From assembly GCF_014334135.1 (NCBI RefSeq), contig NZ_CP060497.1:2976001-3040000 (forward strand): DNA of 64,000 nucleotides. Direction: 5' to 3'. The notes beneath the pieces were generated by a model. It made no database searches. It had not been told where the DNA came from and saw only the letters and a list, made by a program, of their open reading frames with translations. The stretch comes from Olivibacter sp. SDN3 (GTDB taxonomy: Bacteria; Bacteroidota; Bacteroidia; Sphingobacteriales; Sphingobacteriaceae). How positions within the stretch are numbered: position 1 is the first letter of the stretch; each line of letters opens with the position of its first letter. The position numbers were made by a program, and so were the translations under genes. Below, one piece after another: positions 1 through 64,000 of the stretch.

Positions 1-915
1 CAAGAAAAAGAAGAATTCAATAGGATAAAAAATGATGTGTATTGCTACGATGCTTTGGCAAACTTTTACGCCGAAAAAGTGCGGGCGGCCTTGCTGGTTT
101 TGCGCTATAAATATTCGAGTGAAGTAGGGGATTTAGACAAAGCACTACCGCACTTGGAAAATAGTATATGGTATTTTAAAAAGCTGACAACACTCACGGA
201 CGACAGCTATTTGTATGCAAATAGCATGCAGACCACGCAAAGAAAAATTCCAATTCGAGGAATAGATGGTAATTACAAAAAATGGGATGAGCTGCTGCCA
301 TTATATGAGCAAGAGCTATCACACTTCAAGAGGCAGATCGATTCACTCAAACATCATCCGGAAGGAACAGGTACCGTTGAGCCGTTAGAGCCCGTTGCCG
401 TAAAGCTGATAGCAGGTAGCAAAGGCTTTTACGCCTTGAGTAAAGACGCAAAGCCATTTGGAAGTGAACATAAATTGGTAGAAGTAGCAACTAGCTTGGC
501 AAAGCTGAAAGGTATCCGGATGGACGCTGACCGACAGCGAAATTTAGGAAGCCAAATTACTTTTGATGTTGATCAACCTGCTCAATTACTTGTGGGTTTC
601 TTTAAGGAAAAGGATGCTGCTTTTGGAAGTGAAAAGGAAAGTGAAAACTTTGCCCCGGCCCCGGAGCTGGAACGCGATGCTAGCGCAAATGATTATGGAC
701 AATCGGATGTGCTTATTGCAAATGCATTGCTTTTGGAGGGATATCCGCCGGTATATATACATGCTTATCGTTTCCCTCCCGGAAAGCATACGCTAACAAT
801 TCCTAAAGGAGAATGCCTGCTTTTAGGTTTTACAGACGCGAAAGAATTTAAAAGTTATGATGCGGAAGTTGGGATCGCAGTCGATGAACGGAATATTGAT
901 TGGTTGTTTGAATAG
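1..915 (+). CDS. C-terminal part of a large secreted protein, function unknown (5' end outside window)
   Basis: The reading frame is open from base 1, so the GTG at 37 is probably internal and this is the C-terminal ~304 residues of a longer protein. The first ~110 residues are helical and end in a charged segment; residues ~120-290 are beta-rich and look like a sugar-binding or accessory beta-sandwich, with a motif VYIHAYRFPPGKH typical of C-terminal domains in large Bacteroidota glycosidase-like proteins (recollection, not checked). It lies 7 bases before a rhamnose-mutarotase-like lipoprotein and in front of a transporter and rhamnosidase, so a role in the same glycan locus is likely. No catalytic motif is visible in this fragment, so I assign no reaction. 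Confidence 0.7.
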   Translation, partial: QEKEEFNRIKNDVYCYDALANFYAEKVRAALLVLRYKYSSEVGDLDKALPHLENSIWYFKKLTTLTDDSYLYANSMQTTQRKIPIRGIDGNYKKWDELLPLYEQELSHFKRQIDSLKHHPEGTGTVEPLEPVAVKLIAGSKGFYALSKDAKPFGSEHKLVEVATSLAKLKGIRMDADRQRNLGSQITFDVDQPAQLLVGFFKEKDAAFGSEKESENFAPAPELERDASANDYGQSDVLIANALLLEGYPPVYIHAYRFPPGKHTLTIPKGECLLLGFTDAKEFKSYDAEVGIAVDERNIDWLFE

Positions 916-922
916 GAAATTT

Positions 923-1618
923 ATGATTAACCTACTGAGAGTTTACATTTTTTTTATGATGTCAATGGTTTTTTCGTGTAATGCTGGAGCGAATTACCAT
1001 AACGCTCACTCCCCGTACTTGGTACAGGTTGTTGCTACAGTGGCTGCTGACGAAATGATCCATCGCTTTTATGAGCTCGCCAAAGAAAGTGGAATTGAAA
1101 AACCTTTACTTTATCAATGGGAAAATCACCATATACTGTACGGCACAAAAGCCGAATCGGAGCGATTCTATAAAAATTGTTTAGAGGCCTATCCGTTGTA
1201 TGATGTGCAGTTGTTAGAAGCGCCGTTTTACACTTTTGATCGAAAACGCTGCCAGGATAAAGAATCTATTGCAGTCAAAGAATATGATCATGTGCTTTTA
1301 TCTGCCAATCTGGTGAAAGATAGTACCCTCCAGCAAGAATACCTAGATTATCATACACAACAATTCGAGCAATGGCCAGAAGTTTCACAAGGGTTTTGTA
1401 AGGCAATGTTTCAGCAGGTGCTTTTATATAGAGCTGGTAGACAATTATTCTTGGTCATCAGTATTCCTAAGGGAGCCGACTTTGAAAGCTTGGATAAGAA
1501 AACGGTGGAAAATAATTCCAGAGGGGAGGAATGGAATAAGCTCATGGCAAAATATCAAGAAGGGCTTCCGGGAACGAGCGAAGGTGAAGTTTGGGTGTTT
1601 TTTAATTTAAATAAATAA
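923..1618 (+). CDS. Lipoprotein with L-rhamnose mutarotase-like (RhaM/DUF718) domain
   Basis: 231 residues from the ATG at 923, chosen because it gives a lipoprotein signal (hydrophobic stretch ending in VFSCN) and follows AGGAAA by a few bases; the longer frame from 857 overlaps the previous gene. The C-terminal ~100 residues match the RhaM pattern: a His before a WPE motif, a hydrophobic strand LYRAGRQLFLVISI, a W-x-x-L-M segment and a terminal EVWVFF strand. RhaM interconverts alpha and beta anomers of L-rhamnose, normally in the cytosol. The N-terminal half may be a second, diverged ferredoxin-like repeat. A secreted, lipid-anchored version fits release of rhamnose by the nearby rhamnosidases at the cell envelope. 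The lipoprotein location is inferred from the signal only. Confidence 0.75.
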   Translation: MINLLRVYIFFMMSMVFSCNAGANYHNAHSPYLVQVVATVAADEMIHRFYELAKESGIEKPLLYQWENHHILYGTKAESERFYKNCLEAYPLYDVQLLEAPFYTFDRKRCQDKESIAVKEYDHVLLSANLVKDSTLQQEYLDYHTQQFEQWPEVSQGFCKAMFQQVLLYRAGRQLFLVISIPKGADFESLDKKTVENNSRGEEWNKLMAKYQEGLPGTSEGEVWVFFNLNK

Positions 1619-1699
1619 TACGATCAGAATAAACCTAATATCAGGTGTGATTTTATGTCATGCATCTCGTATTCGGTCATCTAAAAAGCAAAAACGGAA

Positions 1700-2779
1700 A
1701 TGTTAAAATTAGGAATACTGGGATTAGGAGAAGGTAGAAGTACAATATCTGCTGCGTTGAATAGTTCAAAGATTGAATTGATAAAAATATGTGATCGTAA
1801 TGAAGCTGTTTGTAAGCAACGTGCGGAAGAGTTTGATTTTCATCTCTATGTAACTAATTATCAGGACTTGCTTGATGATCCTGAAATTGATGCCATTGCT
1901 ATCTATACACCAGATAAGCTGCATGCCGAACATGTGAAATCAGCACTGAAGCATGGTAAGCATGTGATCTGTACCAAGCCTTTTATAGATAATCTCGCAC
2001 ATGCGCAAGAATTGTTGGCCTTAAGCGTGTCTAGTGGTAAAAGGGTTTTCGTAGGACAAAGTTCGCGGTTTTTTGAGCCTATGAAAAGGCAGCGAGCCGA
2101 TTTTGAGAATGGGCTGATTGGTGAGCTGATTACCATTGAGGGGTATTATCATGCCGATCACCGCTGGTTTTTAGAGAAACCGTGGTCCCTGGAAAGCAGC
2201 TTTAAATGGCTCTATGGAGGGCTAAGCCACCCTGTGGATTTTGTGCGCTGGTATTTGCCCGATATCGATGAAGTTATGGGTTACGGTATGTTGAGCGCCA
2301 ATGGGCTAAAAGGTGGTTTAAAGCATGAGGATACCATGCATTTCATTTTTAAAGCACGAGATGGCCGGATAGCGCGAGTAAGTGGTGCGTATACTGGCCC
2401 GATCCAACCTGTATTGCGCGATAGCGAAATGAGCTGTATCCTAAGAGGCACTGAGGGATGCAGTCAGGCCGATTACATGGATTTGCGTTACGCGATCACA
2501 ACAAATAACGGTGACGAACAGATCCTCACCTGGGAACATAAACTTAAACATTATTTTCGCTTTGAAGGAAAAAGCCATCATGCCGGTGAATACCAAAATT
2601 ACCTGGAGTATTTTGCTGATTGCCTCGCGGCAGAAACTGTCGCATACCCTGATATGATCGAAGGGATAGGTACAGTAGCACTGCTGCAGGCAATGGATCG
2701 CTCAATAAAAAAAGGGAGGCCGGTGAAGTTAAACGAAATTTGGAGTGAATACGGTTTGGACGAATTAAATATCCGATAA
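1700..2779 (+). CDS. Gfo/Idh/MocA family oxidoreductase
   Basis: 359 residues, no signal peptide, so cytosolic. The N-terminus has the Rossmann dinucleotide-binding motif GILGLGEGRS, followed by the family's strand-helix pattern and a TKP motif near residue 94 in place of the usual EKP (Lys kept). The C-terminal alpha/beta domain contains the H-x-x-D-x-x-R-like segment SHPVDFVRWYLP. Family members oxidise or reduce hydroxyls of sugars, inositols and sugar acids with NAD(P). The gene is followed after 8 bases by a sodium:solute symporter and so is probably co-transcribed with it; the imported sugar or sugar acid is a likely substrate. The exact substrate cannot be read from the sequence. Confidence 0.85.
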   Translation: MLKLGILGLGEGRSTISAALNSSKIELIKICDRNEAVCKQRAEEFDFHLYVTNYQDLLDDPEIDAIAIYTPDKLHAEHVKSALKHGKHVICTKPFIDNLAHAQELLALSVSSGKRVFVGQSSRFFEPMKRQRADFENGLIGELITIEGYYHADHRWFLEKPWSLESSFKWLYGGLSHPVDFVRWYLPDIDEVMGYGMLSANGLKGGLKHEDTMHFIFKARDGRIARVSGAYTGPIQPVLRDSEMSCILRGTEGCSQADYMDLRYAITTNNGDEQILTWEHKLKHYFRFEGKSHHAGEYQNYLEYFADCLAAETVAYPDMIEGIGTVALLQAMDRSIKKGRPVKLNEIWSEYGLDELNIR

Positions 2780-2787
2780 ATTTTTAT

Positions 2788-4368
2788 ATGAGTAATATTG
2801 CAGAGCGGCTTACCCTGCTCGACTATGGAATTATTGGTGCCTACTTAATTTTGCTGATGATTATTGGGCTTAGCTCAAGTCTTTTTAATCGAAATAAAGT
2901 AGACAAACCGCTCTTTTTGGCACATAACTCCTTGGGATGGGCAAGTATCGGCTTCAATATGTGGGCCACTAACGTAGGACCATCGATGTTATTGGCTTTT
3001 GCGAGCATAGGTTACACAACCGGTATTGTAGCAGTTAATTTCGATTGGTATGCCTTCGTTTTTTTACTTCTTTTGGCCCTCGTTTTCGCACCACGTTATC
3101 TAGGTGCTCGGGTTAGTACATTGCCTGAATTTATGGGAAGGCGGTATGGCGATACCACTCGTAATATATTGGCGTGGTACTCATTGGTTAAAATGTTGAT
3201 TTCCTGGCTTACTTTAGGACTTTTTGCCGGAGGCTTTTTAATTAGGCAAGTTTTAGGTATTCCTATGTGGCAATCAGTCACCGTATTAGTTTTTTTTGCT
3301 GCATTTTTTACTTATATGGGAGGACTTAAAACTATCGCCCGAATCAATATTTTTCAGATGCTCTTACTAATAATAGTATCCTGCTTGTTGAGTATACTTG
3401 GTATAGCTAAGGCGGGTGGATTAGCTTCAGTATACCATGCTGTGCCTGCCGATTATTGGAATCTGATACACTCGGCAAGAGATCCACATTACCCATGGTA
3501 CGCGATCTTGTTGGGATATCCTGTTGCCGCTATCGCTTTCTTCTGTACCGATCAGGCCATGGTGCAGTCTGTACTAGGTGCCAGAAGCCTTGAACAGGGT
3601 CAACTTGGGGTTAACTTTATAGCATGGTTAAAAATCCTATCCTTACCGCTATTTATCTTAACCGGAATTCTGTGCTATGTTCTGTATCCTGAACTGGAAG
3701 ACCCCTCCGAGGCTTATATGACCATGGTAACTCATCTCTTTCCCACTGGGCTAAACGGTTTGGTAATTGTAGTCTTGATCGCCGTGCTTGTGGGCACCAT
3801 TGGTTCGTCACTTAATTCCCTGAGTACAGTGTTTACAGTCGATATTTATGTAAAGAAGATAAATCCGCAAGCAAGCAACAGGCAAATGGTAAAGGTGGGC
3901 AGGTATACGATTCTAGCGGGTTGTATATTTGCCGTATTGGCAGCTTTAGCGATTGATGAGATAAAAGGCCTGAACCTATTCGACGTGTTTCAATCGGTAT
4001 TGGGTTTTATTGCACCTCCTTTATCTGTAGTTTTCCTACTAACGGTGTTCTGGAAACGAACCAGCAGAGCTGCGGTTAATTTTGTACTGTCCCTGGGATC
4101 TGTATTAAGTTTAGGTATTGGTGTATTATATCTATGGGTGTTCACGCCCGATAAATTTCCTATTTGGCCACACTACCTGATGCTGTCCTTCTGCATTTTT
4201 GTGTTGTTGATGCTTTTTGCGGTAATTATTTCACTCTTCACGGGGAAAAGAGAACAATTGCCTAATATCCCCTATATCGCTGTTCAACCTACTAATCGCG
4301 TTAGGTGGGTTTGGTCACTGTTGATTATGGTCATGTTTGTATTATACATATTTTTTAACGGACATTGA
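2788..4368 (+). CDS. Sodium:solute symporter (SSS family)
   Basis: 526 residues with about 14 hydrophobic segments along the whole length, beginning at LDYGIIGAYLILLMIIGL and ending with a C-terminal helix after residue ~500. The LeuT-fold SSS signature is visible: a WATNVGPSMLLAF segment in TM2 and GLNGLVIVVLIAVLVGTIGSSLNSLSTVFTVD around residues 315-350, the region that holds the Na2 site in SGLT-type carriers. Such proteins take up sugars or sugar acids with Na+ across the inner membrane. It sits between the Gfo/Idh/MocA gene and a rhamnosidase and is most likely the importer for the released monosaccharide. Substrate unknown. Confidence 0.9.
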   Translation: MSNIAERLTLLDYGIIGAYLILLMIIGLSSSLFNRNKVDKPLFLAHNSLGWASIGFNMWATNVGPSMLLAFASIGYTTGIVAVNFDWYAFVFLLLLALVFAPRYLGARVSTLPEFMGRRYGDTTRNILAWYSLVKMLISWLTLGLFAGGFLIRQVLGIPMWQSVTVLVFFAAFFTYMGGLKTIARINIFQMLLLIIVSCLLSILGIAKAGGLASVYHAVPADYWNLIHSARDPHYPWYAILLGYPVAAIAFFCTDQAMVQSVLGARSLEQGQLGVNFIAWLKILSLPLFILTGILCYVLYPELEDPSEAYMTMVTHLFPTGLNGLVIVVLIAVLVGTIGSSLNSLSTVFTVDIYVKKINPQASNRQMVKVGRYTILAGCIFAVLAALAIDEIKGLNLFDVFQSVLGFIAPPLSVVFLLTVFWKRTSRAAVNFVLSLGSVLSLGIGVLYLWVFTPDKFPIWPHYLMLSFCIFVLLMLFAVIISLFTGKREQLPNIPYIAVQPTNRVRWVWSLLIMVMFVLYIFFNGH

Positions 4369-4468
4369 TTTTATGTTAATATCCTATATAAGATAGTTAA
4401 TATCTTACAGCTTTAAAGAAAGCTTTGCTTCTATTTTTGAGTCACTTTATCTGTTTATAGGAACCATT

Positions 4469-6661
4469 ATGAACTTTTGTCGATCTATAAGAAACTATTT
4501 GCCCGTTGCGCTACTATTTCTAACACATCTTTTTTCAACAGCAGTTGTCGCACAAGGCAGAGCTACTTGGGTTTGGTATCCTGGTGATTTTGAAATCTGG
4601 CTAAGTAACCAAATGCAGAATAAACGTACGGAGAGAGGAACCTTTTTTCCTCCGTTTTGGCGGATGGACAACCCCTATACACTCCTAGACTTCCATAAAG
4701 TTGTTGAAATAGAAGAGGCTGAAGACGTAGACATTTATGCCGAAGGACAATATCATGTAAAATTAGATGGCAAAATGATAGAAGGCTATCCGAAAACCAT
4801 CCACGTGCCTGCAGGGAAACATAAAATTAATTTAAAAGTTTATGCGCAAGACAAGGTGCCTGCTATCTATTTACAGGGGAAAAAGATCGTTTCGGATAGT
4901 TCGTGGTTGGTTACCGATGAAGATAAGGAATGGATTGATGAAACAGGTAAGGCCTCCGATCAGTCAGGTACTACTTGGGTGCAGGCCGGTTCATGGAATT
5001 TTGATAGTCCAGCAGATAGACCTTCTAAATTCCGCTTGGCTACCCGTTCGCAGTGGGCGCTTTCAGAAAAGACAAAAAGCCCGGGTATCTTAGTGGATTT
5101 TGGTAAAGAAACCTTCGGCTTCATAAAGCTCCATGGCTTACAGGGGGCAGGAAAAGTTTCGCTTTACTATGGTGAGTCAGAAGAAGAGGCGCTGGCCATA
5201 GAAACTTGCGAAACATTGGACCGTCTACAGATAGACCTTACACTTAGACAGGATTCTACATTAACTACATCTAAAGCGTTTCGATACGTTTATGTGGTGC
5301 CTGATAAACCCGTAAAGGTGGATTCCATATCGATGTTGTACGAATATCTTCCTTTAGAAGTTCGGGGAAGCTTTCGTTGCTCAGACGATGAACTTAACCG
5401 TATCTGGGAGGTGTCTAAGTATACTATGGAACTAACGAGTCGGGAGTTTTTTATTGACGGCATTAAGCGTGATCGCTGGATCTGGTCGGGCGACGCTTAC
5501 CAAAGCTATCTTATGAATTACTATCTATTCTTCGACTCACCTTCAGTAAGGCGTACCACCTTGGCTCTGCGGGGTAAAGAGCCCGTAAGTAGTCATATTA
5601 ACACGATCATGGACTATACGTTTTATTGGTTTCTAGGTATTTATGATTACTATTTGTACACGGGCGATCAACAATTTATCAAACAGTTTTACCCCAGAAT
5701 GCAAAGCCTGATGGAGTTTTGTTTGCAAAGAAAAAACGAAGATGGCTTCATGGAGGGGTTGGCTGGCGATTGGGTGTTTGTAGATTGGGCAGAAGGTCTA
5801 AGTAAAGCGGGAGAACTAAGTTTCGAGCAATTACTGTTCTGTAGAAGTCTGGAAACAATGGCATTATGTGCAAATCTCGTTGGCGACGGGAAGTCCGCCG
5901 AATATTATAAACAAGAAGCCGATCAATTGAAACAAAAAATATTTACCAACTACTGGAATGAACAAAGGCAAGCCTTCGTTCATAGCCGGATAAATGGCAA
6001 AGCTACCGATCATGTAACTCGTTATACCAATATGTTTGCCATTTTCTTTGACTATTTAAATACCCCACAACAACAAGAGGTAAAGAAAGGTGTACTGCTA
6101 AATCAGGACGTCCCTAAAATTACTACACCCTATATGCGATTTTATGAGCTGGAAGCACTATGTGCACTTAAAGAGCAGCAGTACGTATTAAAGGAAATAA
6201 AAAATTATTGGGGCGGAATGCTAGCTTTGGGCGCTACCTCTTTTTGGGAAGAATATGATCCGCAGAAAGAAGGTGAAGAACATTATGCGATGTATGGTCG
6301 GCCATTTGGCAAAAGCTTATGCCATGCGTGGGGCGCAAGTCCTATTTATCTTTTGGGAAAATATTTTCTAGGTGTAAGGCCTACTTCTCCTGGTTATGAG
6401 ACCTACCTTGTGGAACCTGAGCTCGGTGGTTTGAAATGGATGGAGGGTAAGGTGCCAACACCTGACGGGAGCATCGAAGTTTATTGCAGTAAGCAAGAAA
6501 TCCGTGTACAGGCAGATGAGGGGCGGGGGATTTTAAGAGTCAAAAGTAAAACGAAGCCCACCGGTTTAGATGTGGAAGCTGTTGAAAAAGCAAAGGGCGT
6601 ATATGAGATAACATTATCAGCAGACCGTACATACACGATAAAATACGACGCTGTTGATTAA
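4469..6661 (+). CDS. GH78-like alpha-L-rhamnosidase, secreted
   Basis: 730 residues with an N-terminal signal peptide ending near TAVVAQ. The N-terminal half is beta-sandwich and includes VDFGKETFGFIKL, typical of the domain preceding the GH78 barrel. An (alpha/alpha)6 barrel follows from about residue 300: RGSFRCSDDELNRIWEVS, then FFIDGIKRDRWIWSGDAYQS, which lines up with the D-x-x-x-R-D/E-x-x-x-W-x-G-D segment carrying the general acid in GH78, and ATSFWEEYDP, the usual position of the catalytic base. A C-terminal beta-domain follows. GH78 enzymes release terminal alpha-L-rhamnose by inversion. It ends tail-to-tail with iclR, the stops overlapping by 3-4 bases. Divergence from classical GH78 makes another specificity possible. 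Confidence 0.8.
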   Translation: MNFCRSIRNYLPVALLFLTHLFSTAVVAQGRATWVWYPGDFEIWLSNQMQNKRTERGTFFPPFWRMDNPYTLLDFHKVVEIEEAEDVDIYAEGQYHVKLDGKMIEGYPKTIHVPAGKHKINLKVYAQDKVPAIYLQGKKIVSDSSWLVTDEDKEWIDETGKASDQSGTTWVQAGSWNFDSPADRPSKFRLATRSQWALSEKTKSPGILVDFGKETFGFIKLHGLQGAGKVSLYYGESEEEALAIETCETLDRLQIDLTLRQDSTLTTSKAFRYVYVVPDKPVKVDSISMLYEYLPLEVRGSFRCSDDELNRIWEVSKYTMELTSREFFIDGIKRDRWIWSGDAYQSYLMNYYLFFDSPSVRRTTLALRGKEPVSSHINTIMDYTFYWFLGIYDYYLYTGDQQFIKQFYPRMQSLMEFCLQRKNEDGFMEGLAGDWVFVDWAEGLSKAGELSFEQLLFCRSLETMALCANLVGDGKSAEYYKQEADQLKQKIFTNYWNEQRQAFVHSRINGKATDHVTRYTNMFAIFFDYLNTPQQQEVKKGVLLNQDVPKITTPYMRFYELEALCALKEQQYVLKEIKNYWGGMLALGATSFWEEYDPQKEGEEHYAMYGRPFGKSLCHAWGASPIYLLGKYFLGVRPTSPGYETYLVEPELGGLKWMEGKVPTPDGSIEVYCSKQEIRVQADEGRGILRVKSKTKPTGLDVEAVEKAKGVYEITLSADRTYTIKYDAVD

Positions 6662-7431
6662 GCAAATCCAATCTTCTTTAAGATCTCATGGACAGCGTGT
6701 TCAATCTCTCTCAAAATTCTTTTGTTGTCAACATTGATATCAATGTTGAATTTGGTGAGTTTAGAAACCGTTAAGCAGGCAACAATGCCGGTGTTCGGGT
6801 GTATAATGGGAACAGCGATATCTGTCACTCCCTCAGCAAGGTCGCTTTGCATAATATAATGACCCCGCTGGGAAATATCATGCAACAAAACGTTTAATTC
6901 TTCCCGTCTAGCTTTATCAAAGGTTTGATAAGATTGACTATTACTAAGAAGATTGTCTTTAACTTCGTTAGTCGAATAAGCTAGTAAAACCCTACCAGAA
7001 GCTGTTAAAATCAGCGGGAAAAGACTGCCCTCCTCAATTGATAATGCTATAGGCGCCGGACTTTTCACATGTGTGATAACCATTAATTTACTGCGATATA
7101 TAATACTGAGGTGGCAGGCCTCTTTTATACTGTCTGCCAGCCCTTCCATAGCATTTAGAGCGGCCCTCCGCAGCTCATCTACAATAGAATGATGATGAGA
7201 TAAATAATATAATTTTAATGATAAGCGGTATTTACCAGAAACCTCCTCGCGCAAGATGTATCCGGTGTGCTCTAGGCTTATGAGCATACGATAGATTTCG
7301 TTTTGGCTTCTCCCAATACCTGCAGCAATTTCTGTTTGTGATTGAGGAATCGACTGTGATGATAAATACTCTAAAATAGCTAAACCTTTCTCTAAAGCCG
7401 GCGCTTGGTATTTATTGTCTCTAGACTGCAT
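6658..7431 (-). CDS. IclR family transcriptional regulator
   Basis: 257 residues from the ATG at 7431, preferred over 7479 because a good promoter (see 7450-7480) would start transcription just upstream of it. Residues ~8-70 form the winged helix (ALEKGLAILEYLS, then SQTEIAAGIGRSQNEIYRMLISLEHTGYI); the rest is the IclR GAF-like effector domain (SILASGRVLLAY-type segment, GHYIMQSDLAEGVTDIAVPI). The gene lies between the rhamnosidase group and the divergent susC operon, so it is the obvious candidate for local control. IclR proteins bind small acids or sugars and may repress or activate. Effector and direction of control unknown. Confidence 0.9.
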   Translation of the reverse strand: MQSRDNKYQAPALEKGLAILEYLSSQSIPQSQTEIAAGIGRSQNEIYRMLISLEHTGYILREEVSGKYRLSLKLYYLSHHHSIVDELRRAALNAMEGLADSIKEACHLSIIYRSKLMVITHVKSPAPIALSIEEGSLFPLILTASGRVLLAYSTNEVKDNLLSNSQSYQTFDKARREELNVLLHDISQRGHYIMQSDLAEGVTDIAVPIIHPNTGIVACLTVSKLTKFNIDINVDNKRILREIEHAVHEILKKIGFA

Positions 7432-7449
7432 ATTCTTGGGAATGATTGC

Positions 7450-7480
7450 CAAAATTAAGGTAAAGAAGTGGATATGCAAA
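7450..7480 (-). promoter_or_regulatory. iclR promoter (TTTG-N19-TAATTTTG)
   Basis: Read on the minus strand there is TTTG (7480-7477), a 19-base spacer and TAATTTTG (7457-7450), matching the Bacteroidota consensus TTTG/TAnnTTTG. The expected start lies about 10 bases before the ATG at 7431, which supports that start. Confidence 0.55.
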
Positions 7481-7531
7481 AATGAAACAGATAAAATTTA
7501 CTAAAATACTTTTATATATGAAAATAATATT

Positions 7532-7539
7532 TATATTTG
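7532..7539 (+). promoter_or_regulatory. Possible -7 element upstream of susC
   Basis: TATATTTG matches the TAnnTTTG -7 consensus and lies in the 255-base gap between divergent iclR and susC, with no good TTTG at -33. A missing -33 box would fit an activated promoter. It would give a leader of about 140 bases before the ATG at 7687. Confidence 0.3.
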
Positions 7540-7686
7540 AATATTAAACCAATTATAAAGTTAATCTTTCATTCGATCCTCTAGCCGTATAAAGGAGAAT
7601 TTTTTGTCAATTAATAAGTGTTGGATAGACAGATATTGTTTTGGCACATTAACCTAATAAATAAAAAACTAACCTAATGTCAAATT

Positions 7687-10600
7687 ATGAATACAAATCC
7701 AATGAATTTACGCCAAGTATTTGTGGGGCACAAGTATACTTGGATACTACTATTGCTGCTGGGTAATTTGCTATTGTTCGATAGAGCTTTTGCGCAAAAT
7801 GAACGAGCGATTACTGGAAAAGTAACTGCCATTTCTGGAGAAAGTTTAGCGAGCGTAAGTGTGCGGGTAAAAAGTACGAATACGGTTACGTCTACAGATA
7901 CAGACGGTAACTTTAAGCTGCTTGTTCCCATGGTGGGAGGGATTTTGGAATTTAGTTCTGTTGGTTTTCTTACACGAGAAATTACAATTGGAGACCAAAC
8001 CGTTTTAACAGTTACCTTACAGGAAGATATCAGCGCACTGGATGAGGTGGTGGTAGTGGGCTACGGAACACAGAAAAAGGCAAACCTCACGGGTTCTGTG
8101 GGAGCGGTATCGGGAGAAATCTTAACACAGCGGCCTGCGCCGAATGCGGCAAATTTGCTGCAAGGGCGTGTTACAGGGGTTCAGGTGACGCAACCTTCGG
8201 GCGAGCCAGGGAGGGATAATCCCAACTTTTTAATTAGGGGTAGGAGTACTTTTGGTGGAAGTACGGCACCGTTAGTGCTTATAGATGGTGTTACAGGTTC
8301 GTTCAATAATCTTTCTCCCAATGATATAGAAAATGTAACGGTATTAAAAGACGCGGCATCGGCGGCAATCTACGGTGCCAGAGCAGCAAACGGAGTGGTT
8401 CTGGTTACTACTAAGAAAGGCAGAAGTGGTAAAGCAGTTTTTAATTATCATGCCAATGTGGCACGGCATTCCCCAACCGCACTGCCGGATTTAATTACCA
8501 ACTCTGCGGAATATATGGAGCTGTATAACCAAGCGGCGGCAAGATCGGGAGTAGCATTTCGTTACCCGGAAGGAGAGATAGAGAAATACAGAAATGCAAC
8601 TGATCGTAATCAATATCCAAATTTTGATAACGTCGACTACTATATCAACCCGGCCACGGTAACCAATCATAATCTATCAGTATCAGGAGGGGGAGAACGG
8701 AATACTTTTAATGCCTCGCTAAGTTATCTCGATCAACGGGCAATGATCAAGGGATACAATTTTAAACGCTATAACGGCTTGCTGAACTATACCAATGAAT
8801 TAAGTAAAGCAATCACGGTGGGGACTATAATGAATATGACCTATAAAGACCGACAGGAACCACCCTTTACGGGAGAGAATATGGCGCTTGCCATTTATGC
8901 TGCAGGACCACTTTACGGTCCTTTTTTGCCTGATGGTAGCGGAAGAATTGTTTCTCGGGCCTATCAGCAGGAAGGAAGGAACCGTAACCCTCAGGAGTAC
9001 TATGCTATGGGAGAGCAAAATACCAAAGAATATAATTTAAATGCACAGGCATTTATTGATATAAGACTCTTTAAAGGGTTTACCTGGACATCTAAAGTGG
9101 CAATTAATTATATTGATGAGTATTATAAAATGTATCAGAAGGATTATGACGCTTTTCTTTTTCAGAAAGATCCTTCGACAGATACCTATATAAGAGACAC
9201 CTTTGGACCCGATATCCTAGGGGTAACCGACCAATATTCGAAAGTATTGAATCCTACGGTGTATTCGACGCTGACTTATGATGCACAAATTGAAGATCAT
9301 ACCTTCAGGGTCTTAGCGGGATATGAACAGATTTTCTATAAAAATCAGAACTTAAGGGGGAGAAGGATCAATACTGTTGCTCCCGTCTTAACGGATCTCA
9401 CAGGTTACATGCCCGATGGGGAGTCGCTCTATTTTACACATCCCCGTTTACCCTCATTGGCAGGGCCATCCGAATGGGCCATGCAATCTTTCTTTGGTCG
9501 CCTGAATTACGATTACAAAGGGATTTATCTGCTGGAAGCAAACTTACGATACGATGGTACCTCAAAAGTATCGCCCGCCTATCGCTGGGGGCTATTCCCG
9601 TCAGTTTCGGCAGGATGGTTACTATCGAAAGAAAATTTTCTTGAGAACCAGTCCAATTGGTTGAGTGAGCTAAAGTTCAGGGGGTCTTATGGAACTTTAG
9701 GAAATCAGGATGTTGGAACGTATTTGTATCAGGATAATCTGGTAATCGGCAGTATTTACTATCCTTTTGGGAATGCAGATTTACAACAAGGTGCGGTGAA
9801 CGATGTTTTCCGCGATCAGCGTATACGCTGGGAATCATCTAGGGTACTCGATTTTGGCTTCGACCTAAACGTAAAAAACGGTCTGTTAGGCATTACATTT
9901 GACTGGTTCAGACGTTCGGCATTTAATATTTTGGCGGCTCCTTCCGTTCCGGCGAGCTTAGGAGTTCCTTCACAGACCATCAATAATGGTAAGATGCGTA
10001 GTCAGGGAATAGAACTCGAACTAACTCATCAGCATCGTATCGGTGAAGTATCTTATGGAGCTAACTTCCAGATCTCTACTGCTAGAAACAAAGTGATTGA
10101 TATCCAGATTCCTTTTAGAGGTTCTACCATCCAAGAAATTGGTCTTCCTTACAATGAGCATTTCCTTTACGAATGGGATGGCATTTTTCAGGAAGAAGAT
10201 ATCGGAAATCCGGCAGTGCCAAGACATGAACTGAATCCGAATCCGCGGGCGGGTGATTTAAAGATGAAAGATAAAAATGGTGATGGCGTGGTGAACGCTG
10301 ATGACCGGATTGTAGTAAAAGGTGCTTATCCCGATTATATCTATTCATTTGGCTTTAATGTGGGATATAAAGGTTTTAGTTTACATGCATTTTTTCAGGG
10401 AGTGGAAGGTCTTAAGGCCAGAGTAAATAATTGGGGTGTCGATCCATTTATGCAAGGAACTGCTCCTACCTCGAAATGGAGGGATGCCTGGACGCCGGAG
10501 AATAGGAGTAATACCTTGCCGGCTATTTATATAGCAGGGTATTCTGGCGTTGCAAACTATGGTTCTTCTACTTATTATTTGCAAGATGCCTCTTACCTAC

Positions 10601-10812
10601 GATTAAAGAATGTGATGTTATCCTACAACTTCCCTGAGCACGTCGTTTCTAAACTAAAGATGCAAGGGCTGGGATTATACTTTTCGGCAGATAATCTCTT
10701 TACAATCACCGATTACGAAGGCGGAGACCCGGAAAGAACAAGTGTCAGCGGGAATTTCGCGCAGTATCCACAAGCACGCATATTTAGTTTGGGAATGAAT
10801 GTAAAATTTTAA
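7687..10812 (+). CDS. SusC/RagA family TonB-linked outer membrane protein
   Basis: 1041 residues. Signal peptide ends at FAQN. Residues ~40-115 are a CarboxypepD-regulatory-like domain (ITGKVTAISGESLASVSV), followed by the TonB-box region DEVVVVGYG, then the plug (NAANLLQGRVTGVQV; ASAAIYGARAANGVVLVTTKKG) and the 22-strand barrel ending in an aromatic C-terminal strand, FSLGMNVKF. SusC proteins import oligosaccharides across the outer membrane, powered by TonB, together with the SusD lid encoded 11 bases downstream. This pair heads an operon with GH2, GH106 and GH127 genes, so the substrate is probably a rhamnose, galactose and arabinose-containing oligosaccharide. Confidence 0.95.
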   Translation: MNTNPMNLRQVFVGHKYTWILLLLLGNLLLFDRAFAQNERAITGKVTAISGESLASVSVRVKSTNTVTSTDTDGNFKLLVPMVGGILEFSSVGFLTREITIGDQTVLTVTLQEDISALDEVVVVGYGTQKKANLTGSVGAVSGEILTQRPAPNAANLLQGRVTGVQVTQPSGEPGRDNPNFLIRGRSTFGGSTAPLVLIDGVTGSFNNLSPNDIENVTVLKDAASAAIYGARAANGVVLVTTKKGRSGKAVFNYHANVARHSPTALPDLITNSAEYMELYNQAAARSGVAFRYPEGEIEKYRNATDRNQYPNFDNVDYYINPATVTNHNLSVSGGGERNTFNASLSYLDQRAMIKGYNFKRYNGLLNYTNELSKAITVGTIMNMTYKDRQEPPFTGENMALAIYAAGPLYGPFLPDGSGRIVSRAYQQEGRNRNPQEYYAMGEQNTKEYNLNAQAFIDIRLFKGFTWTSKVAINYIDEYYKMYQKDYDAFLFQKDPSTDTYIRDTFGPDILGVTDQYSKVLNPTVYSTLTYDAQIEDHTFRVLAGYEQIFYKNQNLRGRRINTVAPVLTDLTGYMPDGESLYFTHPRLPSLAGPSEWAMQSFFGRLNYDYKGIYLLEANLRYDGTSKVSPAYRWGLFPSVSAGWLLSKENFLENQSNWLSELKFRGSYGTLGNQDVGTYLYQDNLVIGSIYYPFGNADLQQGAVNDVFRDQRIRWESSRVLDFGFDLNVKNGLLGITFDWFRRSAFNILAAPSVPASLGVPSQTINNGKMRSQGIELELTHQHRIGEVSYGANFQISTARNKVIDIQIPFRGSTIQEIGLPYNEHFLYEWDGIFQEEDIGNPAVPRHELNPNPRAGDLKMKDKNGDGVVNADDRIVVKGAYPDYIYSFGFNVGYKGFSLHAFFQGVEGLKARVNNWGVDPFMQGTAPTSKWRDAWTPENRSNTLPAIYIAGYSGVANYGSSTYYLQDASYLRLKNVMLSYNFPEHVVSKLKMQGLGLYFSADNLFTITDYEGGDPERTSVSGNFAQYPQARIFSLGMNVKF

Positions 10813-10823
10813 ATCGTTTAATT

Positions 10824-12374
10824 ATGCTACGCAATAAACAATTAGTTACCTTATCAATAGTTGCAATAGTATCGCTATTGATGGCTTGCAAAAAGGATTT
10901 CTTGGATAGAAATCCGTTGAATAGCGTTTCCAGTCAGATATTTTGGACTTCAGAAGAGGATGTAAATACCGCTCTAACAGGTGTTTATTCTCGTTTACAA
11001 CAAAATTTTTTGGGTTATGAACGGGTATATCTCGATGGGCTTTCTGATAATGCTTTTTTGGATCCAGGCGAAAACAATCAGCCTAACATGCAAAATATGA
11101 CTATAGGGGGTATATCTCCGGGACTAACAGGGGCGATGGTTAACATGTACACTACACCTTACCGAGCCATCGCTTCATGTAATTATTTTTTGGATAATGT
11201 AGATAAAGCACCTATCAATGAACAGCAACTCAATAACTATCAAGGGGAAGTGAGGTTTATAAGAGCTCTGGCGTATTTTGACCTGGCGCAAACTTTTGGA
11301 GGAGTAGTGATTTATACACATTTCCCTGAAACGTTAGACGAGGCGAAGATCGCAAAAAGCTCGAGGGAAGAAGTTTATGCATTGATTGAAGAAGATCTTC
11401 AATTTGCAATCGCCCATTTGCCGGATGAAAAATACAGTGGACATGCTGTGCGGGGGAGCGCACAGGCTTTGATGGGGAGAGTTTTGATTACCCAACAGAA
11501 GTGGGCAGAGGCTATTCCATATTTGGAAGATCTTATCAATGGAGGAATCTATTCATTGGCAGATAATTACGCCGCTTTGTTTACAACAGCCGGTCAGGCA
11601 AATGCTAACATCAATCGGGAGATTATTTTTTCTACTCAATATTTAGCCCCGGCGAATACGCATCGGGTGAGACCTGGCGCGGCAGGTATGGATATTGAGC
11701 TGGGTTGGTTCTCGCTCATGCAGCCCTATAAAGATTTAGTAGATGATTATGAAATGACCGATGGAAACAGAGCGGACGAATCGCCTTTATTTGACCCGGA
11801 AAACCCCTATGCCAATCGAGACCCTCGCTTAGATCTTACCGTGAAACTCCCCGGAGAGATATGGCGTAACTCCTCGGGTGAAGCCTGGACGGGTAGTTAT
11901 GAGTCTTACACCGGGTTTTTAACAGAAAAATATGTCGATCTTTCCCGCGCTCCTTTCTCCTCCAATACTGCCACAGCTTCTGATCAGGATTACATTCACC
12001 TCCGCTTTGCTGATGTCCTACTGATGTACGCTGAAGCACGAAATGAAATCAGCGGGCCGGATGCTAGCGTATATGATGCGTTGGACCGTGTGAGGGAGCG
12101 TGAAGGAATTGATATGCCATCAGTTAATCGCACACGTTATCAGAATCAGGAGAATCTACGGGATTATATTCGTCATGAACGACGTGTTGAACTGGCCTTA
12201 GAGGGACAACGTTATAACGATTTGAAAAGGTGGAATATTGCACACCTAAAGTTACCCACTTTGAGAACTCCAGCGGACCGATCTTTGGTGTTTGAACCTC
12301 ACCACTATCTATTGCCATTTTCGCTTGCCGAACTAGATAATAACCCCTATTTAGTGCAAAATGAAGGATACTGA
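10824..12374 (+). CDS. SusD/RagB family glycan-binding lipoprotein
   Basis: 516 residues with a lipoprotein signal (SLLMACKKD) and the typical beginning FLDRNPLNSVSSQIFWTSEEDVNTALTG-like helical TPR domain, split as FLDRNPLNSVS and EEDVNTALTGVYSRL. The C-terminus has the family's hallmark RHERRVELALEGQRYNDLKRW and ends LLPFSLAELDNNPYLVQNEGY. SusD proteins sit on the outer face of the SusC barrel and close over bound oligosaccharide. It follows susC by 11 bases and must form the import complex with it. Confidence 0.95.
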   Translation: MLRNKQLVTLSIVAIVSLLMACKKDFLDRNPLNSVSSQIFWTSEEDVNTALTGVYSRLQQNFLGYERVYLDGLSDNAFLDPGENNQPNMQNMTIGGISPGLTGAMVNMYTTPYRAIASCNYFLDNVDKAPINEQQLNNYQGEVRFIRALAYFDLAQTFGGVVIYTHFPETLDEAKIAKSSREEVYALIEEDLQFAIAHLPDEKYSGHAVRGSAQALMGRVLITQQKWAEAIPYLEDLINGGIYSLADNYAALFTTAGQANANINREIIFSTQYLAPANTHRVRPGAAGMDIELGWFSLMQPYKDLVDDYEMTDGNRADESPLFDPENPYANRDPRLDLTVKLPGEIWRNSSGEAWTGSYESYTGFLTEKYVDLSRAPFSSNTATASDQDYIHLRFADVLLMYAEARNEISGPDASVYDALDRVREREGIDMPSVNRTRYQNQENLRDYIRHERRVELALEGQRYNDLKRWNIAHLKLPTLRTPADRSLVFEPHHYLLPFSLAELDNNPYLVQNEGY

Positions 12375-12507
12375 TGACTGGGTAAGAGGAATGATAATAT
12401 GCTATAATAGATGGTCAACTTGATATAAAAAAACGAGGTTATGGAAAACTAATTTTGAACCTTAACCATGGGGAAGGCGTCAAGTAACACTTCTTATAAA
12501 CGATTAA

Positions 12508-15828
<3,321 letters not shown>

Positions 15829-15843
15829 GTATATCAAGCATAT

Positions 15844-16998
15844 ATGAATAGTGAACGAATTGTGTTAAAAGGAATTACATGGAACCACAGCAGAGGGTTT
15901 GTGCCAATGGTGGCCACTGCGCAACGTTTCGGCGAAGAGAACCCGGAAGTGGAGATTAAATGGGAAAAGCGCTCATTGCAAGCATTTGCAGACTTCTCGG
16001 TTGAGGACTTGGCCGAATCATATGATTTATTGGTAATTGATCATCCGTGGGCAGGTTTTGCGGCGAAAACTAAAAGCGTGCTGCCCTTAGATGCCTATTT
16101 AGCGTCTTCATTCTTGAAAGATCAACAGAACAATAGTGTAGGACAGTCGTATAATAGTTACCATTTTGATAATCATCAATGGGCACTGGCTATTGATGCT
16201 GCCACACCCGTAGCATCAAGTAGACCTGATCTTCTGAAAAGAAATCGGCTAGAATTACCTAAAACCTTTCATGATTTATTGTTACTGGCAGATGAAGGAG
16301 TTGTAGGTTTTCCCATGATCGCGATCGATACCTTGATGAATTTTTATATGTTCTGTTGTTCACTGGGTGAAGCGCCCTGTCAAACTGATCAATTTGTGGT
16401 GAGTGACCATGTCGGCAGGCAGGCCCTACTATATTTCAAGCAACTAGCTGATAAAATAGATAAGCGTTTTCACAATTATAACCCTATAAGGGTATATGAA
16501 GAAATGGTTAATGAGGACCACGTAGCTTATTGTCCTTTTGCTTATGGATATGCTAATTATGCACGTTATGGTTATGCTGCGCGTGAGCTGCAGTTTCATG
16601 ATCTGGTGAGCTTAAATGGACAACATATGCAAAGTACCCTAGGAGGAACTGGGGTAGCTATCTCGGCCAACTGTCGGCACATCGAGCACGCACTTCGCTA
16701 TATCTGTTATGTGGCTTCCCCGTTCTGTCAAACTGGATTATATTTTGATAGTGGTGGGCAACCTGGACATTTAGATGCATGGAAGTCGGTATATACCAAC
16801 GAACAAACGGGTAATTATTTTTATCGTACACTGCCTGCTCTGGAACGTGCGTTCTTACGACCGCGTTATCATGGACATTTGTTTTTTCAAGATTATGCAG
16901 GTGATATCATAAGGAGCTATTTAATAGAGAACGGAGATGAGGGGGTATTGCTAAGTAAATTGAATGAATTGTATCAGGAATCAAAAGCACTCGTATAA
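15844..16998 (+). CDS. Solute-binding-protein-like protein without signal peptide
   Basis: 384 residues resembling family-1 extracellular solute-binding proteins (UgpB/MalE type): an early strand-helix FGEENPEVEIKWEKRSLQAF, a YDLLVIDHPWAGF hinge-like segment, ALAIDAATPVASSRPDLL, and LGGTGVAISANCRHIEHALRYI near the C-terminus. It begins MNSERIVLKGITWNHSRG with no hydrophobic signal, so it should stay in the cytosol. No ABC permease or ATPase gene is nearby. The stop is one base before the ATG of a CoA-transferase, implying translational coupling. It may be a repurposed ligand-binding or carrier protein for the acid or acyl-CoA handled by its neighbours; that role is inference. Cys-rich patches (FCCSLGEAPC) are unusual. 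Confidence 0.7.
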   Translation: MNSERIVLKGITWNHSRGFVPMVATAQRFGEENPEVEIKWEKRSLQAFADFSVEDLAESYDLLVIDHPWAGFAAKTKSVLPLDAYLASSFLKDQQNNSVGQSYNSYHFDNHQWALAIDAATPVASSRPDLLKRNRLELPKTFHDLLLLADEGVVGFPMIAIDTLMNFYMFCCSLGEAPCQTDQFVVSDHVGRQALLYFKQLADKIDKRFHNYNPIRVYEEMVNEDHVAYCPFAYGYANYARYGYAARELQFHDLVSLNGQHMQSTLGGTGVAISANCRHIEHALRYICYVASPFCQTGLYFDSGGQPGHLDAWKSVYTNEQTGNYFYRTLPALERAFLRPRYHGHLFFQDYAGDIIRSYLIENGDEGVLLSKLNELYQESKALV

Positions 16999-16999
16999 C

Positions 17000-18145
17000 A
17001 TGAAACCTTTGGAAGGCATATTGGTATTGGAGTTTGCCCAATTTATGGCTGGGCCGCTAGCGGGACTTAAACTGGCAGACCTTGGTGCGCGGGTCATTAA
17101 GATTGAGCGACCGGAAAAAGGTGAAGGGGGAAGGCAGATCGCTATTAAAAATCTGTTCATTGAAGACGATAGCTTGGTGTTCCATACCATTAATAGGAAT
17201 AAAGAGTCATATGCAGCCGACTTAAAGAAACCTGAAGATCTAGCTAAAGTGAAACGACTTATTGCACGTGCAGATGTGATAACACATAATTTCAGACCAG
17301 GTGTGATGGAAAAAATCGGACTTAGTTACCCGGACGTATGTAGAATAAACCCAAGCATTGTATATGGTGCCGTCAGTGGTTATGGTAGTTATGGGCCCTG
17401 GGCTAATAAACCCGGGCAGGACTTATTGGTTCAGGCCTTATCAGGTTTGACATGGCTCTCTGGTACTAAGCACGATGGGCCTGTTCCTTTTGGCTTGGCC
17501 GTTGCTGACATGTTTTGTGGTGCTCATCTTGTTCAGGGAATATTAGCCGGAATATTGAAACGCAATAAGACAAAAAGAAGTGTATTGGTGGAAATAAGCT
17601 TGTTAGAATCGATTTTGGATATGCAGTTTGAATTGCTAACAACATACTTAAATGATGGAAGAAAGCCTCCCCAACGGAGTGCGGTAAAGGGGGGAGGGCA
17701 TCCTTATCTGAGTGCTCCATACGGTATATACAAAACCAGTGACGGGTACTTAGCATTAGCAATGGGAGACCTACTGGCCATAGGAACATGTATTGGCAGT
17801 GATCTTTCAGCTTATACCGATAAAGCAACATGGTTCGAGAAGCGGGATGAAATAACTGAGATGTTGAACGGGCATTTCAAACATCAGCAAACAGCATATT
17901 GGTGCAATCAATTGGAAAAAAAAGGAATTTGGTGTGCCATGGTTTATAATTATCACCAGGCACTTCAACACAAGGCTTTTCAGGTATTGGGTATGCTACA
18001 GGAGGTAACCTTGGCAAATGGAAAGGCACTCATTACTACGCGAAATCCGATACAGATTGACAGCGTGAGCTTATACGCTAATAGGGGCGCCCCGAAAGTG
18101 GGGGCAAACACCTTTAGCATTGACCATGAATTTAATATCATATAA
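17000..18145 (+). CDS. CaiB/BaiF family CoA-transferase, first of a tandem pair
   Basis: 381 residues from the ATG at 17000, one base after the previous stop; the upstream in-frame start at 16964 overlaps that gene and is not needed. Family III CoA-transferase features: VLEFAQFMAGPLAGLKLADLGARVIKIE at the N-terminus (in two parts VLEFAQFMAGP and ADLGARVIKIE), ITHNFRPGVMEKIGLSY, GQDLLVQALSG, and Asp170 in GLAVADMFCGAH, at the place of catalytic Asp169 in formyl-CoA transferase. These enzymes move CoA between carboxylic acids through aspartyl-CoA anhydride, or act as racemases. The next gene is a close paralogue, so a heteromer like BbsEF is possible. Substrate unknown. Confidence 0.88.
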   Translation: MKPLEGILVLEFAQFMAGPLAGLKLADLGARVIKIERPEKGEGGRQIAIKNLFIEDDSLVFHTINRNKESYAADLKKPEDLAKVKRLIARADVITHNFRPGVMEKIGLSYPDVCRINPSIVYGAVSGYGSYGPWANKPGQDLLVQALSGLTWLSGTKHDGPVPFGLAVADMFCGAHLVQGILAGILKRNKTKRSVLVEISLLESILDMQFELLTTYLNDGRKPPQRSAVKGGGHPYLSAPYGIYKTSDGYLALAMGDLLAIGTCIGSDLSAYTDKATWFEKRDEITEMLNGHFKHQQTAYWCNQLEKKGIWCAMVYNYHQALQHKAFQVLGMLQEVTLANGKALITTRNPIQIDSVSLYANRGAPKVGANTFSIDHEFNII

Positions 18146-18148
18146 GGT

Positions 18149-19297
18149 ATGAAACCTCTAGCGGATTATTTAGTACTCGATTTCAGCCAATTCCTTTCCG
18201 GACCTTCGGCTGGCCTGCGCTTGGCTGATTTAGGAGCGCGAGTGATAAAAGTTGAAAAACCGGTATCAGGAGATATCTGTAGGCAATTATACACTTCAGA
18301 TGTCGTGATGAACGGAGACTCTTCGGTTTTTCACGCGATTAATCGTAATAAAGAAGGTTTTGCTGCCGACCTAAAACAGCCAACAGACGTTTCCCTGGTA
18401 AAAAAAATGATCACCAACGCCGATGTGCTTATCCATAATTTTCGTCCTGGTGTAATGGAACGCTTAGGTTTTAGCTATGCGGAAGTTTCCAAAATAAATC
18501 CATCAATTATTTACGGAGAGATCTCGGGCTACGGTTCGGATGGTCCCTGGCGAGATAGACCGGGACAGGACTTATTGCTACAATCACTTACTGGACTAAC
18601 TTGGTTAAGCGGAAATGCCGATGATGGACCTGTACCTATGGGGCTTTCTATTGTGGATATGTTGGCTGGAGCCAATTTGGTACAAGGCATATTGGCCTGT
18701 TTGATTAATAGGGGCATTAGACAAAAGGGCGCACAGGTACAGGTAAGTATGTTGGCGTCTGCATATGATTTTCAAATGGAAACCATTACTACTTATTACC
18801 ATGATGGAGGAGCTTTACCCGCCCGTACCAAAACCAACAATGCACATGCTTATCTTGGCGCACCCTATGGTACTTACAAAACAAAAAATGGCTATATCGC
18901 ACTGGCCATGGGAAGTATTCCGCAATTGGGAGAATTGCTCAAATGTCAACCGCTAACAGCCTATACAGCTGTTGCCGATGCTTTTGACAAGAGAGATGAA
19001 ATCAAGGAAATATTGAGCAAACAGCTGAGGAACGAAAGTACAGAACACTGGCTGGCAATTTTGGAATCTGCGGATGTATGGTGTGCCGATGTGATGACTT
19101 GGGACCGTTTATTGGCCCATGAAGGTTTTCAGGCACTGGACATGTTACAAGAAGTCAGTATGCAAGATGGTTATCGTTATCAGACAACGCGATGTCCGAT
19201 CCGTATTGATGGCGAAAAACTTCTTTCGGGTATCGGCTCACCTATTATTGGACAGGATAATGAAAAAATACTAAAAGAACTTGAAAACAGCGTCTGA
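18149..19297 (+). CDS. CaiB/BaiF family CoA-transferase, second of a tandem pair
   Basis: 382 residues, starting 3 bases after the first CoA-transferase. 30 of the first 46 residues are identical to its neighbour, so the two arose by tandem duplication. It keeps HNFRPGVMERLGFSY, GQDLLLQSLTGLTWLSG and the Asp in MGLSIVDMLAGAN, so both copies appear catalytically intact. The stop overlaps the ATG of the following oxidoreductase by one base. Retention of two intact copies suggests either two subunits of one enzyme or two different acids handled in sequence. Confidence 0.88.
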   Translation: MKPLADYLVLDFSQFLSGPSAGLRLADLGARVIKVEKPVSGDICRQLYTSDVVMNGDSSVFHAINRNKEGFAADLKQPTDVSLVKKMITNADVLIHNFRPGVMERLGFSYAEVSKINPSIIYGEISGYGSDGPWRDRPGQDLLLQSLTGLTWLSGNADDGPVPMGLSIVDMLAGANLVQGILACLINRGIRQKGAQVQVSMLASAYDFQMETITTYYHDGGALPARTKTNNAHAYLGAPYGTYKTKNGYIALAMGSIPQLGELLKCQPLTAYTAVADAFDKRDEIKEILSKQLRNESTEHWLAILESADVWCADVMTWDRLLAHEGFQALDMLQEVSMQDGYRYQTTRCPIRIDGEKLLSGIGSPIIGQDNEKILKELENSV

Positions 19298-20367
19298 TGG
19301 AAATTGATTATAAACCGATTCTACCTAAAAAAACCTTGCCTATTGTTATTATAGGTGCTGGAGGGATCGTTGGCGATGCCCATTTGCCTGCATATAGAAA
19401 AGCGGGATTCGAAGTGGTTGGAATTACTAACCGCAGTCGGGCAAAAGCTGAGAAATTGGCCGATCAATTTGGTATACCAAGGGTATATGATAATATTACT
19501 GAAGCCGTAAAGGATAGCCCCGCAGATACCATATACGATGTAACCATTATGCCCCCGCAGTTTGTACCTACCCTAAAGCAACTGCCCGATAAAAGTGCAG
19601 TGCTCATGCAGAAGCCCATGGGCGATTGTTTTTCACAGAGCAGGGAGATCTTGCAGGTATGCCGGGAAAAACAGCTAGATGCCGCCATCAATTGCCAATT
19701 ACGTGTTGCCCCCTTTGTAAGTGCCGCAAGGTGCCTGATCGATAGCGGATCTATTGGCGAAGTATATGACATGGAAGTGAAGGTAACCGTACAGACACCG
19801 TGGGAGCTATTTCCTTTAGTAAAAATACACCCTCGACTCGAAATTCAATACCATAGTATTCATTACGTCGACTTAATTCGCTCTTTCTTCGGAGCCCCCA
19901 AAAGTGTCATGGCTAAGACCTTGAAGCATCCAACCAAAAACCTCTCGTCTTCCAGGTCTACCATTATAATGGACTATGGCGATACCTTGCGTGCGGTAAT
20001 CAATACCAATCACGATCATGATTTTGGACCGACACAGCAGGAAAGCTATATCAAGTGGGAAGGAACTAATGGTGCTATCAAAGTAAAAATGGGCCTGTTA
20101 ATGGATTACCCTCACGGAGTGCCAGATGCCTTTGATTATTGCTTACTTGATGAAGATGGACCTCCACAATGGCAACAGCTGCCAATTGAGGGATCGTGGT
20201 TTCCCGATGCTTTTATAGGTAGTATGTCGGCACTTATGCGTTACAAAAGTGGAGAATCGACGGTTTTAGGTGCTCGTGTGGAAGATGTGATGAGAACCAT
20301 GGCAGTGGTTGAAGCGGCATACCAATGTAGTGACGGGGGAGGTACCCTGATTGAAAATAATTTTTAA
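19297..20367 (+). CDS. Gfo/Idh/MocA family oxidoreductase (second copy)
   Basis: 356 residues, cytosolic. Rossmann motif VIIGAGGIVGDAHLPAY near residue 15, TNRSRAKAEKLADQFGI after the second strand, and MQKPMGD, where the usual EKP Glu is Gln while the Lys is kept. A long beta-sheet domain follows, with SIHYVDLIRSFFGAPK matching the H-x-x-D/D-x-x-R catalytic-helix pattern. NAD(P)-dependent oxidation or reduction of a sugar or sugar acid is expected. Its position between two CoA-transferase genes and a MaoC hydratase, with a one-base overlap, suggests it makes or uses the acid that becomes the CoA ester. It is only distantly like the copy at 1700. Confidence 0.85.
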   Translation: MEIDYKPILPKKTLPIVIIGAGGIVGDAHLPAYRKAGFEVVGITNRSRAKAEKLADQFGIPRVYDNITEAVKDSPADTIYDVTIMPPQFVPTLKQLPDKSAVLMQKPMGDCFSQSREILQVCREKQLDAAINCQLRVAPFVSAARCLIDSGSIGEVYDMEVKVTVQTPWELFPLVKIHPRLEIQYHSIHYVDLIRSFFGAPKSVMAKTLKHPTKNLSSSRSTIIMDYGDTLRAVINTNHDHDFGPTQQESYIKWEGTNGAIKVKMGLLMDYPHGVPDAFDYCLLDEDGPPQWQQLPIEGSWFPDAFIGSMSALMRYKSGESTVLGARVEDVMRTMAVVEAAYQCSDGGGTLIENNF

Positions 20368-20387
20368 GATGACTAATCGATGAACCT

Positions 20388-20831
20388 ATGTATTTTAAAT
20401 CCATTTTTTTTGAAGACTATCGGTTAAATACGAAGCGAACAACCCTTGGACGGACACTCACGGAAACCGATTTTGTAGTACATGCCGGTCATACAGGCGA
20501 CTTTTTCCCACACCACTTAGATGCCGAATGGTGCAAAACCCAGTCCTTCGGCCAGCGGATTGCGCATGGTACGATGGTATTCAGTATTGGTATCGGATTA
20601 ACTGCTTCAGAAATCAATCCCGAGGCCTTTTCTAAGGGGTACGATCGCTTACGCTTTGTTAAGCCGGTATTTATCGGAGACACTATTCATTCAGAAGTAA
20701 CTATAAGCAAAAAAGATACTGCGAAGAATCCTGCCTATGGTACGATTACCGAGCATGTAGAGGTGATCAATCAGAGAGGCGAAGTGGTATTGGTAGCGGA
20801 TCATATATTGTTGGCAAAAAGAAAAGAATAA
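20388..20831 (+). CDS. MaoC-like (hot-dog) dehydratase/enoyl-CoA hydratase
   Basis: 147 residues, the length of a single hot-dog domain. The (R)-hydratase-like signature is visible as [14 protein letters not shown] (consensus GD-x-N-P-x-H; the Asn is Phe here) followed by [18 protein letters not shown] downstream [16 protein letters not shown] strand is also typical. MaoC proteins add or remove water from acyl-CoA double bonds, which fits two CoA-transferases in the same operon; mesaconyl-C4-CoA hydratase is one member that works with a family III CoA-transferase. The Asn replacement makes the true reaction uncertain. 17 bases separate it from the permease gene. Confidence 0.82.
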
Positions 20832-20848
20832 TAGCAAATACAGGTGTA

Positions 20849-22156
20849 ATGGAAACAATAATAGAACCGGTAAGCCACGTAGATCCGAGGGAAGCAACGT
20901 CTAAGAATCCGTATCTGCTGCCATTTATATTGGTAACGAGCTTGTTTTTTCTATGGGGAATGGCGCATAACCTGGATTCGATTCTTATTCCACATTTAAA
21001 AAAAGCCTGCAACCTGAGTAATATGCAGTCGGCATTGGTAGATACTGCAGTGTTTTTTGCTTATTTTATTATGGCTTTGCCTGCTGGAATATTATTAAAA
21101 CGATTAGGTTATAAACAATGTATGGTATTGGGATTGCTCATATTTGCTACTGGGGCATATCTGTTTGTGCCGGCAGCGGACTGGTTAAGTTATCCACTGT
21201 TTTTGTTTGCACTTTTTGTAATTGGTTGTGGGCTAACTATTCTGGAAACTACTGCAAATCCCTATGCTGCAATGCTAGGGACACCATCCAACGCTACCGG
21301 CCGCCTGAATCTGGCGGCATCATTTAATGGTTTGGCAGCGATGGTTGCTCCGATTATTGGAGCAAATTTCATTTTGTCGGGCAAAGAATATACCACCGAG
21401 GCACTCGCTGCGATGTCAAATGTAGATCGTACAGGCTATTTTATGGAAGAGGCCTCTTCTGTGAAAATACCCTATATTATTTTGGGCTCTACGCTACTCC
21501 TCTTTGCGATAGTATTTTGTTTTGTCCGTTTTCCCGAAATGAAGGTGCCGACGGCACAAACTGCGAAAGGAGGTTTTTTTTCTGTGCTGAGGCATAGACA
21601 TCTGTTTTTGGCAGTAGTGTCGCAGTTTTTTTATGTAGGGGCACAGGTCTGTGTAACAAGTTTTTTTATACGTATGGCTCAGCAGGGAGCTGGTGTAGAT
21701 GAAAAAACAGCTGGGTACTATTTAGGGGTTTATGGCTTTTTATTTATGCTGGGAAGGTTTGTCGGAACGCTCTTAATGCGCTTTATAAAAGCTGGGCATC
21801 TGCTGATGACATACGCCATTATTGCAATGGGACTATGTACTATTGCCGTGCTGGGCCAAGGAATATATGTTGTATATGCTCTCGGCCTGATTGGCTTTTT
21901 CATGTCGATCATGTTTCCTACCATCTTTGCACTAGGCATTGTTGGACTGGGAGAAGATACCAAAACAGCTTCATCTTGGTTAATTATGGCTATTGTAGGA
22001 GGTGCTGTTCTCCCTTATGTTATGGGTGGGTTAATAGACTATTATCAGGATAACACCCAATTAGGATACATTGTACCTCTTTGTTGCTTCGGAGTTATCT
22101 TCCATTACGGCTGGAGCGGGTATAAACTAAAAGGTGATCGGTTATTAAAGCAATAA
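20849..22156 (+). CDS. FucP-like sugar:H+ symporter (MFS)
   Basis: 435 residues with 12 hydrophobic helices. The first helix has the FucP-type SLFFLWGMAHNLDSILIPHLKK with the acidic residue in TM1, and TM4 has GLTILETTANPYAAMLG, the FucP/GluP signature with the proton-coupling Glu. Family members take up L-fucose, glucose/galactose or N-acetylglucosamine with H+. L-Fucose and L-rhamnose are both 6-deoxyhexoses, so rhamnose or a rhamnose-derived acid is a reasonable substrate here. It lies inside the operon between the MaoC gene and the GH106 gene. Confidence 0.88.
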   Translation: METIIEPVSHVDPREATSKNPYLLPFILVTSLFFLWGMAHNLDSILIPHLKKACNLSNMQSALVDTAVFFAYFIMALPAGILLKRLGYKQCMVLGLLIFATGAYLFVPAADWLSYPLFLFALFVIGCGLTILETTANPYAAMLGTPSNATGRLNLAASFNGLAAMVAPIIGANFILSGKEYTTEALAAMSNVDRTGYFMEEASSVKIPYIILGSTLLLFAIVFCFVRFPEMKVPTAQTAKGGFFSVLRHRHLFLAVVSQFFYVGAQVCVTSFFIRMAQQGAGVDEKTAGYYLGVYGFLFMLGRFVGTLLMRFIKAGHLLMTYAIIAMGLCTIAVLGQGIYVVYALGLIGFFMSIMFPTIFALGIVGLGEDTKTASSWLIMAIVGGAVLPYVMGGLIDYYQDNTQLGYIVPLCCFGVIFHYGWSGYKLKGDRLLKQ

Positions 22157-22186
22157 GCGCAAACAGGTCGGATAAATCTGTAAAAC

Positions 22187-25100
22187 ATGATAAACAATAA
22201 AAAGAAAATGATCTTGGTACTGCGGTTAGTGATGGGTGTTTTTTTTGTGGTGCCCTTTATTTCTTTGGGACAGCAAAAGGATCTGCCCTCGAATATGGAA
22301 TTTACACAAGCTCATGGCTATGACGAGTCTAATCCATGGATGTTTTGGTATTGGATGCATGCCAGCTTTTCTAGAGAAGCAATTACAGCTGATCTACACG
22401 CGATGAAGGAGGTAGGTATTGCGGGAGCTTATCTCGCACCAATTAAAGGTAAAACAGACCCTCCTTTATTTGAACCTGCTATTGAAACCATGAGCGCCGA
22501 ATGGTGGGAGATTTTACGTTATACGATGGAAGAAGCTGATCGTTTGGGTATAAAAATAGCCTTACTGCCGAATGATGGCTTCGCCACTGCTGGAGGTCCG
22601 TGGATAAGCCCAGAGCTTTCTATGCAGAAGGTGGTATGGACTGATACGACGATCGCAGGGGAGCAACGGGTAGCTTTTCGGTTGCCAATGCCCGAAGCGT
22701 ATGAAGATTATTACGAAGATATTGCGGTCTATGCTTTTCCAAGCAAATACAATCGTCGGGTACGGGAAGTCCCTCACGTGACGACCAATACCGGTGCCGA
22801 CGCACAGTTTTTAGCAGTCGCAGACAATCAAAAAAACTTTAGCAGTGGAGAACCCTGTTGGATACAGTATAGTTATCGAGAAGAAGTCTTTTGTAGAGCG
22901 ATAAAGATTGATATACAAGGTTTTAACTATCAAGCGGGTCGTTTGATTGTTCAGGTAAGCAACGATGGGGAAACCTTTCGGGAAGTTACCCGTTTGGTCC
23001 CTCCCAGGGCGGGTTGGCTGGATTGGGATGTGGGAGTAACGCACGCTATTGAACCCATACAAGCTAAATATTTTCGTTTTGTCTACGATCCGATAGGGAG
23101 CGAGCCGGGTGGCGAAGATTTAGACGCGGCGAAGTGGAAACCCAGCTTAAAATTGTCAGGTATAACCCTCTTATCTTCGCCTCGCATCCACCAATTTGAA
23201 GGCAAATCAGGAATGGTATGGCGGATCAGTGAACCGACTGGTAATATAACCCAGATCACAGAAGAGAAAGGAATTGCACAGCAAGACTTAATTGATCTGC
23301 GCCCATATATGCAGGCCGATGGAGAGCTGGCTTGGGATGCACCGGCAGGTGAATGGACTGTTTTGCGGATGGGACATACGTCCACCGGTCATAAAAATGA
23401 GACGGCAGGGGCGGGAAAAGGGTTAGAATGTGATAAGTTTAACCCGGAGGCAGTAAGGTTGCAGTTCAATGGCTGGTTTAATAAGGCTGTAGAGATTGCT
23501 GGCCCTGAATTGGCTGCCCGCGTGTTGAAAATTTTTCACGTTGATAGCTGGGAATGCGGAAGCCAGAATTGGTCGCCTGTATTTAAAGAAGAGTTTAAGA
23601 AAAAAAGGGGATACGACCCCGTACATTACTTACCCGCGATGGCTGGATATCCTGTTGAGAGTATGGATACTTCTGAACGCTTTCTATACGATGTAAGGAA
23701 AACCATCGCAGAACTAATAAACGATCAGTTTTTTGATACACTGGCTGATTTAGTCCGTGAAAAAGGTGCAGTTTTTACAGCTGAAACAACGGCGCCCGTG
23801 ATGGTTACAGATGGTATGGAGCATTTTAAGAAGGTTGACATTCCCATGGGTGAATTTTGGCTGCGGAGTCCCTCACATGATAAACTTAACGACATTTTGG
23901 ATGCGACATCTGCGGCACATGTGTATGGGAAGTCTGTGGTACAGGCCGAGGCCTTCACGCAGATACGTATGCAATGGGACGAGCATCCCGGCAACTTGAA
24001 GACCTTACAAGATCGTAACTACGCTTTAGGTATTAATAAACTGGTTTATCATGTTTATGTACATAATCCCTGGATGGATAGAAAGCCTGGGATGACGCTC
24101 GATGGCATAGGACTCTATTTCCAACGTGATCAAACTTGGTGGAGGCAAGGGAAAGCATGGGTCGACTACGCAGCCAGGAGCCAGTGCTTATTGCAAGAAG
24201 GTGTACCTGTTGCTGATATTGCGGTATTTACTGGAGAAGAGTTGCCAAGAAGAGCTGTTTTGCCTGATCGGTTGGTGGAAACCTTGCCAGGAGTGTTTGG
24301 TGAGGAAAGGCTTGAACAAGAGCAGATACGTTTAGCTAATGAAGCCTTGCCTATGCAGAAAATTGCAGGAGTAACAACAAGTGCACATATGGTACAGCCA
24401 GAGCATTGGGTTAACCCATTGAATGGGTATGCGTACGATTCTTTTAACCCCGATGTACTCTTAAATTTAGCTGAGGTAAGGGACGGACAAATAGTGTTGC
24501 CCGGAGGAGCTGCATACAAAATATTGGTTTTTCCTGCTAAGCACGCCATGCAACCCAATTATCAGGCGATGAGTTTAGCTGTGCTTCAAAAGCTGTGGAA
24601 CTTGGTGTACAAGGGGGCAACGGTTGTAATAGCTGATAAACCGAAAACCACACTGGGTTTGCAGGCGAATCTTAAGGAAGAAAAAGAATTAAGACAATTG
24701 GCACAGCAATTATGGGAAGGGCCATTTGAAGAGGTCATTATAGATGGCCAACTATTAAGTGTAAAAAAAATAGGAAAAGGACGCCTTGTGAAAGCTCCTT
24801 ATCTACTCCATACCTTTGATCAATTAGGGGTGCCGCAAGACGTGATTTTTACAAAAAAGGATGGAACATCAGCATATAATCTGGGCTACAATCACCGTAA
24901 AGCGGGAGCAAAGGAAATTTACTTTTTAACTAATCAATTGGCGGAAGAAAGGGAAGTAATGGTATCCTTAAGGGTGGCGGGAAAAGTACCGGTATTCTTT
25001 GACGCAGTAAACAATGAAAAGAAACCAGTCAAACAATGGAAATTTAACAAAGGGCGTACCGAGATTCCGGTTCGATTGGCGGCTAATGCTTCGCTATTCA

Positions 25101-25651
25101 TTTTGTTGGAAGAGCCTACAGATACGGAAACACACCATGAGGGCTTAAACTGGGAAATATTTAAAGAGCATAGCGCTATTGACGGCCCGTGGCAAGTGCA
25201 GTTTGATCCGGATTTTGGAGGACCTGATAAGCCTGTAATTTTTGAAAAGCTGCTCGACTGGAGTAAGCATGAAAATCCAGCTGTCCGTTACTATTCAGGT
25301 TCTGCTACTTACAGTAAAACCTTTCAGTGGGACGGCAAAGCGTCTAATGTGTGGCTGAAATTGGAAGAATTAGCCAATATTGCAACCGTTAAAATCAACG
25401 GGAAAAATTGTGGAACACTTTGGACCGCCCCCTATAGCGTGAATGTAACGACAGCGTTGAAAGAAGGTGATAATGAGATAGAAATCATCGTGAGTAATAC
25501 ATGGGCAAATCGAATAATAGGTGATCAGTCTGTGTCCGAAGACAAACGTATTACCCATACTACAGCACCGTACCGTCTTGGTGATCAACCCTTGTTAAAA
25601 GCCGGACTAATAGGTCGGGTAATATTTTTGATAGAAGATATGAACAATTAA
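22187..25651 (+). CDS. GH106-like alpha-L-rhamnosidase, secreted
   Basis: 1154 residues with a signal peptide (VVPFISLGQ). The N-terminal TIM-barrel region opens with WMFWYWMHASFSREAITADL and contains GGPWISPELSMQKVVW, a hallmark of GH106. Further barrel segments are FHVDSWECGSQNWSPVFKEEF, AEAFTQIRMQWDEHPGNLK and HNPWMDRKPGMTLDGIG. Embedded beta-domains and a C-terminal galactose-binding-like domain (NVWLKLEELANIATVKING, ending in SNTWANRIIGDQ) complete the architecture known from BT0986. GH106 enzymes remove alpha-L-rhamnose from rhamnogalacturonan side chains by inversion. It is 30 bases after the permease and 11 before the GH127 gene. Confidence 0.88.
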   Translation: MINNKKKMILVLRLVMGVFFVVPFISLGQQKDLPSNMEFTQAHGYDESNPWMFWYWMHASFSREAITADLHAMKEVGIAGAYLAPIKGKTDPPLFEPAIETMSAEWWEILRYTMEEADRLGIKIALLPNDGFATAGGPWISPELSMQKVVWTDTTIAGEQRVAFRLPMPEAYEDYYEDIAVYAFPSKYNRRVREVPHVTTNTGADAQFLAVADNQKNFSSGEPCWIQYSYREEVFCRAIKIDIQGFNYQAGRLIVQVSNDGETFREVTRLVPPRAGWLDWDVGVTHAIEPIQAKYFRFVYDPIGSEPGGEDLDAAKWKPSLKLSGITLLSSPRIHQFEGKSGMVWRISEPTGNITQITEEKGIAQQDLIDLRPYMQADGELAWDAPAGEWTVLRMGHTSTGHKNETAGAGKGLECDKFNPEAVRLQFNGWFNKAVEIAGPELAARVLKIFHVDSWECGSQNWSPVFKEEFKKKRGYDPVHYLPAMAGYPVESMDTSERFLYDVRKTIAELINDQFFDTLADLVREKGAVFTAETTAPVMVTDGMEHFKKVDIPMGEFWLRSPSHDKLNDILDATSAAHVYGKSVVQAEAFTQIRMQWDEHPGNLKTLQDRNYALGINKLVYHVYVHNPWMDRKPGMTLDGIGLYFQRDQTWWRQGKAWVDYAARSQCLLQEGVPVADIAVFTGEELPRRAVLPDRLVETLPGVFGEERLEQEQIRLANEALPMQKIAGVTTSAHMVQPEHWVNPLNGYAYDSFNPDVLLNLAEVRDGQIVLPGGAAYKILVFPAKHAMQPNYQAMSLAVLQKLWNLVYKGATVVIADKPKTTLGLQANLKEEKELRQLAQQLWEGPFEEVIIDGQLLSVKKIGKGRLVKAPYLLHTFDQLGVPQDVIFTKKDGTSAYNLGYNHRKAGAKEIYFLTNQLAEEREVMVSLRVAGKVPVFFDAVNNEKKPVKQWKFNKGRTEIPVRLAANASLFILLEEPTDTETHHEGLNWEIFKEHSAIDGPWQVQFDPDFGGPDKPVIFEKLLDWSKHENPAVRYYSGSATYSKTFQWDGKASNVWLKLEELANIATVKINGKNCGTLWTAPYSVNVTTALKEGDNEIEIIVSNTWANRIIGDQSVSEDKRITHTTAPYRLGDQPLLKAGLIGRVIFLIEDMNN

Positions 25652-25662
25652 ATTATGAATAG

Positions 25663-27690
25663 ATGAGAAGATTCTTGATAGGGATATGGCTGCTGTTAAG
25701 CTTAGTTTTGGCAGTGAAGGCGCAGAAAAGGCCATTAGTGAATACCTCAAACAGCCCTTTTGCTAAATTAAAGCCTCTTGATATGCATGCTGTGCAGTGG
25801 ACTTCTGGTTTTTGGGCCGAGCGCTTTGAAATGGGCAAAAAAAAGATGGTGCCGCAATTGTGGAAGGTTTATAATGATGCCGAAATTAGTCATGCGTATA
25901 AAAATTTTGAGATAGCTGCAGGACTCGACACGGGAAGTCATCAGGGACCGTCTTTTCATGATGGCGACTATTACAAAATGTTAGAAGCTGTGGCAAGTTT
26001 GTATGCAACTACGAAAAATCCACAATTGGATACCATGATGGATCAGGTTATCGAAACAATAGCCCGCTCTCAGCGGGAAGATGGGTATATCTATACCTTA
26101 TCTATGATTGAACAGCGTAAGACGGGCAAAAGAAATCAGTTCGAAGATCGTTTGAGTTTTGAAGCATATAACATCGGTCATTTGATGACAGCTGCCTGCA
26201 TACATTATCGGGCTACCGGCAAGCGCAACCTCTTGGAGGTGGCAGTAAAAGCGACTGATTATCTCTATAAGTTTTATAAAACAGCGTCTCCGACTTTGGC
26301 ACGTAATGCCATTTGTCCATCACACTATATGGGAGTGGTAGAGATGTACCGTACCCTGGGCGACGAGCGTTATATAGATCTGGCTAAACACCTTATTGAT
26401 ATTAAAGGAGCTATAAATGATGGAACAGATGATAATCAAGACCGGATTCCTTTTCGCGAACAAGAAAAAGTGATGGGCCATGCGGTGAGAGCCAATTATT
26501 TATACGCTGGTGTTGCGGATGTTTATGCCGAGACGGGCGATTCAACCTTGCTGGATCAGCTGTGTAAAATGTGGGAGGATGTAACTTCTCATAAAATGTA
26601 CATCACCGGGGGGTGTGGATCTTTATATGATGGTGTTTCGCCAGATGGTACTTCATACAACCCGGCAGAAGTACAAAAGATACATCAGGCTTATGGTAGA
26701 GACTACCAGTTGCCCAATTTTACTGCTCATAACGAAACTTGTGCGAATATTGGCAATATGTTATGGAACTGGAGGATGTTACAACTTACCGGTGACGCAA
26801 AATACATGGATGTGTTCGAGCTGGCGCTCTACAACAGCGTGCTATCGGGTATTAGTTTAGACGGAAAGCGATTTTTATATACCAATCCATTGGCTTATTC
26901 CGATAGCCTTCCTTTTGAGCAGCGTTGGTCAAAAGACCGGGTAGAATACATATCGCTGTCAAACTGTTGTCCACCTAATACGGTACGTACGTTAACCCAA
27001 ATACATAATTATGCATATAATATTTCAGAAGAAGGCTTATGGGTGAACTTATACAGTGGGAATGAGCTGCACACAAATTTGCTAGATGGTTCCAAGGTCA
27101 TGTTACGTCAACAGACCGAATACCCGTGGAATGGAGAGGTAGAATTGTTTTTGGAAGAAGTTCCCGATCATGCTTTTTCGTTTTTTCTGAGGATTCCCGG
27201 ATGGACAGAAACGGCATCTGTGAAAATTAATGGAGAAGTGCTGGATCGCGATGTGTCACCGGGAAGTTATTTGGAAATTAATCGACTTTGGAAAGAGGGC
27301 GATAGGATAAGTTTGGTATTGCCAATGGAGGCTGTATTGATGCAGGCGAACCCTTTGGTAGAGGAAAATCGTAACCAGGTAGCAGTGAAAAGAGGACCCT
27401 TAGTATACTGTTTGGAATCGGTAGATTTACCCGAAGGTGATAGTATTTTCGACGTAGTGATACCCGCAGCTGCCCGGTTTTCGCCGCAAATGGAAATGGT
27501 TGAAAATAGCAAACTCCTTTATCTACGAGGTGAAGCCCAATTGATAGATAAACAAAAGAATTGGGATGGGAAATTATATAGGAAGCTAGCGGGAGATGAA
27601 TCCCGGCAGCTGTTAATAAATCTTGTCCCATATTTTGCCTGGGGTAACAGAGGACATACAGACATGACCGTGTGGATGCCGGTGAGGTGA
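25663..27690 (+). CDS. GH127 beta-L-arabinofuranosidase (DUF1680), secreted
   Basis: 675 residues with signal peptide ending AVKAQK. The (alpha/alpha)6 barrel carries the zinc-thiolate catalytic set of HypBA1: Glu358 and Cys360 in HNETCANIG, and Cys435-Cys436 in LSNCCPPN, the first of which corresponds to the nucleophile Cys417. Spacings match (2 residues E to C, 75 to the next Cys). The C-terminal beta-domains include FFLRIPGWTETASVKING. Removes beta-L-arabinofuranose; some members act on other pentofuranoses or alpha-aceric acid-type sugars. Last member of the tight operon that begins with susC. Confidence 0.92.
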   Translation: MRRFLIGIWLLLSLVLAVKAQKRPLVNTSNSPFAKLKPLDMHAVQWTSGFWAERFEMGKKKMVPQLWKVYNDAEISHAYKNFEIAAGLDTGSHQGPSFHDGDYYKMLEAVASLYATTKNPQLDTMMDQVIETIARSQREDGYIYTLSMIEQRKTGKRNQFEDRLSFEAYNIGHLMTAACIHYRATGKRNLLEVAVKATDYLYKFYKTASPTLARNAICPSHYMGVVEMYRTLGDERYIDLAKHLIDIKGAINDGTDDNQDRIPFREQEKVMGHAVRANYLYAGVADVYAETGDSTLLDQLCKMWEDVTSHKMYITGGCGSLYDGVSPDGTSYNPAEVQKIHQAYGRDYQLPNFTAHNETCANIGNMLWNWRMLQLTGDAKYMDVFELALYNSVLSGISLDGKRFLYTNPLAYSDSLPFEQRWSKDRVEYISLSNCCPPNTVRTLTQIHNYAYNISEEGLWVNLYSGNELHTNLLDGSKVMLRQQTEYPWNGEVELFLEEVPDHAFSFFLRIPGWTETASVKINGEVLDRDVSPGSYLEINRLWKEGDRISLVLPMEAVLMQANPLVEENRNQVAVKRGPLVYCLESVDLPEGDSIFDVVIPAAARFSPQMEMVENSKLLYLRGEAQLIDKQKNWDGKLYRKLAGDESRQLLINLVPYFAWGNRGHTDMTVWMPVR

Positions 27691-27909
27691 GTTGTGATTG
27701 TATGAATGACGAGAATCAAGGTATAGGTAAGATCATTTATGTTATCAATGGGACTAACATTCATAAACGATAGATGCGACCTTCAAAGTTTTCGCTTACG
27801 CTGAGTTCTTTTTGTTAGCGTTTTCTTTTGAGAGACCTGCGGAGCAAGCTCGAATGCCAAAAAAGTTTTCGCTGTATGAGAAGAAGAAAAATTAAATAAA
27901 ATTTACTAA
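27691..27909. other. 219-base gap with a 12-base direct repeat
   Basis: No gene seen. AAAGTTTTCGCT occurs twice (27785-27796 and 27862-27873). The break in spacing means the DUF5703 gene may have its own promoter, but I find no convincing -7/-33 pair. Confidence 0.4.
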
Positions 27910-30225
27910 ATGAAGCAAAGACATTTTATAGTATTGCTTTTATTTTTTTGGAAGCTTTCGGCTGCCCAAGATATAGATTTAAGTCCCTATGACGTCGTAT
28001 GGGAAAGTGCGAGTAGAAATGCGAGTGAATCAATGCCTTGTGGAGGCGGTGACATCGGTTTGAACGTATGGGTGGAAAACGGAGATCTGTTGTTTTATGT
28101 AGCCCGTAGCGGTACTTTTGATGAAAATAATACCTTATTGAAATTAGGTAGGGTACGTTTGCGTTTATTCCCCAATCCATTGGAAGGGGAAATATTCCAA
28201 CAAGTATTAAAACTGGAGGAAGGGTATGTAAGTATTTCCGGGAAAAATAAATACGGCGAAGTGAAAGTAAAAGTCTGGGTGGATGTTTTTAGTCCAGTCA
28301 TACATGTGGAAGCTGTTGCCGATAGTCCTGTCCATGCAATGGCAACCTATGAAAATTGGCGTTACCGAGACCGCATAACCAAAGGGAAGGAAAATAATGC
28401 AAATACTTATAAATGGGCACCACCTGGAGAAGTGCGCACTAGGAAAGATAAGGTTGAGTTTAATCGAAATGCTGTTCTTTTCTACCATCGGAACAGCGAC
28501 AGTACAGTATTTGATGTTACGGTCCAACAGCAAGGCTTGGAGCACGTCAAGGCTGATTTGACCAATCCCCTCGGAGAGTTAACCTTTGGTGGATGGATGG
28601 AAGGGAGGGGGATGGAGCCCGCAGGGATAATTGATGGAAAATACATGGATACCGATTTTAAGGGTTGGCAATTAAAAAGCACAAAAGCTTCCAGGAAACA
28701 CGAAGTAAGATTGTATTTACATACCGATCAAGCAAGTCCTATTCAATTGTGGAAACAGGATTTATTGACCTTGGCGGAAACACAAAGGCCAGCATACGAA
28801 AAAGCATGGGAACGCACGAGAAATTGGTGGAGATCCTTTTGGAGTAGAAGCTTTATTATAGTTAAACCGCAAAATAGGGATGAAAGCGATGTAGAATGGC
28901 AAATGGGAAGGAATTATCAACTCTTTCGATATATGTTAGCTTGTAATGCTTATGGAACATATCCTACCAAATTTAACGGGGGGTTGTTTACCTATGATCC
29001 GTCTTATGTTGATAGTAGTCTGCGTTATACACCTGATTTCAGGAATTGGGGAGGGGGTACGCATACCGCTCAGAATCAACGCTTGGTCTATTGGCCATTG
29101 TTACGAAGTGGAGACTTTGATCTCATGAAGCCTGCATTCGACTTCTACAACAGGTTGTTGAATAATGCGGAATTGCGCAGTAAGGTGTATTGGGGGCATG
29201 GAGGAGCGAGTTTTACCGAACAGCTGGAGAATTTCGGTTTGCCAAATCCAGCAGAATATGGATGGAAAAGACCTGAAGACTATGATCAGGGAATGGAATA
29301 TAATGCCTGGCTGGAATATCAATGGGATACGGTACTGGAGTTTTGTATGATGGTTTTAGAGACGTATCACTATCAGGGAGAGAGTATTAAGGAATATCTA
29401 CCTTTAATTGAAAGTTGCCTTCTTTTTTTTGATGAACACTATCAATACCTAGCTCGGCGGCGAGGCGTAAGAGCTTTAGATAACGAAGGACATCTGATAA
29501 TATATCCAGGCTCGGCAGCAGAAACCTATAAAATGGCTTACAATGCCAACTCGACGATTGCAGCACTAAAAACCGTATTAGAAGGTGTGTTGAAGCTCCC
29601 TTCTTCTGATCTTAATTCGCAAAAGCGGGAATATTTCAGGGCTATGTTGAAGAAAGTCCCTCCGTTGAATACGCGTACAGTAACTGGTTATGCGATGTTG
29701 GCACCTGCAAAACTCTGGGAGCGCGTCAACAATACCGAAGTACCACAGTTATATCCTGTTTTTCCTTGGGGTGTTTATGGCCTGGGAAGGCCAGGCTTAG
29801 ATACGGCGGTCAACACCTATAAATATGACCCGGATGCAGTGAAGTTTAGAAGCCATATCGGTTGGAAACAGGACAATATTTTTGCAGCACGTTTAGGCTT
29901 GACGGCAGAGGCTGTCAGACTGAATAGGTTAAAACTAAAAAATTCAGGACGACGGTTTCCTGCATTTTGGGGGCCGGGTTTTGATTGGACACCTGACCAT
30001 AATTGGGGAGGAGCGGGTATGATTGGTTTACAGGAGATGTTGTTGCAAACCGATGGAGAAAAAATTTATGTACTACCTGCTTGGCCAATGAATCGTGAAG
30101 TGGAGTTTAAACTACATGCTCCACAACATACTACAGTTTATGGTCGGGTAAAAGAGGGACGTTTAGTTCAACTGGAAGTACTACCGGCCTCTAGAGCAAA
30201 AGATGTAGTAATCGTAAAACAATAG
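27910..30225 (+). CDS. DUF5703 domain, six-hairpin glycosidase-like secreted protein
   Basis: 771 residues with a short signal peptide (FFWKLSAAQ). Residues ~25-300 match the DUF5703 pattern: YDVVWESASRNASESMPCGGGDIGLN and LLFYVARSGTFDENN followed by KLGRVRLRLFPNP. The second half is helical, with WQMGRNYQLFRYMLACNA, KFNGGLFTYDPSYVD and YDQGMEYNAWLEYQWDTVLE, like (alpha/alpha)6-barrel glycoside hydrolases of the GH95/GH65 clan. The activity of DUF5703 proteins is not known to me. The segment with a conserved Glu/Asp (QLENFGLPNPAEYGW) is a candidate active site. Location at the end of a rhamnosidase locus suggests a debranching glycosidase. Confidence 0.75.
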   Translation: MKQRHFIVLLLFFWKLSAAQDIDLSPYDVVWESASRNASESMPCGGGDIGLNVWVENGDLLFYVARSGTFDENNTLLKLGRVRLRLFPNPLEGEIFQQVLKLEEGYVSISGKNKYGEVKVKVWVDVFSPVIHVEAVADSPVHAMATYENWRYRDRITKGKENNANTYKWAPPGEVRTRKDKVEFNRNAVLFYHRNSDSTVFDVTVQQQGLEHVKADLTNPLGELTFGGWMEGRGMEPAGIIDGKYMDTDFKGWQLKSTKASRKHEVRLYLHTDQASPIQLWKQDLLTLAETQRPAYEKAWERTRNWWRSFWSRSFIIVKPQNRDESDVEWQMGRNYQLFRYMLACNAYGTYPTKFNGGLFTYDPSYVDSSLRYTPDFRNWGGGTHTAQNQRLVYWPLLRSGDFDLMKPAFDFYNRLLNNAELRSKVYWGHGGASFTEQLENFGLPNPAEYGWKRPEDYDQGMEYNAWLEYQWDTVLEFCMMVLETYHYQGESIKEYLPLIESCLLFFDEHYQYLARRRGVRALDNEGHLIIYPGSAAETYKMAYNANSTIAALKTVLEGVLKLPSSDLNSQKREYFRAMLKKVPPLNTRTVTGYAMLAPAKLWERVNNTEVPQLYPVFPWGVYGLGRPGLDTAVNTYKYDPDAVKFRSHIGWKQDNIFAARLGLTAEAVRLNRLKLKNSGRRFPAFWGPGFDWTPDHNWGGAGMIGLQEMLLQTDGEKIYVLPAWPMNREVEFKLHAPQHTTVYGRVKEGRLVQLEVLPASRAKDVVIVKQ

Positions 30226-30248
30226 CAGGGGATAATTAGGTCGAAACA

Positions 30249-30281
30249 AAAAAGGCCTCTCCTGAAAGGAAAGACCTTTTT
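30249..30281. terminator. Bidirectional terminator between DUF5703 gene and rplI
   Basis: Imperfect 14-bp stem AAAAAGGCCTCTCC / GGAAAGACCTTTTT (two mismatches) with a TGAA loop. A run of T follows on both strands, so it can end the rps-rplI operon on the minus strand and the polysaccharide locus on the plus strand. Confidence 0.8.
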
Positions 30282-30303
30282 ACTATTTTCTTAAAAAGAG
30301 TGC

Positions 30304-30747
30304 TTATTCAGCAATGACTTCAAAAGGAACCTGTACCTTAACTTCTTTGTGTAAGTTTAAGTTGGCCGTATATTCGCCAAGCTCTTTAGGCTCTACATCA
30401 AAGGTGATGCGACGACGATCTACTTCAAAACCTTCTTTTTTCAGGGCATCGGCAACTTGAATAGTATTCACCGAACCGAAGATTTTACCACTCTCACCAG
30501 CTTTGGCTCCGATAGTCAATTTTACAGATTCTAACTTAGCAGCAAGCTCCGTAGCATCTTTTTTGATTTTCTCTTGTTTAAACTGCGCTTGTTTGATGTT
30601 TTCTGCAAGCACTTTCTTGGCAGAAGGGGTAGCTAGAATAGCTAAGCCTTGTGGAATAAGATAGTTACGACCATAACCATTTTTTACGGTTACGATATCG
30701 TCTTTCTCGCCAAGTTTCTTAATATCTTGTTTTAAAATGATTTCCAT
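30304..30747 (-). CDS. rplI: 50S ribosomal protein L9
   Basis: 147 residues, the normal length. Starts MEIILKQDIKKLGEKDDIVTVKNGYGRNYLIP, i.e. the L9 signature (K-L-G-x-x-x-D-x-V-x-V-x-x-G-Y-x-R-N-x-L-x-P) split as KLGEKDDIVTV and GYGRNYLIPQG; a lysine-rich linker helix (KQAQFKQEKIKKDATELAAK) and a C-terminal domain with GKIFGSVNTIQVADAL follow. L9 binds 23S rRNA near the L1 stalk. 18 bases downstream of rpsR in the same operon. Confidence 0.97.
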   Translation of the reverse strand: MEIILKQDIKKLGEKDDIVTVKNGYGRNYLIPQGLAILATPSAKKVLAENIKQAQFKQEKIKKDATELAAKLESVKLTIGAKAGESGKIFGSVNTIQVADALKKEGFEVDRRRITFDVEPKELGEYTANLNLHKEVKVQVPFEVIAE

Positions 30748-30765
30748 GTCGTTCTTACCTCCAGA

Positions 30766-31029
30766 TTATTTTAATGAATCAGTTACATAAGGTAATAAAC
30801 CAATATGGCGTGCACGTTTCACAGCCTGAGCTACTTTACGTTGGAATTTCAAAGAAGTTCCTGTTAAGCGGCGAGGTAAAATCTTACCTTGATCATTAAC
30901 AAATTTCAATAAGAAGTTTGCGTCTTTGTAATCAATATATTTGATTCCGTTCTTTTTGAAACGGCAATATTTTTTACGGTTATCTTCTACCTTAGGGGCA
31001 GTAACGTATTGAATTTGATCTCTTGCCAT
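30766..31029 (-). CDS. rpsR: 30S ribosomal protein S18
   Basis: 87 residues. Contains [20 protein letters not shown] and [20 protein letters not shown] followed by [12 protein letters not shown], the conserved S18 core that binds 16S rRNA with S6. The N-terminal [18 protein letters not shown] lacks the paired cysteines of zinc-binding S18 forms (one Cys kept). The ATG overlaps the rpsF stop by one base (TAATG), so translation is coupled to S6, its binding partner. Confidence 0.97.
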
Positions 31030-31397
31030 TATTTTGCCGCCTCCTCTGCTTTAGTTTCTGTTTTTTTGTTGAAAGCACCGCTGCGTTTCTTTTCATTATA
31101 AGCAAGGGCATGCTTGTCTAAAGAAATAGTTAAGAACCGCATAATACGCTCATCACGTTTGTATTGAAGTTCCAGTTTATTGATCAATTCACCTGGAGCC
31201 TTAAATTCTGTTAGGTGATAGAACCCTGTTGTTTTTTTCTCAATAGGGTACGCTAATTTTTTCAAACCCCAATTATCCTCATGGATAATCTCGGCTCCGT
31301 TTTCAGTAAGGATGTTTTTGAATTTGGCAATAACCTCTTTCGCTACATCTTCTGACAACAACGGGGTAAGAACTACTACGGTTTCGTATTGTTGCAT
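31029..31397 (-). CDS. rpsF: 30S ribosomal protein S6
   Basis: 122 residues. [22 protein letters not shown] start, [26 protein letters not shown] centre (conserved WG-x-KKLAYPI) and [20 protein letters not shown] are S6 hallmarks. The C-terminal tail is rich in Lys, Thr, Glu and Ala, as is common in Bacteroidota. First gene of rpsF-rpsR-rplI, transcribed away from dnaX. Confidence 0.97.
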
Positions 31398-31444
31398 TTT
31401 GTTAAAAAATTTGTTAATTCACTAAATTCCGCCAAAGCGGGATG

Positions 31445-31475
31445 CAAAGATAGGTCTTTGTTTTTGGAAATACAA
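31445..31475 (-). promoter_or_regulatory. rpsF promoter
   Basis: On the minus strand TTG (31475-31473), a 20-base spacer and TATCTTTG (31452-31445), a full match to TAnnTTTG. Places the transcription start about 40 bases before the rpsF ATG at 31397. Confidence 0.65.
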
Positions 31476-31525
31476 GTGCTTACCGTTTTATGCCTGAGTA
31501 AGTTGAAATTACCAACAGCGAAGCA

Positions 31526-31557
31526 TTGGCTAATTTCTGCCAAAATGCGTACCTTCG
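31526..31557 (+). promoter_or_regulatory. Possible dnaX promoter, close to the start codon
   Basis: TTGG (31526-31529), a 20-base spacer and TACCTTCG (31550-31557), one base off TAnnTTTG. Transcription would start within a few bases of the dnaX ATG at 31563, giving a very short or absent leader. Confidence 0.4.
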
Positions 31558-31562
31558 TGGCG

Positions 31563-33338
31563 ATGGATAATTTTATTGTTTCTGCACGAAAATATCGTCC
31601 TTCAACCTTCGAAACGGTCGTTGGGCAGCAGCACATCACTGGAACGCTTAAAAATGCAATTAAGAACAACCAATTGGCTCAGGCCTTTTTGTTCTGCGGA
31701 CCTCGTGGTGTTGGCAAAACTACTTGTGCGCGTATTTTAGCAAAAACAATTAACTGTCAGCAACTAACCACGGAAGTGGAGGCTTGCGGAGTGTGTGACT
31801 CATGTAGATCGTTTCAGCAGGGTAATTCTTTTAGTATCCATGAATTGGATGCCGCTTCGAATAATTCAGTAGATGATATCAGAAGTTTGATTGAACAGGT
31901 GAGGATACCACCTCAAACAGGTAAATATAAGATTTACATCATCGATGAGGTACACATGTTATCCACGCAAGCATTCAATGCTTTTCTGAAGACATTGGAA
32001 GAACCACCTACCTACGCGATCTTCATTCTGGCTACTACAGAAAAACACAAGATATTGCCGACAATATTATCGCGCTGTCAGATTTTTGATTTTAATAGAA
32101 TCAAGATAGAGCATATTGCCCAGCACCTGGCTAATATCGCGGCCAAAGAAGGTGTTGCTTACGATAGCGATGGTCTGCATCTGATTGCACAGAAGGCAGA
32201 CGGTGGTTTACGGGATGCCTTATCGATGTTTGATCAGATTGTTAGTTTCTCTAACAAGAATGTTAACTACCAGGCGGTAATAGATAATCTCAATATTCTG
32301 GATTACGATTACTATTTTAAACTTACAGACGCCATCCTTGAAGAAAATGCCGCCAGCGCACTGGTAATTTTTGATGAAATCTTATTAAATGGTTTTGACG
32401 GTAATCATTTCATTAATGGTTTGGCATCACATTTTAGAAATCTATTGGTGGGTAAAGATGCCAGTACGTTGAAGTTGTTGGAAGTAAGTGAAAATATTAG
32501 GGCACGTTATTTGGAACAATCACAACAGACCACAGTTGGGCTGTTATTATCTGCATTGAATATCGCCAATCAATGCGAAATTAACTATCGCACGAGTAAA
32601 AACCAACGTTTGCAGGTGGAGCTTGCCCTCTTAAAGATGTGTCATATCAAGACAGCTGTTCAGTTTAGTAGTGCTACGAATGATAATTTAAACCGGCAGG
32701 AACCGGAAAAAAAAAAGCCTGATGCGGCAGTAACCGAAACGCCTTCAGTTTCTAAGCAAGAACCACTAAATCCTAGCCCGCAAAAAGAATATCCAGGGGA
32801 CGTTGAAAAAGTGGAAAACGAACGAGAGACACCCCAACCTACCAAAGTGAAAATACCTAGTTTTAAGGATATTAAACTTTCTTCTTCAATTCCTAACCTA
32901 AACGATGTGTTTAAGGATAAAAAAGAGGATGATCCTAATGCGGAACCCGAATATATAATGGGGGCCGAAAGACAAAGTTTTGACTATGAGAATTTTATGA
33001 AGGTTTGGCATGCTTATGCAGATCAAGCCAAGGCAACAAATAAGATCACTTTATTTACGTTGATGACTGCAAATGCTCCCAAATTACGGGATGATCATAA
33101 AATAGAAGTTATTGTTGAAAATGCGATACAAGAAAATTTGCTGACGATATCAAAAATAGAGATTTTAAATGACCTTAGGGTGAAACTTAAGAATTTTGCT
33201 ATTGACCTGATTCCCGTACAGGTGGAGTCGAATGTGGTTCGCAAACCTTATACCAATCAGGAAAAATACCAAGCAATGCTCGCCAAAAATCCGCTCGTTG
33301 AAAAGCTACGACAAGATTTTAATCTGGGATTCGACTAA
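31563..33338 (+). CDS. dnaX: DNA polymerase III subunit gamma/tau
   Basis: 591 residues from the ATG at 31563 (MDNFIVSARKYRP), the usual DnaX start; the longer frame from 31389 would overlap the rpsF promoter and add a non-conserved tail. Walker A GPRGVGKT at 46-53, zinc ligands Cys65, Cys75, Cys78, Cys81, Walker B DEVHML at 128-133 and the sensor SRC at 170-172. Clamp-loader domains I-III end near residue 370; a Pro/Lys/Glu-rich linker and a C-terminal tau domain follow. An A10-G run at 32707-32717 lies exactly at the domain III/linker junction and probably directs frameshifting to a 386-residue short form (see findings). Loads the beta clamp at the replication fork. Confidence 0.96.
   Translation: MDNFIVSARKYRPSTFETVVGQQHITGTLKNAIKNNQLAQAFLFCGPRGVGKTTCARILAKTINCQQLTTEVEACGVCDSCRSFQQGNSFSIHELDAASNNSVDDIRSLIEQVRIPPQTGKYKIYIIDEVHMLSTQAFNAFLKTLEEPPTYAIFILATTEKHKILPTILSRCQIFDFNRIKIEHIAQHLANIAAKEGVAYDSDGLHLIAQKADGGLRDALSMFDQIVSFSNKNVNYQAVIDNLNILDYDYYFKLTDAILEENAASALVIFDEILLNGFDGNHFINGLASHFRNLLVGKDASTLKLLEVSENIRARYLEQSQQTTVGLLLSALNIANQCEINYRTSKNQRLQVELALLKMCHIKTAVQFSSATNDNLNRQEPEKKKPDAAVTETPSVSKQEPLNPSPQKEYPGDVEKVENERETPQPTKVKIPSFKDIKLSSSIPNLNDVFKDKKEDDPNAEPEYIMGAERQSFDYENFMKVWHAYADQAKATNKITLFTLMTANAPKLRDDHKIEVIVENAIQENLLTISKIEILNDLRVKLKNFAIDLIPVQVESNVVRKPYTNQEKYQAMLAKNPLVEKLRQDFNLGFD
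32707..32722 (+). promoter_or_regulatory. Probable programmed -1 frameshift site in dnaX
   Basis: Ten A followed by G (32707-32717), reading GAA-AAA-AAA-AAG in frame and containing the heptamer A-AAA-AAG. In the -1 frame the next codons are GCC-TGA (stop 32720-32722); the other frame stops after five codons at TAA. An AGG at 32698-32700 could act as the upstream Shine-Dalgarno-like stimulator known in E. coli dnaX. Confidence 0.65.
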
Positions 33339-33383
33339 TATATATTCGCAAGTACTTCAACGTTGACGTTGCAATTAACTAAA

Positions 33384-33800
33384 CTAAGGCTCTCTTTTTG
33401 GGTATCCCTCTTCATCTAGATCGTCTCTGAGATCTTCCGGTGTTTTGGAAATCTCTTTATCTGCCTTTTTTAGTTTTGTTATTCTACCTTTGTCGATATG
33501 CATTCCTAAACTATCTATGTCGGTTTCCAACGACTTGTTTTTATCGTATTCATCCCCTACATAGAGATTTGCTTCATCCCAGTCGGAATTATCATCCTTT
33601 CCCTGGGGAGCAACGGTGTCATATGGGTCGTCATGTTGATATTCAGCTTCTTCATTGGGGTATGTTTTGGGATCGTTTTCAATATCGTACTCAAAACTGT
33701 CGGTGTTTTTGTTATACTTAAGGTTATGGATGTACCCCCTATCGGCCTGATCATTTGGGATATCCTGATTTTTTCTATTATTAGGTTTATCATTGTTCAT
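33384..33800 (-). CDS. Hypothetical acidic, low-complexity protein
   Basis: 138 residues from the ATG at 33800 (MNNDKPNN). Very rich in Asp, Asn, Glu, Lys and Tyr with no hydrophobic core or signal, so probably disordered and cytosolic. Segments such as DPKTYPNEEAEYQHDDPYDT and DWDEANLYVGDEYDKNK alternate charge. Its C-terminus TPEDLRDDLDEEGYPKREP resembles short conserved tails of Bacteroidota proteins of unknown function. It lies tail-to-tail with dnaX and head-to-head with the membrane sensor gene at 33912. I do not recognise a family. Confidence 0.65.
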   Translation of the reverse strand: MNNDKPNNRKNQDIPNDQADRGYIHNLKYNKNTDSFEYDIENDPKTYPNEEAEYQHDDPYDTVAPQGKDDNSDWDEANLYVGDEYDKNKSLETDIDSLGMHIDKGRITKLKKADKEISKTPEDLRDDLDEEGYPKREP

Positions 33801-33911
33801 AACAATCAATTTTTGATATATCCAAGCTATTTCATCCTATTATAAAGAACAGCAAAAGGAAGAATAGGTTTGACTACAAAACATTTGATTACCGAAATAG
33901 TATCTTTGTGG

Positions 33912-35813
33912 ATGCCTAAATGTAATGCTTACACAAGCGTCATTTTAATAGTAACAATGCTACTGTGTTCCGTATGGAAGGTACGAGGGCAGCAGCCAGT
34001 TGTTTTAACAGATAGCGTCGAGCAACATATGTTTACCTTTGGAGAACTTCGATCTCTTAAAGATGAACGAGGAATGCTTAGTTTTAAGGATGTTTTACAG
34101 CCTGAAATGGCTGCGCGTTTTCAGCTAAATGATAGGAGCACTCCACAGAACGAGGATATTCACGCATACTATTGGTACAAAATAACGATCGACCACCATA
34201 TTAGCCCAGAAAAATTATTTGTTTTAGAGTTTTTTGATCAGACAATAGACGAGATCGAAGCTTATTTACCCAATAATGCCGGAGGTTTTGATACATTGGT
34301 CTTAGGCGATAATTATGCTTTTTCCAAAAGGCCGTTTTTACATAAAAACTTTGTAATACCACTTTATCAGGACTTAAAAGGACAACAGGATTATTACTTC
34401 AGAATTCAATCCCGACAGCTGGTTGACGCCATTATCGTAGTACGTTCAATAGATTTTTTTGTTGAGTATGCGCTGGGGGAGTATTTCAGTTTTGGTATAT
34501 TTTATGGAATGATTCTGGTGTTTTCATTCTATAACCTGATCATGTTCTTCGCGGTGAAGCAGCGGGCATATCTTTACTATGTCTGTTATATGTTATGTGT
34601 TGCACTTTTTGAAATGTGCACCGATGGCATCGCCTATCACTATTTATGGCCTAACTGGTCAGCATGGAATCAATATGCTTTTGGCGTGGTACTTTGTTTA
34701 ATGAGTGTGTCGGCGTTACTCTTTACGCAGCGTCTACTGTTATTGCAACGTAAAGCACCAAAGTTAAACACCATTATTTCAGTAATTATTGGACTCCGTA
34801 TCTTATACTTGCTGTACGCATTGTTATGGCATAGAAGTTTATTGAATTATAAATTCATGGAGGCAATCCCGTTGTTAATGGCGTTTGGCTCGGGAATTTA
34901 TATCTGGTGGAGAGGGTATAGACCTGCACGTTATTTTGTCATTGGTTATGGATTTTTATTCATTGGCTATAGCATAAAATTGATGATTATGTTAGGGTTC
35001 ACCTGGCTGAATTTTGGGATCGTTTCTTATTACTGCATGAGTTTTTGTTTTATACTCGAAATGACTTTCCTTTCTTTAGCTGTGGGAGACCGGGTGCGCG
35101 TCATGAAAAATAGTAGAGATAAAGCGCAGCAATTGACCATTAAACAGATGCAGATCAATCAGGAACTTAAAGACAGTATAAATAAGGATTTAGAACAAAA
35201 AGTGAAAGAGCGAACCAGCGAGTTGGTGGAAAAATCGCATATTATTTCAGAGCAAAACCTCGCGCTGTCAGCAGCTAATAGGCTTCTTGAAGAACAAAAG
35301 AATGAAATAACTCGGATGAATGCGTTGTTAAATAAAGACAACGCATTGTTGAAGGTAAATGTAGAAGAAGTTACACGTGCCAGAGCATTGTCTAAGGGAT
35401 TGGATTTTGAAGAATTCAGTAAAGCTTATCCCGATCAGGAAAGTTGCTTACGATTTTTAGCAGGTCTCAAATGGAAGAATGGATACTGCTGTAGAAAATG
35501 TGCTGCTACGGCGTTCTACATCGGACACTTACCACATAGTAGGCGCTGTGCCCATTGTGGTTATGAAGAATCTGCTACTGCCCACACTGTTTTGCAACAT
35601 GTACGTATCCCCATTAATAAATCTTTTTATTTGATTTATCTCCTGTATTCCACCAAAGGTAGAATATCCTCCCACAAATTGGCCGAAGTTTTAGGTATTA
35701 GGCAAAGCACTTGCTGGGCTTATAGTAAAAAAATAAAACAACAGATGGAGCAAAAGAAAATGACTTTTCGAAATGCTTCGGAAACACAGGGGTGGAGCGA
35801 ATTGCTCGTTTGA
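33912..35813 (+). CDS. 7TM-DISM membrane sensor fused to an IS1595-type transposase zinc ribbon
   Basis: 633 residues from the ATG at 33912; a TTG at 33870 with AAAGGAA upstream is an alternative that adds 14 residues. Order: signal peptide (VRGQQ), periplasmic 7TMR-DISMED2-like domain (~25-165), seven membrane helices (~180-375) of the 7TMR-DISM type, a long coiled coil (~385-500) with the linker DLEQKVKERTSELVEKS that usually precedes histidine kinase or cyclase domains, and then, instead, a Zn_Tnp_IS1595-like domain (~515-615): LRFLAGLKWKNGYCCRKC, RRCAHCGYEESATAHTVLQ, then SSHKLAEVLGIRQSTCWAYSKKI as the helix-turn-helix-like end. Two CxxC pairs would bind zinc. No catalytic DDE domain is present. 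Probably a membrane-bound one-component DNA-binding regulator of the following SusCD/GH30 genes; that role is inference. Confidence 0.82.
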   Translation: MPKCNAYTSVILIVTMLLCSVWKVRGQQPVVLTDSVEQHMFTFGELRSLKDERGMLSFKDVLQPEMAARFQLNDRSTPQNEDIHAYYWYKITIDHHISPEKLFVLEFFDQTIDEIEAYLPNNAGGFDTLVLGDNYAFSKRPFLHKNFVIPLYQDLKGQQDYYFRIQSRQLVDAIIVVRSIDFFVEYALGEYFSFGIFYGMILVFSFYNLIMFFAVKQRAYLYYVCYMLCVALFEMCTDGIAYHYLWPNWSAWNQYAFGVVLCLMSVSALLFTQRLLLLQRKAPKLNTIISVIIGLRILYLLYALLWHRSLLNYKFMEAIPLLMAFGSGIYIWWRGYRPARYFVIGYGFLFIGYSIKLMIMLGFTWLNFGIVSYYCMSFCFILEMTFLSLAVGDRVRVMKNSRDKAQQLTIKQMQINQELKDSINKDLEQKVKERTSELVEKSHIISEQNLALSAANRLLEEQKNEITRMNALLNKDNALLKVNVEEVTRARALSKGLDFEEFSKAYPDQESCLRFLAGLKWKNGYCCRKCAATAFYIGHLPHSRRCAHCGYEESATAHTVLQHVRIPINKSFYLIYLLYSTKGRISSHKLAEVLGIRQSTCWAYSKKIKQQMEQKKMTFRNASETQGWSELLV

Positions 35814-36122
35814 CCTGGAGGTATCGCAATTTTCTTTTCTGGGTTTTGTAAAAAATGCTATGGTAAAGAAGCGTATCATGGTGTCTGTTTTACACACTTT
35901 GCTTCTGAATACATAAATACCTGATAAACAACTAAAGAATACCTTTCATTATTTCGGTGTTAAAGCGTATCAATATGTATATAAACATCTAATTGTCAGT
36001 ATTTTATGTATAATAATGTTTGTTTTTAACTAGCTTTCTTCTCTATATTTGCTGCCGGTATGCTATTGGTTGGAATACCGGGCTAACAACATTTATATTC
36101 ATTAAACCAATTTTATTAAACT
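35814..36122. other. 309-base intergenic region before susC
   Basis: No gene seen. AT-rich; holds the susC promoter at 36019-36051 and may hold the binding site of the upstream membrane regulator. Confidence 0.6.
36019..36051 (+). promoter_or_regulatory. Promoter of the second susCD locus
   Basis: TTTG (36019-36022), a 21-base spacer and TATATTTG (36044-36051), a complete match to the Bacteroidota consensus. Gives a leader of about 65 bases before the susC ATG at 36123. Confidence 0.6.
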
Positions 36123-39071
36123 ATGTGGAGGAAATATTTACTACTGATTTCCCTTGTTTTCGTTACCGCTATTGCTTATAGCCAGCAGTCAGCTATAAGA
36201 GGCATCGTGAAAGATGATGCCGGGGAAGTCCTGCCAGGCGTATCCGTCCGAGTGAAAGGCTCAAGCACAGGTGTTACGACGGATGGAGATGGGCAGTTTA
36301 ATTTGCAGGTTGCTCCCGATGCGATTTTGGTTTTTACTTATGTAGGTTACGTAAGTAGAGAGGAAGCGGTCACGGGGAGGAACGATTTTGAAATAGTGCT
36401 AGAATCACTTGATCAGGAATTAGATGAGGTGGTCGTAGTTGGTTATGGCACGCAGCGAAGGGGGGATATCACCGGTGCGGTGGGATTAGTAACCGAGGAA
36501 GCGTTTGAGTCACGACCGAATACCCAATTCGGTAGTATTATACAGGGGAAGGCCGCTGGAGTACAAGTATCTTCACCAGGAGGAAAGCCCAATGCTGGAT
36601 TGAATATTCGTATCCGTGGTACGAGTTCCATTACCTCTAGCAGTGACCCATTGTACGTGGTGGACGGCGTGCCTATTGCCGATACCCGTTCCATCAACCC
36701 GGCAGATATTGAGAGTATGTCAATCCTGAAAGATGCATCTTCTGCTGCCATCTATGGTGCACAGGGGGCCAATGGTGTGGTGTTGATTACTACCAAGAAA
36801 GGAAAGGAAGGTAAGCCTAGGGTTGAATTAAATGCTTATGGCGGTTTTTCATCTGTTTGGCGTCGATTAGATGTCCTGAATGCCGATCAGTATCGTCAAC
36901 TCATGACCGAGTTAGGTAGAAATACAGACTGGGATCAATACACAGCCAATACCAATTGGCAGGATGAGGTATTTCAAAATGGTGCGTCACAGAACTATCA
37001 GTTAGCTGTCTCAGGAAAGAGCAACAAAACCACTTATTATATTTCGGGTGGATGGATGAAACAGAAAGGAGCCGTTCGCAGTTCCGAGACAGATCGTTAC
37101 AATTTCAAAGTAAATCTTGAGCAAGAGGTGAACAACTGGTTAACTTTAGGGACTAATGTTGGCTATACCCGATACCATGATGTAGACGTTGCGGATAACC
37201 AAGCGGTTAATCAAGGCGGAGTAATTATGGGGATACTATCAACGCCACAAAATATCGGCATCTATAATGCTAACGGTACATTTACAAGCAATCCTTTTCA
37301 AGATTGGGAGAACCCACTGGCCTTTACAGATGGCTCAGATCGGGGATACCGCAATCAACGGGTTATTGGTAATGCTTATGCAGAAGTTACTTTCCTCCCC
37401 GGATTGAAATTCAGGAGCAACTTCGGTATCGATGCAGGTAACGGGGTGTACGATTATTTTCTGGACCCCATACGTACCAGTTACGGAAGGGCTAGAAATG
37501 GTATCGGTCGCTATAACACAGACCAGATGAGTTACTGGATTGCAGATAATACCCTCTCTTATAACAAACAAGTGGATAAACACAATTTTGGGGCTTTGGT
37601 TGGAATGGTGGCGCAAAAAACACAGTGGGAAAACAGTGAGATCGAGCGCACTAATTTCTCTGGCACATCAATCGTTACACCAAATGGTGGCTCCATTATC
37701 CAGGTTGCGAATGTGGCGAAAAGGGAAAAGGCCAATGCATCCATTATCGGAAGGATAAATTATGATTTTGAAGGAAAGTATTTATTAACGGCGAATTTTA
37801 GGGCAGATAACAGTTCCAACTTCGGACCTTCCAACAAGTGGGGCTATTTTCCTTCATTTTCTGCCGGGTGGCGCTTATCGCAGGAGCGTTTTCTGCAGCA
37901 TGTTTCTTGGCTGGATGACTTAAAACTGCGTGCCGGGTGGGGAGTTGTAGGAAATGATAACGTAGGAGAATACGCTTATTGGGGAAGGGTGGCCAGTGAT
38001 GCTAATTACCCTATCGGAGGAGAGATCTTACCGGGAACGCGTCCTTCTACTTTACAGAATGATGATTTAAAATGGGAAGAAACGCAGCAAACGAATATCG
38101 GTATTGATGTAAGTGTTTTCAATGCAAGACTTAATTTCAGTGTAGATGCCTATCTGAAAAAGACAAATGACTTATTGTTAAATGTTCCTGTTCCGCGCTC
38201 CACAGGCTTTGATGTGGCACTGCAGAATGCCGGTGCATTAGAAAATAAAGGATTGGAGTTTCAGGTAAATTCCAGAAACTTTGTCAACGACTTTAAATGG
38301 GAAACAGATTTTAATATTTCCTTTAATCGCAATAAGGTAACCGAATTGGGCGGAATCAATATTTTTGGAGCCAATATATCCGGCAGAGACGAAGTGAGCT
38401 ATACAACGATCGGCCAACCGATAGGCATGTTTTATGGTTATGTTTTTAACGGTGTTGATCCGCAAACGGGTGATGCCCTATATTTGACAAACGATGGTAC
38501 TTCGAGCAGTTCACCTTCTGCGTCCGACCGCCGGATCATTGGTAACCCAAACCCGAATTTCATTTATGGCTTGACCAATACTTTTTCCTATAAGAATATC
38601 GGCTTAAGTATCTTTTTACAGGGAAGCCAAGGGAATGATATTTACAATGGTACTCGCGTAGAGGCCGAGGGTATGATCGATGCCAAGAATCAGACGGCGG
38701 CTGTTTTGGATAGGTGGACAAGTATTGGGCAAGAAACACAGATTCCACGGGCAGTGGCCGATAACATCGCGAATTCAAGAAATTCCACGCGCTTTGTAGA
38801 AAACGGTTCTTACCTCCGCGTAAAGTCGGCTACCCTGAGTTATAACTTGCCTGAACAGTTTTTAAATAAGATTAAGATAAGTAATGTACGTTTGTATGTC
38901 ACTGGAGAAAACCTTTTCACGATAACCGATTATAAAGGTTTTGATCCAGAGGTAAACGCATTTACCAATGTGAACGACGCTACGCAAAGTAAGAACACTT
39001 TTATAGGTATCGATTATGGTACCTATCCACAGACCCGAAACATCATTTTTGGACTTAATGTTTCATTTTAA
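36123..39071 (+). CDS. SusC/RagA family TonB-linked outer membrane protein
   Basis: 982 residues with signal peptide ending AIAYSQQ. CarboxypepD-regulatory-like domain (IRGIVKDDAGEVLPGVSV) at ~25-95, DEVVVVGYGTQRRGDITGAV, plug segments FGSIIQGKAAGVQV and ASSAAIYGAQGANGVVLIT, and a barrel ending NIIFGLNVSF. Partner SusD follows after 11 bases and a GH30 enzyme after that, so it likely imports beta-glucan-type oligosaccharides. It is a separate paralogue from the one at 7687. Confidence 0.95.
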   Translation: MWRKYLLLISLVFVTAIAYSQQSAIRGIVKDDAGEVLPGVSVRVKGSSTGVTTDGDGQFNLQVAPDAILVFTYVGYVSREEAVTGRNDFEIVLESLDQELDEVVVVGYGTQRRGDITGAVGLVTEEAFESRPNTQFGSIIQGKAAGVQVSSPGGKPNAGLNIRIRGTSSITSSSDPLYVVDGVPIADTRSINPADIESMSILKDASSAAIYGAQGANGVVLITTKKGKEGKPRVELNAYGGFSSVWRRLDVLNADQYRQLMTELGRNTDWDQYTANTNWQDEVFQNGASQNYQLAVSGKSNKTTYYISGGWMKQKGAVRSSETDRYNFKVNLEQEVNNWLTLGTNVGYTRYHDVDVADNQAVNQGGVIMGILSTPQNIGIYNANGTFTSNPFQDWENPLAFTDGSDRGYRNQRVIGNAYAEVTFLPGLKFRSNFGIDAGNGVYDYFLDPIRTSYGRARNGIGRYNTDQMSYWIADNTLSYNKQVDKHNFGALVGMVAQKTQWENSEIERTNFSGTSIVTPNGGSIIQVANVAKREKANASIIGRINYDFEGKYLLTANFRADNSSNFGPSNKWGYFPSFSAGWRLSQERFLQHVSWLDDLKLRAGWGVVGNDNVGEYAYWGRVASDANYPIGGEILPGTRPSTLQNDDLKWEETQQTNIGIDVSVFNARLNFSVDAYLKKTNDLLLNVPVPRSTGFDVALQNAGALENKGLEFQVNSRNFVNDFKWETDFNISFNRNKVTELGGINIFGANISGRDEVSYTTIGQPIGMFYGYVFNGVDPQTGDALYLTNDGTSSSSPSASDRRIIGNPNPNFIYGLTNTFSYKNIGLSIFLQGSQGNDIYNGTRVEAEGMIDAKNQTAAVLDRWTSIGQETQIPRAVADNIANSRNSTRFVENGSYLRVKSATLSYNLPEQFLNKIKISNVRLYVTGENLFTITDYKGFDPEVNAFTNVNDATQSKNTFIGIDYGTYPQTRNIIFGLNVSF

Positions 39072-39082
39072 GGATTTGATTT

Positions 39083-40564
39083 ATGAAAGCTAAATATATT
39101 GCCCTATTCGTGACAGTAACGGGGATCACTTCTGGGTTAACATCATGTAATAAGTTTACCGATTTAAATCCCATTTCGGAAGCTACCTCTGGAAATGCAT
39201 ATACCAGCCTTCAAGAAGCAGAAGCTGCATTAACAGGAGCGTACGATGCACTACAGCAAGAATATTATATTTGGGATAATGTGATTTTTAGTGATGTTAT
39301 GGCCGATAATTATTATGCAGGAGGAGATGATCCGGAGATCTTTGCGGTAGACAGGTTACAGTTGGTTCCTACCAATGGCCGACTATTCAACAATTGGAGC
39401 CAGCTTTACGTAGGTGTTCTTCGTGCCAATACGATATTACAAGAAGTGCCTGTTATCGATGATCCGAGCTTAGACGAGGGAGGCAGACGCGAGCAGATTT
39501 TGGGCGAAGCACTCTTTTTGCGCGCTAATCATTATTACAATCTGGTGAAAATGTTTGGGGGCGTTCCCCTGGTGCTGGAACCAGCAGCGTCTACCGCACC
39601 GGATGCCATACAACTTCCCAGGAATACGGAAGCTGAGGTATATCAACAGATCCTAGCAGATCTTGAACAGGCCGTTTCGTATTTGCCTGATCGCTTATCC
39701 GAAGAAAACAGCGTCAACAAGGCTAGAGCTACTAAAGGGGCCGCAAACGCACTCTTGGCAAAAGTATATGCACAAAAGGCAGATAGGGACTACGGTAAAG
39801 TACTCGAACATTGTGATGCGGTGATTAATAGTCCTGCCAATTATCGCTTATTAGCTAATTTCGCTGAACTGTTCGATGGGGCGCATTACAACAATGCAGA
39901 GTCTATTTTAGAAATACAGTTTGTTGGCGCTAACGAAGGGAATTGGGGGCCGCAGATGCTTCTTCCACCATCCATAAGTGGCGATACCTGGCGCAAGTTC
40001 ATTACGCCATCTACCGATCTGGTTGCCGCATTTGATCGTGCGTCGGACGAAACAAGAAAGTCGAGCAGTATACTCTTTGAAAATGTAGGCTGGTTGGATG
40101 AATACTGGGGAAATGCTTCGGGTTCGTCTGTCCCCTTCGCTTATAAATGGAAGAGTGCCAGCGGCTGGGCGAGCACTAATAGGCAATATATGCTGAGGTT
40201 AGCAGATATCATGTTGTTAAAAGCAGAAGCGCTCAATGAATTGGGTAGAGTTCCGGAAGCGCTGGAAGCGCTGAATCAGGTGCGTCAGCGTGTTGGATTA
40301 GCAGCGTCGACGGCGAGTGATCAAACAACGCTAAAATTGGCTATTCTCGAGGAACGGCGCTTAGAACTATGTCAGGAGGGGCAACGTTGGGACGACCTGA
40401 AACGAGCGGGATTAGCTATAGAGGTGATGAACGATCTACAGGAAATAGATTTACGTACGGGTAATGCGGTAGATTATAATATGACCGAAGAGAAGTTGTT
40501 GCTGCCTATTCCGCAGCAGGAAATCAATAGAAATCAACAACTGGATCAAAACCCGGGATACTAA
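39083..40564 (+). CDS. SusD/RagB family glycan-binding lipoprotein
   Basis: 493 residues. Lipoprotein signal with cysteine in GLTSCNKFTDLNP; helical TPR-like core (EAEAALTGAYDALQQEY; LGEALFLRANHYYNLVKMFGGVPLV) and the conserved ILEERRLELCQEGQRWDDLKRAG near the C-terminus, ending with INRNQQLDQNPGY. Works as the external lid of the SusC transporter encoded just upstream. Confidence 0.95.
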   Translation: MKAKYIALFVTVTGITSGLTSCNKFTDLNPISEATSGNAYTSLQEAEAALTGAYDALQQEYYIWDNVIFSDVMADNYYAGGDDPEIFAVDRLQLVPTNGRLFNNWSQLYVGVLRANTILQEVPVIDDPSLDEGGRREQILGEALFLRANHYYNLVKMFGGVPLVLEPAASTAPDAIQLPRNTEAEVYQQILADLEQAVSYLPDRLSEENSVNKARATKGAANALLAKVYAQKADRDYGKVLEHCDAVINSPANYRLLANFAELFDGAHYNNAESILEIQFVGANEGNWGPQMLLPPSISGDTWRKFITPSTDLVAAFDRASDETRKSSSILFENVGWLDEYWGNASGSSVPFAYKWKSASGWASTNRQYMLRLADIMLLKAEALNELGRVPEALEALNQVRQRVGLAASTASDQTTLKLAILEERRLELCQEGQRWDDLKRAGLAIEVMNDLQEIDLRTGNAVDYNMTEEKLLLPIPQQEINRNQQLDQNPGY

Positions 40565-40579
40565 CTTTACCATTTTATT

Positions 40580-40603
40580 GGCGGGAAGTAAAGGTTTCCC
40601 GCC
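40580..40603 (+). terminator. Hairpin between susD and GH30 gene
   Basis: Perfect 8-bp stem GGCGGGAA / TTCCCGCC with an 8-base loop, followed by only a mixed T stretch. Could be a weak terminator or an mRNA-stabilising hairpin lowering GH30 expression relative to susCD. Confidence 0.5.
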
Positions 40604-40631
40604 TTGTGTTTACTTTTAACCCTACAAACAA

Positions 40632-42050
40632 ATGCGATTTAATTTTTTCTTATTGATGCTGTTTGCCTTATTGAATATGGCTGCGTGCAATAACCCTTCA
40701 TCAGAATCTCCGGAAGAAGATAGTAAAGGTGTCGTTCCGTATTTAACAACTGGTGATCAAAAAGCGTTATTGGCTAGACAGCCTGCGTTAGCATTCGTTG
40801 AAAAGTCGAATGATTTACCCACGATTACTATAGACGATAACAAAGTTTATCAGGATATCGATGGTTTCGGTTTTACACTTACGGGAGGAAGTGCTGATTT
40901 AATTCAGGCATTGCCTGAAGACCAGCGTTCTGTACTTTTACGTGAGTTATTTGGAAGGGAAGAAAATAGCATAGGTATCAATTATCTGCGTGTAAGTATC
41001 GGTGCATCCGATCTCAGCGCATCTACTTTTTCATACAATGATTTACCGGCAGGACAGAAAGACCCAACCTTAAAACACTTTTCTATAGAAAAAGAGCGGG
41101 AGACGCTTATCCCGGTTCTAAAAGAGATTGTAAAAATCAATCCGAAGATTAAAATTTTGGGATCTCCTTGGAGTGCCCCCACATGGATGAAAACCAATAA
41201 CAATACGATTGGTGGAAAGTTAAGACCCGAATATTATGGGGTGTACGCAGATTATTTTGTGAAATATGTGCAAGCGATGGCCGATGAGGGTATCTCAATA
41301 GACGCCGTTACCATCCAGAATGAGCCTTTGCACCCAGGAAATAATCCTAGCATGTTGATGGAAGCTGTTGAGCAAGCCGACTTTATTAAAAGCGCTTTAG
41401 GGCCAGCTTTTAAAGAGGCCGGTATTACAACAAAAATCATTCTTTATGATCATAATGCCGATCGCCCAGATTATCCAATCAGCATTTTAAATGACGAGGA
41501 AGCAGCGAAATATATAGATGGGTCAGCTTTCCATTTATATGGTGGTCGTATTGAGGCGCTATCAGAGGTACACAAAGCACATCCGGAGAAGCAGCTGTAC
41601 TTTACTGAACAGTGGGTAGGAGGGCCTGGTGATTTCTCGAAAGAACTCCAATGGCATGTGTCTAACTTAATAATAGGGGCTACCAGAAATTGGTCTAGAA
41701 ATGTACTTGAATGGAATTTAGCAGCAACATCTGATTATAAACCCCATACGGATGGTGGATGTACCAGCTGTTTAGGCGCATTAAGCATTGATGGTGAAAA
41801 GATACAGCGTAACGTCGCTTACTATATCGTTGGGCACGCATCGAAATTTGTACCAGATGGGTCCAAAAGAATCGGATCTAATGTTATCGACGGGCTGGCT
41901 AATGTGGCCTTTATCACACCTGAAAATAAAAAGGTTTTGGTTATAGTAAATGATGACGATAAAAACAGATCTTTTAATATTGAGTATCACAATAAATATG
42001 TAGAGACAAGTTTGGCAAGTGGTGCCGTTATGACCTATATATGGGATTAG
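40632..42050 (+). CDS. GH30 family glycosidase lipoprotein
   Basis: 472 residues with lipoprotein signal NMAACNNPS. GH30 hallmarks: IDGFGFTLTGGSADLIQALP at the barrel start, YLRVSIGASDLSASTFSYND, KILGSPWSAPTWMKTN, the acid/base Glu in TIQNEPLHPG and the nucleophile Glu in LYFTEQWVGG. The barrel is wrapped by a beta-domain built from both termini (C-terminal NVAFITPENKKVLVIVNDDD). Family activities include beta-glucosylceramidase, beta-1,6-glucanase and beta-xylosidase; linked to a SusCD pair, a beta-1,6-glucan (for example fungal wall) is the most likely target, but this is inference. Confidence 0.9.
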   Translation: MRFNFFLLMLFALLNMAACNNPSSESPEEDSKGVVPYLTTGDQKALLARQPALAFVEKSNDLPTITIDDNKVYQDIDGFGFTLTGGSADLIQALPEDQRSVLLRELFGREENSIGINYLRVSIGASDLSASTFSYNDLPAGQKDPTLKHFSIEKERETLIPVLKEIVKINPKIKILGSPWSAPTWMKTNNNTIGGKLRPEYYGVYADYFVKYVQAMADEGISIDAVTIQNEPLHPGNNPSMLMEAVEQADFIKSALGPAFKEAGITTKIILYDHNADRPDYPISILNDEEAAKYIDGSAFHLYGGRIEALSEVHKAHPEKQLYFTEQWVGGPGDFSKELQWHVSNLIIGATRNWSRNVLEWNLAATSDYKPHTDGGCTSCLGALSIDGEKIQRNVAYYIVGHASKFVPDGSKRIGSNVIDGLANVAFITPENKKVLVIVNDDDKNRSFNIEYHNKYVETSLASGAVMTYIWD

Positions 42051-42208
42051 CATTTAAATGTAAAAGACCATTTGTTTTTCATTCTTCTTTTGAGTTAATT
42101 TACGCAAAATTAGGATTTAGCGAAATTAGCGATACGATATCGTATCCTTCCTAAGATACCCGGGCGGGAGGCCCTTGGAATAGCATAGATTAATTAAAAA
42201 ACTTAAGA

Positions 42209-42715
42209 ATGAAATTGAACAGATTTACTTTTTTTTTAATGTTAGCGGCGTCAGCATTGTTTTTCAGTTGTAAAAGCAAAAAAATGATCGTAAATGATGG
42301 TGCCGAGGTGGTTACTTCCGGCGTTGATGAGCATATTGATGGAGGAACTGTTTCACAGACCGATCAAGGAGTTGTACTCACCTTCGAGTCTGATGTGCTT
42401 TTTGCCACGAACTCTTCTTACCTATCTGAAAAGGCTAAAGTTACCATGAAAAATATGGTTGCTTACATCAATAAAAACTATCCTAATGCCAATATCCAGA
42501 TTAATGGACACACCGATTCGACTGGTGAAGAAGATTATAATCAATGGTTGTCGGAAAAAAGAGCCTCTTCTGTGAAAACTTATGCTGTTAGTATAGGTCT
42601 GAGTGAAAATCGTGTTACTACCAAGGGTTATGGAAAAAGCAAGCCGGTTGCCACGAACAGTACTGCTGAAGGCCGCCAGCAAAATAGAAGGGTAGAAGTG
42701 ATCATATTAAAATAA
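42209..42715 (+). CDS. OmpA family peptidoglycan-binding lipoprotein
   Basis: 168 residues: lipoprotein signal (ALFFSCKSKK), a short linker, then an OmpA C-terminal domain (~55-168) with LTFESDVLFATNSSYLS, NIQINGHTDSTGEEDYNQWLSEKRA, VTTKGYGKSKPVA and QQNRRVEVIIL. The domain binds meso-diaminopimelate in peptidoglycan and ties the outer membrane to the wall. Stands alone, convergent with the iron-sulfur pair. Confidence 0.93.
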   Translation: MKLNRFTFFLMLAASALFFSCKSKKMIVNDGAEVVTSGVDEHIDGGTVSQTDQGVVLTFESDVLFATNSSYLSEKAKVTMKNMVAYINKNYPNANIQINGHTDSTGEEDYNQWLSEKRASSVKTYAVSIGLSENRVTTKGYGKSKPVATNSTAEGRQQNRRVEVIILK

Positions 42716-42786
42716 CTTAGTCGTTTATGCTCAGCGTCAGCTATAAGAACTATAGTTGATTGCTGGGCATAATGGCTTGTTATCTG

Positions 42787-43587
42787 CTATAGTCCATTCG
42801 CTCTTGCAGTGATTTCCGCAATGTCCAATACCTGAACTTCTTCTTCTTTATTATAGTTTTTTACGCCATCCCGTAACATGGTCATGCAAAAAGGACAGGC
42901 AGCTGCAATCACCTCTGGTTCCGTTTTCAGTGCTTCGTCAATCCGTTCAATATTAATGTCTTTTTTTCCCGGTTCAGGCTCCTTAAACATTTGTGCTCCT
43001 CCTGCCCCGCAGCATAAACCATTGCTCCGGCATCTCTTCATTTCCACAAGTTGTGCATCGAGCGCTTCCAAAGTTTTTCTAGGAGCTTCATATACATTGT
43101 TGGATCTACCAAGGTAGCAAGGGTCGTGATAAGTAATTCTTTTTCCTTTAAAAGATTCTCCTCCACTGGCTTTTAATTTTCCCTCATCAATTAGTTGCTG
43201 AAGTAGTTGGCTATGGTGGATAACTTCGTATTGTCCACCTAAAAGCGGATACTCATTTTTGATCGTATTGAAGCAATGTGGGCAGGCGGTTACTATCTTT
43301 TTTACCTCATAGCCATTGAGCAATTCTATATTCATCATAGCTTGCATCTGAAACAGGAATTCATTTCCTGCCCGTTTGGCTGGGTCACCCGTACAACCTT
43401 CCTCTGTGCCCAAAATAGCGAATTTTAATCCTACGTGTGATAAAATTTTGCAGATATCCCGGGTAATCCGTTGTGCACGTTCGTCAAAACTGCCAGCACA
43501 CCCTACCCAAAACAGTATTTCCGGAATTTCTCCCTTAGCAAGCATTTCAGCCATGGTGGGTACTTGTATTATCTTTTCGTCGCTCAT
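42787..43587 (-). CDS. Heterodisulfide-reductase-like CCG-domain protein
   Basis: 266 residues, cytosolic. Two cysteine-rich CCG-type domains: VGCAGSFDERAQR ... GTEEGCTGDPAKRAGNEF ... VTACPHCFNTIKNEYP, and HDPCYLGRSNNVYE ... CRSNGLCCGAGGAQMF ... AACPFCMTMLRDGVKN. Such domains (HdrB, GlpC, LutA) hold an iron-sulfur cluster or act in thiol/disulfide electron transfer. The gene lies 94 bases downstream of a membrane iron-sulfur protein, and the two probably form one complex passing electrons between quinone and a cytosolic partner. The partner dehydrogenase is not in the window. Confidence 0.87.
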   Translation of the reverse strand: MSDEKIIQVPTMAEMLAKGEIPEILFWVGCAGSFDERAQRITRDICKILSHVGLKFAILGTEEGCTGDPAKRAGNEFLFQMQAMMNIELLNGYEVKKIVTACPHCFNTIKNEYPLLGGQYEVIHHSQLLQQLIDEGKLKASGGESFKGKRITYHDPCYLGRSNNVYEAPRKTLEALDAQLVEMKRCRSNGLCCGAGGAQMFKEPEPGKKDINIERIDEALKTEPEVIAAACPFCMTMLRDGVKNYNKEEEVQVLDIAEITARANGL

Positions 43588-43680
43588 ATTGTAGTCTATT
43601 TTTGCTTTATGGCTATTAGGAAATTAGCTGTCAGCCTGCTAATTCCATAGATTAATGTAAACGTATTTTGTTCTATTGAA

Positions 43681-44973
43681 CTAATTGACTTCCCTCCAGT
43701 TCGCTCTATCAGCTTGTGCATACTTCCACGGTGCTCCGTTATTTTCGATATTGCCGAACATAGCGTTGATGCTTGAGGGCGCTTGTGATTCTTCCATAAT
43801 TGCGTATTGTCTTAAATTTACAATAATTTCAAGTGGATTAATATTTACCGGACAGGCTTCTACACATGCATTGCAGGTCGTGCATGCCCATATTTCTTCT
43901 CTGCTGATGTAGTCGTCGAGTAGCGCTTTTCCATCATCACTGAAATTGCCATTATGATCGATGTTCTTACCTATTTCTGCTGTGCGATCTCGCGTATCCA
44001 TCATGATTTTTCTTGGCGATAGTAATTTGCCTGTAATATTTGCCGGACACACTGATGTGCAGCGACCACATTCCGTACAGGTATAGGCATCGAGTAGATT
44101 TTTCCAGGTTAGATCTTGAATATCTTTTACGCCGAATCGTACGGGTTGATCAGTGCTCGGCGGTGTGTAGGAGGGGTCTAACATAGCTTTTACTTCATGT
44201 TGAACGGACTCCATATTACTGAATTGTCCTTTGGGATGGAGATTGGAAAAATAGGTGTTGGGAAAGGCAAAAATGATATGCAGATGTTTTGAATAGGGTA
44301 GATAGTTTAAAAAAGCAAGCACTCCTACAATATGAAACCACCAACAGCATCTTTCTATAATGTGCAGTGCATCTAAGTCAGCAGGCAGTAAGTTTACTAA
44401 CCACTGGCTAATAGGAAACGAACCAATAACTGTTTCCTGATTTAGGGATTGCATTTTGAAGTCGGCCGCATTCATGGATAAAAAGGCGATCATCAACAGG
44501 ATTTCAGCTATCAGAATCAAATTTGCATCTGTTCTTGGCCATTTGGTCATTTCCACGCCAAAGAAACGTTTGACATGAATAATATTTCTTCTGATGAGAA
44601 AAATGGCGCAGCCCACAAGTACCCCTAAGGCTAACCATTCGAAACAGGCAATAAGGAAATTATAAAGTATTCCCAATCCAGCAAACACACGATGAGTACC
44701 GGCAAGACCATCGATCACGATCTCTAGCATTTCTATGTTAATAATAACAAAGCCTAGATAAACAAACAGGTGTAATACAAATGCTACAGGGCGTTTAGTC
44801 ATTTTACTTTGACCAAAAGCAACACGCAACATAGTCTTAAGGCGCTCTTTAGGACGGTCACTGCGTTTTAACGGGCGTCCAAGTTTTATGTTTCTGACAA
44901 TTTTCCGTATGTTATACGTAAATAAAGCGATTGCTAGTATAAAGATTACCGCGAATATCAACTGGCTAATCAT
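43681..44973 (-). CDS. Membrane-anchored 4Fe-4S ferredoxin-type oxidoreductase subunit
   Basis: 430 residues from the ATG at 44973 (a TTG lies 9 bases upstream). One N-terminal helix, a basic loop, then several helices (~70-265) like the nitrate-reductase-gamma/HdrE fold with histidines suitable for haem b, followed by a cytosolic part with two clusters: CTECGRCTSVCPANITGK and CTTCNACVEACPVNINP. This is the architecture of Bacteroidota proteins annotated as 4Fe-4S dicluster/HdrC-like. With the CCG protein downstream it likely forms a quinone-linked electron-transfer module. Confidence 0.87.
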   Translation of the reverse strand: MISQLIFAVIFILAIALFTYNIRKIVRNIKLGRPLKRSDRPKERLKTMLRVAFGQSKMTKRPVAFVLHLFVYLGFVIINIEMLEIVIDGLAGTHRVFAGLGILYNFLIACFEWLALGVLVGCAIFLIRRNIIHVKRFFGVEMTKWPRTDANLILIAEILLMIAFLSMNAADFKMQSLNQETVIGSFPISQWLVNLLPADLDALHIIERCCWWFHIVGVLAFLNYLPYSKHLHIIFAFPNTYFSNLHPKGQFSNMESVQHEVKAMLDPSYTPPSTDQPVRFGVKDIQDLTWKNLLDAYTCTECGRCTSVCPANITGKLLSPRKIMMDTRDRTAEIGKNIDHNGNFSDDGKALLDDYISREEIWACTTCNACVEACPVNINPLEIIVNLRQYAIMEESQAPSSINAMFGNIENNGAPWKYAQADRANWREVN

Positions 44974-45331
44974 AGTGAACAAAAGGTTTTTTTTACGAAT
45001 TTAGTTAAATGTGTTTATTATGCTTGCATAATAATAAAAATTTAGAAGCAATTTAAATTGGGCGTGTTTTTACCGGGAATACAAACCAACTCAAGAAATG
45101 CTATTCTTGAAACGTATGGAGATTGCGCATTGTTTTTTGGTGTAAAAAAGTGGAGAGTTATTTAAGGTAGATCTCGAACAAAAATTTTCTAGCTGTTAAT
45201 CAGGTTTATGCGTTTAAAGAGCAAAAAAAATTGATATTTTTTTGATTAAAACTTTGGTGTATTCAAAAAAGACACTACATTTGCATTCCCAAAACAAACA
45301 AAAAAGCTTTTTAACAAGCTCGTTTGCAGGA
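44974..45331. other. Intergenic region before tRNA-Phe
   Basis: No gene seen in 358 bases. The last 80 bases hold the tRNA promoter (45253-45283). Confidence 0.6.
45253..45283 (+). promoter_or_regulatory. tRNA-Phe promoter
   Basis: TTTG (45253-45256), a 19-base spacer and TACATTTG (45276-45283): an exact Bacteroidota consensus promoter about 48 bases before the mature tRNA. Confidence 0.7.
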
Positions 45332-45404
45332 GGTACCATAGCTCAGTTGGTAGAGCAAAGGACTGAAAATCCTTGTGTCACTGGTTCGAATCCAGTTGGT
45401 ACCA
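45332..45404 (+). tRNA. tRNA-Phe (GAA)
   Basis: 73-base cloverleaf: acceptor GGTACCA / TGGTACC, D stem GCTC / GAGC, anticodon stem AAGGA / TCCTT with loop CTGAAAA (anticodon GAA), T stem ACTGG / CCAGT with loop TTCGAAT, discriminator A. CCA is not encoded. The loop and stems are all standard. Confidence 0.96.
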
Positions 45405-45411
45405 CATAAAG

Positions 45412-45442
45412 CCTTTCTAATTAACGTTAGAAGGGTTTTTTT
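45412..45442 (+). terminator. Terminator of tRNA-Phe
   Basis: Stem CCTTTCTAA / TTAGAAGGG (one G-T pair) with loop TTAACG, followed by seven T. Confidence 0.8.
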
Positions 45443-45994
45443 ATGCACTTTTGTGTAAAAAACAACCAAAGCCCCAAAATCCGAAAAAACAGTTCTAGCG
45501 AGGTTCTACAGATTTTTTGTTGAATCCGGCGCATGGAGTGGCACAGTGGGACCAGGAGACATACCATGTTGCCGGATCCTTCTTCGCTCAGTCATATTAT
45601 TTACGGGTGGGACAGATATGCCATCTGAAGCCCTGTGCGGTAAGCGGCCCTGCTAAGGCCGGGTAAGGAAAGCTGGGTGCGGAAAGGTACCGCAAGCCTG
45701 CGAGGAGAGCTTTCCGCATTCGGCTTCCGCGCCATGCGGTCCGGCAGCGATTGGATAGTGTGTTTGCACAGCCGGACGGCAAAGGGAGATACCTATAATG
45801 GGCGGGCAATCACAAAAGAGTCTGCGCCAGGGGGAAACTCACCAGGCATGCGACCGGACACCGGCCTGGCGCGATTAGGCCTGAAGGCGTAAGAGGGAGA
45901 ATGCCGCCCGGGTGCTCCGATGAGTTGAATTACTTCCGTCAATCCTGTTTATGGCAACACCTTGTTAGTGGCATGTGACTTTTGTCGGCCGTGT
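45443..45994. other. GC-rich non-coding segment after tRNA-Phe, possible mobile-element footprint
   Basis: About 550 bases; the part from ~45520 to ~45960 is clearly more GC-rich than the surroundings and rich in short inverted repeats. The frame at 45677-45892 (71 residues, Arg/Gly/Ser-rich, containing LRGELSAFGFRAMRSGSDW) is open but has no recognisable fold. Such segments accompany conjugative or mobilisable elements of Bacteroidota in my recollection; this is unverified. No integrase is visible. Confidence 0.4.
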
Positions 45995-46975
45995 TTAATT
46001 CATTCCTTCCCTGTTATATCTACCTTTATATTCCAAAGGCGATATTCCCGTTATTTTCCTAAAAACTTTCCGAAATGCCTTTACGTCTGAATAACCCGCT
46101 TCGTACATTACTTCATTAACCGTTTTGCGGCTGGTTTCAAATGATTTTTTTGCCATTTCAATCTTTACCCGCTGAGCATATTCAAGCGGTGTATTTCCTG
46201 TAGCCTTGATAAATCTCCTGTCGAAATTTCTCCTGCCTGTGGCAAATTTTGAACACAGATCTTCAATCGAAAGTTTTTCATCAAGGTTGCTTTCAATATA
46301 AGCCTGTGCCTCTTTCACCATTTCATCGCCGTGCAGCTTCTGTCCCTTGAATATGATAAACGGCGACTGGCTTTGTCTGTCCATTTCTATCTGAAATTCT
46401 TTGGAACAAAAAATGGCCGTTTGCCTATCAAAATATTTCTCAATAAGGTAAATGAGGAGATTGAGAAAAGAATAGGCGCCACCATTTGTATAAATGCCAT
46501 TTTCATCTGTAATCAATTTGTCCGTTTGCAGGTTTACTTCCGGAAACATTGTTCTGAAAGTATCCGCATCAGACCAATGTGTAGAGCAGGCTCTTCCGTT
46601 CAGCAAGCCGGAGGAGGCCAATAAAAATGCACCAGTGCACATAGTAGCTATTTCAGCTCCATTTTTATATTGCTTTTTCGCCCAGTCCATCATCAGTTTA
46701 TTTTGTTTGATCGCCTTTTGAAAATTATGGATCAAGGCCGGAATAACGATGAGGTTCGTCTGATCAATAGCAGCAATATGGGTATGTGGTTGCACAGCGA
46801 ACAGGCGACCATACAGATCCACTTTGGGGGAAACACCCACCAGTTGAATTTTAAATAAGTCCCTTCCGTCATTTTCCTTCCAATAAGCGTTGGCCCGGGT
46901 AAATATTTGATAAGCACCTACTATGGTGCTGAGATTAACTTCTCCATCAGGAACCAGAATGGTAATATGTTTCAT
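45995..46975 (-). CDS. GlxA-type regulator: DJ-1/PfpI domain plus AraC DNA-binding domain
   Basis: 326 residues from the ATG at 46975 (MKHITILVPDGEVNL), the standard start for the family; the longer frame to 47110 overlaps the divergent gene. Residues 1-190: class-I glutamine amidotransferase-like domain with the nucleophile-elbow position EIATMCTGAFLLASSGLLNGR, Cys present. Residues ~220-320: two AraC helix-turn-helix motifs (LSIEDLCSKFATGRRNFDRRF; VNEVMYEAGYSDVKAFRKVFRKITGISPLEYKGRY). Divergent from an SRPBCC/DHFR-like gene pair that it probably controls. Confidence 0.9.
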   Translation of the reverse strand: MKHITILVPDGEVNLSTIVGAYQIFTRANAYWKENDGRDLFKIQLVGVSPKVDLYGRLFAVQPHTHIAAIDQTNLIVIPALIHNFQKAIKQNKLMMDWAKKQYKNGAEIATMCTGAFLLASSGLLNGRACSTHWSDADTFRTMFPEVNLQTDKLITDENGIYTNGGAYSFLNLLIYLIEKYFDRQTAIFCSKEFQIEMDRQSQSPFIIFKGQKLHGDEMVKEAQAYIESNLDEKLSIEDLCSKFATGRRNFDRRFIKATGNTPLEYAQRVKIEMAKKSFETSRKTVNEVMYEAGYSDVKAFRKVFRKITGISPLEYKGRYNREGMN

Positions 46976-47092
46976 CGTTTTTTTCACAGATATAGAATTT
47001 ATGTTTGTCCAAATCAGCCCCTTTAAAAGTCTATTTAGCACCCCATAAAAGTAATATTTAGACCTGATATTTGCTTTATAAAATTTACAGCT

Positions 47093-47560
47093 ATGCCAGA
47101 TATTCGTCACAGATTAAAAATTGAAGCTTCCGCCGAAAAAATATACAATGCAATCACTACTGAAAAGGGATTGTCGGGATGGTGGACTGAAAACACAACT
47201 GCAAAGCCGGAATTGAACACTATTGCCCGTTTTGCTTTTGACAATAAATACTTCAAAGAAATGAAAATTACGGAGCTGACGCCTTTGAAGCGGGTTACAT
47301 GGCTTTGTCTGGAGGGTTATGCATCCTGGATAGGCACTACCATTTCTTTTGAGATCGAACCGGGTGATAATGGATGCGTGTTATCTTTTCAGCATAATGG
47401 CTGGAAGGCGTATTCAGAAGGGTTTGCTGTTTGCACATACGACTGGGCCATGTTTCTCAGAAGCCTGAGATTGCTTTGTGAAACCGGAAAGGGATTGCCC
47501 TGGCCACACAATAATGAATTGGCAAATACTGACCGGGGCAATCAAACAAAAATAAACTGA
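47093..47560 (+). CDS. SRPBCC (AHSA1/START-like) domain protein
   Basis: 155 residues. Starts MPDIRHRLKIEASAEKIYNAITTEKGLSGWW (in pieces IEASAEKIYNAIT and KGLSGWWTENT), the classical AHSA1 opening, with strands such as FEIEPGDNGCVLSFQHNGW and a C-terminal helix CTYDWAMFLRSLRLLCETGKG. The fold binds hydrophobic ligands in a cavity; the ligand is unknown. One base separates it from the DHFR-like gene, so the two are an operon facing the GlxA-type regulator. Confidence 0.88.
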   Translation: MPDIRHRLKIEASAEKIYNAITTEKGLSGWWTENTTAKPELNTIARFAFDNKYFKEMKITELTPLKRVTWLCLEGYASWIGTTISFEIEPGDNGCVLSFQHNGWKAYSEGFAVCTYDWAMFLRSLRLLCETGKGLPWPHNNELANTDRGNQTKIN

Positions 47561-47561
47561 C

Positions 47562-48161
47562 ATGAGAAAATTGATCGCTGCAATGAAAATGTCTCTTGAT
47601 AATAAGATCGCGGGACCCAACGGTGACCCGGATTGGATAGCAGCCTGGTCTGAAGACTACGGCCTGACACCGCAGATAGATGCCTGCCTGCTTGGCGGAA
47701 CAATGTACAACGAAAGCGGCTACGAGGAGTATTGGACCGCCATACAACAAAATGAACCGGGTAACCGCCTCTCCATGACCGGCAGGGTGCCGACGCCCGG
47801 TGAAATTGAATGGGCCCGCTTTGCCGCAAAGACACCGCATTATGTGCTGTCGACTACGCTTGATTCCGCTCTATGGCCTAATACGAACTTTATACGTAGC
47901 TTGGATGAAGTTGCTGCCCTGAAGCATCAGCCCGGCAAGGATATTTATCTTATTGGGGGTGCCCAGACGGTAGCAAACTTAATTGAAGCGGGACTGGTGG
48001 ATGAGATCCGCCTATTGGTGTATCCGCTCATTGCAGGCGAAGGGAAAGCGCTTTTTGCAAAGATGGAACACCTTAACGAGCTGAAACTACTGAAGGTTGA
48101 ACAACTTAAAGATGGACGTGCAAGTTTGACCTATAGGATACTGCCCAAAGGAGTTAACTGA
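47562..48161 (+). CDS. RibD C-terminal/dihydrofolate-reductase-like protein
   Basis: 199 residues. MRKLIAAMKMSLDNKIAGPNGDPDW at the start (split KLIAAMKMSLDNKIAG), LLGGTMYNESGYEEYW for the first nucleotide-binding segment, KDIYLIGGAQTVANLIEAGLVDEIRLLVYPLIAGEG as the conserved GG motif and strand (split IYLIGGAQTVANL and VDEIRLLVYPLIAGEG), matching the RibD_C/YwjB group. Likely NADPH-dependent reductase of unknown substrate. Gene follows the SRPBCC gene by one base. Confidence 0.88.
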   Translation: MRKLIAAMKMSLDNKIAGPNGDPDWIAAWSEDYGLTPQIDACLLGGTMYNESGYEEYWTAIQQNEPGNRLSMTGRVPTPGEIEWARFAAKTPHYVLSTTLDSALWPNTNFIRSLDEVAALKHQPGKDIYLIGGAQTVANLIEAGLVDEIRLLVYPLIAGEGKALFAKMEHLNELKLLKVEQLKDGRASLTYRILPKGVN

Positions 48162-48340
48162 TTGCTGTGCACTTTAAGCCCAATCCCTGTTTTGCTGAAT
48201 TGAATGATGCAGAAGGACTAAAATTCATCTGTCCAAATCGACCTTCTAAACATTCTCCTTACAGGTGACAATTGGTCTGTTTCTTTATGAAATAATTTTG
48301 ATAACGCTAAAAAAAGTAAAATTACGTAAGCTAAAATTTC

Positions 48341-48478
48341 ACAACCACCATATATATAGATCAAACTCCGGAAGAAGTATTTCATATTGTCAATAATGTT
48401 CGCGGATGGTGGTCTAACAATATCGAAGGTGGGCCTGATGCTGCATTGGTTGGAAAATGGAAACTGCCCAAAAAATAG
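48341..48478 (+). pseudogene. Fragment of an SRPBCC domain gene
   Basis: Translation of 48341-48478 gives 45 residues beginning TTTIYIDQTPEEVFHIVNNV and continuing RGWWSNNIEGG, the characteristic N-terminus of SRPBCC/AHSA1 proteins. There is a stop (TAA) just upstream, no start codon, and the frame departs from the family after the GG and ends at TAG 48476-48478. The usual ~140-residue gene is therefore truncated at both ends, pointing to decay or rearrangement next to the attC-like element. Confidence 0.65.
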
Positions 48479-48619
48479 TTCTAGCCGTACCTCAATCGTT
48501 ATGGGCCAGTTAGCCAAGAGCTGCTGTTGACGTCTTGCACAAAGTCTTATAAATACCCGTTAGTGGACAGTTCATCGTGGGCTTTACAAGTGTCGGGTTG
48601 TGCGGTCGCCAAACATTGC

Positions 48620-48756
48620 CTGTAACGGTTCGGGGCTTTGCGAGGGCGGGGGAATCGAAGCACAAATCTTCAATTTTGCACGAAAGTTCAATAGAAATAC
48701 AACTGTTGAACTTTGCAGTTTCGCCCCACTATTGCAAAACCTTTAGTTGTAGCCAC
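48620..48756 (-). repeat. attC-like imperfect palindrome downstream of the DinB gene
   Basis: About 137 bases. Outer arms CTGTAACGGTTCGGGGCTTT (48620-48639) and the region 48722-48752 pair imperfectly; an inner perfect hairpin AAAGTTCAA (48684-48692) / TTGAACTTT follows. On the minus strand it begins ~27 bases after the DinB stop. Core sites match RYYYAAC/GTTRRRY only weakly. Confidence 0.45.
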
Positions 48757-48782
48757 ATTTCGTCCGTTTAATTTTTGACCGT

Positions 48783-49286
48783 CTATTTTTCGGCAAGTTT
48801 CTTTGCTTGACCTACCCAATTCGGTGCATTGTCAATAGTCTGTCTAAGGAACAAGTTAAACTGTGCGGAATGATGTTGAATATGTCTCATATTATACAAC
48901 AAAATTTCAAGTAAAGAATAGTTTTTGCGTTCGTTAATCCAACGGTCGTTCATTCTGTTTGGTGTTAGTTCGCTAATAAGCCGATTTGCTTTCAGCCGGC
49001 AATGTTCCAAGTAGATAAGAACCTCTGGCTTTGTGTAAGTTCTTTCCGGTTTTTTACCTGTAGGGTCAAATTCTGAAAAAGTAAAAGGTTTCGGTGGCTC
49101 AAATTTATGAGGTTCTGTCGATAAGTAATAGTCTGTCCAAAAAATGCAATGGAAAGATAGATACCAAAAGTCTAATTCTGTTTCCCAATGTTCGTCAGGA
49201 CACATATTGATTGCATTTTCGAGCATATCGAGGCTTGCTCCAAATTGTGTCCAAATTGCGTCTGTTATCGATGTTGAATTCTCCAT
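48783..49286 (-). CDS. DinB/YfiT-like four-helix protein
   Basis: 167 residues from the ATG at 49286 (MENSTSITDAIWTQF); a TTG lies 12 bases upstream. Four-helix pattern with the metal-binding histidines of the DinB superfamily: His in LSFHCIFWTDYYLS and the HIQHHSAQFN motif (three His) near residue 140. These are often thiol transferase-type or metal-dependent enzymes of unknown substrate; the name does not imply a polymerase. Single-gene module followed on its own strand by an attC-like repeat. Confidence 0.85.
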   Translation of the reverse strand: MENSTSITDAIWTQFGASLDMLENAINMCPDEHWETELDFWYLSFHCIFWTDYYLSTEPHKFEPPKPFTFSEFDPTGKKPERTYTKPEVLIYLEHCRLKANRLISELTPNRMNDRWINERKNYSLLEILLYNMRHIQHHSAQFNLFLRQTIDNAPNWVGQAKKLAEK

Positions 49287-49329
49287 ATTTTTTCTCAATT
49301 TGTCGTTATGTTAGTCGGTAAGTGGTTAC

Positions 49330-49460
49330 AGCTAACGGTCAAGTATAAGCGTAGTGCGGGACTTCGGAGCTATTCACTTTACGCCTACCGCAAAGTTTCT
49401 TAGGAGCAAAAGTGCTCAATTTTAGCGTACAGCATGCATTACGCTTATACAATGTTGGGC
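49330..49460 (-). repeat. attC-like palindrome downstream of the glyoxalase gene
   Basis: 131 bases. On the minus strand it opens with GCCCAAC (49460-49454), a perfect RYYYAAC core, and closes with GTTAGCT (49336-49330), 6 of 7 to GTTRRRY. The arms carry a perfect 10-bp inverted repeat TATAAGCGTA (49344-49353) / TACGCTTATA (49440-49449). Length and layout fit an integron attC site following the glyoxalase gene by 67 bases. Confidence 0.55.
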
Positions 49461-49527
49461 TCAGGTTTTTTTATTCGTTTCTGTTTTTAAATCTGCTATT
49501 GTTTTTAGATTTATTTTGTTTGAAACG

Positions 49528-49887
49528 TCAGGCTGGTGGAAAGGAAGGCGAGGGTGGTGTCGCCAAAGTGAGCAGGTTGCCGTCAGGGTCACGAACTTGT
49601 GCCAGTGTCGAATAATCACCCTGAATGTCGTCCCCGATTACGATGCCAAGGCCCTGTAGTCTATTGCGTTCGGCAACGACATCTTCAACGTAAAGGAACA
49701 TCACGCCTTTGCCTGCAATCTCTTTGTCGGTGGAAAGAGCCAATCCACTTTGGTCAAATAGCTCCCATTGAACTAACGTGTCCATCGGACGGTTATCCGG
49801 CCCACGGCCAAGTAGCTTAGTATACCAATCTTCGGCCATTGCAAGGTCTGTAGTGAGTAATGAAGTGTAGATTCTCTGAAGTTTCAT
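49528..49887 (-). CDS. VOC family (glyoxalase/bleomycin-resistance-like) protein
   Basis: 119 residues, the length of one VOC module pair. MKLQRIYTSLLTTDLAMAEDWYTKLLGRGPD opening (YTSLLTTDLAMAEDWYTKLL), GVMFLYVEDVVAERNRLQGLG and the closing strand YSTLAQVRDPDGNLLTLATP are typical. Members bind metal and act on or sequester small electrophiles or antibiotics; the metal Glu/His positions are not all evident. Ends in a Pro-rich tail PPSPSFPPA. Single-gene module with an attC-like repeat after its stop. Confidence 0.85.
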   Translation of the reverse strand: MKLQRIYTSLLTTDLAMAEDWYTKLLGRGPDNRPMDTLVQWELFDQSGLALSTDKEIAGKGVMFLYVEDVVAERNRLQGLGIVIGDDIQGDYSTLAQVRDPDGNLLTLATPPSPSFPPA

Positions 49888-50333
49888 AATATCAAATTTT
49901 TAGAGGTTTATTTAACAATTTGTTATTAATGTATCAAAAATAGTCCTTTTTCTGACAAACATTCTATTAGGTCAACTTGCGCCCAACTCGTAAATATGCG
50001 CATAACCTTTTAGGAAACAAGTATAGCAATATTCTTTGGTTTGTCTGTACAACTGTCTGTTTTTTAATCCGTTACTTAGGAGCCTATCCCATCTGTTCCA
50101 TTGCGCATTCTGTATAACTTTTCTGGGTATGCTATGATGGTAATACAAAATGCGCAATGTGGGGAAGCAACGATTCTCAGGCCTTTTGCCTGGTCTGCTA
50201 CATAAATCCATCACAGATGCAAAAACAGGGTTCGAGATCCTTGCCCATCTGTTCCGTGCGGGTTTATTTAAAATTCCTCCCCTTGTAAAATACTGTCTTG
50301 TCCTGAAATAGCTTTGACAGATTATTAAATATT
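49888..50333. other. Gene-free region with strong hairpin and core-like sites
   Basis: No convincing gene. GCCCAAC at 49981-49987 (GTTGGGC on the minus strand) looks like an attC core upstream of the glyoxalase gene. At 50099-50115 and 50143-50159 is a 17-bp inverted repeat with one mismatch (CATTGCGCATTCTGTAT and partner). CCCATCTGTTCC occurs at 50088-50099 and 50244-50255. The 80-residue frame at 49972-50214 is probably not a gene. Confidence 0.45.
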
Positions 50334-50357
50334 AAAGTGTGATGGAAATCACACTTT
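50334..50357 (+). promoter_or_regulatory. CRP-like operator upstream of the esterase gene
   Basis: 24-base palindrome with perfect 10-bp arms AAAGTGTGAT / ATCACACTTT around GGAA, containing TGTGA-N6-TCACA, the E. coli CRP consensus. Identical to the site at 54773-54796. Forty bases separate it from the -7 box at 50398. Confidence 0.75.
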
Positions 50358-50397
50358 TTTTGTGCGTTAGCTCCTCGCAGGGAAAAGGGGCACACAG

Positions 50398-50405
50398 TAA
50401 ATTTG
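50398..50405 (+). promoter_or_regulatory. -7 element of the esterase promoter
   Basis: TAAATTTG matches TAnnTTTG. No TTTG -33 box is present; the operator centre lies roughly 60-65 bases before the expected start, the class I activator position. Confidence 0.55.
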
Positions 50406-50444
50406 CTTTATAAATTATTCATTGACAACTAAATATTTATAAAG

Positions 50445-51443
50445 ATGAAAAAGTTCTTATTTGCAACATCGGCACAACCTCCTGCAAATCAGGATCCGAG
50501 TATTTCCAAAGAAACCAAAGCATTTCTTAAGGTACTGAACAGCGGTGGTGGTGACCCCCTTGAAACTATGTCTCCAAAAGATGCACGTTTAGTGTTGGTG
50601 GGAGCTCAGAACTCGGTAAATTATGATTACTCCGATATTGAAGAATCAGAAAGAACAATCACCCAGGACGGGATTACGGTAAAAATCCATGTTGTAAAAG
50701 CCAAAGAGGCAAAAAAAGATGTTCCTGTATTTATGTTCTTCCACGGAGGTGGATGGGTATTAGGTGACTATCCAACCCACAAAAGACTCGTACGTGACCT
50801 CGTAGTTAATAGCGGAGCAGTTGCTGTATTCCCGGATTACACACCGTCACCCGAAGCCCGATTTCCGGTGGCAATTAATGAAGCCTATGCCGCTACAAAA
50901 TGGGTTTCGCTTCACGGCCGTGAACTAGGAGTGGACAGTTCAAGATTGGCCGTTGCCGGGAATAGCGTAGGAGGTAATATGGCCGCTGTTGTTTCATTGA
51001 TGGCAAAAGATAGAAAAGGGCCGAAAATCAGTTTCCAGTTATTATTATGGCCGGTGACAGATGCGGATTTCACAAGGGAATCCTATACAAAATATGCCCA
51101 AGAGCGGTTCTTAACAACACCTTTGATGAAATGGATGTGGGATAATTATGCACCGAATCTTGCAGAACGCAAGGGCAAATATGCTTCCCCTGCCAGAGCT
51201 TCGTTGGAAGAATTAAAAGGTCTGCCCTCTGCATTGGTACAATTAGCCGAAAACGACATTTTATATGATGAAGGTCTGGCTTATGCTAGGAAATTAGATG
51301 AAGCGGGTGTACCGGTAACCGTTACAGAGTACAAAGGATTTATCCACGACTACGGGATGCTCAATCCATTGAGCCATATACCAGCAGTTCAGATTTCTGT
51401 AAAACAAGCCGCAGTTGCATTGAAAGATGCTTTACACAGGTAA
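50445..51443 (+). CDS. Alpha/beta hydrolase (hormone-sensitive-lipase-like esterase)
   Basis: 332 residues. The oxyanion motif FFHGGGWVLGDYPTHKRLV (family IV esterases, HGGGW), the nucleophile elbow GNSVGGNMA with Ser, Asp in AENDILYDEGLAY and His in FIHDYGMLNP form the triad. No clear lipid-attachment signal; the N-terminus MKKFLFATSAQPPANQDP is only weakly hydrophobic, so a cytosolic or poorly secreted enzyme is possible. Esterases of this family hydrolyse short acyl esters. Controlled by the CRP-like operator at 50334. Confidence 0.9.
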   Translation: MKKFLFATSAQPPANQDPSISKETKAFLKVLNSGGGDPLETMSPKDARLVLVGAQNSVNYDYSDIEESERTITQDGITVKIHVVKAKEAKKDVPVFMFFHGGGWVLGDYPTHKRLVRDLVVNSGAVAVFPDYTPSPEARFPVAINEAYAATKWVSLHGRELGVDSSRLAVAGNSVGGNMAAVVSLMAKDRKGPKISFQLLLWPVTDADFTRESYTKYAQERFLTTPLMKWMWDNYAPNLAERKGKYASPARASLEELKGLPSALVQLAENDILYDEGLAYARKLDEAGVPVTVTEYKGFIHDYGMLNPLSHIPAVQISVKQAAVALKDALHR

Positions 51444-51465
51444 TTAATGATACATGGAATTTTAG

Positions 51466-51497
51466 AGATCTCATCGCGATTCGGCTGAGATCTTTTT
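51466..51497 (+). terminator. Terminator after the esterase gene
   Basis: Perfect stem AGATCTCA (51466-51473) / TGAGATCT (51486-51493) followed by TTTT. Confidence 0.7.
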
Positions 51498-51519
51498 ATG
51501 TTTTTGCACCTTCTGGTAA

Positions 51520-51672
51520 TTACACTGTGATAGATTCAGAATTTTTATAAAAGAATACCTGTTACGCGGTTTGAATGAGTTATGGTTTATGGCAGTTGAT
51601 GAAAATAGAACAGATACTTTCGATTCGCTGAGCAATATCCTTTGTAGGCTTATCGAACAGAATAATAACTAA
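51520..51672 (+). other. Possible gene remnant without start codon
   Basis: An open stretch of about 50 codons ending at TAA 51670-51672 reads FRIFIKEYLLRGLNELWF and then AVDENRTDTFDSLSNILCRL. It has protein-like composition but no upstream start (stop at about 51517). It may be a decayed gene tail; I do not recognise it. Confidence 0.25.
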
Positions 51673-51701
51673 ACATCTTTAAAATTCAGGACTGAGTTTA
51701 G

Positions 51702-52070
51702 CTAGCCCTTCTCTTTTTCCATTCCTCTTATAATGCGTTCCCGATGATTTAATCCCCAATCCGCAATGGTTTGCGTTAAATTTTTTAAAGAGGTGCCGTA
51801 TTCGGTTATCTTATATTCTACAGCAACAGGCGATGTGGCCAATACATTTCGTTCAATCAATCCATTCACTTCCAACTCTTTCAGTTCTCTGCTCAACATC
51901 TTTCCTGATATTCCTAGTACCTCCTTCAATAGTTCGGAATAACGCATAGGATGAAAGCATAAGCAAGCGATAATGGATACTTTCCATTTTCCACTTAATA
52001 TTTCCATTGTGTCGTTAATAGCCAATATGGTTTGACTACATTCTTTTGATACTATATTCCCTTGTTTCAT
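51702..52070 (-). CDS. HxlR family transcriptional regulator
   Basis: 122 residues, one winged helix. A conserved Cys near residue 11 (SKECSQTILAINDT), then EILSGKWKVSIIACLCFHPMRYSELLKE, GISGKMLSRELKELEVNGLIER and the wing VAVEYKITEYGTSL. HxlR proteins commonly sense electrophiles or oxidants through that Cys and control adjacent oxidoreductase genes. It is divergent from a nitroreductase gene, with a palindrome between them. Confidence 0.93.
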   Translation of the reverse strand: MKQGNIVSKECSQTILAINDTMEILSGKWKVSIIACLCFHPMRYSELLKEVLGISGKMLSRELKELEVNGLIERNVLATSPVAVEYKITEYGTSLKNLTQTIADWGLNHRERIIRGMEKEKG

Positions 52071-52092
52071 ACTTGTCCTTTAGTTACCCAAA

Positions 52093-52123
52093 TGTCACTA
52101 TTACTTTTTGTTACTTAGTGACA
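52093..52123. promoter_or_regulatory. Probable HxlR operator
   Basis: Perfect 8-bp inverted repeat TGTCACTA (52093-52100) / TAGTGACA (52116-52123) with half-site centres 23 bases apart, lying between the divergent hxlR and nitroreductase genes and overlapping the -33 region of the latter. Confidence 0.5.
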
Positions 52124-52142
52124 AATTTAAGCAAAATGCATT

Positions 52143-52150
52143 TATTTTTG
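52143..52150 (+). promoter_or_regulatory. -7 element of the nitroreductase promoter
   Basis: TATTTTTG matches TAnnTTTG; start expected ~20-25 bases before the ATG at 52178. Confidence 0.5.
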
Positions 52151-52177
52151 TGCCGTAAAGAATAAATTATAACAATA

Positions 52178-52807
52178 ATGGAATTAATCAATCATTTAAA
52201 GTGGCGCTACGCCACCAAAAAGTATACGGAAGAAAAAGTCAGTGAAGATAAAATCAATCAAATTGTAGAAGCCATTAATCTTACCGCCTCTTCATGCGGG
52301 ATACAGCCCTATCGTGTTTTTGTGATTTCCGATCCTGAATTAAGAGCTAAGTTGGGAGAAGGTTCTTTCAATGGACAGATTGCAAATTCTTCTCATTTAT
52401 TGGTATTTGCCGCATTCAATAATATCTCTACGGCGTATATTGAAAAATACATACAGATGGGCGAAAAACAACGAAATTTACCTGAGGGAGCCATGGATGA
52501 TTTAAAAAATGCATTGGTTAGCTATTTCGGTCCCAATAGTACCGAGGCAAATGCAACGTGGTCTAACAAACAAGCGTACATTGGATTGGGAACAGCTTTG
52601 ATTGCTGCTGCGGAATTAAAGATAGACACAACACCTATGGAAGGATTCGATCCAGAGCGATTTGACGGCTTATTAGGGCTTTCAGAGAAGGGTTTGCACA
52701 CCACCGTTATTCTTTCGTTGGGGTATCGCGATACGGAAAATGATTATCTGGCCAATACGGCAAAAGTGAGATTGCCAATTGATGAGTTTTCAACTTTTAT
52801 AAAATAA
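52178..52807 (+). CDS. NfsB-like FMN nitroreductase
   Basis: 209 residues. Opens LINHLKWRYATKKYTEEKVS (the R-x-A-x-K-x-Y FMN-phosphate segment), continues ASSCGIQPYRVFVISDPEL and ends with TTVILSLGYRDTENDYLANTAKVRLP, the standard nitroreductase C-terminus. Reduces quinones or nitro-compounds with NAD(P)H in the cytosol. Divergent from hxlR, a common detoxification pairing. Confidence 0.92.
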   Translation: MELINHLKWRYATKKYTEEKVSEDKINQIVEAINLTASSCGIQPYRVFVISDPELRAKLGEGSFNGQIANSSHLLVFAAFNNISTAYIEKYIQMGEKQRNLPEGAMDDLKNALVSYFGPNSTEANATWSNKQAYIGLGTALIAAAELKIDTTPMEGFDPERFDGLLGLSEKGLHTTVILSLGYRDTENDYLANTAKVRLPIDEFSTFIK

Positions 52808-52880
52808 GCCCACGGGATTCAATTTTCATAATATGGAATGAAAATCAAGTAGTGTATAAAGCACTGCTTTGTCCATAAAC

Positions 52881-52913
52881 AAAAAATCTTTCCAAAAGCT
52901 GGAAAGATTTTTT
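52881..52913. terminator. Terminator after the nitroreductase gene
   Basis: Perfect 13-bp stem AAAAAATCTTTCC / GGAAAGATTTTTT with loop AAAAGCT. U-runs on both strands, so it also serves the convergent NmrA-like gene. Confidence 0.9.
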
Positions 52914-52959
52914 GTTAAAATACTTTTTAAGACAATATGATGAGTAGGAATGTGTGTTT

Positions 52960-53610
52960 CTACACAGACATTAAAGCTTCTGCGATGGGTGTTTCTCCAT
53001 CGTGCATGGTAATTACTTTTCTAAAAGTGGATGAAATATCTAGCACTGCAGCTAGCGTCTTCACAACATTCTCAATGGAATTACCTCCGGGATATTCCAC
53101 ATTCACTTTTATCTTTCCTGAGCCTCCTGTCTCTTCAAGGCTTCCGGGTTGTAAAATTGTGAAATCCAAATTAGTATTACGAATTAACCAGTTATCTGCA
53201 TAGTGTTTTGCAATGTTATAATCAGTTAAATCTTTTAAAAAACTTTCGTTCCATCTACTGGGTTGCAGCGCAAATACAGAGCTTAACATGATATAGCGTT
53301 TTATTCCTGACAATTCAGCAGCCTGCATCGTCTTCACAGCTCCATGCAAGTCCGTTTGTAACAAATTTCTACCACGTGAACCAGCGGTAAAATAAATTAC
53401 CTCAATCTCATGGGTTCGGAACACATCTGCCATCTCTTGCGCACTCCAATCCAGGTTAAATTCCAACGGAGATACGTTTGCATTCGTCCATACTGGGTTG
53501 CTATCACCGTGACGTGAAGCCGCAAATACAATGTGCTTTGAGTCCTGCAAAACTTCTACTAGTTTTGAGCCCACTCTCCCTTTAGCTCCAATAATTAATA
53601 TATTACTCAT
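52960..53610 (-). CDS. NAD(P)-binding NmrA/atypical SDR protein
   Basis: 216 residues. Rossmann start MSNILIIGAKGRVGSKLVEVL (GAKGRVG), EVIYFTAGSRGRNLLQTDLHGAV, an active-site-like YIMLSSVFAL and YNIAKHYADNWLIRNTNLDFTILQPG, which is the Y-x-x-x-K-like helix and substrate strand of NAD(P)H-binding SDRs. Likely an NADPH-dependent reductase or quinone sensor. It is followed in the same direction, with upstream neighbour monooxygenase remnant (20 bases apart). Confidence 0.88.
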   Translation of the reverse strand: MSNILIIGAKGRVGSKLVEVLQDSKHIVFAASRHGDSNPVWTNANVSPLEFNLDWSAQEMADVFRTHEIEVIYFTAGSRGRNLLQTDLHGAVKTMQAAELSGIKRYIMLSSVFALQPSRWNESFLKDLTDYNIAKHYADNWLIRNTNLDFTILQPGSLEETGGSGKIKVNVEYPGGNSIENVVKTLAAVLDISSTFRKVITMHDGETPIAEALMSV

Positions 53611-53630
53611 GTCATTTTAGTTTTAAATCG

Positions 53631-53932
53631 TTATAATTCTATCAATGAAGCAAGTATTACTTCCCGTTTTTCAAGTAAAGGAACAATCTTTCGTACGACG
53701 ACTTCCTGAAAGTGGGATGCATTGCGATGAAAGTCAAGTGCCTCTTTATCGACATATTCTTCAAACAGCATTAGTGTATGCTGGTTTTCATTCCCCAGAA
53801 AAATCTGATATTTAAGATTGCCCGCTTCTGCTGAACTTTTTGCGACAGCTTCTTTTAATAAAGACAACACATTTTCAATTGTCCTTCCCTGACCTGCCAT
53901 TTGGCAAAAGCTGTTATGGTTTTTGATTCCAT
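53631..53932 (-). pseudogene. Antibiotic-biosynthesis-type (quinol) monooxygenase gene with a frameshift
   Basis: The frame from 53900 (89 residues) has the ABM core (SSAEAGNLKYQIFLGNENQHT, FEEYVDKEALDFHRNASHFQE) but lacks the first beta-strand. That strand is in another frame, starting at the ATG at 53932: MESKTITAFAKWQVREGQLK. The two frames meet at a T4 run on the plus strand (53872-53875; AAAA on the coding strand); adding one A restores a 100-residue protein of normal length. So the gene carries a one-base deletion, or there is a sequencing error or slippage there. The family oxidises quinols or aromatic substrates without cofactor. Confidence 0.75.
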
Positions 53933-54004
53933 GATTTCTTCTATTTTGTTTAACCCGGCAATGTTTCTGCAGTTTTTAAGAATATTGCCGGGTATGATTA
54001 ATTG

Positions 54005-54676
54005 CTATTTACTAAGAATACTTACTACTTTTTCTCCGACACCTTTTGCAGATGCAGGATTTTGGCCGGTAACAATTTTCCCATCCTGAATACTGTGTGC
54101 AGACCATGCTGTTGCGGGGTGGAAAATAGCTCCCTGCCCGGTAAGTGCGGTTTGTAAATCAAAAGGAACATCAGCTCTTGCATATTGGTCTTCTTCCTCA
54201 GTTGTGAATGAGGTGATATTTTTACCGTTAAGCAAATAGGTTCCGTCTGATAATTTTACATTTAAAAACGAAACAGGGCCATGACAAACAGCACTTATTA
54301 CTGCTCCTCGATCGTATGCTTCTGCAATTACCTTTTTCAATAATGGGTTTTCAGGCATATCTACCATAGGAGCTAATCCACCGGGGATGAAAAGAGCATC
54401 ATATACGCTTGTATCTACATCGCTGAGTTTTGTTGCTTTCTGCATTTCCTCCCAACCATCTCCTGTCAAAAACGTTAAATTATCCGGGTCATCTGCCAGA
54501 TTAAGGGCATCAAGATAAGGGGTGTCACCAGACAAAGATGCAAAATCAATCTTAAACCCCGCTTTATCAAATTCAGCGTAAGGATGTGCTACTTCAGGTA
54601 AAAATGTACCTGTTCTTCTATTGTTCGGACCAATACTATCTGCATTGGATACGATGATTAAAATTCTTTTACTCAT
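54005..54676 (-). CDS. DJ-1/PfpI family protein (HchA/ES1-like)
   Basis: 223 residues, cytosolic. YDALFIPGGLAPMVDMPENP, the nucleophile elbow SAVCHGPVSFLNVK with Cys, an acidic residue in EVAHPYAEFDKAGFKIDFAS and ITSFTTEEEDQY near the C-terminal lobe fit the type-1 glutamine-amidotransferase-like class that includes glyoxalase III and Hsp31. May detoxify methylglyoxal or repair glycated groups. Transcribed from a promoter with a CRP-like operator at 54773-54796; the regulator gene is next upstream. Confidence 0.92.
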   Translation of the reverse strand: MSKRILIIVSNADSIGPNNRRTGTFLPEVAHPYAEFDKAGFKIDFASLSGDTPYLDALNLADDPDNLTFLTGDGWEEMQKATKLSDVDTSVYDALFIPGGLAPMVDMPENPLLKKVIAEAYDRGAVISAVCHGPVSFLNVKLSDGTYLLNGKNITSFTTEEEDQYARADVPFDLQTALTGQGAIFHPATAWSAHSIQDGKIVTGQNPASAKGVGEKVVSILSK

Positions 54677-54723
54677 GATTTTAAAATTTAAAAAGTGATT
54701 ACTATTCGTTGCTTTTGATAAGT

Positions 54724-54731
54724 CAAAGGTA
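54724..54731 (-). promoter_or_regulatory. -7 element of the DJ-1 gene promoter
   Basis: On the minus strand TACCTTTG, a full TAnnTTTG match, 41 bases from the operator; the esterase promoter has 40. Start expected ~45 bases before the ATG. Confidence 0.55.
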
Positions 54732-54772
54732 GGACCACCATACCCTTGTTACAAAGGAGCGAGCGCACAAAA

Positions 54773-54796
54773 AAAGTGTGATGGAAATCACACTTT
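54773..54796 (-). promoter_or_regulatory. CRP-like operator upstream of the DJ-1 gene
   Basis: Same 24-base palindrome as at 50334-50357, in opposite orientation, just after the Crp-family gene stop at 54819. Similarity to the other copy extends outwards on both sides (ACAGATTATTRAATATT upstream; TTTTGTGCG and GCTCCT downstream). Confidence 0.75.
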
Positions 54797-54818
54797 AATA
54801 TTCAATAATCTGTAAAAG

Positions 54819-55382
54819 CTATTTGGAGTGCATCCTGCTTAGGGTCTCCCGGCTGACACCAAGATATTCAGCAATCAGCTTCTTTGGTAAGCGCTGCAAT
54901 AAATCGGGATACATTTTTGAAAAGGCCTCATATCGTTCTATCGGAGTACTGGACAACAGAAGTTTAACTCTTTCCTGTAATGCTACATATCCATTGGTCA
55001 GTTTAACACGGTAAAAATGTTCCATTTTGTGAAATTCCGAAGCTAGTTTTTCCCTTGTTGCATAGGTAGAATACAAAACTTCTCCGGCTTCAATACATTC
55101 TATGAAAATTGTACCTGTCTTATGTTTAAAAAAAGCCTGATAATCAGACATCCACCAGTTTTCCTGAGCAAATTGGATAATGTATTCCTTTCCTTGCTCA
55201 TCCAAAAAGAAAACCTTGTACAACCCGGATAAGACTAAAAACTCATACCGCACCTCATCACCTTCGTGAACCAGATACTGGTTCTTTCTTACTCGTTTCA
55301 GAGCAAAAAATTCCTTGAGGTAATTAAACTCCTCATCGCTTAAAGGCGAAATCTGTTCAATATGTCTTCGCAGTCTATCCAA
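54819..55382 (-). CDS. Crp/Fnr family transcriptional regulator
   Basis: 187 residues. Cyclic-nucleotide-binding-like beta-roll (~10-115) with KNQYLVHEGDEVRYEFLVLSG, a dimerisation helix (FYRVKLTNGYVALQERVKLLL) and a short winged helix ending LPKKLIAEYLGVSRETLSRMHSK. The recognition helix SRETLSR keeps the Arg, Glu and Arg that read TGTGA in E. coli CRP (SRETVGR), consistent with the two TGTGA-N6-TCACA sites nearby. The protein stops directly after that helix, as in other Bacteroidota members. Effector unknown; a cAMP Arg/Ser pocket is not evident. Confidence 0.92.
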   Translation of the reverse strand: MDRLRRHIEQISPLSDEEFNYLKEFFALKRVRKNQYLVHEGDEVRYEFLVLSGLYKVFFLDEQGKEYIIQFAQENWWMSDYQAFFKHKTGTIFIECIEAGEVLYSTYATREKLASEFHKMEHFYRVKLTNGYVALQERVKLLLSSTPIERYEAFSKMYPDLLQRLPKKLIAEYLGVSRETLSRMHSK

Positions 55383-55448
55383 ATTGTTCTTAGGTAATCT
55401 AAAATGTAAAACAGTTATAAGGTAGCTAAATTACGAAAAATACTACAA

Positions 55449-55599
55449 TCAAATGTAGATTTCGCCTTTCATATAGAGTACGGCGTTACCCGCCAATTCC
55501 ATCCTGTTACCCAACAAACGGCAATGAAGTTCCCCGGTCCGTTTGGAAATCTGTAAAGCCTTTAATTCCGTTTTGTTCAATCGGTCTGCCCAATAGGGT
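55449..55599 (-). pseudogene. 3' remnant of phzF-like gene, separated by an IS element
   Basis: Joined to the 5' part at 56849 after removing the IS and one copy of GGT, the minus strand reads on in frame: HTTLIPYWADRLNKTELKAL, then QISKRTGELHCR and NAVLYMKGEIYI, ending at TGA (55451-55449). This is exactly the missing C-terminus of a PhzF protein, so this stretch is not random intergenic DNA. Confidence 0.88.
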
Positions 55600-55629
55600 T
55601 GGAATTGCAACTAAAAATAGGAGACTTTT

Positions 55630-56539
55630 TTATGCTGCCATTTTTTCTTTTTCCAATAGCATTTCTTCGATCTGTCTGGGTGTCTTATAACCCAGAGCAG
55701 AATGTGTTCTTTTGGTGTTATAAAATCCTTCAATGTATCCAAAGATCTCCAATTTAGCTGACTGCTGATCCATGAATTTTCTATGATAGACCATTTCAGC
55801 CTTTAATGTCTTGAAAAAGCTCTCAGCAACTGAATTGTCCCAGCAATTCGCTTTTCTGCTCATGCTTTGAAGTATCCTGTTTTCTACAATTACCTCCCTG
55901 AATTCATCGCAGGCATATTGGATCCCTCTATCCGAATGGAAGATCAGTCCATCTTTGACACGCCGGTTTTTAATAGCCATCCTGATGGCTTCTACAGAAG
56001 TGTTTTTAGCGGTCATATCAGTACTCAAAGACCATCCGATGACTTTTCTGTCCGCCAGATCAATGACTGTTGTTAGATAAAGCCACCCTTTGTCAGTATG
56101 GATATAGGTAATGTCGCCAACCCATTTCTGTGACAGGGCATCCGCTGAAAAATCTCTTTGGAGGAGATTTTCAGCTATCCCATAGCTATGGCTCGAATCT
56201 GTGGTCACCCTATATTTTTTTTGACCTTACTTCGTATCCCATGTTTCTTCATCAACCTTGCAACATAGCTTCTTGATACCATTTCACCTTTTTTATGCAG
56301 CTCTGCAGTTATCCTTGGACTACCATAGATATACTTACTGTCACTGTGTACCTGCTGTATTTTATCCAGAAGTGCTTTACTTCGCTGTTCACTAGGGGAC
56401 TCCGGAGAAATCAGCCAACGATAAAAACAACTGCTACTAACGTTCAATACTTCGCACATCTTCTCTACGGAATATACCTCTCGGTTCGCCTTTATGAACC
56501 GGTATATGGACCGTCTCCCCTGGAGAAGATGGCTATGGC
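55630..56539 (-). pseudogene. IS3-family transposase OrfB, frameshifted
   Basis: OrfB frame runs from the -1 slippage site at 56540. The first half (RSIYRFIKANREVYSVEKM, then MCEVLNVSSSCFYRW and YIYGSPRITAELHKKG) is the HTH_21 domain; the second half is the rve integrase core with DDE residues in VGDITYIHTDKGW, FHSDRGIQY and WDNSVAESFFKTLK. Between them, at a T8 run (plus 56215-56222), one base is missing: with nine, KVKKKYRVTTDSSHSYG is continuous. Normal length otherwise, ending at 55630. Confidence 0.88.
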
Positions 56540-56791
56540 CTTTTTTAATATATCACGCTCTAATTCTGTTTCTCTTAATTTTTTACGCAAAATTCTCAAC
56601 TCCTGTTCCTCTGGGCTAATTTTAGGATTGTCAGGTAAAACTTTATTCCCATTATAACGTGGGTTTCTACGCCACTTACTGAGCAAACTGGGGTCTATGT
56701 CTAATTCCTTAGCTACATCGGCTACAGACCCCTTAACAACGCTCAAATCGACCGCCATGGTCTTAAACGAATCATCAAATTTTCTATGCAT
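56492..56791 (-). CDS. IS3-family transposase OrfA
   Basis: 99 residues. HTH_Tnp_1-type N-terminus (MHRKFDDSFKTMAVDLSVV; SVADVAKELDIDPSLLSKWR) followed by a leucine-zipper coiled coil (SPEEQELRILRKKLRETELE). It ends 50-odd bases after the slippage heptamer that fuses it to OrfB. Provides the DNA-binding, dimerising part of the transposase. Confidence 0.92.
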   Translation of the reverse strand: MHRKFDDSFKTMAVDLSVVKGSVADVAKELDIDPSLLSKWRRNPRYNGNKVLPDNPKISPEEQELRILRKKLRETELERDILKKAIAIFSRGDGPYTGS

Positions 56792-56848
56792 TTCTACAAA
56801 TTTAAAATTACTATCTAAATCTGTCTCGCTTTAAAGGTAGCAACTCCA

Positions 56849-57486
56849 GGTATAAGGGTAGTATGCGCCGAACCGCAAACAGGGTCTTCATTCACGCCGA
56901 CTGCCGGGCCAAAAAAACGGGAAACAAAATCGTGGGTATTGCCCTTTGCCGTTACGATAAATCCCCTGGCATCCATTCCTCCCATCAATGGCAGATTAGG
57001 CTTTATGGTTGCGATGTCTTCCTGCCTGTCGAATACCAGCATGTAATCGGTCTTGCCTTTGAAAGCCGCAATCGGTTTTTTATCTGTTGCCGCAATCAGT
57101 TCATCGGTCAATTCGATTTCCGTAAATTGGTCTGTCGGGAAATTGAGCACAAATTTTTTCTGCTTTACGGTCACGGATAAATTACCGCTTCGTAGGGAAT
57201 AAAAATTGATGTTATCCTTTCCATAATTTTCGTAGTGATGCATGACGAACGCCGAAGCAAGTGTAGCGTGCCCGCAAAGATCAACTTCCACAGTAGGGGT
57301 AAACCAACGGATTTCTACATTGTTTTCGCCGATGACATAAAATCCTGTTTCAGAAAGATTGTTTTCGGCTGCGATTTTCAACAAGATATCATCGGGCAAC
57401 CATTTTGCTAGGGGACAGATTGCTGCGGGGTTTCCTTTGAATACTTCATTGGTGAAGGTGTCTACGTGATAAATTGTCAAATTCAT
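56849..57486 (-). pseudogene. PhzF-like isomerase, 5' part (interrupted by IS3 element)
   Basis: The intact part has YHVDTFTNEVFKGNPAAICPL, the catalytic Glu in AENNLSETGFYVIG, EIRWFTPTVEVDLCGHATLASAFV-type strand (WFTPTVEVDLCGHATLA) and GSAHTTLIP, where the insertion lies. As it stands the frame runs into the IS and stops at 56815 after GVATFKARQI, losing ~50 residues. Reconstructed length is 261, normal for PhzF/YddE epimerase-isomerases. The lost C-terminus closes the second hot-dog-like lobe, so activity is unlikely. Confidence 0.9.
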
Positions 57487-57503
57487 TTCTTTACTTTTTT
57501 ATG

Positions 57504-57511
57504 CAAACTTA
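57504..57511 (-). promoter_or_regulatory. -7 element of phzF promoter
   Basis: TAAGTTTG on the minus strand, without a -33 TTTG; ~20 bases before the ATG. Suggests an activated promoter. Confidence 0.4.
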
Positions 57512-57529
57512 CAGACTTTGTATTTTTGG

Positions 57530-57548
57530 ATACAGGTACAGATTTGTC
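57530..57548. promoter_or_regulatory. Possible MocR-type regulator box before phzF
   Basis: ATACAGGTACAGATTTGTC. A similar sequence, ATACAGGTTTATATTTTGT, lies on the minus strand at 59031-59013 before the regulator gene, suggesting a shared binding site in two positions. Confidence 0.35.
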
Positions 57549-57566
57549 TTTTTTATAGGACACAGA

Positions 57567-58982
57567 TCATAACGAATTTTTGACGATACGCCCCAACCGT
57601 TTGAGATCATTTTCAAGCTTGTCGTTCCATTCCAACGCAAAACTCAACCGCATACAATTGTGATACCTTTCCTGAAGCGTAAACATTCTGCCGGGTGCAA
57701 AACTGATGTTTTTCCGAATGGCGGTATCATAAAGCTTTGCCGTATCAATCCGTTCATCCAATTCGAGCCAAAGTACAAAGCCGCCCTGTGGTTGCGATAT
57801 TTTGGTGTTGTCGGGAAAGTATTCTTCGATAGCCCTTTGGAAATGCAAACAGTTGGCATAAAGTCGGTTCCTGAAATTGCGTAGGTGATGTTCATACCGT
57901 CCATGCTCCATAAAGTCTGCTATCACCTCCTCATAGAGTATTGGTGCGGAAATGGTCTGTAGTAGCTTATGCCGCATTATTTTATCCTTGAATCTGCCGG
58001 GTGCTACCCAACCCACCCTATAACCGGGAGCCAATGTCTTGGAAACTGAACTGCACCACATAACTATACCTGCCTTATCGAATATTTTGCAGGGTTTTGG
58101 TCTTTCCGTTCCGAAGAACAGGTTACCGTACAAGTCGTCTTCTATCAATGGTATGTCGTATTCGGCCAGCATGTTGACCAGCTCTTTTTTATGGTTATCA
58201 GGCATAAGGCTACCAAGTGGATTGCTGAAATTGGTGGTAAAGCAACAGACCGTGATTTTATGGAGTACTTTCTTTAACGCGGCAAGGTCAACCCCTGTGA
58301 GCGGATGTGAAGGTATTTCGATAACATGAAGCCCAAGTGATTTGGCAATCTGTATCGTTCCAAAAAAAACGGGTGTCTCTACCGCCATTGTGTCTCCAGG
58401 CTTGCTCACCGCGAGCAGACAATGGAACAGTGCATTCATCGTACCCGACGTGGTTATCAAATCATTTTCGGTAAGCCCGCCTCCATACACCATACTCCAT
58501 TTAGAAACCATCCTCCTCAGATAGGCGCTGCCCTGTACGGGATGATAGCTTGTGCCACTATTATTCAGCTCTCGAATCTTTTTGAAGATTCCTTTATTGA
58601 GTTTGGCCGTTGGAAGCATACTAGCGGAAGGTGTGCCAAGTGAAAACCTAGTAATTCCCTCGCTAGTCATGGAAGAAACCACCTTATCGATCAGGTCATC
58701 AGGTGGTTTTTCATCGGGTGAGGATAGCAGCTTGCCCACCGATGGCAGTGGAAATCTTCGGGGCGATGTATTGCTGACAAAATACCCTTCACGTAAACGG
58801 GGTTCGATCAGTGACTTACTCTCTAGTTTCAGGAAAGCTTGTTTGGCCGTGTTCATGCTTACGTTATAAATTTTTTGAACGGTACGGATAGATGGTAATT
58901 TATCGCCAAATTTTAGCGTTTCATTGGCGATTTGTTCTTCGATAATGTTTGCAATTTTTAGGTACAACCGTTCTTTTTTCAC
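57567..58982 (-). CDS. MocR-type regulator: GntR domain fused to PLP aminotransferase domain
   Basis: 471 residues from the GTG at 58982; another GTG at 59003 would add seven residues not expected in the family. Residues ~1-75: GntR winged helix (YLKIANIIEEQIANETLKFGDKLPSIRT, split as IANIIEEQIANETLKFG and KLPSIRTVQKIYNVSMNTAKQ). Residues ~110-470: fold-type I aminotransferase with ITTSGTMNALFHCLLAV, PLIEDDLYGNLF and the PLP lysine in WCSSVSKTLAPGYRVGWV. MocR proteins sense PLP or amino-group compounds. Upstream of phzF on the same strand and its likely regulator. Confidence 0.92.
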   Translation of the reverse strand: MKKERLYLKIANIIEEQIANETLKFGDKLPSIRTVQKIYNVSMNTAKQAFLKLESKSLIEPRLREGYFVSNTSPRRFPLPSVGKLLSSPDEKPPDDLIDKVVSSMTSEGITRFSLGTPSASMLPTAKLNKGIFKKIRELNNSGTSYHPVQGSAYLRRMVSKWSMVYGGGLTENDLITTSGTMNALFHCLLAVSKPGDTMAVETPVFFGTIQIAKSLGLHVIEIPSHPLTGVDLAALKKVLHKITVCCFTTNFSNPLGSLMPDNHKKELVNMLAEYDIPLIEDDLYGNLFFGTERPKPCKIFDKAGIVMWCSSVSKTLAPGYRVGWVAPGRFKDKIMRHKLLQTISAPILYEEVIADFMEHGRYEHHLRNFRNRLYANCLHFQRAIEEYFPDNTKISQPQGGFVLWLELDERIDTAKLYDTAIRKNISFAPGRMFTLQERYHNCMRLSFALEWNDKLENDLKRLGRIVKNSL

Positions 58983-59003
58983 GCAATGCAATTTTGTGTA
59001 CAC

Positions 59004-59463
59004 CGTAAATGTACAAAATATAAACCTGTATTGAAGGCCGATACATACGTTGCCAGAGTTTATACCTATCCGATTTTGAAGATCAGGATATTACAACATA
59101 GTATGAGGTCGATTCAAAATCGTTTCTTTACCTGGTTGTCGGTCCAGTCAAAGGCCGCAGTAACTAAGTCACTTTATCGGTTGACTAAAGCCCGTAAGTC
59201 GACCATGTACAGGAAGGGTCGTTCGTTCAGCGCATCCGCTTTTTTAGAAGTTGCTAGGGTACTTTTACTCGTATCCTTATATGCTCCTATCCAATTCGAT
59301 CGAGGGAAAACCAAGATAACAACGGTTAATTACTGCCAGCGATGGTAGGGAAGAAAAGGTTGGTAAAAGATTGTTATTATTCTGTCTTTGAAACCGTTTG
59401 CTTAAAACGTTGTTGAGTAAGTTATGTGAGTCCATTTGCATAATCTGAACTAAAATCATAACA
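59004..59463. other. Gene-free region of ~460 bases
   Basis: Holds the mocR upstream site near 59013-59031. Open frames here (for example plus 58986-59348) lack family resemblance and overlap the mocR start; I see no gene. Confidence 0.5.
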
Positions 59464-59853
59464 ATGACGGACTTTTCTGACATTTATTGCCACTATATAG
59501 CACTTCTTAATGGAAAAGATTTGACCAATCTGCACCGATTCGTAGCCGAAGAAATCTTTTACAACGACGAGAAAATAGGTTTGCAAAATTATCAAAAGTT
59601 GCTTGAGCAAGATTTTGAAGACATTCCCGACCTGTATTACACTATCGATATCCTTGTTAGTTCATCTTCCTATGTGGCAAGCAGATTGACGTACGATTGT
59701 ACACCGAAAGATGAATTCCTAGGACTGCCTATAAACGGCCGGAAAGTTCGTTTCAGTGAAAATGTTTTTTATCACTTCGAGAATTCGAAAATCAAAAAAG
59801 TGTTTTCAGTGATCGATAAATCCGCTATTGAAAAACAAATAAAAAATGAATAA
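59464..59853 (+). CDS. SnoaL/NTF2-like polyketide-cyclase-fold protein
   Basis: 129 residues, one cone-shaped alpha+beta barrel: N-terminal helix FSDIYCHYIALLNGKDLTNLHRFVAEEI, GLQNYQKLLEQDFEDIPDLYYTIDIL and the closing strands VSSSSYVASRLTYDCTP and RKVRFSENVFYHFENSKIKKVFSV. Proteins of this fold bind small lipophilic ligands or act as cyclases/isomerases; no substrate can be assigned. Starts just after a short AT-rich leader. Confidence 0.82.
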   Translation: MTDFSDIYCHYIALLNGKDLTNLHRFVAEEIFYNDEKIGLQNYQKLLEQDFEDIPDLYYTIDILVSSSSYVASRLTYDCTPKDEFLGLPINGRKVRFSENVFYHFENSKIKKVFSVIDKSAIEKQIKNE

Positions 59854-60136
59854 TAGATATCTCCTTTGATTTTCTGGGCGATTCGGTGTTTTCAAATGTG
59901 ATTGTTCTGCAAAAGAGAGGAGTGCTTTCTAAGCGAGCCCCACATAAGATGGGCTTTAATTAATGTAAGAAGATCTGTATCTTTATTGCTAATGAATGTC
60001 CATTTCCTTTTTAAGTGTTCATCGTAAAAATAGTTGTTTACGTGTATAATATCAGCTTTTTATTAAGCTCCTGTGGAGATAAGATATCGATTGTTGAATT
60101 GATGCGAGCCCTTGTCTCGTACTAAAGCCGTGAAAA

Positions 60137-61072
60137 ATGAAAAAAGTCGACAATCCAGAAGTAAAATCACTTTTTGACCTGTACAAACATTTGGGCTTAT
60201 CGACTGATCTGATACATCCCTTGGTAGGTTTCTCCATACTCAATCTGAAAGATATCGACTTCGAATTTCCCTATCATTCACCCTCATTCCGGCCAGATTA
60301 TTTTTCATTTCTTTTTGTTAAAGACGGAAATGGTCACTATAAGATCGATGAACATTTTTTTCAGACGACCCCTCAAACCATATATTTTACCAATCCGAGT
60401 AATTACCGAACTTTTGGATGGACAAAAATTGAGGAGGTTTATTTGATTACTTTTGATGAAGCATTCCTGAAAGAATACGTCAGCAAATCCATTTTTGAAC
60501 AGTTCCCTTTTCTTTTGACCGAAACTGTTCAACCTAAAATCGTAACGGAAGAATTTTACCTATCGGTAGAGCATATCTACCTGCAAATTCACCGGGAATA
60601 CATGAACCATGCTTTGGAAAAATACTATATCATTGGCCACCTGCTTGCTGTTTTACTGTATAAAATTAAGGAATATTTTTGGCTGGATTACAATCCGATT
60701 TATGAGGGAAACCGAAGCTCGCAGATTGTAAAATCGTTCAAGCAATTGTTAGAGAAACATTACCGTGATTTGAGTTCGGGCAAGGTTGAAACTGTTTTCA
60801 GGGTTCAAGATTATGCTGATGCACAAAATTTGCACCCTAACTATCTAAGTAGTGTAATTAAATCAAAAACAGGAAAACCAATCACTACGTGGATTACTGA
60901 TAAAACCATTGCGACCGCCAAAGCTATCCTACAGAACTCCAATTTACCTATTAAGGAAATAACCTACAAACTTGGCTTTGCCGAAATCGCCCATTTCAGC
61001 AATTACTTCAAAAAACACACATCCTTATCGCCTGCCCATTATAGAAAAGAGAACAACAACCCGTTAAAATAA
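60137..61072 (+). CDS. AraC family transcriptional regulator
   Basis: 311 residues. N-terminal cupin-like sensor half (~1-180; KDGNGHYKIDEHFFQTTPQTIYFTNP) and C-terminal two helix-turn-helix motifs: VQDYADAQNLHPNYLSSVIKSKTG and IKEITYKLGFAEIAHFSNYFKKHTSLSPAHYRK. Directly upstream of two short-chain dehydrogenase genes on the same strand. Two direct repeats 21 bases apart (61098-61133) lie between it and the first SDR gene and are its likely binding site. Confidence 0.93.
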   Translation: MKKVDNPEVKSLFDLYKHLGLSTDLIHPLVGFSILNLKDIDFEFPYHSPSFRPDYFSFLFVKDGNGHYKIDEHFFQTTPQTIYFTNPSNYRTFGWTKIEEVYLITFDEAFLKEYVSKSIFEQFPFLLTETVQPKIVTEEFYLSVEHIYLQIHREYMNHALEKYYIIGHLLAVLLYKIKEYFWLDYNPIYEGNRSSQIVKSFKQLLEKHYRDLSSGKVETVFRVQDYADAQNLHPNYLSSVIKSKTGKPITTWITDKTIATAKAILQNSNLPIKEITYKLGFAEIAHFSNYFKKHTSLSPAHYRKENNNPLK

Positions 61073-61097
61073 CCGTTTCTATTCCCCTTCTTTAAAA

Positions 61098-61133
61098 TTT
61101 GCAACAGATGCTTTAATCTTTGCAAACAGCTGC
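61098..61133 (+). promoter_or_regulatory. Paired AraC-type direct repeats
   Basis: TTTGCAACAGATGC (61098-61111) and TTTGCAAACAGCTGC (61119-61133), spaced 21 bases start to start, two helical turns, as expected for two AraC subunits in tandem. 47 bases before the SDR start. Confidence 0.5.
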
Positions 61134-61179
61134 ATTCGATCTATTCCCACTTTTGTTCTATATCAAAACATAAAAAAAA

Positions 61180-61944
61180 ATGGAAACAAAAAACAAAATC
61201 GCAGTAGTAACCGGCGGGAGCCGGGGACTCGGTAGGAACGCGTCATTAGCACTTGCTAAAAAAGGTATCGATGTAGTGCTGACCTATCATTCCAATAAAC
61301 AGGATGCAGAAAACGTGGTGTCAGAAATCCGGGCATCAGGCCGAAAAGCCGAAGCGTACCAATTGGACACCAGAAATGTTCAATCGTTCGATCATTTCCT
61401 ACAGCAAGTGACAGAACATCTGCAAACGTACACGGGCAGTCCAAATTTCGACTACCTAATCAACAACGCAGGAACTGGGGTTCACGCAGCCTTTGCAGAA
61501 ACCACCGAAGCACAGGTGGACGACATGATCAACACGCATTACAAAGGCGTATTCTTCCTCACGCAAAAGGCTTTGGCTTATCTGAACGATGGCGGTGCAA
61601 TCGTAAATATTTCGACAGGTTTGGCAAGATTTAGCATGCCGGGCTTTGCTGCCTATGCTTCTATGAAAGGAGCTATCGAAACGCTTACGCTTTACCAGGC
61701 AAAAGAGTTGGGGGCAAGAGGTATTCGGGTCAACGCTGTAGCGCCCGGTGCTATTGCAACGGATTTTGGAGGAGGCGCCACAAGGGATGTCCCGGAAGTC
61801 AACTCTTTTATAAAATCCGTTACGGCACTGGGCCGTGTAGGCCAGCCCGATGATATCGGTAGTGTTGTTGCATTCTTATGCACAGATGAAGCTCGGTGGA
61901 TTACAGGCCAACGCATTGAAATATCGGGAGGGATGAACCTCTAA
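61180..61944 (+). CDS. Short-chain dehydrogenase/reductase
   Basis: 254 residues. GGSRGLGRN cofactor motif, NNAGTG, active-site Ser in GAIVNISTGLARFSMPG and YASMKG (Y-x-x-x-K), with APGAIATDFGGG and ITGQRIEISGGMNL at the end, i.e. a classical FabG-type SDR. Reduces or oxidises a carbonyl with NAD(P). Expected to be controlled by the AraC regulator encoded just upstream. Confidence 0.95.
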   Translation: METKNKIAVVTGGSRGLGRNASLALAKKGIDVVLTYHSNKQDAENVVSEIRASGRKAEAYQLDTRNVQSFDHFLQQVTEHLQTYTGSPNFDYLINNAGTGVHAAFAETTEAQVDDMINTHYKGVFFLTQKALAYLNDGGAIVNISTGLARFSMPGFAAYASMKGAIETLTLYQAKELGARGIRVNAVAPGAIATDFGGGATRDVPEVNSFIKSVTALGRVGQPDDIGSVVAFLCTDEARWITGQRIEISGGMNL

Positions 61945-62055
61945 TCAGTCAATTTAAAAACCACTGGTTCTCCGTTTGCTAAACTAAAGCCCTTTATTGA
62001 CATTGTTCCGGGTTGGCTGTTACCGTTAGCCAATGAAACGGGGAATCAGTTTAAA

Positions 62056-62817
62056 ATGAAAAAAATGAACTCACTTAAGAACAAAGTGGCCCTGATTACG
62101 GGCTCGGCAAGAGGCTTGGGGAAAGCCATTGCAGAACGTTATGCCGCACTGGGGGCTGACATTGTAATCAATTATTCCAGAGATAAGGCCTCAGCAGATG
62201 AGGTCGTTTCGAACATTAAGGCAATGGGTGTCAAAGTAATGGCTGTGCAGGCAGACGTCAGCAAAGTGGCAGACATCGAAAAACTGTTCAATGAAGCCGA
62301 AAATGCTTTCGGAAAAATTGATATCGTGGTGGCCAATGCGGGTATTGAACTGGTGAATTTACCCGTAACAGACTTCACGGAAAAACAATATGACCGTTTA
62401 TTCTCCATCAATACGAAAGGTTCTTATTTCACGATGCAGGAAGCGGCACGCCATGTTTCGGACAACGGAAGGATTATTTACATTGCATCCTCAACAACTT
62501 CGTTCCCGATCCCGGGAATGGCTTTGTATGGCGGTAGCAAAACAACGCCACGCTATTTGGTGGACGTCTTGTCAAAAGAAATCGGGCATAAAGGTATAAC
62601 CGTAAATTCGATTATCCCCTATGCAGTGGACCACTCTGGTATCTTCACCGATCCCGACGCTTACCCTGAACTGAGAGCGCAGATCATCGATCTGTGTCCC
62701 ATGAAACGTATGGCGGAAGTAGAGGACGTTGCTAATATCGCAGAGTTTTTTGCCAGCGATTTATCCTCATTTGTCAACGGACAACATCTATTGGTAAATG
62801 GAGGGTCTACCTGTTAA
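62056..62817 (+). CDS. Short-chain dehydrogenase/reductase
   Basis: 253 residues. TGSARGLGKAIAERYA cofactor motif, ANAGIELVN (variant of NNAG), Ser-rich IYIASSTTSFPIPG and YGGSKTTPRYLVDVL (Y-x-x-x-K), then a C-terminus VNGQHLLVNGGSTC. Classical SDR fold, same strand 111 bases after the previous SDR; the two share no special similarity beyond the family. Role unknown. Confidence 0.95.
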   Translation: MKKMNSLKNKVALITGSARGLGKAIAERYAALGADIVINYSRDKASADEVVSNIKAMGVKVMAVQADVSKVADIEKLFNEAENAFGKIDIVVANAGIELVNLPVTDFTEKQYDRLFSINTKGSYFTMQEAARHVSDNGRIIYIASSTTSFPIPGMALYGGSKTTPRYLVDVLSKEIGHKGITVNSIIPYAVDHSGIFTDPDAYPELRAQIIDLCPMKRMAEVEDVANIAEFFASDLSSFVNGQHLLVNGGSTC

Positions 62818-62867
62818 CATTAAACAGAAATTATCCAAGATAAAGACGGTAGGATACCTTGTTTCAA

Positions 62868-62900
62868 CATTACTCGCAGTTTGTTTGCTTGCGGGTAATG
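62868..62900 (+). terminator. Terminator-like hairpin after the SDR genes
   Basis: Stem CATTACTCGCA / TGCGGGTAATG (one G-T pair) with an 11-base loop, followed by TTTAAAAA; the T-run is short, so efficiency is uncertain. Confidence 0.5.
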
Positions 62901-62999
62901 TTTAAAAACACTTTCTAATACCAGATATGCACAGATCAATTATCCCGGCGGATTTTTACCGGTAAAACAGTTGATAAAATTCAATCTGACAACAAAAAA

Positions 63000-63380
63000 A
63001 TGACCGTTATGATAAATGAAATGAAAAATCTTTTAAAACTTGAAGAAGTGGGGCAGTTTTTGCTTTCGATAATCTTATTTAACCAATTGCATTATGCCTG
63101 GTGGGTTTTTCCTGCCTATTTGTTATTGCCAGATCTATCCATGATAGGTTACTTGATCAATACTAAGGTCGGTGCCCGGTTCTATAATTTTTTCCATCAT
63201 AAACTGGTGGGAATAGCTATTTTTATTCTGGGATTTAGCCTCACGAACGAGATACTCATTTTAGCAGGTTTAATTCTATTCGGCCATTCATCAATGGATA
63301 GAATGTTTGGATATGGTCTTAAGCTGAATGACAATTTCAGACACACTCATTTAGGGTGGATTGGAAAAAGGAATACTTGA
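63000..63380 (+). CDS. DUF4260 family membrane protein
   Basis: 126 residues with about four membrane helices (FLLSIILFNQLHYAWWVFPAY; LLLPDLSMIGYLIN; LVGIAIFILGF; EILILAGLILFGHSS). Conserved features are PDLSM, YNFFHHKL, GHSSMDRMFGYGLK and the C-terminal HTHLGWIGK. Function of DUF4260 is unknown. The ATG at 63000 is used; 63009 is possible. Confidence 0.88.
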   Translation: MTVMINEMKNLLKLEEVGQFLLSIILFNQLHYAWWVFPAYLLLPDLSMIGYLINTKVGARFYNFFHHKLVGIAIFILGFSLTNEILILAGLILFGHSSMDRMFGYGLKLNDNFRHTHLGWIGKRNT

Positions 63381-63429
63381 CGGGTGCTCTTTTGTATGTA
63401 CGTGTCTGTGGGACGGAGCCATTCTTTCA

Positions 63430-64000
63430 CTAGTATTCCAATATATATATTTTTTTAGCATCAAAGTCCCAAACGGTTTTGTACAATGATAAAAATCGGT
63501 AACCGAATGTCATTAAATCAGGCTCCGGTATTTCCAGTTCTTTTCTGATGACTTTTATATTTTCGGCCTCTTCCTGCTCTATCCCTTTTAAATCAATTTT
63601 CAACTGCTCTCCGATAAGTACGTTCTTAACGGTCAATATGGTATCCCCAGCACCATCAACCCCTGACTGCGTGATAAGCCTCTCTGACGATAAAACTTTT
63701 TGAGTATTATCTGAGACTTGCAGCAGTCCGTTCTGACCAGTGTCAAATGCGCCCAAAATTTCGGTATTTCCGATCTTAAACTTGATCAAGGGATGATTGG
63801 GTAATCTTCGGGTATCGAAATCAATAATGGACAACACTTTTTCATTGGTCAGAAAATCTTTGTTTAGCTCACGTTGGGGGGTATTTTTGTAAAACGTTAC
63901 CTTTTTATGGATATAGTCTAATTTGAACGTATATCCCTCAAAGAATTTATAGCCAATATATCCTATGAAATCCGGAGTTATATTCTCCACGAAATTGTAA
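63430..64000 (-). CDS. Retropepsin-like aspartyl protease-fold protein (5' end outside window)
   Basis: The frame is open through position 64000, so the GTG at 63990 is not the true start. The visible ~190 residues contain IGYKFFEGYTFKLDYIHKKVTFYK, the end of a first aspartyl-protease-like repeat, and LIKFKIGNTEILGAFDTGQNGLLQVS, a second repeat with the DTG motif. Such Bacteroidota proteins are often secreted, but the N-terminus that would show a signal is missing. Whether a protease or an inactive binding fold is uncertain. Confidence 0.75.
   Translation of the reverse strand, partial: YNFVENITPDFIGYIGYKFFEGYTFKLDYIHKKVTFYKNTPQRELNKDFLTNEKVLSIIDFDTRRLPNHPLIKFKIGNTEILGAFDTGQNGLLQVSDNTQKVLSSERLITQSGVDGAGDTILTVKNVLIGEQLKIDLKGIEQEEAENIKVIRKELEIPEPDLMTFGYRFLSLYKTVWDFDAKKIYILEY

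Follow-up and report, generated by a model that had tools for sequence, protein, structure and literature searches.

We propose that the gene at 33912..35813 (forward strand) of the window, the whole 64,000-nucleotide stretch of Olivibacter sp. SDN3 DNA analysed here, encodes a membrane-embedded one-component regulator that binds paired boxes ahead of the adjacent SusCD/GH30 operon and activates susC. We give this reading a probability of about 0.85. To judge from sequence comparisons, a zinc ribbon and HTH of IS1595 type very probably control the neighbouring glycan-uptake genes through conserved paired sites, present here and across dozens of related species.

Architecture of the predicted regulator

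The open reading frame starts with ATG and encodes 633 amino acids. Pfam matches and an AlphaFold2 model divide the product, after a signal peptide, into a periplasmic DISMED2 domain that is the presumed sensor (residues 46-173; 34047..34430; 7TMR-DISMED2, 1.3e-25), a seven-helix 7TMR-DISM membrane region (residues 190-394; 34479..35093; 7TMR-DISM_7TM, 1e-44), a coiled-coil linker (residues 395-477; 35094..35342; AlphaFold2), an IS1595-type zinc ribbon (residues 507-551; 35430..35564) and an HTH (residues 568-614; 35613..35753; Pfam, alignment and AlphaFold2), all on the forward strand. The PF07695 7TM and DISMED extracellular domains score far over the Pfam cut-offs, as in 7TMR-DISM receptors. 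The model begins with a signal helix and a beta domain; after these come seven TM helices, a long helix, the ribbon and a three-helix HTH, and residues 369-477 form an unbroken helix that runs from TM7 into the coiled coil.

The match of the ribbon to PF12760 (Zn_ribbon_IS1595; 2.1e-5) is borderline: its 24.8 bits fall 0.6 bit short of the 25.4 cut-off, which orthologues exceed (L265, 31.9; L262, 25.8). All four cysteines of its two CxxC pairs are invariant in 46 close homologues, and so, within the recognition region, are R-Q and T-C. HTH matches in Pfam, at about residues 572-610, are weak. The NCBIfam model transpos_IS1595 (NF033547) is covered only at positions 2-54 of 215, at residues 564-615; because the match is limited to the first quarter of the model and the protein ends at residue 633, we conclude that the DDE nuclease is missing. 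Pfam gave no match to histidine kinase or receiver domains in the protein, unlike a hybrid two-component system, and a weak NarX match (NCBIfam, 16.6 bits versus 578) is confined to the coiled coil. Sensor, membrane span and a DNA-binding-type domain thus lie in one chain beside the presumed target, the arrangement of a membrane one-component SusCD regulator.

These results agree with the first-pass annotation, made from the letters alone, in its 7TM-DISM sensor, the coiled-coil linker typical of such receptors, the C-terminal IS1595-type ribbon with two CxxC pairs and the lack of a DDE nuclease. What it called a following helical segment is present and can be refined to an HTH with the conserved recognition region IRQSTCW, so that the DNA-binding unit comprises ribbon and HTH together.

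The isolated C-terminal part is modelled with pLDDT >90 over most of its core. Foldseek found no significant match for the DNA-binding domain in the PDB, and no solved structure related to it by sequence was found. Weak fold matches (homeodomain, Lrp/AsnC and TrpR, best Z 4.5; TFIIB ribbon) were set aside as evidence of ancestry.

Genomic neighbourhood

The SusCD/GH30 locus claimed by the first-pass annotation occupies 36123-42050 on the same strand. Its first gene, and the presumed first target, is susC (SusC/RagA; 36123..39071; TIGR04056, 1.2e-268), followed by susD (39083..40564; PF07980, 3.2e-35) and a GH30 gene (40632..42050; PF02055, 1.4e-47). The GH30 is a relative of the endo-1,6-beta-glucanase BT3312, whose NCBI model (NF053856, 3.8e-122) matches it over its whole length with a score under the cut-off.

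This arrangement recurs in the 80 best named matches, chosen by similarity to the query, of which 79 have readable loci. A same-strand SusC is the next gene in 63 of the 79, which places the regulator directly upstream of SusC-SusD-GH30, and a GH30 homologue is close by in all 79. These rates apply to the close clade, since the loci are those of the matches closest to the query. More distant members lie upstream of SusC with no GH30 in view (L262, L265, L266, L268 and L270) or upstream of other genes (L259-L261, L039 and L040).

The window also holds a separate glycan locus (4469-30225), with a rhamnosidase, SusCD, a GH2 beta-galactosidase, an MFS transporter, a GH106 rhamnosidase, GH127 and DUF5703, which looks like a pectin-type locus.

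A paired candidate operator upstream of susC

Alignment of the regulator-SusC gaps of five Olivibacter revealed two conserved islands. The full box is 17 bp long, with the consensus GGTAttnAAGCGTATCA; beyond its edges no position carries more than about 0.6 bit of information. Gap alignment and motif scan place candidate box 1, GGTAAAGAAGCGTATCA, at 35862..35878 and candidate box 2, GGTGTTAAAGCGTATCA, 94 bp further on at 35956..35972, both on the forward strand. The pattern GCGTATCA has just two sites in the 64-kb window, both within the 309-bp regulator-susC gap, and AGCGTATC is found in 49 of 64 gaps against 0.1 expected. Direct pairs, with both boxes reading the same way and a spacing of 90-94 bp (mode 92), are present in 63 of the 64 regulator-SusC gaps, that of the window included; in the one other gap, that of Olivibacter sitiensis (L110), the pair is degenerate, with a spacing of 94 bp. 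Shuffled gap sequences yielded no pairs. Across both strands of 1.93 Mb of related loci there are 73 pairs, all inside the regulator's own gene cluster. Recovery in the 64 gaps is by construction, as these gaps built the box model; the informative features are the constant spacing, the absence of pairs elsewhere and the GH30 loci outside model building.

Scanned with exact patterns only, the organism's own genome contains exactly one AAGCGTATCA core pair separated by 70-100 bp; the reversed pattern yields no such pair. Taken alone, the core occurs 31 times and the reversed pattern 10 times. Apart from the one pair, the core sites mostly fall within long open frames and never form pairs, so we claim no further targets. 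In one related locus (L134:16603, forward strand) a second pair lies inside the operon, upstream of an unlabelled gene of about 770 aa after SusD, possibly a second promoter under the same regulator.

The promoter placed at 36019 by the first-pass annotation has Bacteroidota-type elements that are conserved in the genus (36019..36051, forward strand): TTTG at 36019 and a TAtaTTTG element, TATATTTG, at 36044. A TAnnTTTG match lies downstream in 18 loci, and 12 of these place its start 80-82 bp from box 2 (81 in the window); if a locus had several, the match nearest to 83 bp was taken. The -33 element follows the start of box 2 by 56-63 bp, and the boxes are clear of the promoter.

Binding of the regulator to the paired boxes is strongly implied by these comparisons. 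By analogy with the receptor family, the DISMED2 and 7TM regions would sense an envelope signal and transmit it down the continuous TM7/coiled-coil helix, pairing or re-registering protomers. The cytoplasmic zinc ribbon and HTH would then bind the two 17-bp direct boxes; these should lie on the same face of the DNA, given that about 92 bp corresponds to roughly nine helical turns. Box 2 precedes the -7 element by 81 bp, and binding would activate susC, possibly by looping the DNA. Our best guess for the ligand is a glucan oligosaccharide, namely a 1,6-beta-glucan fragment, because of the type of GH30.

Looping and activation are suggested by the spacing and position of the boxes. The direction of control is not readable from sequence and repressors also use paired looped sites, so a regulator that binds the boxes and represses the operon until the signal arrives must be weighed. 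Arguing against this, the -33 element is some way downstream of the boxes, which do not overlap the promoter, and the SusR and hybrid two-component regulators known from SusCD loci are activators. We therefore regard repression as unlikely and favour activation of susC.

The box accompanies the output domain

Alternatively, the pair could serve another regulator as operator or be a feature of SusC promoters, with the protein acting otherwise, for example by protein-protein signalling. In favour of this, some family members are without the box. Several observations argue the other way, and we consider this alternative improbable, somewhat more so than repression. Where GH30 rather than SusC is the regulator's next gene, the pair lies upstream of GH30 (L155, L173, L175 and L183), as it does in L182 with one small ORF intervening. 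The other SusC of the window (7687-10812) has no pair.

Natural exchanges of domains point in the same direction. One genome (G034) carries a second protein in which Reg_prop repeats and Y_Y_Y are joined to the zinc ribbon and HTH (L032:13109-16381, reverse strand). This propeller sensor, a fusion seen in that genome only, is encoded 5 kb from the 7TM version, and its gene has CGTATYR boxes on either side, in pairs spaced by 79 and 78 bp. Conversely, a homologue in genome G005 (L045:7089-8813, forward strand) has the 7TM sensor, lies beside SusCD/GH16/GH30 and ends in a LuxR-type HTH (9e-5, just below the cut-off); no box is present at its locus. The G005 protein falls inside the zinc-ribbon clade of the sensor tree and is therefore probably an output replacement, likewise seen in one genome. 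Members with a changed recognition region (family f15, e.g. TNTVW) also lack the box. In these cases the box goes with the output domain.

Elsewhere in the family the site is less regular. Members of f29 have a single related box, clear in 2 of 3, and no recognisable box was found in f12, where the recognition region is conserved, in several Mucilaginibacter or in L039. Taken together, the conserved paired box and the natural swaps of output domain lend strong independent support to the earlier idea of a membrane-bound one-component regulator of the SusCD/GH30 locus built, in all probability, from a transposon part.

Relation to known regulators

SusCD loci are known to be controlled by SusR-type, hybrid two-component, ECF-sigma and AraC-like regulators, of which the SusR type works as a membrane one-component protein. 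The sensor and output domains of the SusR-type regulator BT3309 presumably differ from those described here. BT3309 belongs to the Bacteroides 1,6-beta-glucan locus, and the likeness lies in a regulator gene beside SusCD and a GH30 related to that of the window (PMC5481569). With 7TMR-DISM kinase receptors, homologues of which occur in the same genome and its relatives, the regulator shares DISMED2, the 7TM region and the coiled coil; it differs in having a DNA-binding domain as output, with no kinase or cyclase, and its sensor forms a separate clade. Proteins with the ChiS-family DNA-binding domain include a 7TMR-DISM receptor that ends in a DNA-binding domain, but these proteins are proteobacterial and use a different domain, a helix-sheet-helix variant of the HTH without a zinc ribbon (PMC8092284). 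As far as is known, then, the regulator works like a membrane regulator of the SusR or ChiS type, with the output domain of neither. A literature search, with most subscription papers outside its reach, returned no description of the fusion and no mention of PF12760; the zinc ribbon and HTH output, its paired box and its spread appear to be undescribed in the literature searched.

If our reading is correct, these proteins constitute a further class of SusCD regulator, common among soil and plant-associated Bacteroidota, whose predicted operator is sharply enough defined for regulon annotation. They would also illustrate clearly, in bacteria, how the DNA-binding domain of a transposase can become a membrane-anchored transcription factor, and the natural swaps would demonstrate modularity of the output with a defined, testable site.

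Distribution and probable origin from IS1595 transposases

A homologue of the regulator is present in approximately 166 of the 400 Sphingobacteriaceae genomes sampled (best E <1e-55). The strong matches listed in this search are frames of about 615-700 aa, the propeller fusion excepted, and the weaker ones are mostly short frames or transposases. Each of the four same-genus genomes searched encodes a full-length homologue (57-73% identity), as do genomes of many other genera, and members extend to Chitinophagaceae and Spirosomataceae. The first-pass annotation had named two outcomes as fatal to its reading, a C-terminal domain that does not match PF12760 and a chance fusion in one strain only; the ribbon does match, at a borderline score here and over the cut-off in some orthologues, and the fusion is kept across many genera. 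A chance joining of a receptor gene to an inserted piece of IS1595, devoid of function, for which the absence of a second PF12760 match from the own genome (6.12 Mb) might speak, is refuted by conservation: the same architecture and length over several families, invariant ribbon cysteines and a single clade.

In two genomes the regulator is duplicated in tandem within about 2 kb (G479:C127 and G488:C150). A stand-alone protein of 185 aa in genome G254 (L272:5888-6445, forward strand) consists of zinc ribbon and HTH and has neither sensor nor nuclease, and glycan-use genes and an opposite-strand frame for a 1358-aa protein lie nearby; comparable short frames (about 150-205 aa) occur in further f26 genomes.

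A tree of 84 DNA-binding domains, based on 110 columns only and with some long transposase branches and an assumed root, places all 67 regulators in a single clade (support 99/96) among the IS1595 transposases. The clade adjoins transposases such as L273 (joint-group support 100/86), which matches NF033547 at 5e-47 and has the related recognition region LRQKTCW. The propeller fusion branches next to the 7TM version encoded near it in G034. Like IS1595 transposases (PF12760, NF033547), among which their domains form a clade, the regulators have a zinc ribbon and then an HTH; they differ in lacking the DDE nuclease, in fusion to a receptor and in a fixed chromosomal place before an operon, with no terminal repeats found.

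One clade among transposases fits a single domestication, and the simplest reading of these sequences is one such event followed by local shuffling. We lean, with less confidence than for the regulator itself, towards a broader view in which one capture of an IS1595 domain founded a widespread set of membrane-tethered regulators in Bacteroidota, with an output exchangeable between 7TM-DISM and beta-propeller sensors and replaceable by a LuxR-type HTH, and with a paired operator of about 92-bp spacing that probably loops.

A possible descent of the box from an IS1595 end found no support in the ends examined: the box is not in the one clear terminal repeat, that of G404 (GGGAATTACCGGGTTAACTTGAC), or in the candidate ends of G011 and G156; definable ends were not obtained for the nearest transposases (G894, G214 and G1078). 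Genome G214 (L217-L222) carries nine divergent IS1595-like copies with VEILICELGV where VDE is usual. These copies seem to have lost the first catalytic aspartate and are perhaps another domesticated family.
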